From NCBI GenBank assembly GCA_964023275.1, contig OZ029921.1:30891230-30955229 (forward strand): a stretch of 64,000 nt of DNA, in the 5' to 3' direction. Under the pieces are notes generated by a model. The model was given only the letters and a program-made list of their open reading frames with translations, was not told the DNA's origin and did not search any database. Position numbers and translations under genes: made by a program. Positions 1-64,000 of the stretch are shown piece after piece (position 1 is the first letter of the stretch; each line of letters starts with the position of its first letter). Source of the stretch: Norana najaformis (lineage: Eukaryota > Annelida > Clitellata > Crassiclitellata > Hormogastridae).

Positions 1-408
1 GTGAAGCTGATATGCTCAGATACAGGAAGCCAGTGCAGAGAACAAAAGCAGGCGTGATATGTAACAGAGTTCAAGACACAGATATGCAGCCTGGTGCATG
101 ATTCTAGTTAGAGGGAAAGTGTGCAGTCAGGACACCATAGAGTTTAGACTTGCAGCAGTTCAGACTTGTCAGAACAAAGCTATGTATCAGTATTTTCAGC
201 ATCAGTACTTTATTTATTATTTATTTAGCACCTTTAAGGATCTCTTAAGAATAGTGTAGCAAGTAACAAACAATTGCAGAAAGAAATATGATGACAGAAT
301 CTTATTTTTTGCTTCTAACGAGGCAAAGTAATGAACGCGGAGAAACGAAATCACGGCCAGCAGAGACCGTTTCTTTACAGATAATTACACATAAAATGTA
401 GACATTAC
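1..408. other. USP48 intron, partial; nothing coding seen
   Basis: Intronic sequence downstream of the last visible USP48 donor. It contains an AT-rich stretch near 205-245 with TTTAGCACCTTTAAG, which resembles the terminus of the L2-like repeats found elsewhere in the window. No exon of the missing USP48 C-terminus was recognised. Confidence 0.5.
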
Positions 409-3400
409 TTTGCATAAGAAACAGACGGGCGACCGGAAACCAAATTCTGGGCATTTAGGAAAGTACTTCTTCAGCAGATGCCAGATGTCTTGAGGAACGA
501 GTCGGCGAGTAGCAATGTCGGGACTTAAGTTACCTTTAACAAAACATAACACCAACTGCAGTTCAATTCCCTCTGTCTAGTCAGACAGCAAATTTATATT
601 CAGTTATTCACAAATGGCTAAAAATTAGCTCCACTCAGCCTGATCAACGTTCAGCAGTTTATCTTTCCTCAGCCGTCCATTAGTTACCACAGTACTGACT
701 CTGCCAGCTAAGTAATTCGGAATGCAACCTGTCTTTCTGGAACTCGACCAGGCTTCTTCAACAGATAATGAATTTGGATTGGGATTCTGACTTGAAGTGA
801 CCACTGACTGATGCTTTAAGCATTATGATAATGGAGCTATAGAAGTCTTTAGACTAGATTAGATAATTCTGAACACCTAAGAAATTTATGGCATGTACCG
901 CTAGTGCTTTTAAGTCTCTCAGAGATCAAACTTTAAAAAGTTCCATGCCGTCTTTCCTGCGGGGAGCAGAAAAATGCCCACAGAGAAGCTCCGTCGTAGG
1001 AGGAACGGGATTTTGTATACCAGACAAAGCACAACATGAATAAAACCTATATATTCCCTTGCCTTACCCTTCACTAAACTATATTCACTATGTTGTACTA
1101 CCTTTGTCTAAGACTTTATTTTTACAATACCCTTCTTTGTTCTGCTTTACTTTATCACTTAATAAAGATTTCTTACTATGGGCAAAACACAAGAGATCTT
1201 CGTTGAAAGACCAATCCTCCTCTTCCTCAACGTCGTCATCTCCAGTTGCAGCTCCTAAGGCTGCTTCTGTGCTACCCATTCCGGCTCCATCCCCAGAGTC
1301 ACCTGCATTTGCCATAGTGCTTGTGCAGCTAGAACTGAAGCTGACATGATTCTGTCTTAATGAGTCATCCGCAGTCAAATCTTTTCCCCCTAAAAGTTAA
1401 CAAAAACTCAGTACAACAGATCATACATTTTCCACTTCCTGGTAAACTCACTCCTCAAAACAAACTGCAGCTTACTTGATTTATTACAGAGCTCAGATCA
1501 TTTTCGGCGGCTGTGGCTATAGATCAACTGATTCTCCAGTGACAAAGAAGTCTTTTCATTCCACAGTGGGTTCAATTTATACCTTTGTACCATTTAAGTG
1601 GAAAGGTACAAATAAAAGAAAAAAAAAAATCATTTTGCTCCACTTGAATGCCATTGCAAAATTTGCAAAGTAATACTGGAAATAGCCCAGTGGAGCTCTA
1701 GGTGGGTCTGCTGGATCCGTTTTGAAAATATCTATAGACTTCTGCATTAATCTGTGCGCTATTTTATTGCTGCAAGGCTGCACTGATTTGACATTGATGT
1801 TGACAAGTCAATAAATGGCTAGACAATTCAAACCATTAAAATGACAGCATTTGGTCTCCACTCAGGGAGAGATTTGAGCCAATGTCCTGCCAATCCACTT
1901 GCAGAAGGAGAGAAACACTTGCCTAAGGAAATAAAATGAAGTGGTCAGAGACTGCATCCATTGCTACCATTCAGCAACTTAAAGTAACTGAGCCACTTAA
2001 CTGAAACTATGAGAAAAGAAACTTTTACCATTTTCTGGCTCATTTTCATGTTCTTTGTCTTCCTTCTGGGAAGCGGAAGAAAGCTGCAAAACCTTCTCGG
2101 CCATCTGACGCCAGTTCTTGAGCGAATTCTTTCCAACCCAATAACTCGTATCACACCTATCAGTAAAAAAATAAGCCATCAGCTCTTTCACAAATGCCAT
2201 AGTAAAAACCAAGGGCAGGGATCAGTGGCCAACCCAGTCTTTCACCGCCTCATCGCCTGGTCTGAAAAATCACTCAACATAAGACATTTCCTCATTCAGT
2301 TGATGCATTTATTACTTACTTACTTACGACTAAGCAGTCTTTTTTCTCTGCCTGTAATGCATTTATGCCCATGCCAAAGATGTTACCAAGCCATACAATC
2401 AGTTCCTCACAAAAGCTACTGCTTGTCAGTAAGTAAGTACTGACTTATGCTCATTCTGCTGTTAAGTACATGGTCAGGCAGGAAGATGGGTTGCATGCAT
2501 GCCAGAATTCTGTATACAGAAAATTAGCTGGTTTCAACAGAGGGAAATCTGAGACAGCTTTCATCTTGGGAGACATATAGGTCTCAAGCTCATTCAAAAT
2601 CACACGTGTACAGATATTCTGTGATTTTACTTTGCCACTGTGCAATAGATTCTGAACTTGACATCCTCTACCGCTCTAATTCAAATTTCACTGGCAATAT
2701 TTAAGAACATTTTTGCAGTTGATGTGCTTGACATTGTGTAAGCGGCAAAACTGTGATATTTGATTTCTTTTAGTCTGCATTCAGGTTTATTAAAGGCTCA
2801 TTTAACTATCACAGCCTGTCATCTGGCCTCTCAAACCTCCCATATTTCAAGTCAACCTCTCAACCAACTTAAGATTATAAATGCGTTTCAATGCTAATTT
2901 ACAATCAATTGATTGGCAGGCAACAGCACTTGTGATGTCTTCATATCAGCAAATTGTAAAACCCAATGCACATTCTTGATACAAGTATCGGCAAAATATA
3001 CATCAGACGAAAATTGTCCAGTAATAATACAATCATTGTATCCTAAAGCCAAAAGTAGTGGCATTTTTGGCACAAGTTGATGCATAGAATCAATAAAGGG
3101 GCGAACATCCTGCGGCTTACTCAAGAAGCAAATCCTTCGACTTAAGCAGAAGGTTAATCGTCTTGTTGTCTTCAGTCAGCGTCACTTTGGTGTGAATTAC
3201 CCTGCATTTCTCCTCCACACACTGCCGACACATCGAACTGAAACTGGGAAACAACACAGAACAATTGGAATTCACTCAGCCATTTTCTTTGGCCCAACCT
3301 GAAACAATCTTTCAGATTTAAGTAGATTTTTAAACGTCACATGTTACCTAACGCCCTAACAGTACTAATCTTTAAACGATCTGTGTAAAATGCACGAAGT

Positions 3401-6400
3401 AAACAAGAGCTAGAATAAGGCTCAAACTTTTGTCTACACCTCAGCTACCAACATCATCAGTTCATGCTGTCTTAAGTACCCAGTACTCACCAGGGTAATC
3501 TCATGCAGCCACCAAATCTTTCAAAGATCAGATCGGCCTAAGGAATACAAAAACAATAACCTATATTTAATCAGGTAAATCAGAAAATTAACATTTACAT
3601 TCTTTTCAGCTAGATGCACTGGCTTCCTTAGAAGCTGGTCTAAAATTCTGAAAAACCCACATGTGTATGCTCTGTAAGTCCTCCAATATCACTCACAAAT
3701 GGACTCCTTGCATCACAATAGCCACGATTAAATGCTTTATAGACTGCTAACAGACACCATGTAAATCTACAGATACATGATATGAGCTCCTTAAGTCAAT
3801 CGTTTCTGAAGTGCTTCACAAAGCCACTGCTATAACAAGTGCCTAGTGGCAGCATTTTTGGTCAGATTCAGAACAAAGCAACACTGCCATTCTTATGCAG
3901 CCACGAACGTCTTGTGAACAACAGCACATTTTTACACTACCAATCTGTACACCTTTCGTAATCATAATCAAGAATTCAGAAAGTGCCACTTCAAGACAAT
4001 CTCATCAGAGGCGTTCCCGGCCCGATAATCCAGAACCATTGGGAACAGAATGGTCTTCAAACGCTTGCCGAAGAGAGAAGGAGATAAGCAAAGAATTTCA
4101 TGTTGCAGGTCACTAGACAAACCGTTCCAAGGAGTAAGGCCGACCACCGCAAAGCTTCTGCACTGAGCCATGGCTGTTCAGACCAGTGGGACAAACAATT
4201 CACTTTCTAACTGGTCAACAGCACCTAAATTAATCAACAAATCCCAAAACTTTGCAGTATATGTATAGTACCTATGAAAGGAGATAAACAGATGTTATTC
4301 CGTAGTTTCTGTTACAATGCATAAGAAATTTGGACACAAACATTCTGAACTTACAGCGGCCTTGGGCAGCAGTTTGGCCAAGCCAACGTTGTCGGGATGT
4401 ACCCTACAAGAAATTACAAGGAAATGAACAAACAACTTACCACAAAACAGTTTTGAACTAATTTTTAACTGTTTATTTAAAATGATATATTTTATAAAAT
4501 GCGACATATTTTATGGATATATCATGTATCATACACTTGTAAAAATAACCAACTACAATTTCTCGCTCAAATAAATCCATCTGCATCTCACGTTCGTTTT
4601 AGTAAAACCTTTTTTACTGCTTATGATACATAAAGGCCAAATATTGTTATTAAAGACATTGATCTTAAATGTTAAATGCAAAAATCAAAAAACTGTAGTT
4701 TACATAAAAGGGCAAAAAGTTCATAATTTTTTAGCAAACAGCTAAAAATTATTGCCTTGACTTTCGACAGGTATCAGCTGAAAAAATACGTATATGTCAT
4801 TTTGTGACAAGTGGTCCCATTTCCCTGCGGTGGTGACAGTAATCATCTGTGAAACAGTTCCCCACTAACCTTTTGCAGGAAAGGCATTTTACAAACATAT
4901 TAAGTATGAAACAGTGCCCCACTAACCATTTCAGGGACGGCTAGAATCTGCAAACTCTATGATACATGAACGTGCAAAACAGCTAATATGTTATACAAAT
5001 GTAATGTGCAAAGTGAGTTACGTTAAAGTCATGCACAACGTAATACTTCTCATGTGGACAGAGTAGCGGAATATTGTCGATCGCAGGAACGGTTCCCATG
5101 GCGTCTGCAGCCAGCCACGTCCGAAGCCAACTTGTGCTGACCCACTCAAAGGAATCATCTCTCGTTACATCTGACCACAAACACCAAATGCTTATCACTC
5201 CAACAGAACTAGCCAATGATTATTAAAAAATAAATAAAATTACTTAACAATATTAAGTAAATATTACAAAATGTTGAGAAAATGGGTCAGTGAACTCTAA
5301 TATAGCATGTTCACAGATGGTCGTGTTTATTCATTTGAGTCTCTGTGTGTGTGCGTGCGTGTGTGCACACTCATCTGTGCCTGTTGGTTATCTTTATACA
5401 TGGTTTCAAATCAGACAGCCAATTTTTTTCTGTTTTTAAAACACTACTTCTTTCAGTAATACATAAATAGTAATGAATACATAAATAGTAATGAAAGACA
5501 TACTGACACATAACAGATTTTCTCAGATTTGAGAAAATGTGTATTGATAACAAAGCATGTGACAAAATGTGCATTGATAATAAAGCAGGTGACAAGATGT
5601 GCATTGATAATAAAGCATGTGGCAAGATGTGCATTGATAGCAAAGCATGTGGCAAGATGTGCACTAAAAACAAAGCCTGTGGCAAGATGCCCAAAAGATT
5701 CCACAGAGAAACTGCAGAGACTCAAGTAAAACTTGTAGTAACTGAAAAATATTCCCTCTAAGCATCCGGGAAACTGCATAGTAACAACAGCTGAACTAAA
5801 CGCACCCTGCGCTTTCTGCATTAAATCGTAGAAGTGAAAGACCATATCCTGCCGCTCTCTTTCCTTGCAAATGTAGAATTTCTGTTTGAAAACGAAGACA
5901 ACACAAATCTAAATTCCTTTTGCAGGTTAATTAGGGTCAATTAACATAACTTATTTTTGAATGCTTCTGGCTGGCTTTAAATCAGTCTCATGAATTTTGT
6001 CTCTGCTTACAACCGCTAGATAGTTTTACTGACAGCCAGAAAAGAAATAACCGATAAATCAACATACTACTTCACTGGCTTTCACCTCCTTCCTATGGAC
6101 GCAAAATGGTTTATTGCTCATCATAATTAATATATAGTACCACAATTAAAACAAGTAAGTTTATAAAGCTTAGTTTATAAATTATGAGTTTAATTTAATT
6201 TAAACAGAGTGTGTCATAGCCAGGTTTTGGTAAGTCTGTCATGACTCCAACCTGAGCTCAAGTGCTGTACGTGCAGAGGCAACAAAAGCTGTGTGCTGGT
6301 ATGCCAAGCCATCAGCTGCCGTAATTCATCACACTTAGAAGTAATGTTTAGGAACGGCTGGGCATTGGGTATAGCATTTGAGTCCGGATGCCACCCTGAC

Positions 6401-9400
6401 AGGCCTAGACACCCCACAGGCGTAAACTAGACACCCCTTCCCAACACGTTACATAGCTCAGAGGTGAAAGGCCTACCGGTGCATTAGTGATCAACCCACC
6501 ATGCTACCTCCCTAATAAAAAAATTAGAAAATATTTTATTGTATTTGATAACTTACATAGCGCTTCTTACAGAACAAACTACTCAGAGGCGCTTCCAGCA
6601 CGAGAACCCCGGGGAAATAAGAACGTCTTTAAACAACGAGCCGACTGAGCTCTATCATCAACAGCGAAAACAGAAGTAAATAACAGACATCACAGGGAGG
6701 CAATTAACTGATCAATTAGAATTTTGACTGCTTACCCTTGTTTCAAGTTGTTCTTTCACAGATTCTTCCTGTTTTCTGTTGTCGTTTTCTACAAGTGCTT
6801 GCAGATGGGGTGATAAACTCTGGAGGGTCATTTCGGGACAGCTAACATCTATGGAACACAGAAAAATCTGTTGCTCAAGACTTTTATGGTTACCAGTCAA
6901 TATAACTACCTCATACAGGAAATAAAGTAAACTTTTTGTGTAAAAAGATCTGCTGCAGCACTCTCAGAACGACATACAAAATACAAAACGTGCAACACAA
7001 TTTACACACATTACAACTCTTGCAACATAGTAACACAATGCAACATAGACAACAGATTACACCCCCAAAAATCCCTGAAATGTGAGCACGTTCACAGCTA
7101 CAGAAAAACACATACACATGTTATGAAAGTCGATAACAGAATTAATCAATTAATTAATAGAATCTAAGGTAACTGAAACTGCATACAGCAGCCAATCAGG
7201 TAACAACATAAAACCACTACAAATATACTCTTAAAAGCCAATAACCTATTTTTAAATGGTAAAGGATCAGATGTTGTTGTCCCCAGGAGACCAGTTACAT
7301 AATATAATACCGTTGAGTATTACATAATAATGTTGAGGACATAGCTTGAACCTGCATACTCTGCATATCAAGGCGAGCACTCAAATCACTCGGCTACCAT
7401 GTGGCACGCATTAACGCTGAGGCAGTACGTCATTCTTAGAGCATCAGTCAGCAGCCTCCTGATGCAGATCAACCAGCCACCATGTCACACAATCATCACT
7501 GATTGTCATCAGCAGCAGTGACACAATTTTAATTTCTAGAGGAGCAGAGCCCCAGAGCGTCAAAGACACGAACAAGGAGCCTGCATAAAACCAACTGAAT
7601 AAAATATTTCTGAAAAGAATTTCTAGTGACTTTGTACATAAGAGCGAATTTCGTCTGAAAAGTACGACGACTTGGATGAGGAAGCACAAAAAGACACTCA
7701 CACCACACAGCCCTAAGGCAGGCTTAAACTAGCAACATTTTTGCAAGGCACAAGTGCCTACCATACCACAGTACATCACACATGCCTTGGTCAGGTTCTG
7801 TAGTCTGTGAGGTCCTTTTAAGGTTCCACATATGAATAGTCATGCTTTTTCTAACTACACCAGGTGGGGCTCACGGCACCTCTGAGTAGGTATGTTGAAA
7901 AGGTGCTACATAAATACTCTGAAAGAATGAACTAATTAATTAATAAAGAATGAATGAACAAGCTGTACTGGTTTCATTGTTCCTTCTTCTGTATACCAGC
8001 ATGTATGCGTTTCGAGAGACGATGCAACCCTTAGCTGCTCGAGGTTTCTTCTGAGATGATTTGCTTCCATCTGTTCAAAGAAACGTTTTCAACAAATTAA
8101 ATTAAGAACACTGCTTTGACTTTATTACAAACATTTAATTAGCTTAATTAAGGGACTTCATAACTCAATAGAAACTCTACAACAACACCGTCACCTTTGA
8201 TCATCACAATGGCCATCTCACCCCATCTTGTTTCTTAGCCTGGCTATTTTAACACAGTTTTCAGCAGTAAAACAAAGAAAAATTCGCAAAAACGGCCTTT
8301 GATTCAGAACTTGTGGCCAAGGTCATACTGTAACGAAAACTCAGAAATATCAAACATCTTTCCAAAATGGCACAATCGCTACACTGCCTACCCATAAAAC
8401 AAACAGCGCAGCTCAGTAACTGTACTGAAGTTCACAAAATAAGGCATTTTAATGAAACGACCTGCCTATCAGTGTAGTGAGAGAGGTTCTTGGAATTAGC
8501 ATCCGACAAGGCGAACCAAGGCCACAGATGTAAATTATTTAAGAAACCCGACAGGAACGTTAAGAAAAAAATTCTTCAGAGCAAGAGTTTTTGTAGACTT
8601 GTGGAATGATCTTGTCTTAGTGGACACTATCAGAGCTTTTAAGAAGCTACGAAGGAGTGGCTTCTGAGCTTTCTCTGTAGTTTGCAGTGGTTCTAACACC
8701 GATTCAACAATTTCTGAAACATTAAAAACCCATGTTATGTTATATTATCTGTGTCCACTGCCCATCCCTGCATTATTTCACAAGTTGCGTTATAATGAAA
8801 CAAGTTACAATGAAGAGTTCAAAGCATAAGTAAACGGTTTGAATGACATTAAACACGAATTACCAGCATCTTCCTCGGTTTCTAAGCGAAATCTATCATC
8901 TCCCAGTTTCTCCACTTCCTCGTCGTTAAACCGATATGTCGCCTGCGTACTGCAGTCCTTAATAAGAGCAACATAGTGGCCGCTGTGTGCACCAGGGCCA
9001 CGGTGGATGAGAACGGACACTAATTCGTAGACCATGTCTGGCTTGTGTTGTTTAACTGAATTATCTGGAAAATACACACAGATCTCACTCAGTTTCTGTA
9101 ACTAAATCTAATGTTACTGGACACTTATAAAGTTTTAATGCATATTTACCATAGCTAGAAAATGGTGGGAGTACCCATTTATTGCCCTTATCAGTTTAAA
9201 GAAGAGGCCCTACTTTTGGCCGATGGGATAAACAGCAATCCCAGAAGCAAACCTCTTCTCTACTGAAAGCATGACTCACCATCAACAAACACAGAAAATT
9301 ATATCGAAATGAGAAGAAAGGCCACAAGAAAACATAGCGAGCAGACCTGAATCATTCATGTATTCGTTCATATCCAACACCTGGGGAAACTGAAGGTATG

Positions 9401-12400
9401 ACATCAGTTTCTTCTTATTTTGCGTTTGTCTGTGATTAAACAAAACAATGAACAAACAACATGAGAGAAAAATTTGCCAGGGCAGTTCACAATTTTGTTC
9501 ATTTGGCTGAACACCAGTACACAAACTGATTTTTCCTGACACAGCTTTGGTTTGCTGTAGAGAAATTACATGATTTTACATTACACTGCATATAAAGCCG
9601 ATAATTATAACTGTTTTCAGAAAAGTAGGTGTTAACACTTGGCATATATCTCAAGCTGGCAGATCAAAATGCATTACCGTTAACATAAAGGTACAAAAAA
9701 TGGATATGGAAGAATATACATAAAGATAAAATTTGACTTTGAATGCAAGTAGCAGAGGAATAATGCATAAACAAATACACAAAAATAACAGTCGCTTAAG
9801 CAAAAGAAAAACGTAAAAACATAAGAACAAAGGTAGGTTAACTGGGGCAAGGTGAAGTAATTGCTTAATAATTACCAGTATCAATCAACAACAATCCTCA
9901 GATGCAAGTTCCTGGGCTTGATGGATTATGACAATAGCAATTCAAGAACAAGACAATTTTTTCTATTTTTTTTCTAACAGGTTACATGGCTCAACAACAA
10001 ATTGTCAAATCACACGATGCACTGGCATTCCAACCAAGTTTCCAATCAGTAAATAAAACAAAAGTTGAGCCTTGATTTTCAGAAACACAAAACTGCTAAA
10101 ATTAAAGATGATTCAATCAGAAGTTATCACCTGTCAAAAACGAATCGAAGCAGCTGAAAGTTAAGAGTGGGCGGGAGGTCAAGTAGGTGAATTCTGCGAA
10201 CTGCATCTTGTTTCCTCATGCAGAATCGACAGTGGTACTGGTTCTCACCATCTAGCTTCTCTTCCTGCAACCATATCATCAGTATAACAATCCAAGGTCT
10301 TACAGTATCACGTTCACAGCACCAAAATAACCGACTCTCAGAGACATGGCAAAATGAACTGTATGACCTTAACATCTAGTTTGAATATCCAGCTCAATTT
10401 ACGCTTACGGTTGAACGGAAACAACAGTGCCATGAACTGAATAGCCTTTATTCATGACAAAATACAAATTTAACCTCCATAACAACATTATAATTATTAA
10501 TTGGTGAATAACAATACAAAGCCGCTAGGCCATTATGTGAAGGCCAGATTCTGCAAGGCCAATTTCTGGCCTCAAGGCTAACACCTTTGCTGACAAGCAC
10601 ACAGATTACACAGCAAACAGGTGAAATTAAATCAAACTTCCTTCCATCCAGGCCAGATTTCCCCAAGATTTTCTGTAATGCATTTCCATTTTCTGGGCAG
10701 CAACATTCACATGTTAGCAAATTTCATCAATCAGGCAGCTACAACCCAGCTTGCACTCAAAAAATAGCTGTGCTGGTGGTAAAATCAGGTCGCACACCTA
10801 GAATTCAACTGAGAAATACTTCCACATGGTTACCAGTTGATATTGCATGCAAACAAATTGGGCACCTTGCCAAAATTCTGATCTGAAATCATCATTTGCA
10901 GTGAAATTTTTATGAATACACAGATACACATTGGACCATCCTTACTACATGCTTTGTTATAACATGATTTCTGATAAACAGCAGCAGAGAATATATGTTT
11001 ATAATAGTATCAATGTAATCCAACCTGGTCACAACACTGTTCTTGTACCCAAAAGTAGCTTTAAGTGGAGGCCAGTTTTTTTATAATATAAAAATACAAT
11101 AGCGAGAGCCATTTCTTCCCATGGGACTAATTTCAACCAACACACTAAGGCATTTAACACATTTAACATGTGTCCATCGGCTGAATGACGAATCGTAGGC
11201 GATTGTTATCTGATCGTAATTGGCGAATTAATTAATTACACAATGATTATCTTAAGTAGTAGCTTACATGGAATTAACCAATCATAAATATCTCAGCATC
11301 AAACAGAAAATGAAACTTTACGGCATTTATTCAACAGATCTCGACCTGGAGAAACTCCTTCAAACACTCGTCCAAGTTTGAATGACCTTTAATGTTCAGG
11401 TCGATCTCGTAAAATTTTGAACGACTTTGCGATTGCTGGCCACATCCACTGCACCTATCCAACAAAGGATAAATAAACGTCACCACTTTTGTCAGACATT
11501 CATTTAGCACCATTTGCACGACTAAATTTTACTTCAACACAAAAAGACTTGTGACAAAAAAACTTACTACGTGTTTTCTACATTGCAGGCAGCTGAAAAA
11601 CCTCAGCTCTCATAACGTGGACAGCATGTGAAACCAGTAAGTTAGTAAATGCATGTTACCTATAAAATAATGGCTCAAAACACAGGCATGGTCTGGCTGG
11701 CACTATCTTGCTAATAACATGAAAACAAAAAAGGTTGTTTAAAATAGGCAGTATACAGGGGTAAAATTCTCAAAATCAGGATCGTTTTTGGCAAATTCTT
11801 TCACGGTAAGCAGCTAACAGGGAGCAAAAGGGGAATTCTCTCATCAGGGATTATTTTGCCAAACTAGCACACAGATTCCCTGCGTGGAGCAGGACAGCAT
11901 CGTATAAACCAACAGCTGACCTGCACTTTAAACAAATCTTCTTTACAACAGTGCAGCTTTTAAGCGTCATCAGTGCATTTTATGTTACATTTACAGTGAA
12001 CAATCTGTACAACACACTTTAACAACCTATAAACTACTGATCTAGACATGCCTGGTGATATGGGATGTCAAGTTTCTGTGTAATAAAGTGGTACTCAGAA
12101 AGGGCAGCAAAAACGTCAACAAAGATGTGCTTCTGTGTCTTACAGCCACAAACAGAGGTCTTCTAAAAGGCTTCTAAGTGGTGCTACATAAATATTCTTG
12201 TTACAGTTACAATGAGGCTGTCGTTTTATTACATTAAGACAATTAGATCAGCGTAGTGAAGAACCTCGTCACATATTCGTAATGTCCGACAAACTGATGT
12301 TGTACTAGGTTCAAACCCTGGTAGCAATCCTTCACCGGTAGCTGATCCTCAAGCAAGGAAATGAACAGCTTGGAAAACTCTTGAGCATCCTGCAAAAACA

Positions 12401-15400
12401 GAGATCTTTCACTTATAATGTCTAAATAAATAAAATTAATAAATAAATACACAAATAAGTAAACCACCAGCAGTCCTAAAATGCACCATCAAACATCACT
12501 TCTAAGTGAAGCTCTCCTTACGTCATAGCAGGATGTAACAGAGGCTTGAGCTGCAGTGATGGGTATATTGGTAATTAATTAATTAGAAACTAATTAATTA
12601 CCTAATTAATTAGCCTGGTAGCTAATTCAAATTCCAATTAATTAGTAACAAAAACCTTAATTATCCATTGTTCCTGAGTTGACACGGTATCAATTCTTAA
12701 CTCAAAGAAATAGAAATGTGCATCACAGAATACGCTGTTTAAATCTCAGCCTGTCGCAAGGCCACATTCAGCAAAAGGCAAGCAAAAAATTGGACGACAC
12801 CCCAAGAGACGTAATTCAGTGCCTATTCCAACCACCTCTGTCTGTATCCTTCTCAACTGCAACACACTTCCTTCTGTATTCAATACACACCCACTTAAGA
12901 CTGTCAGAAAATGGTCACTCTCATCTAATCTAAGAACTCCTCCATCTACTGGACAAATGAGGAATTCAAACTGAACAAACCTGCTGCAGGGACGTATCAA
13001 GCTGTAAGCACTCAATAAACGATGAAGGATCGATGAACCTGCAAAAAAGAAGCACAAATAGATCTGCACTTGAAGCAGCGCTTTCACTAACTAGAATCAA
13101 CACTGCACATTAGTATCTAACTTCATAATCGTAATTAAGGATTTATAAAGCGCCACTTCAAGATAATCTCATCACAGACGCTCCCAGCCTGATAATCCAG
13201 AACCACTGGGGAACAGAACGGTCTTCAAATGCTTGCAGAGGAGAGAATGAGAAAGGCAAAAAAAGTTCACGCTGAAAGTCACTAGGCAAACTGTCCCAAG
13301 TAGGGCCAACCACCGCAAAGCTTCTGTGCTCAGCTGCGGCTCTTTGGAACAACAACCAACAATCTAAACAGTTACAACAGTTTCACCTAAATTATTACAA
13401 GTGCTGCCATCAAAGGTCAATCCAGACGGGACAAATGTCCTGCTACAGAATGGATTACCCTCTCTGCAGCCAAGTATAGAGGAGGTCAGAACGTAAAGCT
13501 CCCTTGAATAGAGTGGGGCACAACCAGTGAGAAAGTTATGCACAAAAACCAGGATTTTGAATTCAGTATGTTCCCCAACAGGTAGCCAGTGCAATTCTTC
13601 AGACACGATGGCAGAGATATTAAAAACTTAGGAATACCCCAATCAGGTGGGCAGCAGCATTCAGCATTTATTAACTGGTATGCTAGAAATGCCAGATTAC
13701 AGCAACAACTAGTTAATGGCAAACAAGCAATTCCTCAAGTCCTCACCATGTAATGCTTAGCAAACAGGTCTAAGCCTTTCATAAGATAATCACCATGTCA
13801 ATATCTTCACCTTGTCACCTTGTGCTGTCAGCTCTTTGAGCTCTAGCGACCGTCATGATCAATCTTCTCCATTTCTTTCTTTCCAATGTCGCGTCCCTTA
13901 GTTGTGCCAAGTTCATTCCAGTTGCTTCGTGTATCTTGTCCATCCATTTTTTCCTTGGTCTCCCTTGTTTTCTCTTTCCCTCTCCACAAGCCAGCATCGT
14001 TTCTTTTTCCAATCCATCTGATCTCATAACATGTCCAAAGAACCTCAGCTTTGATTTTAGCACTGTTTGTTGTAACGTCTCATCTTGCTCAATTCCAATC
14101 GCCTTGCGTACCCACTCATTAGTCCTTTTCGCAAGCCTTAATGCATAACTGCTTAACAGCTGTGGACCTGTAAAAATTTGGACATGACGGGGCAAACCAA
14201 AAAACCATCAGTTGTAAATGCCCCTAGACTCTTGCCCCATGTGTGGCCGGCCACCCATGCCTAGCAGCACTGATCACAGTTTTGTCAGCAGATAGCCAAG
14301 TATTACAAAATTAGGAAAGAAAAATAAAATAACTAAAGACCAACTCACTGGCGATCACTGAAGGAGAGAAGAGCAAAAATGAGCTGCAACTGGTCAACTA
14401 CGTTTGTTGGTGATAATGAATGTTCAGCTAAAATAAGAAAAAACTTTCAATTAAAGTTTCTTACAAATACACGAGAACCTCCTCCTGATCGACCCAGTAC
14501 CATGTTATAAAAAGGCAGTGTTACAATAATTGTTCTAAAGGTGAATTAAATTTGGGTCTCAACCAATTAATGAATTCATACAAAACTGAAGCATAATAAA
14601 ACAAGGCTCTGATGTACCACATAAAAATTATCACAAAGCAGCAGGCAATTTAACATTTGGGAAAAACTTTTAACCTCTGAAAACTGGTTCAACCTAATAG
14701 AGGCACAATACAAGCTTTTAGGTCGATACAGATTATGTAAACAACATGCCCAGAAATACAAATATATAAAAACGGCATCAAGCAGTAAGTGAAGATGGTG
14801 GGCTTTGATGTATCTGACTCATACGACAATCAGGTGACTGTTACATGAGTCAAATACCAAGTCAAGCGAATTTAGTTTGAGGCCAGATCAAATGTGCCCC
14901 ATCCAAAATTAGACCTTCGCTTTGGGTCCTTTTTCCACTTCAATGCTTCTTTAAGCTCCAGATCAAATCCAACCTCTTAATCAAATCCAAGCTGCTGCAA
15001 AGAGTGAGTTTCGACCAACAAACAATTTCATACGTACACAATCTATCGCCCCATGAATTCATCAGTCCCCTTCTATCGTCCGACCATTCCAGAATTCCCC
15101 TTCGGAATTCTGGGTTGTGAAACCAGACCTGTGCAAAAAAGTAACGCCCAGTTTGTAAATGAATGTTTGTGAATACTCTTCACCAGCTCTTCAAAAGTGC
15201 CGCATACATAAGTAAAGGATGGATGACAAATGACCCATAATTATAAAAAGAAAACACATACTGTGCCGCATCAGTTGGAACACTGTAACGTGCAATGTAA
15301 TGTAACTAGAAATTATGTAGCATCTTCTAAGAACCTCTTTCTACCAGCCCAAGTAATCTTACAACAACAAATTCATCTGCAGGCCAGTGATGCTCAAACA

Positions 15401-17410
15401 GCTGGACAGTCTCCACTGGCACGCTTGCGCTTGCACACAGAACCAAACCAACAAAGCATCATTTAGACTCCACAGTGGACAATATATTCAGAGTTCTGGC
15501 AAGGTCCGTGCTGACTGATTACATCACATCAATGACAGCAAATAATGTGACCTGTGTACAAGACTTTAAGAAACTTCCACTAAAGTTTCATCTTGTCTTG
15601 TCTTGTCTTTAGCCATCTTCGATCCGAAGGTTGGCCACACCATTCATTTAATTCATTCATTCATTCAGAACATTTATATAGCATCCCTTTAAGTAATATA
15701 CCCAGAGGCGCTCCCATCCCAGCTCCAGCGAAAGAGAACAGTTTCCAACTGTCAGTGAAAAGTGTGTAGCATCCCTTGTTAGAAGTACACACAGATTAAG
15801 GGGAAGGCCATGAACCGTCCGTTTCCAGATGTTTCTATCTAAGATGTATCCGTATTAAGGTATATAAAATATGAAATACTGTAAGCTAGGTAATTTTTCA
15901 AAAGCAAAAGATAAGGTGAAATGACTGTACTTGAAGAAAGGTGTTTGCATAGCATGTTGCGCCTAGGTTTTTGAGTCCAATGAACGTTCCCTGAAAAGTA
16001 CAGAAAAAGCATTGTAGTAAAAACATTGAAAAAGCACAGTATGCTGTTAACTATAACAATAACTGTTTTGACGTATCATCCTAAACTGGTTAAATCACTT
16101 CCACAATGTCAGACAACCATACCAAGATTCTACTGTAACCTTGTTTGTCACTGACTTAATAAGTGCTAGTGATTGCTAAGTGATTATTGTCTGTCTTAAC
16201 TGCTGTTCAAAACTTCCTTGTTACAGACTATGGCTACTTTAGGTAACACATTATTAACACAAGGACAGCTAGCACTTTTTCAAAACTGGTTTAATCAATT
16301 AATACTCTACTAATAACACAGTGGTACTACTTTGATAATATCAAACTTAACTTCCCATTTTAAAATTTTGTTTCTGACAGGTAAGACAGAAATGATAACA
16401 ATTTCAATAATTGAAGGAAATTAAGAAAAGGAAAGCTCACTGGCGTCCTTTTTCCACCTCGAGATGACTCGCTCAACGCATCGTTCAGCTCCTCATCCAA
16501 GTTCTTGTCAATCCAAGCTTTTTCCCCAAGGCAGTTGTAACAGTTTGGATTACCTTTACAGTTCTTTCTGTCAAATACATATTTAAAACCTAGCAATATA
16601 TATTAGGACACATACATACATATAAATATACACGACATGTAACAATAGAGTCAATACATGTACTTTATCAAGGGTGACAAGGTGGCCAACTGACAATGTT
16701 TCAGTTTTTCTTTGTGGCTCCCATCCAATTACAATGAAATATAGTTTATAATACCATAATATATTTCTGCTTCACAATACAAACTTCAGGTGCACTTTTC
16801 CAAATTAAAACAAACTTTAGCACTACTAGTATAAATACAGTTTATAATACCATAATACTTTCCTGCTTCACAATACAGATTCCTCATATACAAACCTCAG
16901 GTGCACTTTCCAAATTAAAACAAACTTTAGCACTATTGGTAATAAAAGAAATACACATCTTATTAACAGTTCCAGACTTAATTTATGTAATCTGTACCTA
17001 TCACTCTGTAAACTACACAAATCCAACACAACTAAGAAATGAAAGAGAAAGGATAGAAGAAAAAATAAAATAAATACAAAATTAAGTCGCAAGAAACACT
17101 CGTGGTCTTGCATAAAGCGTGTTCTCCAACTGTAACTTACTCACATTCAGGTCAGAACTGATTTTCATTTGCAAAGAATCAAATGTCTAGGTGTAACCCA
17201 AACAGCACTTCAGCTCATCCACATTCATCACCTTATCAAGACTGACCATAAAAATTTAGCAAAAACTTACCGACAGGAACCATGAGCAGTTGGACATGGT
17301 GGAAGAATGGAACGATACGCAGTCCTTATATTTTCCAAGGTCACTTCGTTAGGATTTGTCTGTTCTGCCCACTGCCATGCAATCTTGTCAAGTGTTTGCT
17401 TTGGGGCCAT
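409..17410 (-). CDS. USP48: USP48 ubiquitin-specific protease (partial, 3' end outside window)
   Basis: A peptidase C19 deubiquitinase that removes ubiquitin from proteins; in mammals USP48 is nuclear/cytosolic and acts on RELA and histone H2A. Twenty-one in-phase exons give 763 residues (human is about 1035), so the C-terminal part, including the ubiquitin-like end, lies left of the window. The start [17 protein letters not shown] resembles the vertebrate N-terminus. The Cys box [12 protein letters not shown] puts the nucleophile at Cys102; the His box is AHSGHY (His365), followed by FNDE (Asn382/Asp383). The [10 protein letters not shown] motif and two Cys pairs (CSGC, CRFC) of the zinc-binding fingers are present, so the enzyme should be active. 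DUSP-type segments follow, for example [14 protein letters not shown] and [13 protein letters not shown]. The last visible exon encodes [20 protein letters not shown], which matches the USP48 region after the acidic linker. No broken frame was seen. Confidence 0.93.
3961..4180 (-). mobile_element. L2-like LINE 3' fragment
   Basis: The minus strand keeps a decayed reverse-transcriptase C-terminus ([20 protein letters not shown], then RLKTILF), the usual end of L2/CR1-type ORF2. It is clearly similar to 13118-13345. It sits in the USP48 intron between the exons at 4403-4355 and 3537-3491. It is non-functional. Confidence 0.65.
5531..5690. repeat. 30-bp minisatellite in USP48 intron
   Basis: About five tandem copies of a 30-bp unit with core AAAGCATGTGGCAAGATGTG, diverging toward both ends. 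The period is a multiple of three, so several frames stay open on both strands and mimic small Cys/Lys-rich proteins. It lies about 115 bp downstream of the donor of the exon at 5881-5806. Confidence 0.9.
7300..7405 (-). mobile_element. tRNA-like SINE head
   Basis: Read on the minus strand, the segment has an A-box-like TGGTAGCCGAGTG and a B-box-like GGTTCAAGC at tRNA spacing. It is probably a tRNA-derived SINE, not a working tRNA gene, because the acceptor stem does not pair. Confidence 0.5.
7715..7805 (-). mobile_element. tRNA-like SINE head
   Basis: On the minus strand, TGGTATGGTAGGCACTTG (A-box-like) is followed by AGTTTAAGCCTG (B-box-like). A short SINE remnant in a USP48 intron; an L2-type tail (GGTGCTACATAAAT) lies just beyond it near 7900-7917. 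Confidence 0.4.
13118..13606 (-). mobile_element. L2-like LINE fragment
   Basis: The minus strand encodes pieces of the end of a non-LTR reverse transcriptase: [20 protein letters not shown] near 13590, then [19 protein letters not shown] near 13310, in different frames. It ends in GGCGCTTTATAAATCC at about 13150, the characteristic L2 3' tail. It lies in the USP48 intron between exons 14427-14349 and 13038-12981. Frameshifted and dead. Confidence 0.72.
13815..14195 (-). mobile_element. Non-LTR retrotransposon ORF2 C-terminal fragment
   Basis: A 126-residue open frame on the minus strand with [12 protein letters not shown] and [15 protein letters not shown] followed by ERKKWRRLI. This is the typical C-terminal tail of non-LTR retrotransposon polyproteins. 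There is no reverse-transcriptase core next to it, so it is a 5'-truncated insertion in a USP48 intron. The clade cannot be assigned from the tail alone. Confidence 0.75.
16739..16945. repeat. ~105-bp direct duplication in USP48 intron 1
   Basis: Two diverged head-to-tail copies (about 16739-16830 and 16848-16945) share GTTTATAATACCATAATA, CAGGTGCACTTT and AATTAAAACAAACTTTAGCA. The second copy carries a short insertion. No coding content. Confidence 0.8.
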
Positions 17411-17717
17411 TTTCGGTTGGAAGCCAAGCAGCTAACAGTAAACATGATAGATTTAAATTAGATCAGCACTACTGGCAGTGCTCTACATTAAAGTAACTTG
17501 TACATAATGGCATGCAGTTGTAGTTAGCATAAGGCTTAGACATCACACATAACTGTAATTGGCTTAAATAGGCAAACATGGCTGGCTTTTGCCACAAGAC
17601 TGATTGTGAAGCATAGGAAGCATCAGCACTTTCAGTCTCTCAGTCTTAGGACGTGAGGACAGGCTGCCAATCCTTTCCCTGTAAACTTTACTCGCACTGG
17701 CAAACCCAACTTTCCCA

Positions 17718-18060
17718 ATTAATTCGAGAAACGGCCACTTGTGGTCGACCTACCTATAATAACAAATACAGCCACCCAAAACTGTGAGAGATATTATAAT
17801 GCTGCAAGCTACCAGGGCTTTCAATGAATAAGTGAATAATCCGCAAATAGCAGTTTTAAAAAACATTGTTACTCTACGATTTCTTCGGTTATTGACACAA
17901 AAAAGTATTTTAAAAACTTTGCGTTCGCCTGTTACTTTCTGAATACTCACTCACTGGGAGTCCTTCCAGAAGGATGCAGCGCTCTAATTTTTCTCGCAGT
18001 CTGGGGTGGCCATATTGTTTATAAGTAGGCCGACCGAAAACGTTCGTTTCTAGAGAATTA
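17718..18060. mobile_element. Long-TIR element, copy 1 (USP48 upstream)
   Basis: About 90-bp imperfect terminal inverted repeats at 17718-17810 and 17971-18060 flank roughly 160 bp. Both arms begin TAATTC..GAAACG and include versions of CGGTCGGCCTACTTATAAAC and GGCCACCC. The family recurs at 54663-55396 with the same arms and related inner edges. The small size and lack of a transposase suggest a non-autonomous DNA transposon. It lies 308-650 bp upstream of the USP48 start codon. Confidence 0.7.
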
Positions 18061-18782
18061 CTTTCACATACATGTACTGTTATATTATCACCTGCGGATA
18101 GACTGAACGACTTACACAAGCAAATGGAACAGCTGCCTTTTAATGAGCTCACAGTTCAGCTTTTCTGTAAGTTCAGATCCTCTTCGACGATATACTGTAA
18201 TGGCTAATTTGAAAGCTGCCGTTTAAACGCCTACCTGTCGTCAGTGTTTATTAAATGTTGCGACAAAACTGGGCGATAATAAAAGTACAGGCAACAAGTA
18301 TGGCAATTTACTTGCGTTCTGAGCGCGTCCCACCAAAAAATCCTTTCTAACGAAAAGCTATAAAATGAAGCGATGCTTTGACTTTCTTAAATAACTTGCA
18401 ATTTAATTACAAAACAATAAACAATTAAATAGTAATAATCGTCTTCAAAAAACTCGTACTCGCCAGTGTTATGATTGGCTGACAAAAATCTTCCCGCGAC
18501 TGTGACAAACGGCACAGATCAAGCAAGCCCAATTAAGGGCTCTGAAATGATTATTTACGTCCAAGTAGTACTTACAGAAGTCAGTACTAACAATAGGGCC
18601 TACTTATTCGACTTGTACTTTTCATGGCTTATGGTCAAAAGAGTCCAAGCAAGATTTAGGGCAAGGTATAAGCGTGGTTCTCACTCTGATATCGCTCTAT
18701 CAAATGGCTTTTCATCTTCTGATCGACTCCCAGTTCGCATACCGATAGTGGTTATATTTCAGAGTTTTAAATCTCGGACTAA

Positions 18783-18915
18783 AATGTAAATGTACACGTT
18801 GTTGTATAGCGACCATATGGCATCGACCCTGCTCAGTTTTCAATGAATTAATCAAACCCGCAACCGCATGATCATTGACCAAAAGCGTCGCACACATATC
18901 ACCGTGCTGCAATAG
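18783..18915 (-). mobile_element. SINE-like repeat, family with copies at 19620 and 56455
   Basis: The minus strand has a tRNA-like head (GGTCAATGATCATGCGGTTG, then GGGTTTGATT) followed by a body containing GGGTCGATGCCATATGGTCG and ending ACATTTACATTTT. Related bodies lie at about 19620-19705 and 56455-56530. The similar head at 43895-43985 has a different body. Confidence 0.55.
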
Positions 18916-18989
18916 AATTTAAGCGAATAATTTTCAAAACCGGGCAAATCGTATACATTTAAGCCAATCTCACTATCTTATTCTGTACT

Positions 18990-19320
18990 GACTCTTGACC
19001 AGGTCTTCTGACGGTCGAAATCCGATTATACCGTGGACAAGGACAGCTCTCGGGAGGCATGCCTCTTCTGTCGTTAGCCCTAAACTCTGGAACCTCCTCC
19101 GGCAAACGTTCTCTCTGCAGTCTGTTTTGGCCTTCAGATCTCTAATAAAAACTCATCTTTTCTTGGACTCATTTTCTCCGCAGGCTGCTTGTGTTTTTCT
19201 CGGATTCCCTTCTTGGCTTTTCGACTGGATTCAACCTGGAATTTGGCTTTCAAAACGATTTGTGTAGATGCGACAATCGACTGATGCCTTGAGCATTATT
19301 ACAGACGTTTATTAAATGTT
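18990..19320 (+). mobile_element. L2-like LINE 3' fragment
   Basis: The plus strand encodes RTALGRHASSVVSPKLWNLL and SVLAFRSLIKTHLF, the standard end of an L2/CR1-type reverse transcriptase. It ends with GAGCATTATTACAGACG and an A/T-rich tail. 5'-truncated and non-coding. Confidence 0.7.
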
Positions 19321-20551
19321 TATTTATTTATTATTATACTTTTATTAGTATAGACGTTTTCAAATGATTATTAGCTGTATCCTACCTTGATCTTACGGTA
19401 AATCCAAACGATGCTGCAGCTACCATTGAAGCGATGACGCAAAGTTGATCAATTGTGACGCAAAATTTAAAACGTTTCTTTTGAACACCTCTGCGAAAAT
19501 GTCGCTGGATATTTTTATAGCGCATGCGTGGGCAAAGTGAAACGTACACAACTGATGCTGTCCTATAAAAAAATTTCCTAATAACAAGCTTAATAAGGGC
19601 GCTTCGAATTTTATTCTGCTACGTTTGTAGGGCATAAATGCAAATGTGCACGGTTTTATATAGTGACAGCATATGGACTCCACCCTGTTCATTTTGCATT
19701 GAATTTATCGGGTGACATCAGATTCTTTCACCACCTCTGCCCGTTTGAATGGGGGGTCCACGCCATTTAAGGTCCCGTGCGCGGACCGTGCTAGTCCGAG
19801 ATTTAGGCTGTTGGTCACACAAGTGGTGCTGTGATGAGCAGGCAGTGGTGGGCATTCACAGCTTGCCTCTGGTCCCCAGGCATAACAGATGTACAGTCAA
19901 CCCCAAAATGCGCAGAACCAGACTAATCCTTGCCAGCTTGAACTGAAACAATTCATGGACTATGCACAGAACCAGCACGATAATAACAATAATAATAACA
20001 TCATTTTCATCATAATCATCATTCGTTAATAATAATATAATAATGACAATTTATATAGCGCCGTAGCGCGACCGAGGCCGAAGAAAAGGCGTTCAAAAAT
20101 CAACACAAGTACCGGTGGAACGAAACTGTAGTACGAGAAAAACCACGAGCTCAAGACCTGCGACTGACTGCAGCCACACACGGGCACAGAGATGGACCAT
20201 AATCTGGTCGCCAAGAGATCAGGGGAAGGGTCCTGTGTGTAGTTTGAGAGATGTGGGTATGGGTCCAGATTTGGGGCGAGAAATGCAAAGCGGCAAATTG
20301 GACTATGCACAGAACCAGCAAATTGGATGGTTCAGGGTAAAATTTCTAGAAGAGCTGGGAATTTTCAATAATAATAAATGAAACCCTGGAGCGGTACATG
20401 CAGTTAGTTAGAGGGGCTCGAGACAGATGATGGTGGATAGTGACGGCAGGCCTAGTGGTGGTTGTTGAACGGAGAATCTGTGGAATTTTTCCACAGTCGA
20501 CGTAAGCGTGGGATATGGATCGGTTTGTGAACTCCGGTTTTCTTATCATTT

Positions 20552-20765
20552 TTTATTATTATTTCTGCATTTATTAGGTGCCACTATCTAATGACTTTGC
20601 ATCAATCGAAGGCGCTGAGCACTTGAGTGAAGGACTTGCTCGAGGTCCCCACACAGTAACCATCTCAGGTGAGTTTCGAACCCGTACTCTCTGCCTAATA
20701 TGCCTAGCACTGTCTCCGATGGCTACCATTCCCACTGAACAGGCTGGATCAGGCAACATATAAAT
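20552..20765 (-). mobile_element. tRNA-derived SINE, family 1
   Basis: On the minus strand, A-box-like ATGGTAGCCATCGG and near-consensus B-box GGGTTCGAAACTC are followed by a body with GAGCAAGTCCTTCACTCAAG and TAATAAATGCAGAAATAAT. The same layout recurs at 37385-37575 and 46208-46390. Confidence 0.72.
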
Positions 20766-21408
20766 GCTTCATCCGACCTGTAAACAAACGCCGATCCTAA
20801 TGTAACTGGCCATTGGAGACGTTTAGATAACAAGATTAATATCTCATCTCAATTATTGCAATGTTTAAGCTAATACAGTGCTTCTCTGATGCTTATGATC
20901 TTTTTAAATTACAGCATAACGAATTTTGATCATACTTAACTCACAGCGGCTATAATGTAACTAGTTTAACCAATGAAATACTATATACTGTATATTGTGA
21001 AGTTTCAGCTGAAACATTAATGGCATGGGCATAAATCACATCCACTTATCAAGACAGTCTTTTGTAGTAGCAGTTAACAGTTAATTGTTATACAAAATTC
21101 ATCATAATGTTCACCTAGTAACATTTTCATAACTCTGCGAACATCACATCATTCACCGTACTTTAGAACTTTCACTGATCAAAAGCCAGAGAAACAATAA
21201 AAACAATGCATACAAAGAAATGTTCAAACAGCCATCTGGTGAAAACACTATAAAACAATCCTATTTAAAAACAATTTCAATGCACCATCTGCTACTTCCG
21301 TATCCTAGCGCCATTTTCCAAACTTTCAAGGACATGGATATGCTCATACCAGTTTTCTCATTTATTTTTCGTTGCATTTATATACAGCCAGTATCTAATG
21401 ACAAGAAT

Positions 21409-21590
21409 TATATCGTAATCATAATCTCGAGATTTCTACAGCGCCCAATGAAAGCCAACGTCACACTGACCAGCTTATTCACAGGCACTCCGTCAAAACC
21501 AAGGGGTACAGTTCCAGGTCAAGATTCGAAAGTCAGGCAAAGAGAAAGTGTGGCAGCAACGGTGGGTGATGTTTGGATTTACACACTACT
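21409..21590 (+). mobile_element. Arm and interior of foldback MITE family
   Basis: Begins CTCGAGATTTCTACAGCGCC and contains GACCAGCTTATTCACAGGC and TTCCAGGTCAAGATTCGAAA. It matches the right arm plus interior of the full element at 48098-48489; the opposite arm is missing. Confidence 0.65.
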
Positions 21591-21639
21591 GTAAATGCTA
21601 TTAAAAATTTATGTAGCATCGCTTCACAAGAAATTAATC

Positions 21640-21740
21640 CGAAATGCTCATACAACAACCAACTCAGGAGAGGTTCAAACCTGCTCACTGCATCACAAGG
21701 GTAGCATTTAACCTACCAGTTACCATATTGACCACGCTGA
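21640..21740 (-). mobile_element. tRNA-like SINE head
   Basis: The minus strand reads TATGGTAACTGGTAGG (A-box-like) and GCAGGTTTGAACCTC (good B-box). Spacing fits a tRNA-derived SINE; no paired acceptor stem is visible. Confidence 0.5.
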
Positions 21741-21912
21741 TCAACTCTAACAGATTTAATTTCTGCATAAATGATTACTTATTAATATATTTTCATCATA
21801 AAGTATCAAAAAATGAATGCACAAACTCTTTTAGACCTCAAAATAAACATAATCAATCACAACGCCCATACCATAAATTTTATACCTGTAGACACCATCT
21901 GTCCTAATAAAT

Positions 21913-21918
21913 TTTATT
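21913..21918 (-). terminator. Candidate RNF123 poly(A) signal
   Basis: AATAAA on the minus strand about 200 bp after the RNF123 stop codon. It is the closest canonical hexamer I found in the right orientation. Cleavage site not determined. Confidence 0.45.
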
Positions 21919-22113
21919 AAACTACATAAAAATTTCCATTGGATGGCCTTGCTTCTTTTCAACAGTAACACATTTCAGTTTTAACATTTTTCATCAAGAT
22001 TCTCCAGTCTTAATTTGAACTGACAATCTCTCTATCTATATATGTACCTAAAATCACTATGACTGCATTAAATTAACAGAAGATGGAAAGCCCAGCGCTG
22101 AAAGTTCTCTGTT

Positions 22114-25100
22114 CTATACGTCATCTTCAATATCAACCACTTTTGTTACCGGCATCTTGCAAAAGAAGCACTCGTTCTTATTCATAAGATGCTGCGTAAT
22201 GCAGGATCTGCAACAGAAAGAATTACACTCTACACGGAAACTATTTCACACTATATTTCACACTACTTTTTGCAATCCTGCCAATCAAGAACAATCCTGC
22301 ATCCTCCTATAACATAAGTAAACAACTGCAATCCCGATAAATAAAAACAATCCCGGTTCCTCCTATAACATAAGTAAACAATGTAACTTAATCCAAACAA
22401 ACCATCCCAAACAGTTTAGTTCATATTTCCTCAAAAATAATGAAGTTTATATAATTATATTTGTAAATTATCTTAACATTTGTAAATTATCTTAACATTT
22501 ATCCGGTTTCGTAACAGATGCTTCTCTAGAGGCTGAATTCTCACTCGGTCTAATTGCTAAAACAGTATAAATAACACTATTGTAGCATTTGCCTATCCTT
22601 GCCCTGACATATGGCAAGCTAAATGCATTACTTACTTATTGACAAGTTGTGAATGGACTACTTACACTAAGTGCGAGTAAATCTGCCAGACATCAATCAT
22701 CAGACAGAGTTTATTATATCACTGATTAAAACCTACTTACCGTACAGCTAAAATCTTATACTACCTATTTGGCACCCAATTATAAAACTGAATTAATTCC
22801 TATCTGTCTAGGCAGAGATCATTCTATGGTTCTTATACGCAGACGCAGTCTATAATAGGAAGATATCCTGCACGCAGTGTTGAAAGTTAAGAGTAGAATA
22901 CTTTAGGTAGAGATTGCCACTTGTGTAACTCAATTAAAGTAAAAACTTAAGTAACAGTTCGTGGCTGATTAAACCGGCCGAGCCTTTTAGATCCTCAGAT
23001 CAAAGCCAGATACCAGTGTGGGAAGTGCTGCATAGATTTGGTTAACTGACCCAATCGCAACATGACGAATGCTTCCCATTTGTCTTAAAACAGTCCACTA
23101 AACTATATCGCAATGCAGCTAAACACTTGACAACCAATTTCGAATGATCGCATTTACCATTAAGTCGATCAAAAGGATTATTTATCAATTCCAGTTGATC
23201 GAAATTAACAGCTTCTTTTTCATCCATTCAGAGCCGATGATCATTATCACCGTTTATTAATGAGTTCTCTTAATTTCCCATGATGTCACCAGTTGCCGTG
23301 GTGACTTCTTTCATCATCACCATTGGATTAATCCAGACCATCGCTCTACCTCTGTTTACTTGTATTATGCCTAAGGTGCCAGACTATCAAATGCAAGGTG
23401 CCGTATTAAATTAACGGTTTTACGGTAATTAACTATAATTATACCAGAGGTTACTAAAATAGACCAAACAAGTTGTTTGAATTAAATAAATCACTATAAC
23501 CATAAAATTTAAAACGATTCAAAGTACTTACAGGTAAGCACTACAAATAAGTGATTACTGTACACTCACCGACATGACTGGTGCAAGCACGGCAAAAATT
23601 TGACAGTTTTCGTGTGAGCATAGCATATGTTACATAACATATCCTCCTCAATATCCTACAGAAGAATCCAAATGGCCTTGACATAGTTAAGGGTACTACA
23701 CAAAAACAATTCTGCCAGTAATAATCTACAGTTTTATGCATTATCATAAAATATTCATGTAATTCTTTCAGTGAATGGAAAAGAAAGAGTTTTTACGACT
23801 TCACCATTGTTACGTTGACATATCAAAACACTATACTAGTGGTGTCTCTTGCACCAGACACTTAGACAGTGGTAAGGCTGTCTCTTGCACCAGACACTTA
23901 GACAGTGGTAAGGCTGTCTCTTGCACCAGACACTTAGACAGTGGTAAGGCTGTCTCTTGCACCAGACACTTAGACAGTGGTAAGGCTGTCTCTTGCACCA
24001 GACACTTAGACAGTAGTAAGGCTGTCTTTTGCACCAGACACTTAGACAGTGGTAAGGCTGTCTCTTGCACAAGACACTTAGTGGTAAGGCTGTCTCTGCT
24101 CACTAGACTGAGCTTCTGGATTTACCAGATTTACGGATCAACAACGGTTTACCATCTTCTGCATTATCATTATGGCACAGTATGCATTATAAGATAAGAT
24201 TAGAAAATAACCATGTCTTAACACAGATAACAACACAGCATTCTCACAAGTCCAACCTACCTGTCGTGGAGTCAGTTGGACCTGTCCTCTTAAAACAGAC
24301 AACAGTTGTTCTACTTGTTGTTCCTCTTCAGCCGAAACCTCCTTATCTAAACAGTTGGGATGAAAGCCACAAAAGCAAAAACACTGAATCAAATCAAATC
24401 TATTTTAATAGTGTATCATGATCATGTGCTGAAAACCAACAGGTTTCATTGCGTAGATTATCTGACTGCTAATGAATGGCCACTGCAACATAGGTGGTGA
24501 CCACAACATCATTCACTTCATTCAGTTGGCATCATTCCTCATTCTCAGTGCCCAGATCTGCAAATCTTAATACAGTAAAACGTGATTGGAACTCCTTTGG
24601 TTGAATTCTACTCTGTGTAGGTGCATGTTTGTATGCATGCATGCATGCATGCATATGTGTGTTTGTTAACCAGCAAAGATAGCCCTTTCCAGTCAACCAA
24701 CCCACCTGCCTGCAAATAAACTCATCATCCTCAACGAACTCTATCACTTGGGCTAGTGAGAAGTGCAAGACATTCTTAGAAGGCATTATACAAATTATTA
24801 TTATTATTATTAATTAGCAACTCCACAGCACCAGTGTCTAATGCACAAGACATCAACCAATAGTGCATAAAATCAGGTCAATACTCAAAAGGTTGTTCCA
24901 CAGAGACAGAGAGAGAGGCTACAGTCGACCGGTCAGTTGAAAAAGGAAAGTCTTGAGCTGAGAAGTACATGAGGAGCTGAGCAGAATAAACACATGCAGG
25001 GAAAGAATTGCAAAATTTAGCTCTAGCAACCGAAAAAGCTTGTTCACCAAGAGCGGTTCTAGTTTTTGGTACAACCACAGAAAGGCAATCAGATGGCCCA

Positions 25101-28100
25101 GTAGAATAGTTATAAGTTTGTGGAATGAGGATTGAGTTTAAGTACCGTGACTGGCTACAATGCAATGTTTATAAACTATCAGCTTTATTTTTTTAAACAG
25201 GTCCCTTCCTGATTGGGAAGCCAATGCAATGATTTAAGCAGAGGAGTTATATCTTCGTATAAAGCTGTATCAGTTATGACTCTAGCCAATGAGTTCTGAA
25301 CTCTCTGGAAATTCTGCACATCTGACTGTGAAACCACTAAGAAGCGAGTTACAATAATCAAGCTGACTGGAAACCAATGCAAGTGCCAGAGATATCCTCG
25401 AAGACATAGGTACTAAATGCCTAATTCTGTGTAATTCACGAATATGCACATACAACGACTTACAAATACCATTAAATAGTCCGCTAGAGACAACTAGAGT
25501 TAAAAATAACGCTCAAGTTGTGAGCAGAATCAGCCAACTCAAAAAGTGAGTTGCCTCACTTCACACATGGATATCCAGATGGAGTTAGGACAAAGCCTTG
25601 CAACACAAGGTAAGACTCACAGTCAGTCAAGGAGAATGTTTCCTCATCAGATGCAGTGCTTGCTTCTGAATCACCAAGAAGAAACTCAATGGAGCTCAAC
25701 TGAAATCCTGGTTCAGCCATCAGGGCTGCAATGGCTCGTTCTTGACTGCAATCAATCACCAGAAAGCATGACCATAACATTAACCAAGCATGACCATAAC
25801 ATTAACCAAGCATGACCATAACATTAACCAAGCATGACCATAACATTAACCAAGCATGACCATAACATTAACCAAGCATGACCATAACATTAACCAAGCA
25901 TGACCATAACATTAACCAAGCATGACCATAACATTAACCAAAATAACAGTAAAACATTTCAATGAAAAAACCATTTTACACCCAAGTTCTGATTCCACCA
26001 AACCACATTTAATAACCATTACTACTGCAAATATTATCATAACAATCACAGCCATCAGCAACTCCAAAAAAATCATTAAAAATATTTCGTTTAACAGTAA
26101 TAAGGTTAAAGTTTATGAAATGATAATATGCTTATATCTTAACGATAAAGATGCACGACTCTGTAAGCATTTATTTTTACTTTTCCATAATTTGAAGCAG
26201 AAATCAAAAACAACAGCAGAAGACATAAAACAGGATTTGCGGAGTACCTGAGCCCTTTGGATCTGACCACAAGTTCAATGAGAATTCCAGTTACTGAGGC
26301 TAATACTGGAAAATGATCAACAGCATCCAAGCCTAGAAACACAGAAGTATTGAGGACAAGGTGTAACAGAGTAGCCTTAACATGAGAGAGTAGGAAACCA
26401 CCATCAAGAACTTACACTTACTGTGTAAAGCATTACAGAAGACGCTTTCTTTTTCTACGTATGATGCTCTATAAATTGTTGTTATATGATATAATTGTTA
26501 ACTATGAACTTGTTCTGTTGAAGACTCCTCTTTAACCAGCATACTCCGTAATATAAGGCAAGCACTCAACCAATCAACTTCTTCATCAGATTACAAATGA
26601 ACTGAGGCTTAAGATGAACTTTTTGCATCACAAGGCTATCTGAGACAGTCTCACCTGGTATTGACAAAGTAACAACAATTTCAAAGGTATTCGACTTGCA
26701 GGTAACTCTATTTAATACTTGAGTAAGCAGCTGAAATAAAAGACAAAGAAAAACATTCTAAAATTCAGCAAGGTTTAAAAATAACTAAGATAATACACCA
26801 GTACACTGTCACTCAACCTACTTCAACTCTGTCAAAAACACTTGGTAAATTACAAGATACACATAATGTGACTTGCTTTTGAGAGGTTCCAAAGAGGTGC
26901 CATACAAATGTATAGAAGCATACATACATACCTATATACATACACACATACATACATACAAGACGTCAACCTCAGGCAGCAACAAAACCAGTTGAAATTC
27001 CTTGAAGAGAAACACAATGAGATGGTTACGGGAAAATGGCTCAAAAAGAACCAAAATGACCCCAAAGAAACAAGCATGTCATCCACGCAGGGAGACTAAA
27101 CATGACTATTCTGTGCCAGTTAGACGGTGCATCTTAAAACTGACATTTTATTGTACTTTATTATAATGCACTATTTTTACATTGCAGAATTTTACACTGT
27201 ATTCTATTGCTTGTAACAAACCGCACTGCATAAGACTTGCCTGAAACAGTCGACGAAGAAGGAGTTCGGAGTTAGGTCGCACAAAGTCGACAAATAGCTC
27301 TGGATTCAGGTGGATGATCATCTCAAGGACGCGTAAAAGACCAACTGAAATGTCGAAGCACGTTGCACAGATCTTAAGGCGTCGACTGTCAACCAACAGG
27401 AAACTGGACTGAGTATAGAACTGATGAAGCTGCATGGAAGGAGAACACCAAAAAATATTATGATGCCAAACACACACAATGATGACATCACACATGATGA
27501 TGACATCACAGACAATGATGACATCACAGACAATGATGACATCACAGACAATGATTACATCATATACAATGATGACATCATGTACAATGATTACATCATA
27601 TACAACAATTACATCACATACAATACTGAAAGCGTACTACTGCCGTTTTCTGTTAACATGGAGCATGCTTCAAAATCCTACCCCAACACATTCTCTTCCC
27701 CTTATCTTCCTCATAACTCCAAACACCATCCATCGAAGCTGTCAGCCTGTCTTCTAGCCTGACCTTCGGATATGACCTATGAACTGAACATGCCTCATGA
27801 ATAAGTGATGAAGATGATCTTCAAAGACTCAAACTTACACCGCAAATTAAAAAAGTCATTTCTAATAATAACATGCATTTACACAACATCTTTTTAGAAG
27901 CCTCTAAAAAGAACTGAGTATCTGGCCAACAATAAGACGACATCTCTAATCAGTGCATGTATACATGCATGTATGTATGTATGCATGTATATATGTGAAT
28001 GCATGTATGTATCTTGATATTTAAATACATGTAGTGCCTTTTAAAAGCTGAAAGCTCCACCTAAATATGACAGTATCGCAACAGGGTGCTACCAAATCCA

Positions 28101-31100
28101 AACTTGCAGAAGGTGCAAATGTGGACACTGCCCCCTTTTGATATGGACATCAGATGACCAGTTTCCACAAAATCCACAATAAAGCTAAGAATTTTATGCA
28201 CTGACTGCTAGATGCTGAATAACTTCAGTTTGCAAACAGACCTCTTGCAGCATACTAATAAATTCCGAGAAAGCCCAGTTCAGCTGATTGAGTATCGTAT
28301 CCAGTAACTTAATGGCGCCCTCTTCGTCAGAACTAAGTATCCTCTGGATGTACTGCTGAAAAACCTCTGACGGACAAGGCTCTGCAATCACGAAATTAAA
28401 TAATAAAATATAATATCAGAAATAATAATAATAAGTATCCTCTGGATACTAGAAATAAATAAGTCTTAGAAATATTATTAATAATAGAAATAGTATTATA
28501 AATAAATCATAACCACATAACACAGTATTACAAAAAAATCATAAATAAATAAATAATAGAAATAGTTCATTTGAATAATAGTATTAGAAATAATAAATAT
28601 CCTCTGGATGTGCTGAGGGCTCTGCAATCATGCAATTAAATATTAAAATATAATAAAAATAAAAATTTATATACAGTTTGCTCACTTGTTTATCTGCAGC
28701 ATTCAAACGCTAAGCTCCATGCCTCTGATTCAAATTTACTGACTTTGCACGCAGAACAAGTGCTCTACATAAATGAAAAACTTTATAAAAAAGAGTGGTT
28801 AGTTTCAATAGAAATCATATAAAAGACCATGATACAGACTTTGCAAGCTGGCACTGGTGTGTTCATTTTCCTGATTCTTCACAGGTTTCAGGTGAGGTAA
28901 ATGTCGATACCGATACGCAAAACCACAACCCTGACAAGAATGATAAGACCACAAGTTATTGTCATACTATCTATCAAAAGTTTCTACAGCACCACAGTAG
29001 CAGGTAACAAGTAGTTAAATAATTAACAAAAAATAATAATAATCATTACACCACACCATTCATGTTATGAACTTTCATCTCATCAGGCTCCAAGAAGTAC
29101 AGTGGAGAGCCATTGCAACAATCTACATCATTTTCAGGCTAACCTTGGCTAGTCCCCCCTTTCAATTAAGAACCATCACTGAAGGAAGAATGGTGGGAAA
29201 GAAGACAAGACAGAGACTAGAATGATGAATTGGTTTTCGATAATGAATTACTGCTACTGAAAGCTGAAAGAAGACATCATAAAGGGGGAGGTTCCATACT
29301 GGAGAGTTAGGTGACCACCCCCAGGAACATAACCCCACATGTGACTGAGAACTGGTGTCATTGGAAGCTTGAACCCTCTGCCAATTCACATGAAGAGTTT
29401 TCTCATGCCACTGAGTATTCATTACACTGAGCTAATATGGTGGCAGCTTGAAACAGTGGTTACAATACCGGCAAGCATATTTAAATTTAAATCATATAGA
29501 GCCTGGTTAGCGGTTGGTTGGATGACCATCCATAGGATGGTCATCTGGGTCAACTCAGCCATCGAACCCTCTGGGGTCAGCATATAACTATCAGTGTAAA
29601 TGGAGAGGTTAGAGATATTTGTTCTGTTGAAGGATTGCTGCAGTCACTTTTGCACCTCAGCTCAAAGATCTCTCAATGATGGGCCATGGTTCCAAGGATT
29701 TTCTACAGATGCATGTAAATACCTGTGTTGTATCTACCTTCTCACCTTTACCTTAACTGAAGGCATGCTCCTTTTTGCCGTGGCAGGGCTGGCAGCCATT
29801 GAAGAGGAACATATGAATTACACAACACATCATATTGTGTAGGGAAATAGTTTTTTAACAGATCCAGATAGTTAGTGAGTTTTATTCTGAAATAACAATT
29901 CAAAATCCAACCTTCCAAAGTCGGAGAAGAATCCAGTTTGTCTGAGCCCAGGACCTGCCTTCATATGGGGCCAGTAATGTCTTTGTCATTTGCATGCAGC
30001 TAAAACGTTCACAAGCAACATATCTAATCTAGTCCAATCAAATCTGATCGAATGATTTCTATAGCACCACTATCATAATGCTCAAGGAATCAGTTAGTGG
30101 TCACTTCAAGTGAAATCGTAATCAAAATCATAATCTGTTTGTGAAGCCAGCTCAAATAAGAATAAGAGTATTGGATTCGGTGTTAATGCAATATCTATTC
30201 CAACCAATCCAAACTGAATAACTTCTCATTTATTACGTGCCATCACTGTTGCCAAAAATACTCAAATTGGATTGGTCCTTGAATTGGATATGTTAGCTAT
30301 ATAAATTTACAGATACACACATACATATATGCAATAACACCCAGAAACAAAGCTTCCTAACATGGGTTGACATTTCACATGGCACAGGAGGATTCAAATC
30401 CTGAATGCCAATATAAAAGGCAAACATATTAGCAATCAGTCTTTGAAGAGTTTTGCCACCATACAATAATTTTCTGGATTGGAACAACTAGTCTCAAAGT
30501 AATGTAGGATAATGGCAAACCTCATCACAGCAAGAAATGTCATATGCTGTAAAAGCAATCAATCCAATCATTCATTCATGCATTCATTCATTTGTGCACT
30601 CACTGACTCATTCACTCTCACTGACTGACTGACTCACTCATTCACTCACCCATTCACTCACCCATTCACTCACCCATTCACTCACCCATTCACTCACTCA
30701 CCCACCCACTCACCCACTCACCCACTCACCCACTCACTCACAGAGAATTTATACTGTATAGTGCCATCACAAAATGTGTTATCAAGTGCTCCAGTCCCAG
30801 TGAAACAGAAGTTACCAAGTGTTGATAAAAGGCATATGTACTGTTCCTGGACAGAAGATCATTCAGCTGCCGATATATACAGAAGATAATGTAAAGCCTC
30901 ATCACGGCATGGAACATTTTCTTACTTGTCCTCTGGCATGGACTCCAAAGCATGAAGAGATCGGGGATAGCAGACAAAGCAGGCGAGTGCTTGAATCAGA
31001 GTGTCCTGAATATCTAGGGAAAGACATCATTTTGCTAAAAATGTTTCAGATGCAGTTAATGGCACAATCTTCAAAGTTACTTTGCTGTCTCACACTTTTG

Positions 31101-34100
31101 CACTCAAAATTACTTTGCTGTCTCACCCTCTTGCACCTCCTGCTCCTGAATCAACTTTAGAACCCGCAGGGAATTTCTTTCTTGAGATTAAAAATTAACG
31201 TTTCTTACCTTAGGAAAAAAATAATACTAGTAATAACATTAAAATCAAGCTAAACTGTTTAGTACTCAATAAATTTAGTTTAAAATGCACCAGTTCACTT
31301 TAAGAGGAATTAAATAATTAATTAAGAAACTTTCACCAAAGTTGATTTAAGTTCCTCTATGAGAAATTAAAATAAATCCTAATATTCTTAATGTTCAACA
31401 AATCTCTAACCTGAGTTTACAATACGACGATCAGAGAAATTGTTGCTTAGAAAGACTGCATATTGTGCGAGTGAATTTTCATGTCCTGAAGTACAACAAT
31501 TAATTCAATTGCTTATTTACTCACAATATTTCACAGATTTATCAAACTTTTCAAAGTAATGTTCAAATATCCATGATCATCAAAATACCATCGATGAGTC
31601 AATAAAGAACGATAAGGTAGGCCATTAATCGTTGGTATATCTTGTGTAATGGCTATGCCATATCAACAGAATGCCTGCTTAATGACTTAATGATCACAAG
31701 TTTGATCAAGTTGTGCAGATACGAGGAATCGTTAGAACTTGTGCAAGGTTTTGCTTTTGTTACCAAAACGTATAATTTGGTAAAGACATCAATATATTTT
31801 TGTTTTCACATTTCTATAACACTGTTATGATAATACACAAGCCTCTAATTCATGGTTATTTAAAAGTAAAACCTAAACCCATAATCAAAATCCTTTAGGC
31901 CGATCAAGCTGAAATTTGAATGATCAGATGTAACAGATGTGGCAGATAACAAATAGAAGAAAGAAGCCAGTTGAATACAGAGTGGACTATAATCCGAAAA
32001 CCGGTAGAGTGGAAAGTAGTCATTAGCAAATTTAAAATCTTAGGCAGCACTGAGCAATAGGGTAATCAGTTTTTCAAAGCCCCTAAACCGCGTCTAAATG
32101 CAGACTCGAATCCGACTAATTTATGAGTAGTGTGCTTAACCAAACAGCCACATTATATAAAACTTATAGTCAAGAAACTTTGTTGTTGTTAACCCTAACC
32201 TTGAATTCTGGTGTATGGTATGACTGGATCAAAATAGCCAGTCAAGGCATTGTATGTGTTAATGCAGGCTTCAATGTAGTAGTCTGGCACAAAGCCAAAG
32301 AGCTGGCCATCAGCAGAGGCCTGGTCAAGCGTCCTCAGAATGGTCATCATGAGCCAGTGGACGTCCGCTTGCTTGTCAGCTGAGTAGATGACACATATTA
32401 TCCAGGCCATGTGCCTTGCCTGCTCCACGACCTTCTCTAAGAAAACCGAACGGGCTCTCTTCAACTCCGCCATCACGTCCACGAGCTGCAAGTCAAAGAC
32501 AAGATCATCGCTGGTCATGGACGTTTCTATGTACGTATCTGTGTATTTATGTATGCATGTATTGCTACACATGGCATATAGGACAGGACCTAGTGGGTTA
32601 AGTTGTTGTCCCAAAATTTAATATTACAGTTGTTTTATATACTAGATGCATCTAGTCCATTAGATGTGTTGATTTTAAATTTGTTGTTGCATGTACAAAG
32701 TTTGTTATTTTAACAGTTAATTCTTAAAATTTTCATTTTTTTACCAGTTTCACTCGTTTCACTGTTCAGAAAAGTTTTATTTACTTCTTCTTTGTATCAA
32801 TTTTCGTGCATGGACGCTGTGCTTTCTGAGCTTCATGACCTGGATGGGCACAACAAGATCCCAACCGCAACCACTTAATTCTATGGTATTTAGGCCCAAA
32901 GTAACCCTGGCTGGTACTATTTTAATTATCCGTGTTCATAAGTCACCTATGAATTGAAGAACTGGTCTATTCTTATTTTGATTAATTCTTTTAATCTGCT
33001 GTGCTTGGTTTCCTTGTGTTTTCAGTTTCCGTGTCACTGATCGTGCCTGCCTCATTACATTGCTGGTATATTGTATGTTGTTCCCATTTCTGCTCCTTGC
33101 CAAATCTGGCAGAGAAAGGTCTGTTGCCGGATTCACAAATGCATTGCAGCAGTCTGGCCGTAATTTTTAACTTGGCAGGTTTTTTGCCGCATGAGGCGGA
33201 TGTCTTGTTGTTCTATGCGTGTCACGTTATGTTTCTAAATAGCTCAAGAAATAAAACCACATCTTATCCTAGGTAACCTATTAAACATCGCTAGACAACC
33301 TGCAATAGAATGCATGTACACAAGTATGTAGGTAGGCTGTATGTCTGTAGGTATGTATGAATGTAGGTAGGTATGTCAGTATGTATGAATGTATGTATCT
33401 AGACTGAACCTTTTATGCAATAAAACAGTATGCTATTCACAGTCAGTATCCATTCAGTTATTTAATTCTGCTCTCCTTATTTACTAATATTCAAAGTCTA
33501 AGCGAATCTTTTATTCGATCTGCATACGGTGCTCACGCACTGGATATCCGTCTATTTCAGCATCTTGTAAGTCATTAGATACCTATCTGTTGTCTGTCTG
33601 TTTATCTGTGCAAGGGATGTCCCTACGTCTGAACTGCATCTATCCTTAAAATTCTACTGTTGTGATTTCAAAGACTTAGGTTGCCTTGACTACTTAATCG
33701 TCCTCTAGGTCTGCTTTAATTGACCATAATTCCACAGATTCTTTAACAGAAAATATAAGAGCGGGATAAACTGCAACAATATCTCAGCAATAATACAATA
33801 TTGCACATGTAAGATGAGTGTTTACATAGGCAAATCAGATTCTGGCATTAATTATATATACATATATCTAAATAAGAATAGAAAAAAATTGTAAATAAGG
33901 CAACAATATTCAGGAAAACTGTACAATTAATAACCTCTACAGGGCAAACTGCTATCTTCTTCTCAACATCAGTTAGAGCCACGATGTACTCTTGAAATGT
34001 TTCGCGTATGGAGCACATCTGAAAAAGAAATGTCATATTTATGAATTTATTCTGTCAAAATTCTATTTATTTACTTATTTTTGTTTGTCTAGAACCACTA

Positions 34101-36459
34101 AACATGACAAGCAACCAATCAATGTAAGAAAACATTATCATTATTTTACAACAAAGCTTTCAGTCTATAGTTAAAACATTATAAAATTAGATAAGCTGAG
34201 TAATTGAGATGTTAAGCTTTATGAATAAGAGCGTTTGCCTTGCCACTTGCCTTGCCAAGCTGTTTATGAGCCGCCGTGTTATAAAGCATGAACAGACCAT
34301 CAAGTATTTCAACCAGGGTTTCATCGGCTGAAATCTTTGACAAATTAGACTTGATTTCAACCTCTACAACGAAACAGCAAATAAAAAATAAAAAACAATC
34401 GTACCTTATGAATGCAAGAAATTTTTTTAGAAAATCTCACAAAATCGATAAAAAATTATTCTCTACAAAATAACAGTTCCTAAGTGGGACAACATTGTGA
34501 TATTTTATAAATGTAAGAAAAAATCAATCTAAAAATAATGAAAAACTACTGCAACTCCAAAAAAAGAACAAGTTTAGGCAGCTTCTAGATGATTAAAACT
34601 TCCTCTAAAGTAATCGAAATACGCATGAAATTTTAAACTACTGGTATTTACTGTACATGTACAATGTCTTAAATGTAATTTTCAGACGTATGGTCCTTAG
34701 GTGTCAGTTTCAGTTGCCAAAGAGCAAACAGCAATAAACACACATGGGGAAATTTCGTTAACAACATCTTAAAGAGAACCGCTAATCAAAGCGACCACAA
34801 AACCACCCATACAGGCAACTTCAAATGACTTTAGCTCTTTCCTTGACAGTTCTGAGGTAGTTAGGTCTACTTAGGAATCCAGCAAAAGAAAATTAAGTAC
34901 CTGAACATGTTTTCTTAAGATGCGACAGAAGTCCTCCCAGTCGCTGACAGTCGAAATAATCCAAGGAGCCGTTGCAGAACGTTCCAGATGGAACATAAAT
35001 CTCTGGGAAAACACATCCATCTTTACATCTGAGAAGTTACTTAAAGGAGCTGTATAAATGTTACTTAAAGGAGCTATATAAATGTCAACATACATTAGTT
35101 AAAGAAGATCATAAATATTCAACGGCAAACCGAAACACACTACAGTTATAATGAAAATGCGAGTGGCATGACCTGCGGCACTAAGTTGATTTAAATGGAT
35201 TTTAGATATTTAAAAATTCTTCTGTTAGATTGAGCGGATTTACATTTCTGAGGCAATATCCTTAAAAGTTGTTCTACCATTACTGCTCAGAAGTTTCTTT
35301 TCACTCAGTTGAAGGTCTCGATCCAAGTGGTACTGCAGAGCCCTCAGAAGACGGTTGAAGAAGCACAGCTGGACGAGGGGAGGACAGTGGTTGATCTGCT
35401 GAATCTGTCACAAAAATTCCACAAAGTTAACACAGGATTCCATGATTTAATCGGATTTGTATGGTGCTGTCATACGGAAAAAGTGTGAGTTATGACATGA
35501 TGAAAATGTCTGTAGGCTGCGACTAACGGAAAGCATAGTGGAAAAGTCAAGACAGTAAAAGTATTCACACACTCTCCGGTGTGTTGAGTTCACCTTTAAC
35601 TGGAGCAGCTCCTTAACGCACAAATGATCAAAAATGCTGTAACTGTTATTTAGTATTAGCACTGCACATGTTATAAAAATAATAAAATGAAAACTGTGCA
35701 AAATTCAAACTACCAAGTGCAACAGAGCAGAGTTTAAAGTGAAATACTTGCTTTAATGTGAGGTGGTATGATGTTTTCTTTAAGAAATTCTCGGAACTTG
35801 AGCTGAAAAATCTGTCTTGAAGAGGCAGCATCCTTCAAAGAAGTCAAGCAAAATAATGACAATCAAAGCGAATAACAACTAAGAACTAAAAATTACCTGA
35901 CATTACATTTCATCTGTGAAAAACTGCAACACATATATATATATATATATATAATATAAAATACATGTACAGACTTTAAAAACAGAAAAAGGAAAAACTT
36001 TAAGAACTGCAATTCAAAATCACATCAAACTCCAAGTGCTTGCTTTCATTTCTACTCCTCAACTATGGCTGTAAATTTCAAAAGAACATCATATTTATTT
36101 GATTACCAGTAGTTAACATAAACTTCCGATGAATACAAATTGCACATGATCAGTAAATTTTATGTTGTGACTAACGTAACTATCATGATCAGGAATTTAA
36201 TTTTCCAGTGAATGTGTTTTCACCTGATCAGTACAATCATCTCTTGTTAGAAGCAGCTTAACGATGTTAGTCTGGATCTCTTCCAGATCTCGGATGTTGG
36301 CTCTAAGGACATCACAAGATGCATCAAACCTACTTTTGTCCTCCTTCTCCTCTTCACTCAACTCTTTGCTGTCCTCTGCAACATCTTCTGATTCATCCTA
36401 AGACAAATTCACATCAAACTGAGGCAATGACTTCCTACTCTTCGGATCACAAATGACAA

Positions 36460-36497
<38 letters not shown>

Positions 36498-39400
36498 TGG
36501 CCTTTCTCTGCTTCTGTTCAATCAGAGTTTGAAGACTATTCTGTTCAATGGTAATTTGGCACTGTCAGGTCGGGAATGTATCTGAGGAATTTTGGTGCAG
36601 TCACTTGAAAGTGGTGGCCTAGAACAGGGCACAATTTAACTTATAGAATATATTTCAAGCACTTTTGGTAATATGCATGCAAAGTCCATAAGCCCATATT
36701 TGCAAATTATCGAAGTAAAGTTGGTAAAATGAGATGGTCAAAGCACAGTTGCTGCATTCTTCTACCAACCTTTGACGCACGTTTGTACCAGACACGAGGA
36801 ATCATGCAGGCCAGAACCTTATCATCTGGAGGCTTCACATGAAGAAATATCGGAAATTTTACTCTGTCAAACGTCCATCTGTGTTAAGGACCACACAGAA
36901 ACAGCAAGCACCAGTTTCACCAACAAAACAGCTACCAGCATGGTATTTAAATTTAAGATATTAGAGTGCTTCTATAGCACAACTTCTAGAAATCTTTTCC
37001 AAAACACTCCCAGAACATTCCATGTGCATTCTTGTAATTTCCATAGCACTCCATAACATTGCAATGCTTGATTGCATACAAACAAATATCTGCAAATCTG
37101 GCCAGTCTGGTGAAAAAGAAACTAACCCTAAACAGGAAGGTCTTAAGTCGAGATAAGAAACCCTCAGCAGATGGACAGAATGAGAAAATGCATTCCCAAA
37201 ACTTGGTCCAGCCAAACAATGGTGCAAGTAGCATCCCCCCTAGTGACCAGGAGACAGAGGCCCACATATGTGGTTTCATTATTATTTGTCTTAGTTCTCA
37301 GAAGGATACATGACTAATAACAAATCATTTTAAAGGATTTTACACCTGATGCCCTCAAGTCTTCCTTGTTATTTATTATTATTGTTTGTTATTATTTCAG
37401 CATTTATTAGGTGCCACAATATAATGACTTAGCATTAATCGACGGTGCCGAGCAATTGTGAGTGAAGGACTTGCTCAAGTTCCCTACACAGTAACCACCT
37501 CGGAGGAGGCTCAAACCTGTACTCTCCACGTTACAAGCCAAGCGCTCTATCCAATATGCTACAATGCCCCACATATTACCTACATATAAAAATTTACGCA
37601 TATGGGCATGCGTAAATAGTAACTTTGTAGAACAGATCAAAAAGTGCTCAGTAACATTTACAATGGCATGACATAAATATAAGAAAGTAAATCAACTAAT
37701 CCAAACCATATGAAACTAAAATGTGTATCTTGGTGACTGGATGAAATTAAAGGATATAGGACGTTCTTCAGTAGGTATTTTCTCATTGGCACGTGCAGCA
37801 GAAGGGCATGCAGCAGAACAAGATACTTCTTCTGAAGAAAGAAAGACAAATCGAAAAATCATTTCCACATCACAGTAATATATAATGTTAAGCACTGCAA
37901 CTTAACATTTTTATTTTAAGTAGCTGTCAAAGGCACTCCTTGCTATACAGTACAAATACAACTGTTACACAGTATATCAACACACTAGCCTAAAGGAATT
38001 CAGAGTCTGTTCCACACAACAAGTTCATCTGCAAGCAAATAATGTGGATATAAGCAAATAATGTGGACATAAGCAAATAATGTGGATATAAGCAAATAAT
38101 GTGGATATAAGCCAAACTGTTTACTGTTACTGGGTAATGACAGGATAACTGCCAAGTTACTAAATGCTTCTATCAATGACAGTTCCAACACAGCAGTGGT
38201 AGTCCAACAGCTGGACTTACATCCAGCCTATATCACCCATCAAAAAGGTCAAACTCCATACACAATGCTGAATGTCCTACTATGTATATTGATGTATGTA
38301 TCTGAGCATTTATATAGCGTCTTTATGATGACCTCTCAAAAGCACCAAGGCTGTCGGAGAAATCTAAACAGCCACACCTTAATATAAGATAAAAATGTAA
38401 TTATTTACCAATCACCAACCAGGCCACCCAAATGGTAGTTAATGTTAGATAAATGTTGGAGGTTCTGTAAGGTTTTGAGATACAAACGCGATTGTGGCGT
38501 AACTAATGATGGGATACATTTTTTACAGTGGCTTATGTACTACTGCATATAATTATTGGACAACATTACAGACTGTGCTACAGAATAAACTTACAGTTAC
38601 ATCGTAAACTGCTTTCTAAATGACATAAAATCACAAGCGTTAAAACAAAGTTTACCTGCCAAACGAAATTTTCGAGGACTGGAGAGAACCGATAATTTGA
38701 CAGTAAACTTATAATGAGATTGTCCATGCACGGTTTCAATTCCTGCTCCTGAAACAAACAACCAATCCACTTCACGAATTAATAATTTGACTAAGTATTA
38801 GGTATTCATATTTTATTTGAATAAGAATTTGTGCTCAATTCAAACATAGACAGCATCGAGAGAATTATTGTAATCATAATCGTAAACTCAAGATTTCAAC
38901 AGCACCCAAAGAAAGCTAAATGGGACCAGCTTATTCACAGTCAGATCATCTAAGAAAACAGATTCTTTTCGGTGCTGCTGTCAGTTCTGCACCTGACCTT
39001 ACAACCCTAGACTTCAAATTACGTCATTTAGTAGCCTAGCACATCCTTAAATGCACCATCTGTTAACAACAGATGCTACCAAACTAGAAACTACCTAAGG
39101 ACATATTAATATCTGGCTGTAGACTAAATGTCACCAGTCATTTCACCAGACAATTGTCTGCTAGTGTTCTGGGTATAATAATCATAATTGTAATCATGAA
39201 TTTATATAGCCCCATTTCAAGTGAAACTCCTCAGACCTCAACCTGACAACATGTGACCATGATGAAATCGAACGGTATTCAAGAGCTTATAGAATTAATA
39301 CAGACTGTCAAAAGTACACTGGTATACTCATGTCAGCACTTTTGAAAGGCACCTAAGAGGTGCTATATAAATGTCCAGACATATAGACACACAGAAAGAA

Positions 39401-42400
39401 GTCAAAAAAGGAAGCATTATCACCTGAAGAATAGAGAAAAACAGGTTCAGCAAACTGTTGATGCATTCCTGGTTTTCCCTCATGTCGAGCAAAACCTTCA
39501 GCAAGCACTCCTCAACAACGTAAGAATTCTTCTGAAATTAAACAAATGAAACAAACTGGTTAAGCTAACAAAATAAACTATAATGAGCATGGATATTTCA
39601 CAGCCCACTTGTAGCAGTGAAAGAAGAACACAATATCAATCTAGATTCTTGAAGATTTTCTGCTTTGCAAATCAGTTGTTAAGTGATTTTCATGTCTCTG
39701 CAAATCATCCTTGAAGCGGCTTTGCAACTGAACTTTTACATTGCATTTCATGATATCACATTATATTATCACTCTAACCTGTATCCCATGTGAAATTAAA
39801 ATCTAGTGAAAGTCTCATAAAGCACAATTAAAATCAATCCAACTGACCAGGAGTGGGGCCAGGTTGCCAACGATATGTGCACCGAGAATCAGCAGCGTTG
39901 CCTTCTGACTGCGATGACCACGTTCTCTGTCGACCAATTTGTTGGTTTGCTGATTGCAAAGGAACAAAGTCTTAGCAAAGGTGAATTCATTTCAATTAAT
40001 CTTTGAGGTTAATGTTTAACTTCACGTAGATAAGCATTCACCTGTTTCTTAAATTCTTAAGCTCTCCTTGTTTATGAAATTTTCTGATCAATTCAACACA
40101 CACAAATGCATGCACGCTCACACAAAATGCCGGCCCACATGCATAGAACAGCCTTCTGGCATCTATTAAGGAGGCCAACAATGTTCAAGTTTTAAACACG
40201 ACTGCAATTCTATTACTGTGTGACTCTTAGTACCTGCACTGACATTTGACAAAAAAGCACCCCAGAATTAGCTTGCTACTGACGAATCTATATAAAAAAA
40301 TCGTATTTACCTTACACTTCATACAATTGCTGAGCACTCACTTGGTAACAAGAAGTGAGCAGTTTGAACATGGTCATGCAAAGCTGCTTAGCACTGTTAA
40401 CTAATTCATTATCATCAGAGAATGATAGCAGATGCACATAAGAAACTTTGATTGAATAAAAGAAATAAATGACCAGAGCTTTCTATGATGATTTTTCTTT
40501 TAACCAACACATTACCAAATGGACAACACACCTGTCCATGCCTAGCAGTCGTCAGCAAGGGCAGCAACCTGTCCATGTAGGTAAAAAGCACCCGAGCCTT
40601 GATGACATCAGTGGCAGGTGGATCCTGCAACGGGCGATATCCCTCGAGAGGATAACGCAAAGGCGTCGAACCAAAGTTTGCTCGTAGGTTCTCGTTATGT
40701 GACAAACTGACGGCTCCGAAATATGCATGGCCCGGGCCAAGCGGTACCTCAGTAAAAGCATCACCCATGGTACAACCATTTCTAAATCACAAAAATGGCA
40801 GCGATTACACAGGAGAAATTGCATGAAGAAAATCTATATAATAATGTGCTTAGAAATTTACATATGTGAGTGCATATGTGGTTAGGCAGCATTGCTAACT
40901 GACAACTAACAAGAACAGAATGTCTTTTATGGCCCAGCGCTATCTGGTGAATAATATCCACACCTCAGATTCAGGTGTACTGACACTGTGTGCATTAATA
41001 GTGCTTTAAATAAATAAATAGATATGAGAACAGCTTTAGCAATCGCTTATGACTAACAAGAGAACATAGATGACAACGTCGTTCATGGGCCAGCGCTATC
41101 TGGCCCATAATATAAGCGCCTCAGATTCAGGTGTACTGACACTGCACACGTTATAAGTGCTTTAAACAAATAAGTAAATATGAGAACAGCTTTAGCAATC
41201 GCTTACGACTAACAAGAGAACATAGCTGACAATGTCCTTCATGGCCTAGGCATAATAGTCTTGTGCATAATATAAGAACAGCTTTAGCAATCGCTTTCAT
41301 ATCTCGTAGCTAACAACAGATGGGAATGGTAGTGGAGGGGATTGGGAAAGGAAAAGCGAGAGATAGAAATGGAAAGCAACAGGGGGTTTGGCTGAACTGG
41401 CAGGCAGATGCTCTGTGCAGGGTAAGCTGGCATGGTCAGAAAAGTACAGTAAGGTAACATCATATAATGTTAGGTACGATGAAGTTGCCAGATTAGGTCA
41501 GCTTAGTGAAATATTGTTTGCTGCTGCAAGTAAACTTACAAATATCCAAGTTGAGTGTTAAACCAAAAAAGTACCTCATGAATGAGACCACACCGTTGTC
41601 ACAGTCAATTGCACAGCTTATGATATCACCAGCAAGCCAACCCTTAACCAAAAAAACAACAAAAGATTCATTACATCTAGCCATACAGATTTATAATTAA
41701 TTGACTCATTGATCAACTGACTGAACTGACTGACTGACTTACTGACTAAGCATGACCGACTGCTTCAATGAACAATTCTTAGAACTTAAACATTTATTAA
41801 AAGCATAGAAACAAGAGAGAGAGAATGTAAACTGACCTCTCCATATTTGGAATGCATCTTCATGTTCCACTTCTGTACACGACTCCCATCGAAAGCGAAC
41901 GAGTTCTTGGTATCTCCAGCACCATCCTGCAAGAATCATACAGACAATGACCATAACAAAAACAACAATGGCGATGACAAAACAACCACAAACACAGCTG
42001 CCACCAATGATTGCCATAACTGCAACATCATGCTTTTTAATTAACTAGCAATTATTTATGATTGCCATAATTGCAACATCATGCTTTTTAATTAACTAGC
42101 AATTATTTATGTGTTCTAAACATACCAATTAAACTGACTTAAAAATTCTCTATCTTTATTTAAACAGTACTAATTTAAACCAATTCTCACCTCCTCTGTG
42201 AACTTGCATTTCACAGTGCACCAGCCGACCTGCATGACACCCTTTGATCCGAGCAACAATTCATAGATCCATTTCCCTAAAACATACATCATGCCCAATA
42301 GCTCTCCCATTACATCATTAGACTCATTATCTACTAGCAATCCACACGCTTGTGAGCTTTAATGTGGCTGGCAAGTCATTTTGGAGAGGGGCAACTTGAG

Positions 42401-42710
42401 TCTTCTCATTTCATTTAAGGCTGATAAATATCCAGGCTGACAGAGCACCGGTGTTCTTGGGTTGAAAGCTCTACCGATGATATGCTTTGCTGAAGTGGTG
42501 CTATATAAATGTTCATTTGCACCAGAACTACAACATAAACTTCTTATAACATTCTCAATCATAACATGAATTCTGATATAACACAGTCAGGATCATGGAT
42601 CTCAACTTCAGTCCTAATTATAATGCAAATTCATTATGAGACAGTTCTTTCTATGGCTTCCAAAGACAGCATTATAATGTGCTACCTTTGTCGTCGTCGT
42701 TGTCTTCTTC

Positions 42711-42756
<46 letters not shown>

Positions 42757-45700
42757 CCATCCATGGCTGAAGGCCCTTAAGTGTCCAATGTCCATTTAAT
42801 AATTTCTTGTTACACTTCTCTGTCTACTGCTACCAGAGTAAAGCTTCCCTTTGTTTTGTGTCCTTCGTAATTTCAACATCACACTTGATCTTTCTATTAT
42901 TTTTTTATCTTGCATATGTAACACATATGCAGGCTACAACTATCACAGTTACATATCACATACAGGTTACAACTATCACTGTTCTCTGTAACCTTCAAAG
43001 TTGTGGCAAAAGTCATCTGGGCATCAAAAACCATGAAAACTTCAAAAGTCTTACTTAAATTTAAGAAAATACACTGGGTTAAAAGGATTAAAGTTAAATA
43101 TTGGTAATCTGAATGTATTCTGCAAGAAACAGTTTATTTTCTTTTAAATTGTTATACCAAATATAAGATACCTTTGTAGACACAGGTGTTGGACCTGATT
43201 GTACTGAAATTGCTATGACTCGAAACCTGGCCAGAAAAATAACAGATGTGTTAAACAGATGTGAATTCCTACCAAGAGTTAAACAAAAACTCACTTTATG
43301 GCCTCAAGGTCAACATTCCTTCCATCAAGAACAGTTTCAAACAACAAAGAGTTATACGGAAGTTCTCATCTCCTTTCTCTAGTTTGTAACCGTAATTGTA
43401 ATCACTGATTTATAGCTCAAGGACAAGGCCCAATGTCCTGGACAGAGGGGTAGTGAATCACAGTCCTTGTTGCATCGTACTTTCAAGCTCACACTGGTAC
43501 CAAAATAATAAAACTGCTGGGACACAAGGGTATATGAAGAGAGAAAAGTTGTACATAAGACATGATATTTCATAAAACTAATCTATATTTTACTGTATTA
43601 ACTGCATAGTATTATATACATGTAATTATTTTGTATGACAGTTTTATAATGCATTTTATTATATGAAATAACACTGTTGTTTTTAATGGTATATAGTAAG
43701 TGATGTAAGTAAAGCTCCCATGGCCCATGAGGAACATAGGGGAGGTGCTCATTTCCTTTTCTTAGGCCCTTAAGCCGGCAATGGACGAATCCCAAGGTCC
43801 TGGACACTGGGCCAGTGCATCGCAGGACTTGCCCTTTACTTCCCAGCTTACACCGGTATCAAATCATACGGCCTGGTGACAAAAGCACATGTGCACAAAC
43901 AAATTGCTGAGGGTCATTACACGGAGTTGAACTCACAACCGCGTGACCATTGACCAAACGCGTTAGACCACCACGTCGCATGTTATGGAATATAAGTGTC
44001 CTATTATCACTATTCACCAGGTATTTTTGTAAGACTGTTTTACAGAGGATGGCAATGTACTGCATAATGCAACTCATTTTGTAAGCACTAACCCCTAGTC
44101 GATCAGCTTCCACCACAAGTGTTCCAAAGCTCCCTGTGTAGTCAAATTCCACAGTTTCTGGGCCAAGCCGACCACCCGGATCAGTGGTGGAACCTTCTAC
44201 ACACAAAAGATCATCTTTGCAATTCAAAATTGGAGTTAATAGTGGTGTAATAGCGGTTACGATATTACTTCCCAGACTGCGGCATGAATTTTGTGTGCCA
44301 TCTTAATGCCTTGTGCATCAGACACCGAAGCAATAGAAGTTGCTAATTAATAATAATTATTAATAATAACTCAATCCAATTGTAAATAAACTATAAATCA
44401 GTTTATTACTTTGGGGCATTCTCGAGCAAACAGCTAACTGTTCAACTGTATTGTTCTGCTTCATCCAACCAAAATTTTTTTTAACAAATTATGATTCTTT
44501 TCAATTTCTCCAATACCCATCAGTTTGGGCCTCTTTCGTGGCTGGCAAATTATATCTACTTATCATTATTTTCACATAAACAGACAAATTATCTGTAACT
44601 AAACAACATCTAATATGCATATTCAATCCTCTGTAAATAGTTAAATCACCACAGAGCTGTGTAACATAGCCACATATATCAGACCGGAAAGATAAGAAGG
44701 AAACCCACGAGTATTTTGCATTGCTTCATTCAGACTACAGTCAATGTAGTGAGACAGTCTGGCCAAATCCACTGGTTCTCTGCATATGCAATAAACAAAC
44801 ATACAAAGTATTAAAGGAACATGCAAAGTAATAAATGTTTATGCGCATGTGTATTTATGTGTGCACCATTACTGTACATATATATCGCTGACCCATGCAT
44901 CTGTAGATGTAATTTATGTATTTTTTTAGAAGGCACCACATAACTTTCCAGGTAAATACATACATAAGTACGTCCTTGACACATATATACACATATATAC
45001 ACATATCTACGTATACATTCGTAAACATACACACATACAGTAGTGTAACTATGTGCCTGGATAGACAGATGGACAAACATACATGTATGCATATATACAT
45101 ACATCATACATACATATTACATGCATCATACATACATATTACATACCTATACACATACACGCATAAAAACACACACATACAGATACACACAGTTAATGTC
45201 CACTTTATTCCTAATCAGGTGATGCTCAACATGTAAAATCAGGTACTCATTCGGTTATAAGAATAGAATTGTAATCATAATCATAATCCCAACATTCCTA
45301 CACCACCCAACGAAAGCCACATCACGGGACCCAGTTTAGGCACCACTCAGAAGAGAACAAAGAGCATTAGAGACTTATCGAGGAAACCAATGAAACATAT
45401 CTTCTTTCTCTTCTTTAAGTCCATGGGTTCATTGTCTGCTGTTGTTGATTGCACGGTTACTTCATGCAATCAATTACTGTCGTGATTTTTTTTTGACAGC
45501 AGATAGTACCTGCAACCTACCAACCAACCCTTCTCCATCATCCAGGTCTGGGACTGGCACAGTTATAATTTATTTTAAATACATAAAAAACTAACCCAGC
45601 ACCAGCGACATCACTTTTGTTCAAAAGATTTGGAAAGACCTGCTCAATCATTTGTGCCACATGTTCGCTCTCACCTGTACTCAGTATAACAGAACACACA

Positions 45701-47940
45701 GAACAAATTCACAGCATCATAATAAAAATAAAAAGTCAATATGGCATAATTAGTGATGTCACGCTGAAGTAAAACACTTCGAAATTTATAATTCATGAGT
45801 AATCTGCAAGACTAACCCTACAAACAGAAAAACATGAATACATATGTATGTATGTAAGTGCGTATGTATGCATGCATCTGCATACTTATATAGGACCTGT
45901 AACTCTCAAAAGTGCTGATGGCAAGGTGTATCTTTCAAGAGACAGCCATGGGCATCATGGGATTCAAGTGACCCTGACTTTATTTTCTTAGCCTCAGAAC
46001 AAATGGGCAGGACCCAGCCATCTCTGCCTTTACAGCCCGTTCTCCCAACGAGTATAGAACACAGTATATTCATTTTCCAACTTTAAAATAAGCCGTGACA
46101 AACAGAAATCTCTAACAACATGAATAATATATCTTTTGTTCCAGGCAGGAAACCAAATTTCTAACCTCTGGATAGGCAGTAAAGCACATTAACCAATATC
46201 ATCTTGAGGTATGGTAGCCAATTGGTTAGGGTGCTCAGCTTGTAACGCCAGCAGTATAGGTCCAAACCTCCCTTGAGACAGTTAACATGTAGGATCTTGA
46301 GCAAGCCCCTCACTCACAGTTGCTCTGCTCCATCAACTGATGCTCAGTCATTAGACAGTGGCATTTAATAAAAGCAGAAACAATAATGTCATCCCCATAC
46401 AGATACAAATAACCAAAATTAATATAAACCAATTTCACCACTGATATACAGTAAGCAATAATTTGCAGCACTCAGCAACACATAGAGTTAATATTTTTCG
46501 GCAGTTATTGATATAATTTCTGAACCTGTACTTAAATCATTGCACTGGCTTCCTGTTCAGCAAAGAATCTACAGTATTATCGCATATAAAACATTGAACT
46601 GTTGCCAACCACAGTATTTAAAATCAATACTTATTCCCCAGTTTTGTTACTATTCAGCTAGGTCACCCGACTGCCAGTTTCTGGTAATACCCAAAACTAT
46701 AACTGATCTTCATGAACGAGCTTTATCAGTTGCTGGACCTAAATTTTTGTATTCTCTCCCTGCATCTGTTTGTTCTCCTCAGTCTCTTGTGCCTTTTCAG
46801 TCTCAAGACTTCCCTTTTCAGCTCGCTTATTCGTCGTATCCTGTCTCTGTCTCACTGGATTGACCTTCTGGGTATTGATTTGATTACAACTTGGTTTTGT
46901 TGTACCATCAATCTACATGGGATTAGCTCAAACGTAGTTAGCCAAAGACTGCGTGCCATTTCCTCCAGTTCCTGGTTGGTCTCGATTGCACTAGCGAATG
47001 AGCTACGACCTTAATTCTGTGGTCTGGAAAAGCCACTGCAACATGTAAAAGAACATTTAGTTTATTTGGCCCAATGGCCTGGAATGCGCTGCCCATCAAT
47101 CTCCATGCTCCAGAACTTTCCAGTGAAAGAAACGTTCAGGAAGAAACTGAAGACTTACTTGTTCATGTCCTCTGGCTAGGCCAAACTACAGTTAGCACAT
47201 TAGCACTGTAAAATTAGCTTATGCTTTATAAATTTTCTTCTCATTAATAATAATAATAATAATAATCACAATAATAATATTATTAATAATAATCAGCTGA
47301 TTGCTACTGAATTAGACACTTGCAATATCAAAGTTTCTAATTTGATGATGATGATGATGATGATGACGACGACGACGACATAAATAATAACAAGGCTAAT
47401 AAAAGTAAAACTGAAACAAGCTTCCAGGAGTGATTGTTGTTCTTTTCAATTTTCAAGGATTCACAAGTGTTAGACATCTTGTGTTACCTGGGTAAATGTT
47501 ATGATTATGTATTGCGCCACCTTCTGGATCTGATCAACGTTTAACCTAAATTAGTCCAGTATTCTGTCATAGAAACTACGGTCATTTCGTTCGTCACAAA
47601 CTACAGAATGGTCTAAAGCATGTGTTCTTAACAGTGACTGAAATTTTAAAATACGTATTCTCAGAAGTTTGTAAAAAGCGACACAAAAGCGTGGCTTCTG
47701 GGTTTTCTGGACCTTGTCTGTGTACTGCCCATCTCACCTTCACTGCATCCCTAAGCCTCCACGACTCCTCTGAAGTTTACGACCATAGAACGGATAACTA
47801 TTAATCACACAATATCGCATAATCCACAGTCTTAATCCCAACTGATAATGATTACCAATGTGTGCTTTGCTGAGTACTTTGACGCCTTTAGACTGAAAAT
47901 ACCCTTTCTCCAAGAGATCCTTGCCCTTTCCTGATGCCAT
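22114..47940 (-). CDS. RNF123: RNF123/KPC1 SPRY-RING E3 ubiquitin ligase
   Basis: Catalytic subunit of the KPC E3 ligase; in mammals it ubiquitinates p27Kip1 with UBAC1 and promotes p105-to-p50 NF-kappaB processing. The assembled 33-exon CDS is 3651 nt (1216 residues; human 1314) with continuous phase. A SPRY domain spans roughly residues 105-280 ([47 protein letters not shown]). Conserved central blocks include [50 protein letters not shown] and [18 protein letters not shown]. The C-terminal RING is a perfect C3HC4 (C1165, C1168, C1180, H1182, C1185, C1188, C1199, C1202) ending CFFCK about 14 residues before the stop. The segment between the LLSHLKKT block and [12 protein letters not shown] is shorter than I recall in vertebrates; an exon may have been missed at 34364-34900. 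It should be a functional ligase. Confidence 0.94.
22270..22385. repeat. ~58-bp tandem duplication
   Basis: Two copies share GCAATCC, ACAATCC and the stretch CCTCCTATAACATAAGTAAA, at about 22271-22325 and 22326-22382. It lies in the last RNF123 intron, about 65 bp upstream of the final exon's acceptor. Confidence 0.8.
23843..24098. repeat. 36-bp minisatellite in RNF123 intron
   Basis: About seven tandem copies of a 36-bp unit (TGTCTCTTGCACCAGACACT then TAGACAGTGGTAAGGC), the last truncated. Copies are nearly identical. The period is divisible by three and stop-free in several frames, which creates false repeat-protein ORFs on both strands. It sits between the last two upstream exons of the RING region. 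Confidence 0.95.
24631..24654. repeat. (ATGC)n microsatellite
   Basis: About five to six ATGC units in an RNF123 intron; self-complementary. Confidence 0.9.
24790..25480 (-). mobile_element. L2-like LINE fragment
   Basis: The minus strand shows, in order and with frameshifts, [44 protein letters not shown] and [19 protein letters not shown]. This is the last third of an L2/CR1-type reverse transcriptase. It ends in an (AAT)n tail near 24798-24815. It lies in the RNF123 intron between exons 25745-25621 and 24346-24261. Confidence 0.78.
25767..25940. repeat. 22-bp minisatellite at a splice acceptor
   Basis: About eight nearly perfect copies of a 22-bp unit (CATGACCATAACATTAACCA plus AG). The array ends 21 bp before the RNF123 exon at 25745-25621, so on the transcribed strand it occupies the branch-point region. 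Each unit reads GGTTAATGTTATGG on the minus strand. Confidence 0.95.
27479..27624. repeat. 18-bp minisatellite with TGACATCA core
   Basis: About eight copies of an 18-bp unit, GATGACATCACAGACAAT, with later copies drifting to GATTACATCATATACAAT. The array ends about 50 bp upstream of the acceptor of the RNF123 exon at 27429-27241. Confidence 0.92.
30571..30741. repeat. (CATTCACTCACC)n array
   Basis: A simple-sequence array built on CATTCACTCACC (12 bp) grading into CACTCACC and CATTCATT units. On the minus strand it reads GGTGAGTGAATG, so it repeats the 5' splice-site consensus GGTGAGT. It lies 185-355 bp downstream of the RNF123 donor at 30925. Confidence 0.92.
33310..33410. repeat. TATG/GTAG-rich simple repeat
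   Basis: Degenerate TATG, GTAG and GAATGTA units in an RNF123 intron, with no coding content. Confidence 0.8.
35932..35954. repeat. (AT)n microsatellite
   Basis: About ten AT units in the RNF123 intron upstream of exon 35832-35752. Confidence 0.9.
36461..36495. repeat. (TA)n microsatellite
   Basis: About seventeen uninterrupted TA units, in the RNF123 intron just upstream of exon 36397-36224. Confidence 0.95.
36960..37290 (-). mobile_element. Degenerate LINE 3' end
   Basis: On the minus strand, [20 protein letters not shown] followed by TFLFRVSFF resembles the LKTxLF end of non-LTR reverse transcriptases. It is strongly decayed. Confidence 0.4.
37385..37575 (-). mobile_element. tRNA-derived SINE, family 1
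   Basis: The minus strand has TTGTAGCATATTGG (A-box-like), GGTTTGAGCC (B-box-like), then TTGAGCAAGTCCTTCACTCA and a 3' end CCTAATAAATGCTGAAATAA. Same family as 20552-20765 and 46208-46390. Confidence 0.72.
38031..38112. repeat. 20-bp tandem repeat, four copies
   Basis: Four copies of AAGCAAATAATGTGGATATA with one C/T variant, in the RNF123 intron between exons 38748-38656 and 37831-37738. Confidence 0.95.
38875..38960 (+). mobile_element. Solo arm of foldback MITE family
   Basis: Contains AATCGTAAACTCAAGATTTC, ACAGCACCCAAAGAAAGC and GACCAGCTTATTCACAG, matching the arms at 48098-48203 and 48390-48489. Confidence 0.6.
40895..41300. repeat. ~170-bp tandem duplication, two copies plus a partial third
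   Basis: Repeated blocks include CAGCGCTATCTGG, CCTCAGATTCAGGTGTACTG, GTGCTTTAAA and GAACAGCTTTAGCAATCGCT. It fills most of the RNF123 intron between exons 41642-41575 and 40781-40532. Copies differ by several substitutions. Confidence 0.88.
42010..42111. repeat. Recent 51-bp tandem duplication
   Basis: Two adjacent 51-bp copies (42010-42060 and 42061-42111) differ by a single C/T, so the duplication is young or recently homogenised. It lies 80 bp from the acceptor side of RNF123 exon 41926-41837. Confidence 0.97.
42712..42757. repeat. (ATC)n microsatellite
   Basis: About fifteen ATC/CAT units in an RNF123 intron. It creates a false poly-His open frame on the plus strand. Confidence 0.97.
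43420..43505 (-). mobile_element. Partial SINE, same family as 43700-43985
   Basis: Shares TGTCCTGGACA, the segment around AATCACAGTCCTTG and AGCTCACACTGGTACCAAA with the copy at 43780-43860. Only the body is present. Confidence 0.5.
43700..43985 (-). mobile_element. tRNA-headed SINE
   Basis: On the minus strand a tRNA-like head (GGTGGTCTAACGCGTTTGGT, then GAGTTCAACTCC) is followed by a roughly 200-bp body containing ACCGGTGTAAGCTGGGAAGT. A body-only relative lies at 43420-43505. Confidence 0.6.
44830..45190. repeat. CATA/TATG/CACA-rich simple repeat block
   Basis: About 360 bp of degenerate CATA, TATG and ACAC units in the RNF123 intron between exons 45674-45596 and 44779-44685. It gives several overlapping false Tyr/Ile/Thr-rich frames. 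Confidence 0.85.
45265..45340 (+). mobile_element. Solo arm of foldback MITE family
   Basis: AATCATAATCCCAACATTCC, ACCCAACGAAAGCCACATCA and CGGGACCCAG match the family arm in diverged form. Confidence 0.5.
46208..46390 (+). mobile_element. tRNA-derived SINE, family 1
   Basis: ATGGTAGCCAATTGGTTAGG (A box) and GGTCCAAACCT (B-box-like) precede CTTGAGCAAGCCCCTCACTC and a 3' end GCATTTAATAAAAGCAGAAA. The 5' head resembles a tRNA for about 70 nt. Confidence 0.75.
46525..46870 (+). mobile_element. L2-like LINE fragment
   Basis: Plus-strand open frame with [40 protein letters not shown] and a degraded end. Typical L2/CR1 reverse-transcriptase C-terminus, in RNF123 intron 1. Confidence 0.75.
47040..47290 (+). 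mobile_element. L2-like LINE 3' end with (AAT)n tail
   Basis: The plus strand encodes [20 protein letters not shown], then KLKTYLF in a shifted frame. It ends TTATGCTTTATAAATTTTC followed by (AAT)n. Likely a second L2-type insertion next to 46525-46870. Confidence 0.65.
47343..47380. repeat. (GAT)n(GAC)n compound microsatellite
   Basis: About eight GAT units run directly into four to five GAC units in RNF123 intron 1. Confidence 0.95.
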
Positions 47941-48097
47941 GGTCAGAAAACAAATCAGACCGTAAGCAGAAAACTAAAACTAAGCATCACCAACGCATTA
48001 GATAAACCATTTACAGATTGGCCTAGTTTTGCTGTCTGTTTCTAATAATAGCAACGAGGGCATTTCAAGTAAGTAAGTAAGTAATCGTTACAACCAG

Positions 48098-48489
48098 CGT
48101 CATCGTAAACTCGACATTTCCACAGCGCCCAAATATATCTAAGACTTGGGAACCAGCTCATTCGCATGCGCTCAGTCAAAACAAAATCGATTGGCAGGTG
48201 GGGTCAGATTCGCTGGACTGAAATGGTTAACAAGAGCACAAAATGGGGAGTCTGTGTAATCCTGATTATCTTATTATCTTATTCTGATTCTTCCTCTTCT
48301 CCTTGTCTCTCTTCTCGCTTCAATTTCAAACACCATCCACCATAGCCGTCCGACTGTCTGACTCCTTGATCTTGACTTGGAACCAAACCCTTTTGCCTAT
48401 CGATTTTGTTTTGACTGAGCGCCTGTGAATAAGCTGGTTCCCGTGACTTAGCTTTCGTTGGGCGCTGTAGAAATCTCAAGATTACGATT
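48098..48489. mobile_element. Foldback MITE, complete copy
   Basis: Terminal inverted repeats of about 100 bp at 48098-48203 and 48390-48489 share CACAGCGCCCAA-type, GGGAACCAGCT-type and GCTCAGTCAAAACAAAATCG segments in opposite orientation. The interior is about 190 bp. No transposase. Single arms of the same family lie at 21409, 38875, 45265 and 55885, and interior-only traces near 27700-27775. An (AAGT)n run abuts the left end (48067-48084). Confidence 0.75.
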
Positions 48490-49205
48490 AATGGTTTTCA
48501 ATTCTTTGTATCGATGGCAACGCAGTTTCAGATTTGAAACTGCCCCAACATGAAGATCAGTGTTATACCAGTCAACCACCTCATGAAGTACATGAGAATG
48601 ATGACAGATATACATCTGCTACTACTTGGTGGGATATGCCGTAAGCATTTGCAAAACCTGACACTTGGTGTCACCAGCATAAAAGCAAGTGAAAACCATA
48701 CCGAACATATCATTTTTGTCACTTCCACAGATTCCTGAATTACTTTGTTCTCACATCATTCGCAAGATGGTGCAGACAACGTACATGTATGTCACTTGTT
48801 ATAAATGTACTAAATGTACAGACTACAGACTACGTAATCGTATAAGCCTTTTATTACATGTATACTGGTGTTCAAATATGTCTGTCCTAGAATTTGAATG
48901 TTGTTACTATGCAAAAATAAATAAGTTGAGCTACAGTCGTAGATCAGTCCATCAGGGAAGCTGCCAATCACAGAAGCAGATTAACAGACAACCATAGCAC
49001 AGAGAATCAGTAAAAAACGAAACTAAATTAAAACAATTTAAAATCCTTTTAAAATTCTTGTACGTTATTTATTCAATAATTTTCTGTCATTTGTTGAACC
49101 CACATGGCAAGGTACAATTAAGTACAAATAGATGATTGCAGTTTATAAGAAACTTCTTTGCCGACTCTATATCGACGTCAAAATACAACATGTTAAAAGC
49201 CCACT

Positions 49206-49273
49206 GTTAGGCATTCTTTTTCAATACGTTGGCTCCAACAACGACTTTCTTGGGTGCCAAAGAAATGTTGATT
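49206..49273 (-). CDS. Possible terminal exon of an unrecognised gene
   Basis: On the minus strand, acceptor AATCATAG at 49274 opens a short frame ending VVVGANVLKKNA and a TAA stop. An AATAAA hexamer lies about 130 bp further on (near 49071-49076). No upstream exon could be identified and the other frames of this piece are also partly open, so it could equally be 3'-UTR of the glycosyltransferase gene or chance. I do not recognise the protein. Confidence 0.25.
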
Positions 49274-50740
49274 CTATGATTAAGATTAAAACATCAATGT
49301 AAGAAGTAGGAATCATTCTATACCCATATCAACATCTCACATTTAGTCACAAGGTTAGGCATGCACATAAAAAAATTTCCCCACTTAGTAACAACTATAC
49401 GAAACTATAGTAACAACTATGTACTGAATCGAAATCAAAGAGCACAGCACTTTCGGTAGGTGTTTAAGAGGTTCTATATAAAGTATTTTGATAATTACAT
49501 GCATATAGTTTCTCAACCTGAAACTTTTGCCCATTACAACAAGCAGAATGTGACCTCATTCCATACAAGGGAGTGCTTTTAAGTAGGTATCACTGTTGGA
49601 TGTACTAAATCTCTTAAACTTGCTTGATTCTGATTCAATTCATGGGAGTAAGTAGATGAATCTTTTGTGATACTGTAAATATGCTCCAAAACTCATTAAA
49701 GAATGGAAAAAATTGGCACACACAATCCATTCAGAGGAACCCTTCCTGCTACATTACCATTATATTATCCTAAAAATCCAGGCAAAAAATAACTAAAACA
49801 AAACCCTTAGTACTACCAACACAATATGTCTGGTATGTGAATATATGGCCACACAGCTACAGCACACCTACCACACACATCTGTTGTGAGTGGTACTTGT
49901 GGGGTAAACTGTCCAAGACCAAAATTAGCAAAGCAAGCTTACAGCATCTTCTTAAAACCCGGGCACTGATGTTAATTATAAGAAATCCCATCATCAGACC
50001 TAAACTAGTGGCACCAAGAGACTGTAGTGTAAATGTAAATCTCTGAAATTTCTGTGCCACCTAAAATCCGCGTCAGGGAAACCAGCTCGTTCACCGGTGT
50101 GTTACATCAAATCCAGTCTGCAAGAACCAGATTGTTCACTCATTTTCAGTACCAGATCAGAATTTAGGGGATCAAGCCAGGGGGACAACGTGGTGGTATG
50201 GTGGAAATTGTTGATGAAGGTGGTCACGGGACAGTGCGGGAGTGAAAGCAGGATAGGACAGCTTGAAAAGAGATTCTGACAGAGCTGCTTCATGTTAATT
50301 ACAAAACCTACCCTGGGAACTTCTCTCTGCTCACGAGAATTATACAGTCCTTTTGTGCAATCTGCAATTATTAGGTGCAAAATGACAAGTTGCAAGAAGG
50401 TAGATGAATGATAAGCTGTAAGCAGGCCAATGAATAAATACAACACCAGAGAAAATACAAATTTACAATCCATCAAGTCATCACATAATTAACTACTGTT
50501 TCTGAGGTGAATTCATAATTAGCATGATATAAGAATCTGATCAGTAATAATAATGACGTTATGTAATATTTGCCATAGATAGCAAATAACTTGGGTAAAG
50601 TCACACCTCTGTATCTCGCTAAAGTACACATACAAGCTTCAAGTCCAGTGGTTCTGAAAATTGTGGAATGATAAAGAAATTACATCGAGCCAGACACAAC
50701 CGTGTCCCTGGCAAAGAAGGGAAGCTCAGCAGTCAACAAG

Positions 50741-53700
50741 TTATGGATTAGAAACTGGTCTTCCTTCTGTAATTTTCAGAAGCACTTTCGACCAAGTAGC
50801 TTTGATTGAATGCCGCACTTTATCGTTGTACTGCCTCATGCGCTGACTGATTTCACTGAGGTCAACCTTAACCATCTTGTCCACAAGGTCATCCACTGAA
50901 TCAAAGTATATGACGTGTGGCCATTGATAAAAGTCGGCAAAGTTCAGCCAGTAGCGAACTGCATCCTCGTCCATGTCATTGTTTGGGTCTGGTACTTTGG
51001 AAAACAATCCAGGTATTCCGGACTTTGATGACTGTCTCATCATGTACCCATTCCACGTCCGCTGCCTCACCACTTGGTACTTCATGTGCCACTTTGTAAG
51101 GAGATCAAGCGATGGAAAAAACAGGGGAATGTTCATTCGGTACTGTTCAGTGAGGCTCACCATCGATACTTGATATGGAATGTGAATGATGCCACGGTGC
51201 GATGCAAGATCGGAGAAGAGATATTGGGGGTACATCTCTCTCAGTGGAAACATGACTAGATTGAGCTTCCGCTTCAGAATGACGTTATCAAACTCGGCAA
51301 AGAGGATGTCGTACAGTTCTGAGCTGTGAATTGGTGAGACAAGAAACTGCTTTCTTGTCGGATTGTAGGAGTCCGTAAGGTAGGCACAGTAGTTTGGCAA
51401 TATCAGTGGCTTCAAGCCAGTGAAATACTCAATGTACTTGGCATCGTAGAGATTGTTGGCAGCAAGGACACTCGTCCTGTGTTGGCTGACGTTAAACAGC
51501 AGTTTATTAAGAGCATTCCACTTATCAGGCTCTGGGCGTGCCTGTTCGTAACGAATTGTTGCAATTATCACCATACTCTTGTTAAACGGCACAAAAGCTT
51601 CACACATTGCAACCGGTAAAGTGCAGATAAATGCTGTCACTGACTTCATTGTGGGGTCATCTTTGTAAAATCGGTAAAACTGATCAATGACCTCTGGATT
51701 GAGACGCATACCATTGTCACTGTTGATGATCTTGAGATTTCGTGCACAGGTTCCTACCTTTCCACAGTAGTATGACAGACTGTTGTCAACGATCTTAACA
51801 CCAATTGAACTGAGGAGACTTTTGATGTCCATCATTGGAGTGACGTGATAGTCCTGAGACCAGAAAACTGGCTGATGTCGGATTACTGAGCGAACAGTTT
51901 CCTCATCAAATCCAGTATTCTTAACAAAAACACAATCTGGCTGCAGGTAAGTATGATTCCAGAAAAGAATGTCATCACTATCCACTGGCTGATCATTTGC
52001 ATCATAGTGCTGACCAACAAACTCGTTTTCCTGGCGTAAAACTGGAAAAGGATGGCTGCCTGGCCACTGGGTACAAGAAACACTGTCGTGGCTGAATGTG
52101 AAATCCTTGGCACGTGGCCAGAGAGAATTCCGGAGAAAGTCTGCCTCCGACTTGTATCCTTTCATCATCATCATCAGTTTTCGAAATGATACCCCAGTGG
52201 CATTTCTCAAATGTAGCGGCATACCACCAATGAGGCCTGAAACAAGAGGGAGAGCTGCATGCGTCGGATGATCGCGAATGCAATAGAGTGGAGCCTCATG
52301 CTGTAACCAGTCATCCAATGCAGCAGCTTCGCGCTCGCTCGGACGCATTGTGGCATCTCTTACTATGAATCTCTTCACTGAAGTGTCATCAGCTATGAGG
52401 TACTTCCAAAGTGATGGAGGCAAACGGGACGAAGTCTTGTTGCTGAGCCGAACAACTTCGACCCCAGAGCTCTCCATCTTCTTCACAAGAATTCTCAGCA
52501 TTCGTGTCTCTGTAGCATTTCCTGCTACATAGACTCTTAGGCGCCATTTTGGAAAAAGAATTGGTACAAGCTGTGAATATCGTAGGCTGCCGTAGAGCAA
52601 GTTCACATCATTTCCATACAGCGACATTGAAATGACATTTGCCATTTCTTTATCCCATGACGTACCCATAACTCCCTTCTTCAGATCGATATATCTCCTC
52701 AAAACCACCCTTCCGATCTCCACTTCCACTTTGATCCTGCTAGCCTTGTCGTAATGTGCCACATACCTCTGGCCCTTCTCCATTGTGTGCTTCACTCTGG
52801 TGCCCGGCACCTTACGACTGCGTTCAGGCCAGTACACTCCTGTAATCCAGTCATCTGCAAACCAATCTGTAAATACTCTTGGATAGTAGAAACCAAAAAT
52901 GTCCACATGAGTCCGATGGACAAAATCGTGAGTCAGAATAACAACGTTACCTTCCCTAAACCACGGACCTACCACGCCAACGTTTGGTGGATTGAATCTT
53001 CCAAGTTCATCAATGAATTTTTCTGTCCAACCTGTAGTTTCCATTACCGTATCATCATTTACCCGGTAGTAATAGTCCATGTTATCCATGTAAGCTGCCA
53101 TCATTGCATCATTCTGAGCCCAAGCAGGATGACCTGAATGCTGGCACTCAACAAAATGCAACGTGACGTTTAGACGCCTCGAGCATTTGCGTGCAACTAT
53201 TTCATAAAACATGCTCGTAAATAGCTTGTGAGAGCCCTCTGCCTGAAAAAAAGTATCTGTGTGGTCATGGGCAACATAGAAGTGGTAGCTGAAACCCCGT
53301 GTTGCAGTTGAACAGAATGACAACAGTAGACCCTTGAAGAAGGGTAACTCTTTCATCAGGCTGGCACGATCAAAGCTTGTTTGATCTCGTAACGTCAGAG
53401 CACAACCAACGGCGATCTGATTCTCTTTGTATTCAACATCGTTGAAACTCTCCACCCCAAAGTCCTGGGCGTTCAGAAAAGTTTCGGGGTCATCTAAACC
53501 CCCATCCCCAATGTATAACGCCTGTTTCTGATTTCTGCCAATAAATTCTGGTGCTCCAAGGACACTTTCGTGCAAAACAAACCCAACTTCTTTTTTATGG
53601 TCATGAGTGTCATGTCGCTTGAGCCCAATATTTAAACCAATTGCTTCATCACTGAATACCCTGTGGCTATCAAACTCATGTTGAAGATCATGATTATTAT

Positions 53701-53845
53701 CAAACAGGGTCTCGTGTATTGTCATGATCGTACCGTGTCCCAGCTGACTATACAGTAGAAAAATCAGGGTGACTGACGCCAGTGCTAGTGCACAAAAAAC
53801 CAGTCTTCCTCTGTTTCTTCTGATCATATTCGTATCTGAAGGCAT
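50741..53845 (-). CDS. Putative multi-module Golgi glycosyltransferase, intronless CDS
   Basis: A 1034-residue frame without introns. The start is the first ATG after an in-frame TGA 15 nt upstream. A single N-terminal membrane anchor (about residues 14-34) after a basic tail predicts a type II Golgi/ER protein with a lumenal body. Residues about 145-365 look like a GT-A nucleotide-sugar domain: AWAQNDAMMAAYMDNMDYYY leads to NDDT (263-266, a DxD-like metal site), then GVVGPWFREGN, and DWFADDWITGVY (327-338). Residues about 400-545 form a second block (SLYGNDVNLLYGSLR, FIVRDATMRPSEREAAALDD, YCIRDHPTHA). Residues about 720-1020 contain IPYQVSMVSLTEQYRMNIPL (889-908), which recalls the donor-binding end of GT-B enzymes. 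Several N-X-S/T sites occur (N226, N443, N631). I recognise similar hypothetical proteins but no named family; substrate unknown. Confidence 0.72.
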   Translation of the reverse strand: MPSDTNMIRRNRGRLVFCALALASVTLIFLLYSQLGHGTIMTIHETLFDNNHDLQHEFDSHRVFSDEAIGLNIGLKRHDTHDHKKEVGFVLHESVLGAPEFIGRNQKQALYIGDGGLDDPETFLNAQDFGVESFNDVEYKENQIAVGCALTLRDQTSFDRASLMKELPFFKGLLLSFCSTATRGFSYHFYVAHDHTDTFFQAEGSHKLFTSMFYEIVARKCSRRLNVTLHFVECQHSGHPAWAQNDAMMAAYMDNMDYYYRVNDDTVMETTGWTEKFIDELGRFNPPNVGVVGPWFREGNVVILTHDFVHRTHVDIFGFYYPRVFTDWFADDWITGVYWPERSRKVPGTRVKHTMEKGQRYVAHYDKASRIKVEVEIGRVVLRRYIDLKKGVMGTSWDKEMANVISMSLYGNDVNLLYGSLRYSQLVPILFPKWRLRVYVAGNATETRMLRILVKKMESSGVEVVRLSNKTSSRLPPSLWKYLIADDTSVKRFIVRDATMRPSEREAAALDDWLQHEAPLYCIRDHPTHAALPLVSGLIGGMPLHLRNATGVSFRKLMMMMKGYKSEADFLRNSLWPRAKDFTFSHDSVSCTQWPGSHPFPVLRQENEFVGQHYDANDQPVDSDDILFWNHTYLQPDCVFVKNTGFDEETVRSVIRHQPVFWSQDYHVTPMMDIKSLLSSIGVKIVDNSLSYYCGKVGTCARNLKIINSDNGMRLNPEVIDQFYRFYKDDPTMKSVTAFICTLPVAMCEAFVPFNKSMVIIATIRYEQARPEPDKWNALNKLLFNVSQHRTSVLAANNLYDAKYIEYFTGLKPLILPNYCAYLTDSYNPTRKQFLVSPIHSSELYDILFAEFDNVILKRKLNLVMFPLREMYPQYLFSDLASHRGIIHIPYQVSMVSLTEQYRMNIPLFFPSLDLLTKWHMKYQVVRQRTWNGYMMRQSSKSGIPGLFSKVPDPNNDMDEDAVRYWLNFADFYQWPHVIYFDSVDDLVDKMVKVDLSEISQRMRQYNDKVRHSIKATWSKVLLKITEGRPVSNP

Positions 53846-54662
53846 GCCTCTTAATTTTCATCAACTGCCATACTGCTTTTCAAAAGATCAGGTCTAACGA
53901 AGGCTGACAAAATTTCTAATCTGTGTAGTAAATTCCATGAAAGACCAGTTCTGCATCTGTAACATATTCTTTTTCATTCTTTAATGTCACAGTGTTTCCT
54001 AGCACCTGACCGAAGTTTTGTCTAGATTCATTTTTCTAAAATTTGTTCTCCAGTTCTAACTTGCCAGCTGAAATGTAATATGTGATAGAAAGTTTAAATT
54101 AAACTTTATTAGTGCAAAAATAATGTAATCATTTGAATTCCACTAAATAATGAAAAATCTATGAAAAACTAAGTTTTACAGTCATTAGACCCTGGTATTA
54201 ACAAAAATTCTTTACACATATGAAAGATAGAAGAGCTGTTGTAGTAGATTGTGTTTAGGCTGAGACAAAGGTGGATTAGAGCAGGATGAATCAGTGGTGA
54301 AGGGTTTATAAAGATGAGTGGTTTTGGAGTATTGCAGTGCAGAGAGATGTAGGTTAGTGAAACAACTCTGACTTGGATGTATTGCATGCGATGGGGGATT
54401 TTCAGTCAGTGCAGATTCAAGGATATGACTGATATGTTGATGCTTGGGTCTCCAGATGACAGCTCAAGTAAGTTCACTGTGGATAAAGAAAAAAAGCATT
54501 ATATGATCGGAACTAAAGTTAAGGAAAATTGAAAAAGCAGTTACCCAACGTGACTCCCACAGTTGAGTGACACATCTTAACTGTTGGCCTGCAAATAAAA
54601 TAATATACTAAGGCCTGAAGTTTCATGTTAATGTCAGTACTGTTTTTAATATCCCCTAAAGG

Positions 54663-55396
54663 CAATTCTTGAGAAATGGCCGCTTGCAGTCGCTCTACTT
54701 GTAAACAATATGGTCATTCCAATTGAGAACATGGAGTGCTGCACACTACAGGATGGGCTAATGGATAAATAATCACTGGGTATTCAGTGATGCTGCAAGA
54801 CAATCCGAAAAATGTTTGTAACTGAAGTAGCTGATCGGACTGCCACAACCTTGGAAGGTATAATTTTACAATACATTCTTCCGGGAACTCACATCGTGTC
54901 CAGTGGATGGAGTACTTATTCCAATCTGGCGAACTTAGAAGGTGGCTCTTCATGCATTCTGCTGTAGTGTATCAATGCAACTTTGTAGATCCAAACAACA
55001 TTGAGGTATACATGTAAAAGGTGGAGAACAAGCGGATGTGTGCAACACAAAAACTGAAAAGACAATTGGGCACGAGTCGCGATTTGTTTCCAACGTATCT
55101 GCAGGAGTTCTCGGGCAATGCGAAACGCATTTCATGAGAACTCTCTCAAAAATTCTTATATGCGTCACAGAAACTTACCCGATATCTTATTTTGTAAATT
55201 ACCGACAGAAGTATTTTTTAAAATCTTTGTGTTACTCTGTTACTTACTGATTAAGTACTTGTTTAATCCTTAGTCCTGGTAGCGTGCAGCGCTCTAATTT
55301 TTCTCGCAATCTTTAAGTTGGCCATATTGTTCGCAAGTAGGACGGCCAAAATATTTAAGACGGAACGACCGCAAGCGGCCGTTTCTCAAGAATTAA
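54663..55396. mobile_element. Long-TIR element, copy 2
   Basis: Inverted arms at 54663-54755 and 55265-55396 share AATTCTTGAGAAA(C/T)GGCCGC, ACTTG..AACAATATGG and GCTGCAC(A/G)CTAC. The arms and the inner right flank match copy 1 at 17718-18060. The central 500 bp is not shared and encodes nothing recognisable, so it may be captured or decayed sequence. Confidence 0.7.
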
Positions 55397-55884
55397 CCCA
55401 TTATTTGCATAAAGAATTCTTCGCCACTGACTTTGCCATGCATAACAAAAACATGGATATCCCAGCGAATGCTAACTGAACATGTCGGATCCACATACAG
55501 GACCGCCCAATGCGCTATTTAAGCACAGCACTGCATTTACTTAGACTTTCCAGCTAAGCCAACCGTTTCGCATCCCTCATTTATTAAACACAATTATACA
55601 CGTGTAACGGAAAATTATTTAGAACAGCATTCTACCTGTGTTTACGAATTTTCAACAGGCAAAACGCTATGGAGAAAATGTTAGAATTCTTTAGCGCTAG
55701 TATTCAAGTTTATTTCAAACATTGTTTCATAACTTTATATCCAGTATTATTTTGATTACGCTGTCTAGAGTGATTTCAACAGCACGTCACTTCATAGTAA
55801 TAGCTTTCAAAACTGAAAGAACTACAGTGATGTACCAAAAGAGTAACTTTGGGATTCGTGTAGAACACTGTAGATCCAATGGTA

Positions 55885-55970
55885 TTTTAGGTATCGTAAT
55901 CGTAATATCGAGATTTCTACAGCACCCAACCAAAGCTAAGTCGCGGGAACCAGCTTATTAACAGCTTATT
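55885..55970 (+). mobile_element. Solo arm of foldback MITE family
   Basis: ATCGTAATATCGAGATTTCT, ACAGCACCCAACCAAAGC and CGGGAACCAGCTTATT match the arms of 48098-48489. Confidence 0.65.
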
Positions 55971-56089
55971 AAACAATCGTTTGGTGATTCAGCTGCTCTG
56001 TCGATAGAAACAGATATCAAACATAACGAATATTTTCCAGGCTGCCTTCATTTATTCGATTCCTGGCCTCTAATTTGGCAAAAATGCGT

Positions 56090-56375
56090 TTGCGTCCGGG
56101 CTTTGCCCCAAGCCCAGCTAAGGAGCTTACGACGCTTCCCACACTCCTATTGGTTGGGGTTTCGCCTCTACGGCGCTCGCTGTCTCAGACCCCCTCAGTA
56201 TTCATCCAGGTAGGTTGATTGACGACCTGGTCAAAAATTCACACAAATATGTACCTCATATGTACTCTGTTAGATTCCGCCGGGCACTTACAACGCTCCC
56301 AGATCCTCATTTGTTAGGGGCTTCGCGTCTTTGGCGCTCGCCGTTCCAGACCCCTCACTTTTCATTAAGGTATCC
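56090..56375. repeat. Diverged duplicate block, GC-richer
   Basis: Two direct copies (about 56120-56205 and 56285-56370) share GCTTACGACGCTTCC/ACTTACAACGCTCCC, TGTTAGGGGCTTCGC-like and GGCGCTCGC(T/C)GT..CAGACCCC segments. It stands out by its GC content from the surrounding DNA, about 1-1.3 kb upstream of BicD. Confidence 0.75.
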
Positions 56376-57374
56376 CTGGCTAAAAAATTAACAGCCTACG
56401 CTAATTCCTGCTGCAGCCCATTTACAAACATTTCATCTGACTGGCCGCTTCGTGAGGTAAATGTAAATGCACATGTTTTTCTGTAGCGACCGTATGGCCT
56501 CGACCCTCTTTGTTTTTCAACAAATTACTGTGTAATATGTGGAGCATTGCTAAAAAGAGTTGCGGCTACACAGAAGTCCAATACCTGTATAAACACTGCG
56601 GGGATCTGTTTCCAGATTAATTTAATATTGCCCGGCAAGTGTGTATGCATGCACTGTATGAATGAACCGTATCAAGGAATTTATATAACGCATAGGGACA
56701 CTAAACATGGCTAAACTAACAGATCTAAAAGGCGCGATTTAATGCGAGTTGAAGATGTTTCTTTCGCTGCATCTCTCGGAAAAGTACGTATTAATTATAC
56801 GTATTAATTATTCAATACATTCGGCCTAGCGCATTAATGGACAAGTAGCATCTTAACCGAATACGTGGGAGTCATAGAAATCTATTGACCTTTATGAATG
56901 CATACCGATGGATAACAAGCAAGGCAATATCGAATCGCTGTAGTACCACAGACGAAATATTTCATTTTGGAGCCTTAAGTGCTTACTCATATCACTCCAT
57001 AGTGACAGCTAAGATTAAGGTTTTTTCACATTTCACAATGACAGACTAAAAAAAGTAATGAAAATTATTTTTAAATCGAAATCTTCAAATGCGACTTAAC
57101 ATCACTGCGTTGTTATAACGATATGTGCACAGAATTCAGGGAGAAAGACGCAATGAATCTGATTTGGGCTTCATTTGTGTTGCATCATAAGTGGGGGCCG
57201 CTATGAATCAATAATCATTCTATAACCTTGAAATTTTGCAGTCTTTATTGTTGAATATTTATTTTCAGTTTTCGCTTCCGTCATATTCAATAAAATGTGT
57301 CGGAGTTTCTAGGCGTTTTGAAATAGTTGTTAATTATTTTGTTCTTTTCGGTCTTCCACTTTCTAGCCTGAACG

Positions 57375-60319
57375 ATGTGTGATGCAACTGAATGCCAGAA
57401 TCACACGGCTGAGCTTCGACTCGAGATAGCTCGCCTCGAAGCGGAGTTGGAGCAGGCGAGCTCCGACAAGATGAGAGCAGCCGAATATGGACTCGCCGTT
57501 CTGGAGGAGAAAAATATGCTCCAACAGCACTGTGATCATCTCGAAAGCCTTTACGAGTCGAGCTTACATGACCTCAACTGTACGAAGGAGGTATGTGTAA
57601 AAGAGAATGTTTAAATATAAGTGAATTGAGTGCCGACTTTGATTTTGAAATATCGTAAGTAAGTATGTTACGCCCACTTTTCTTAAACCGGGTCGAACTT
57701 TTGTCCACAGGGCAACTTCATGCCTGCGTGAAGATAGCCATGTACCCAGTTTGGTTTCCGTTACTGCCAGGTTGCTGGGTGAAATGTGCCATTTATTCAA
57801 AACCATCTTGTCTGGTAATCCGTGGCCTTCCTACATGCAATGTGGGGCCCTTAGCCTGACTCTCTTTACAGCAGCTTTAGTTCAACACAATCTTTACAGT
57901 AATATTACAAAACACTTTTCTTATAATTCCGTGTTGAGTTCTGTGTGTGTGTGTGAAAGCCTGCTGTTGGTGACTTTTCCAGCTGTTCAACGATCGTTTG
58001 CTTGTAGATGTATTTGTTGTTCTTAATGAACTGTGACATCATCTGTGGAAATGAGAAGCACTTTTTGGAAAATTATGTGTTGCAAAAATATTCAGTTACA
58101 TTATGATATAAACTTGAGAAACTTTTATTACATTTATGTGATAATGAATAATAACTGTCATCTTGATTAATGGTTTCTAGGCACTAAGCCGTGTTGAAAT
58201 GAGACAGAGAAAAGCGAACGAAATGGGCATCTCACACGAAGAGGGTTTTCTTGAGGAAGAGGAACAGCTCAAGATGACCATCACTGACCTAGACCAGGAG
58301 CTGCGGGTCACAAGGCAAGCCCTTGAGACCCTTACCATTGAGAAAGAGAAGGCTGATGCACACATTGCAGAGATGAATCTCCAGATGGAACAGCTGGGAG
58401 TGCTGAAGAAACAGCTGAAAGTTGAGGTCAAAGACCTGAAGATGAGAGAATCGCAGACAATGGCTGACTATGCGGAACTCGAAGATGAAAACGTTTCACT
58501 GCAGAAGCAGCTGATGCAGGTTAAGCAAGCACAAGTGGAATTTGAATCGATGAAGCACGAAAACCGCCGGTTACACGAAGAACTCGACGAGCTAAAAGCG
58601 GATGTTGAAGGCCTGAACCACCTCAAGGAGATTGTTGAGCAGAATTTGGAGGAGACACTGGAAATCCTGCAACGTGAACGTGAGGAAAAACATGCTCTGA
58701 AGAAAGAACTGGACTCAAGAATTACGTCAGAGTCGATGCTTGCCCTTCAGACGCTTGCTTCTCTTGGACTCAGTGACTTCAAGCCGAACCACTCAGATGG
58801 AGGGAAAGGTCACTTTGAGTCACTTCATGAAGATCACGACAGCCCAATGCTGAAGAAAATTGAGGCAGATTTCTTGACTCCAAACAAGGAGCTCCTCAAA
58901 GCAGAACCAGCTCCGGCTCAGGGTCTGGTTGGCGATCTGTTCTCAGAGATCCACTTGAGTGAAATTCGAAAGTTGGAGCAGATGGTGGAACAGTTGGAGA
59001 TGGAAAAAAGCCTGCTGGAAAGGTCACTCGAAGAGTCAAATGCAAATCTGGAGTCAGCAAGGCAGATGGTAAGTGAACAGACTGAAAAAGTTCAGGCCTT
59101 AAAGACAGAGTTGGATTTGATGGTGTCGGGTGCATGCGATGTGACAGACTCTGGCAGCGAACTTTCCAGCATTGTGCATCAGTTTCCAACATACATAATT
59201 GCTGTTAAGGAGATTGCTAACTTGCAGCAGGAGGCGATGAAGCTGCAGAATTTGCTCAATGACAGAACAAAAGAAGTTGCCAATTCTTTGAACATTGAAG
59301 GTGCCTGTCGAAATTATGAAGACACAATTCGAAGATTGGAAACAGAACTTGCTGATCGATCAGACAGGGTATCCGAAATCGAGAGCAGTCTTGGTTGGAC
59401 ACGAGAAAACCTAACAAAACTGACCAGTGACATTTGTCAAATGTACCGCATCATCTGTGAAGCAAGTGGTGAAACACCGGTGAAATCTATGTTTGAGCAT
59501 TTGCGACATCATGTGAGTAAACATCCGTTTAGGACGGCAGATGTCCCGAAGGATGCAGAGACAGAAAAAGTGGAGCTGGTTCCGGATGCTGGAACATGTT
59601 CAGAGAAAGATGGTCTTACCTCTCAGGACACCGTGGATGATTCAGCATCTGTTTCATGTTACAAATTGCTCGAGATGATCTCAGATCAGGTGAAGCATCT
59701 AAATCGTGCAGTCGAGAGGCTGGCTGATATGTCACGACAAAACCGTTCAGGTGATGCCACGTCTGGTGAAGAATTGTCGGAACTTCAGGAGCAGGTCGTC
59801 AAGCTGAGGGCAATGCTGGCAACAAAACGAGAACAGATTTCAACCCTGCGCACTGTACTTAAGCAGAACAAAGCGACGGCCGAAACTGCCATGACTCATC
59901 TTAAACAGCATTACGACAAAGAGAAGGCTGAGATCAACGAAAGCACGACTAAGCTGCGTAACGAGCTGATGCGCCTGAAAGAAGACGCAGCAACATTTGC
60001 TGCCTTGCGTGCCGCCTTTGCTCAACGGTGTGACGAATACACAACACAGTTGGATGAGCTGCAGAGGCAACTTTCAGCTGCAGAGGAAGAAAAGAAGACC
60101 TTGAACTCACTGCTGCGAATGGCCTTGCAGCAAAAGTTGGCATTAACCTCTAAGCTCGAAGACTTGGAAAACGACCGAGAAAGGAAAAGCATGCGCCCCC
60201 AGAGACCAACAAGGGGCAGAGGCAACAGGGCAGGAGGTTACAACAACCCACAACAGGCTCCAGACGAAGGCTACTACAGATATTCACCACAGTTACGATA
60301 TCAGAGGCGTGACTACTAA
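57375..60319 (+). CDS. BICD: Bicaudal-D dynein cargo adaptor
   Basis: Coiled-coil adaptor that links Rab6 vesicles and other cargo to dynein-dynactin. Two exons: 57375-57590 (residues 1-72) and 58181-60319 (residues 73-784), GT-AG, phase 0; total 784 residues, close to Drosophila BicD. The N-terminal coiled coil contains AAEYGLAVLEEKNMLQQHC, the AAxxG/CC1-box type signature that binds dynein light intermediate chain. A second block has YAELEDENVSLQKQL and VEFESMKHENRRL. The C-terminal cargo domain (about residues 630-738) has STLRTVLKQNK, LKEDAATFAALRAAFAQRC and EKKTLNSLLRMALQQKLAL, nearly identical to the family core. The protein ends in an Arg/Gly/Tyr-rich tail (GRGNRAGG, YYRYSPQLRYQRRDY). 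A CTTTCTAG acceptor 9 nt before the start codon suggests a 5'-UTR intron. Confidence 0.95.
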
Positions 60320-63300
60320 GCCGCCTGTTTCGCCGCAGTTATTACCATTGTTTAAGATTTTCATATTCTGCCTTTGCAAGTGAGGAAATATTTTAATATC
60401 TGTGCTGTATTTTCAGTGCTGTTACATTGTGGTTTCTGACTTGCAAAGAAATGCAGTCATGTCTTTCGAAATTAATGTGTTTTAAATCTTTATCATGAAT
60501 GCTACCACTATTATTATTATTATCTCAGTTATTTAAATGTGACTGTTCATAATATTATGTTGTGATAGAGTTAACAAATTTATCTTTACTCATAATCAGT
60601 AATTTGTACCTAAAAATTGAATAATGTTGCTAATTTATAATTTTTTTATTTTACAATAGCCTAATGTTGTTACCTTAAGGCTTAGAAATAACTTTTATTG
60701 ATCATCTCTGATTTCGATATGCACAGTAATTTTTTAGAACTTACAATTAAAGAATTACTTTTGGTGGCACAGAACTCAACAGTTGTGTGAAAATGTTCAT
60801 CTTTGAGGTCACATTCCAGTCTCACTCAGAGCACAACCTGAATGCCCTTCTCTTGTTACGTGGCCCAAATCTTGTTATTTAGTACGTTCTGCACACCAAA
60901 GTGGTTAATCAGTTTTGTTAGCAAGGTGAAAGTTTCTAGCATTGGCAATTCTGAAAACTTTTATGAATTTCTGTGCTTAGTATGTGAAGTACTGGTCATG
61001 TAATGTGGAAAAGTTATCATTAGTCCAAATTTTATAAATATGATTACCGTAGTAACGCCATCAATAAATTCTAGCCATTCCTTAGTTCTTTTGAGCAATC
61101 AGGTGGCCTCTAAGTGAGATTTAGAACAAGACCTACATTTCTTCCAGAATCTGCATAGAAAAAGAGAGACCAGTAGGCAGAGTTTTGATTAAATGCACTT
61201 TTTTGGTGCACCTTTTTGTACTGGTTCTAGTTACGTGCTTCTGTTTCCTACTCAAATGTCACAGTGTGAAACATTTTTTGTTACGAAGCTAATTGCATGC
61301 ATTCACATGATATAAAGTGTCTGTTGTAATCTATTGAGCTGTTGCTTCTAATCAAAGCACTTTGAATGAATCTTGTCATGTTAGCAGTATAGCAAGTTAA
61401 TGGAATAATCACGTAAAAGTACTTCAGATGAGTGACTTGTAAAACTAAGAACTACTTAACAAAGAATATTATTGAATCACTTGCATTGTTGCGAATGAGT
61501 TATTTAAAAATTACAATGTAATAATAACTTTGGATAGCTAGTCGAATTTAAAGTAGTGATGAATTTGGGTAGTACCCTAATCAAAGCCTCTTCAGGGCTC
61601 TTTTGGGGTTTGTATTTAATGGAGACATGGAGAATCTGGTTCTGTTGTTTAATTTTTTGGGTGGTGCTGCTGATTTTCTCTGTACAGTGGTTATCCACTT
61701 TGGTTTCTTCTGTTGTTGAGCAGGGAAATTTTGACATTTAAATCAAGCTTCATACAATTCGATTTTAAAGGTTCCATACTTCACGGCATTGTTCTGATTT
61801 ACCGGGATAAGTGCTCAAGTCAGGAAAAATTACTTCAGCGCAACCTTTGTGTACTATAAAACATGGCTTTTGAATCAGAAAGTGAATGTGCTGTGTTGGG
61901 GTTTTCTTGCAGTGAGCTTTTAACATGAATCTTGCTGCACTGTATTTTTGTCATCCTGCAGATGAGGACTGCAGCTAGAACTGTACAGCTTCATGGGCTT
62001 TTTATAACATTGCTTTTGTGGTGAAAGAACCTGAAGTTAGATGTTTGCCGATGTAATGTAACTGTTGTCAGGTGTTGAGTTACATAAGTTTACTGTTACT
62101 CGTGTCTAGTATTCTATTCTAAACGTTTTAGAACAATTTCTAATAACTGTTTTATGCAGCGTTTTCTGTAGCCTAACATCATGAAGCTGCTTCTAGATGG
62201 GTTGCATAAAAACTTGATTTGTCTAGATTTGGCTTTGGTGTGTTGCTAACGATGCCTTTTCTTGTCACTGCACTTTCATCATTTGGATGTTATTCTTATT
62301 TTTTCTTCTTCTTTTATGCAATATTTCTCTTTTTGTTATTTTAATTTATTGCATCTTATTCTGTCATTTGTTTTTTGTTTGTTTGATTGTTTTTTGTGAA
62401 CATGTACATTTGTGTAACGTAATGTAAGAAGAATTATGTAGTGCTTTTCAGGAGCCTCATTATGTGTACCTGTATTTTGTCTGCTTTTAATGTTGTCATT
62501 GTCTTTTTTCAGTTTTAGTTATGTCAGTGTTTTTAATCCGAATTGTGTCATTTATATTCGTGAGCCAGTCCTAAGTAGTTTCGATAGACCAAAATCTCAG
62601 CTGTTTGCTTGTTTGCTGTATATTCTAGTTACTCTTCATATTCAATGGGCTTACCTCTTTCTAACTGGTCATTGGAACTGTAGGGCATATTTATTTCAGT
62701 TTACTACTTCTGCTAGGAATGTACTGTACATGTGTTGTCATTTATCGTGTTCTAAGAAACTGTTCTTAATTGCGTTTCTTAATGTGCGGCTTTTATTAAC
62801 CGTTGCTGTCTGATGCCGGAATTGCTGCATTGTAAATTGGTGAGAAAAATGCAAAAAAAGTGTAATAGTAAAAACAAGAATAAACTTGTGTTTTTATGCT
62901 CTCGAATCGTGATACAACCACTGCACTGGTTACAATACTGATATTAGTAATTGGAAATATTGTACACTATGTAACTGTTATATTTATCATAACATGTTGG
63001 TTGATCATAGGTCATGCTTGATGGCTGTTTGCGAATGCATTGCTTTTCACCTCAGTGCATTGGGAGTTTGTATAATGATGCAACCAGTTACCTTGAAGGT
63101 GAAGAAGGTGAACAGGAATTATCGATTTGGACGCTGACCTCCTGCATAACTGTAGTTTGCTTTGGAGATGTTTCGGTTAGCTTTTTAAGTTATTCTGTGA
63201 ATTGTTAATGCCATTCTGTCAATGGCCGTCATGGTTGACCTCATAATTTGCTCTGTTTGGACATTCACGGCCATGTTAAACAGATGGGCAGACACTAATG

Positions 63301-63563
63301 CATATTTAAAACTAACCAGTCTGGCTGTGTATATACAGATAATCTGAAAATAGTCGAAAGGGCAGATTGGTGGCTCATTTGAAATGCTGATTTCTAGAAC
63401 TGAAGATTCTATATCAGGAATGATCTAGCATTTTGTGGGCTATCTATTCTGCAGTGTACCGGTATACTGTGTAATATGCGTATTGTCGATCTGTTACCCG
63501 TATAGACTTTGTAGTTTTGTTTGAAATGATTGAAATACTTTTGTGTACAAATTATGTAATAAA
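60320..63563 (+). other. BicD 3'-untranslated / flanking region
   Basis: AT- and T-rich sequence lacking the LINE/SINE debris seen elsewhere, which suggests a long constrained 3'-UTR. AATAAA hexamers occur at 62879-62884 and 63558-63563. Several short frames here show no family resemblance. The true transcript end is not determined. Confidence 0.5.
62879..62884 (+). terminator. Candidate BicD poly(A) signal
   Basis: Canonical AATAAA followed by a T/G-rich stretch (ACTTGTGTTTTTATG). A second hexamer at 63558-63563 is an alternative. Confidence 0.4.
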
Positions 63564-63624
63564 ACAGAAACTGTCGTTAAATGTATGCCAGTAATCAAAG
63601 CAATCTGTACGAATCACAATGCAG

Positions 63625-64000
63625 CCTAGGGTCACCCATGAAGGGCGTCCACAGAAAATTATCTACTTTGGGCCGCCCTTCTTGTCCGTTTTTGGGTGAC
63701 CCCTCTCTCCCCTTTGCGGACGTCTGCACTAAGGCCTAGAATAGGGTAACCTGTTGATCTTGCAGGGTTAGCTATGCTTCGGGGAGGAGTGTGCTGATGC
63801 TGCCGCGTCCAGAAATGGGACTACAGTGAGATTCAACGCAGTACAGACTGACAGAAATTGGTGTTTACGGCACAGACTGTGCAGGAATAAATCTAACTAA
63901 CTTAGATGTGGACGGCCGCATTGGGCTTAATCCCATCCCCTTGTTCGTATTTGGGTGACTAACCTACCCCTCTGCCAGCGTACTTTATGGACGACCCCTG
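63625..64000. repeat. GC-rich internally repetitive element, cut by window edge
   Basis: Contains the inverted pair GGGTCACCC (about 63630) and GGGTGACCC (about 63695). Two direct segments (63672-63728 and 63911-63985) share GGGC-rich, CTTGT(C/T)CGT and TTTGGGTGAC sequences. Composition differs sharply from the AT-rich 3' flank. Likely a transposable element end; no coding sequence seen. Confidence 0.5.

Follow-up and report, generated by a model that had tools for sequence, protein, structure and literature searches.

The window, a 64,000-nucleotide stretch of DNA from the annelid Norana najaformis (contig OZ029921.1), carries a single ATG-to-stop frame of 1034 amino acids at 50741-53845 on the minus strand, with no internal stop codon. 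An earlier sequence-only reading of this DNA had described an uninterrupted, intronless 3.1-kb coding frame here, and that description was borne out. The frame is the longest in the window, where just one other stop-to-stop frame (712 amino acids) reaches at least 200 amino acids, and the probability that 1034 codons stay open by chance is ~1.5e-30 at the base composition of the window and 4e-27 at that of the gene itself. The G+C content of the gene (0.45; window mean 0.39) lies inside the range of four paralogous stretches (0.43-0.54), and its composition therefore offers no hint of a recent foreign source. The intronless state is established for the coding part of the gene; an intron may be present in the 5'UTR, and a putative 3' splice site (ttacatttcag) was read by eye in the 5' flank. 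The right neighbor, on the plus strand, is a Bicaudal-D gene (Pfam BicD, 1.1e-125; PDB, 3.7e-111), with a coding region at 58181-60319 that includes an unusually long open frame of 712 codons. On the left side, single minus-strand frames match RNF123-like TPR (1.8e-17) and ubiquitin hydrolase (6.6e-11) families. A further minus-strand frame at 13815-14207 matched Pfam TniQ alone, below its cut-off; judged by eye, it presumably looks like the C-terminal end of a protein from a non-LTR retrotransposon.

The encoded protein consists of three modules, termed A, B, and C, following an N-terminal signal anchor. The hydrophobic anchor segment (53738..53821; residues about 9-36) has its hydropathy maximum of 2.4 at residue 15, and its hydrophobic stretch, around residues 13-33, is preceded by a basic patch, whereas the next hydropathy peak is 1.76, at residue 736 within block C. 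The predicted topology is thus that of a type II Golgi enzyme, with a short cytosolic tail and one N-terminal anchor. The protein contains seven N-glycosylation sequons. Block A (52691..53428; residues about 140-385) is GT-A-like by sequence pattern only, and includes NDDT at residue 263 (from 53059 down) and DDWITGVY at residue 331 (from 52855 down). The A/B junction codons for R384-Y385 (52691..52696), AGA TAT in the window gene, mark the place where spliced paralogues have a phase-2 intron (AG|G TAY). Block B (51950..52648; residues about 400-632) has a predicted GT-A fold, and carries RDATMR at residue 496 (from 52360 down) in place of RDxDSR. Block C (50744..51898; residues about 650-1034) is related to genes that encode C alone and to a protein encoded on two IMG/VR contigs. 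All of these features are on the minus strand. The anchor and both motifs had been pointed out previously, together with a membrane-anchored, three-block, glycosyltransferase-like architecture, and all were found as described.

The view that the protein could not be assigned to a named family also held: comparisons with Pfam, NCBIfam, and PDB sequences gave no convincing match, and no module rose above a curated Pfam or NCBIfam cut-off. The scanned members of the module family likewise had no convincing PHROGs, Pfam, or NCBIfam family. Readings of C and B as DnaB, phosphoribosyltransferase, and similar proteins were dropped, their matches being below any cut-off. No relationship between blocks A and B was detected. 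In the structure model, the GT-A fold was predicted for block B, to which fold matches within the A-B region were restricted; residues 103-229, comprising much of A, had pLDDT <50. Block C was modeled with a mean pLDDT of 41, its fold matches reached the first 165 residues only, and comparison with viral structures yielded no match at E 0.001. Since model confidence is low through much of A and C, the folds of these two modules stay putative, and C can be called GT-B-like on weak evidence.

The acidic motifs of A and B have different histories in the family. Block A of the window gene has a DxD-type motif in NDDT, and 9 of the 10 non-degenerate A rows retain NDD, which is missing in L019, L020, and L023. 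In block B, the window gene has RDAT in place of the metal-binding RDxD, which is present in every one of the five rows from bacteria or viruses and in 8 of 15 rows from this genome (L009, L011, L017-L020, L022, and L023), as well as in L021 and the outer rows L036, L041, and L049, which lie outside the main alignment. Other variants are RNAD in L012-L016 and RRAD in L010. With RDAT in this position, we call B of the window gene GT-A-folded rather than an active GT-A enzyme. Among the 13 genes aligned for both modules, both motifs are kept only in L009, L017, and L018, a pattern in the alignment which suggests that one site of the A/B pair may usually be retired.

A search of the same genome with the whole protein returned 41 matching stretches, including the window gene. 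Sorted into classes by their open frames, they comprise eight A+B genes (L010 and L012-L018), five genes that combine B with an A that is altered or was fetched in part (L019-L023), a single B-only frame (L011), six C-only genes (L002-L007) that are intact and each have a hydrophobic N-terminus, and two three-module A+B+C genes, the window gene and L009. In total, 22 module-bearing genes appear intact and three C copies are broken (L008, with two stops; L024; and L026). When a C-only protein and the B+C portion of L009 served as further queries against the genome, the matches listed included no other three-module gene; the match counts in these genome searches are lower bounds. The window gene is at most about 40-47% identical to any relative, and therefore did not arise recently as a copy of any sequence detected here. 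L009 (L009:1808-8264; G000:C12:2346807-2353263), the only other A+B+C gene found, holds B and C within one 826-amino acid frame. In L011 (1949-4180), a single frame of 744 amino acids combines a hydrophobic N-terminus, a long tandem PPDGNRNAV repeat, and the B module.

The intron-bearing paralogue that the earlier reading proposed to look for is L009, a spliced, three-block gene. It has four coding exons with gt-ag intron ends, and of its introns one precedes VNDDT, one follows DGLQ, and one marks the A|B border; the predicted protein has 1155 amino acids, with a B-C linker of about 200 amino acids. The A|B intron is in phase 2, inside an Arg codon. Both of its ends were seen in L009, L012, L014, L015, L016, and L023, the donor alone in L010, L017, and L018, and the acceptor alone in L019, L020, and L022. 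Neither end was found at the expected place in L013, and L021 was outside the scan. The two introns within A occur in L009 only, A being one open frame in all eight A+B genes. The window gene is continuous across all three L009 intron places, with no residues added or lost. L009 is about 40% identical to the window gene, and is no more than a possible parent of it. As for the marks of a retrocopy, no direct repeat of at least 12 bases was detected in 50300-54400, and no A tract was seen by eye within 300 bases after the stop codon. Poly-A tracts and target-site duplications of retrocopies fade with age, and the absence of these marks is thus expected for an old copy and lends retroposition no support; we did not file the gene as a retrogene.

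Relatives of B were found in bacteria and in viral contigs, and those of C in viral contigs, where "viral" denotes, for the contigs bearing C, membership in IMG/VR alone. Block B has relatives at five bacterial loci (two in Hydrogenophaga, and one each in Azospirillum, a Verrucomicrobiales MAG, and Bradyrhizobium) and in three IMG/VR contigs. Block C has relatives in two IMG/VR contigs, with 31% identity over query residues 36-400, E values of 2e-57 and 9e-58 that are relative to the candidate stretches only, and a profile E of about 1e-75; the two C-type proteins are 99% alike. Beside the viral C gene, three frames match PHROGs glycosyltransferase, GtrB-like, and radical SAM families (E <=1e-6), and two weakly match methyltransferase families (0.0015 and 0.029). 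In one of these contigs (L038:3072-6059), two related GT-A-like frames, 39% alike and with SDDF...W motifs, precede the C-type gene; the GtrB-like frame sits between them, and the second shares one base with the beginning of the C-type gene. A shared origin of block A and these GT-A-like proteins was unsupported (2.6% probability in profile comparison). One of the viral GT-A-like proteins reaches phrog_14945 at 1.2e-6, and the E value of block A against the same family, 0.09-0.12, is not significant. No match to block A was found in IMG/VR viral contigs, none to the whole protein in viral contigs, and none to window A, window C, or the viral C protein in annotated phage records. Block A was found in 0 of 398 sampled genomes of the Hydrogenophaga phylum and 0 of 288 of the Verrucomicrobiales phylum, and block C in 0 of 299 sampled prokaryote genomes, all three being sets that contain no genome with a known match.

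We propose, with a probability of about one half, that the window gene is old, still works, and belongs to a multi-copy family encoding type II (Golgi-type) membrane glycosyltransferase-like proteins, and that it became intronless by an old loss through an mRNA copy. The intact frame, the anchor-like segment, the three modules, the family membership, the exact absence of the three L009 introns, and the loss of RDxD in B are observed. Since an intron-bearing three-block paralogue exists, intron loss and retroposition, both raised by the sequence-only reading, are real possibilities; the trees fixed neither the route nor the age of the change. In the best A+B tree (20 rows, with the B sequences of bacteria and viruses as root), the spliced A+B genes form a clade whose sister is the window gene (83/93), and L009, L011, and the L019-L023 group fall outside, which would mean intron loss. 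The gene could instead be ancestrally intronless, having diverged before an intron appeared at the A|B border, with nothing lost. This is possible, if somewhat doubtful: a topology that puts the window gene outside every other row of this genome is as good (a difference of 0.08 log units; p 0.494), and would make the intron a later gain; the C-only genes, L011, and the B+C portion of L009 likewise consist of one open frame each; and relatives of B and C occur in bacteria or viruses. However, the best tree nests the window gene with spliced genes, the tests weakly reject a clade of L009 and the spliced A+B genes that lacks the window gene (p 0.038), and a grouping of all intron-bearing rows that leaves out the window gene and L011 has a lower likelihood, though it is not rejected (p 0.092). 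A clade of the window gene and L009 appears in the A tree (70/59) and the C tree (45/11), and is absent from the B and A+B trees, which yet do not reject it (p 0.33 and 0.12). The C tree places the six C-only genes on one side with weak support (55/82), and weakly rejects joining the window gene to L002 alone (p 0.040).

With regard to function, A would act as a metal-dependent GT-A transferase through its NDD motif, B would be a catalytically dead GT-A module retained as a scaffold or acceptor-binding part, and C would be a second transferase domain of the GT-B type, so that the protein is predicted to add one or two sugars to a Golgi glycan. The old loss of introns through an mRNA copy, as a retrocopy or by in-place gene conversion, is proposed less firmly than these assignments. 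It is possible, if somewhat doubtful, that only A is an enzyme and that B and C serve here as binding or dimerization parts, as the loss of RDxD in B and the putative status of the C fold would allow; against this, C stands by itself in six intact genes with hydrophobic N-termini and also occurs in viral contigs, an indication of a function of its own. A decaying or recently retroposed pseudogene without function is very improbable. Decay does occur in the family, with two stops in L008 and two more broken copies, and B lacks the motif that the five bacterial or viral rows keep, but the 1034 codons have stayed free of stops at the low identity given above, A and C retain the residues that are invariant among the paralogues (the window gene being one of the rows), and dN/dS is about 0.37 and 0.34 in two intact sister pairs, neither of which includes the window gene.

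Among known systems, BshA and other GT-B enzymes, the fold of which has two facing Rossmann domains, were counted among the closest. The GT-A enzymes glycogenin and LgtC (GT8), UGGT (GT24), and SpsA and TarP (GT2) are like block B in predicted fold, and their DxD-type motif is present in the relatives of B; however, no PDB chain or Pfam family matches B significantly in sequence, and the window gene has lost the motif. LARGE1 and the chondroitin synthase complex CHSY3-CHPF, Golgi enzymes with two transferase modules, are among the fold matches of B (7zvj and 9q8z). In these systems, several transferase modules stand behind one anchor and one partner is considered inactive, whereas the window protein has three modules, kinship of A and B went undetected, and no sequence match was found. 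The vertebrate alpha3-fucosyltransferases FUT3-7 and FUT9 are mono- or biexonic Golgi transferases, a near absence of introns that has been explained by retrotransposition (PMC3655985). They belong to another family, and for the window gene the trees are undecided; with this precedent, the lack of introns in a Golgi transferase is in itself unremarkable.

It is possible, though less likely than not, that these genes form an undescribed animal glycosyltransferase family put together from separate microbial-type modules behind a Golgi anchor, B being common to bacteria and viruses and C to a gene located among sugar-modifying genes in viral contigs. Some of the glycan machinery of the animal would then have come from bacteria or viruses, and one module would have become a pseudo-enzyme. 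Titles and abstracts in the literature yielded nothing on such a family, which has no name to search by, and with no convincing family match, annotation may leave genes of these modules unnamed. The interest lies in the unnamed family, in the shuffling of its modules, and in the likeness of C to a gene in viral contigs, which makes gene transfer testable. The set of genes (A+B, B, C, and A+B+C, with or without introns, and with the A or the B motif lost) offers a handle on how multi-module Golgi enzymes are assembled, and bears on how one site of an enzyme pair is retired.

Elsewhere in this genome, two broken cox1-like stretches (G000:C15:412069-412726 and 570464-571281) are probably mitochondrial DNA in the nucleus; a bilaterian is hinted at by an AGR codon, read by eye at one site where Ser is expected.
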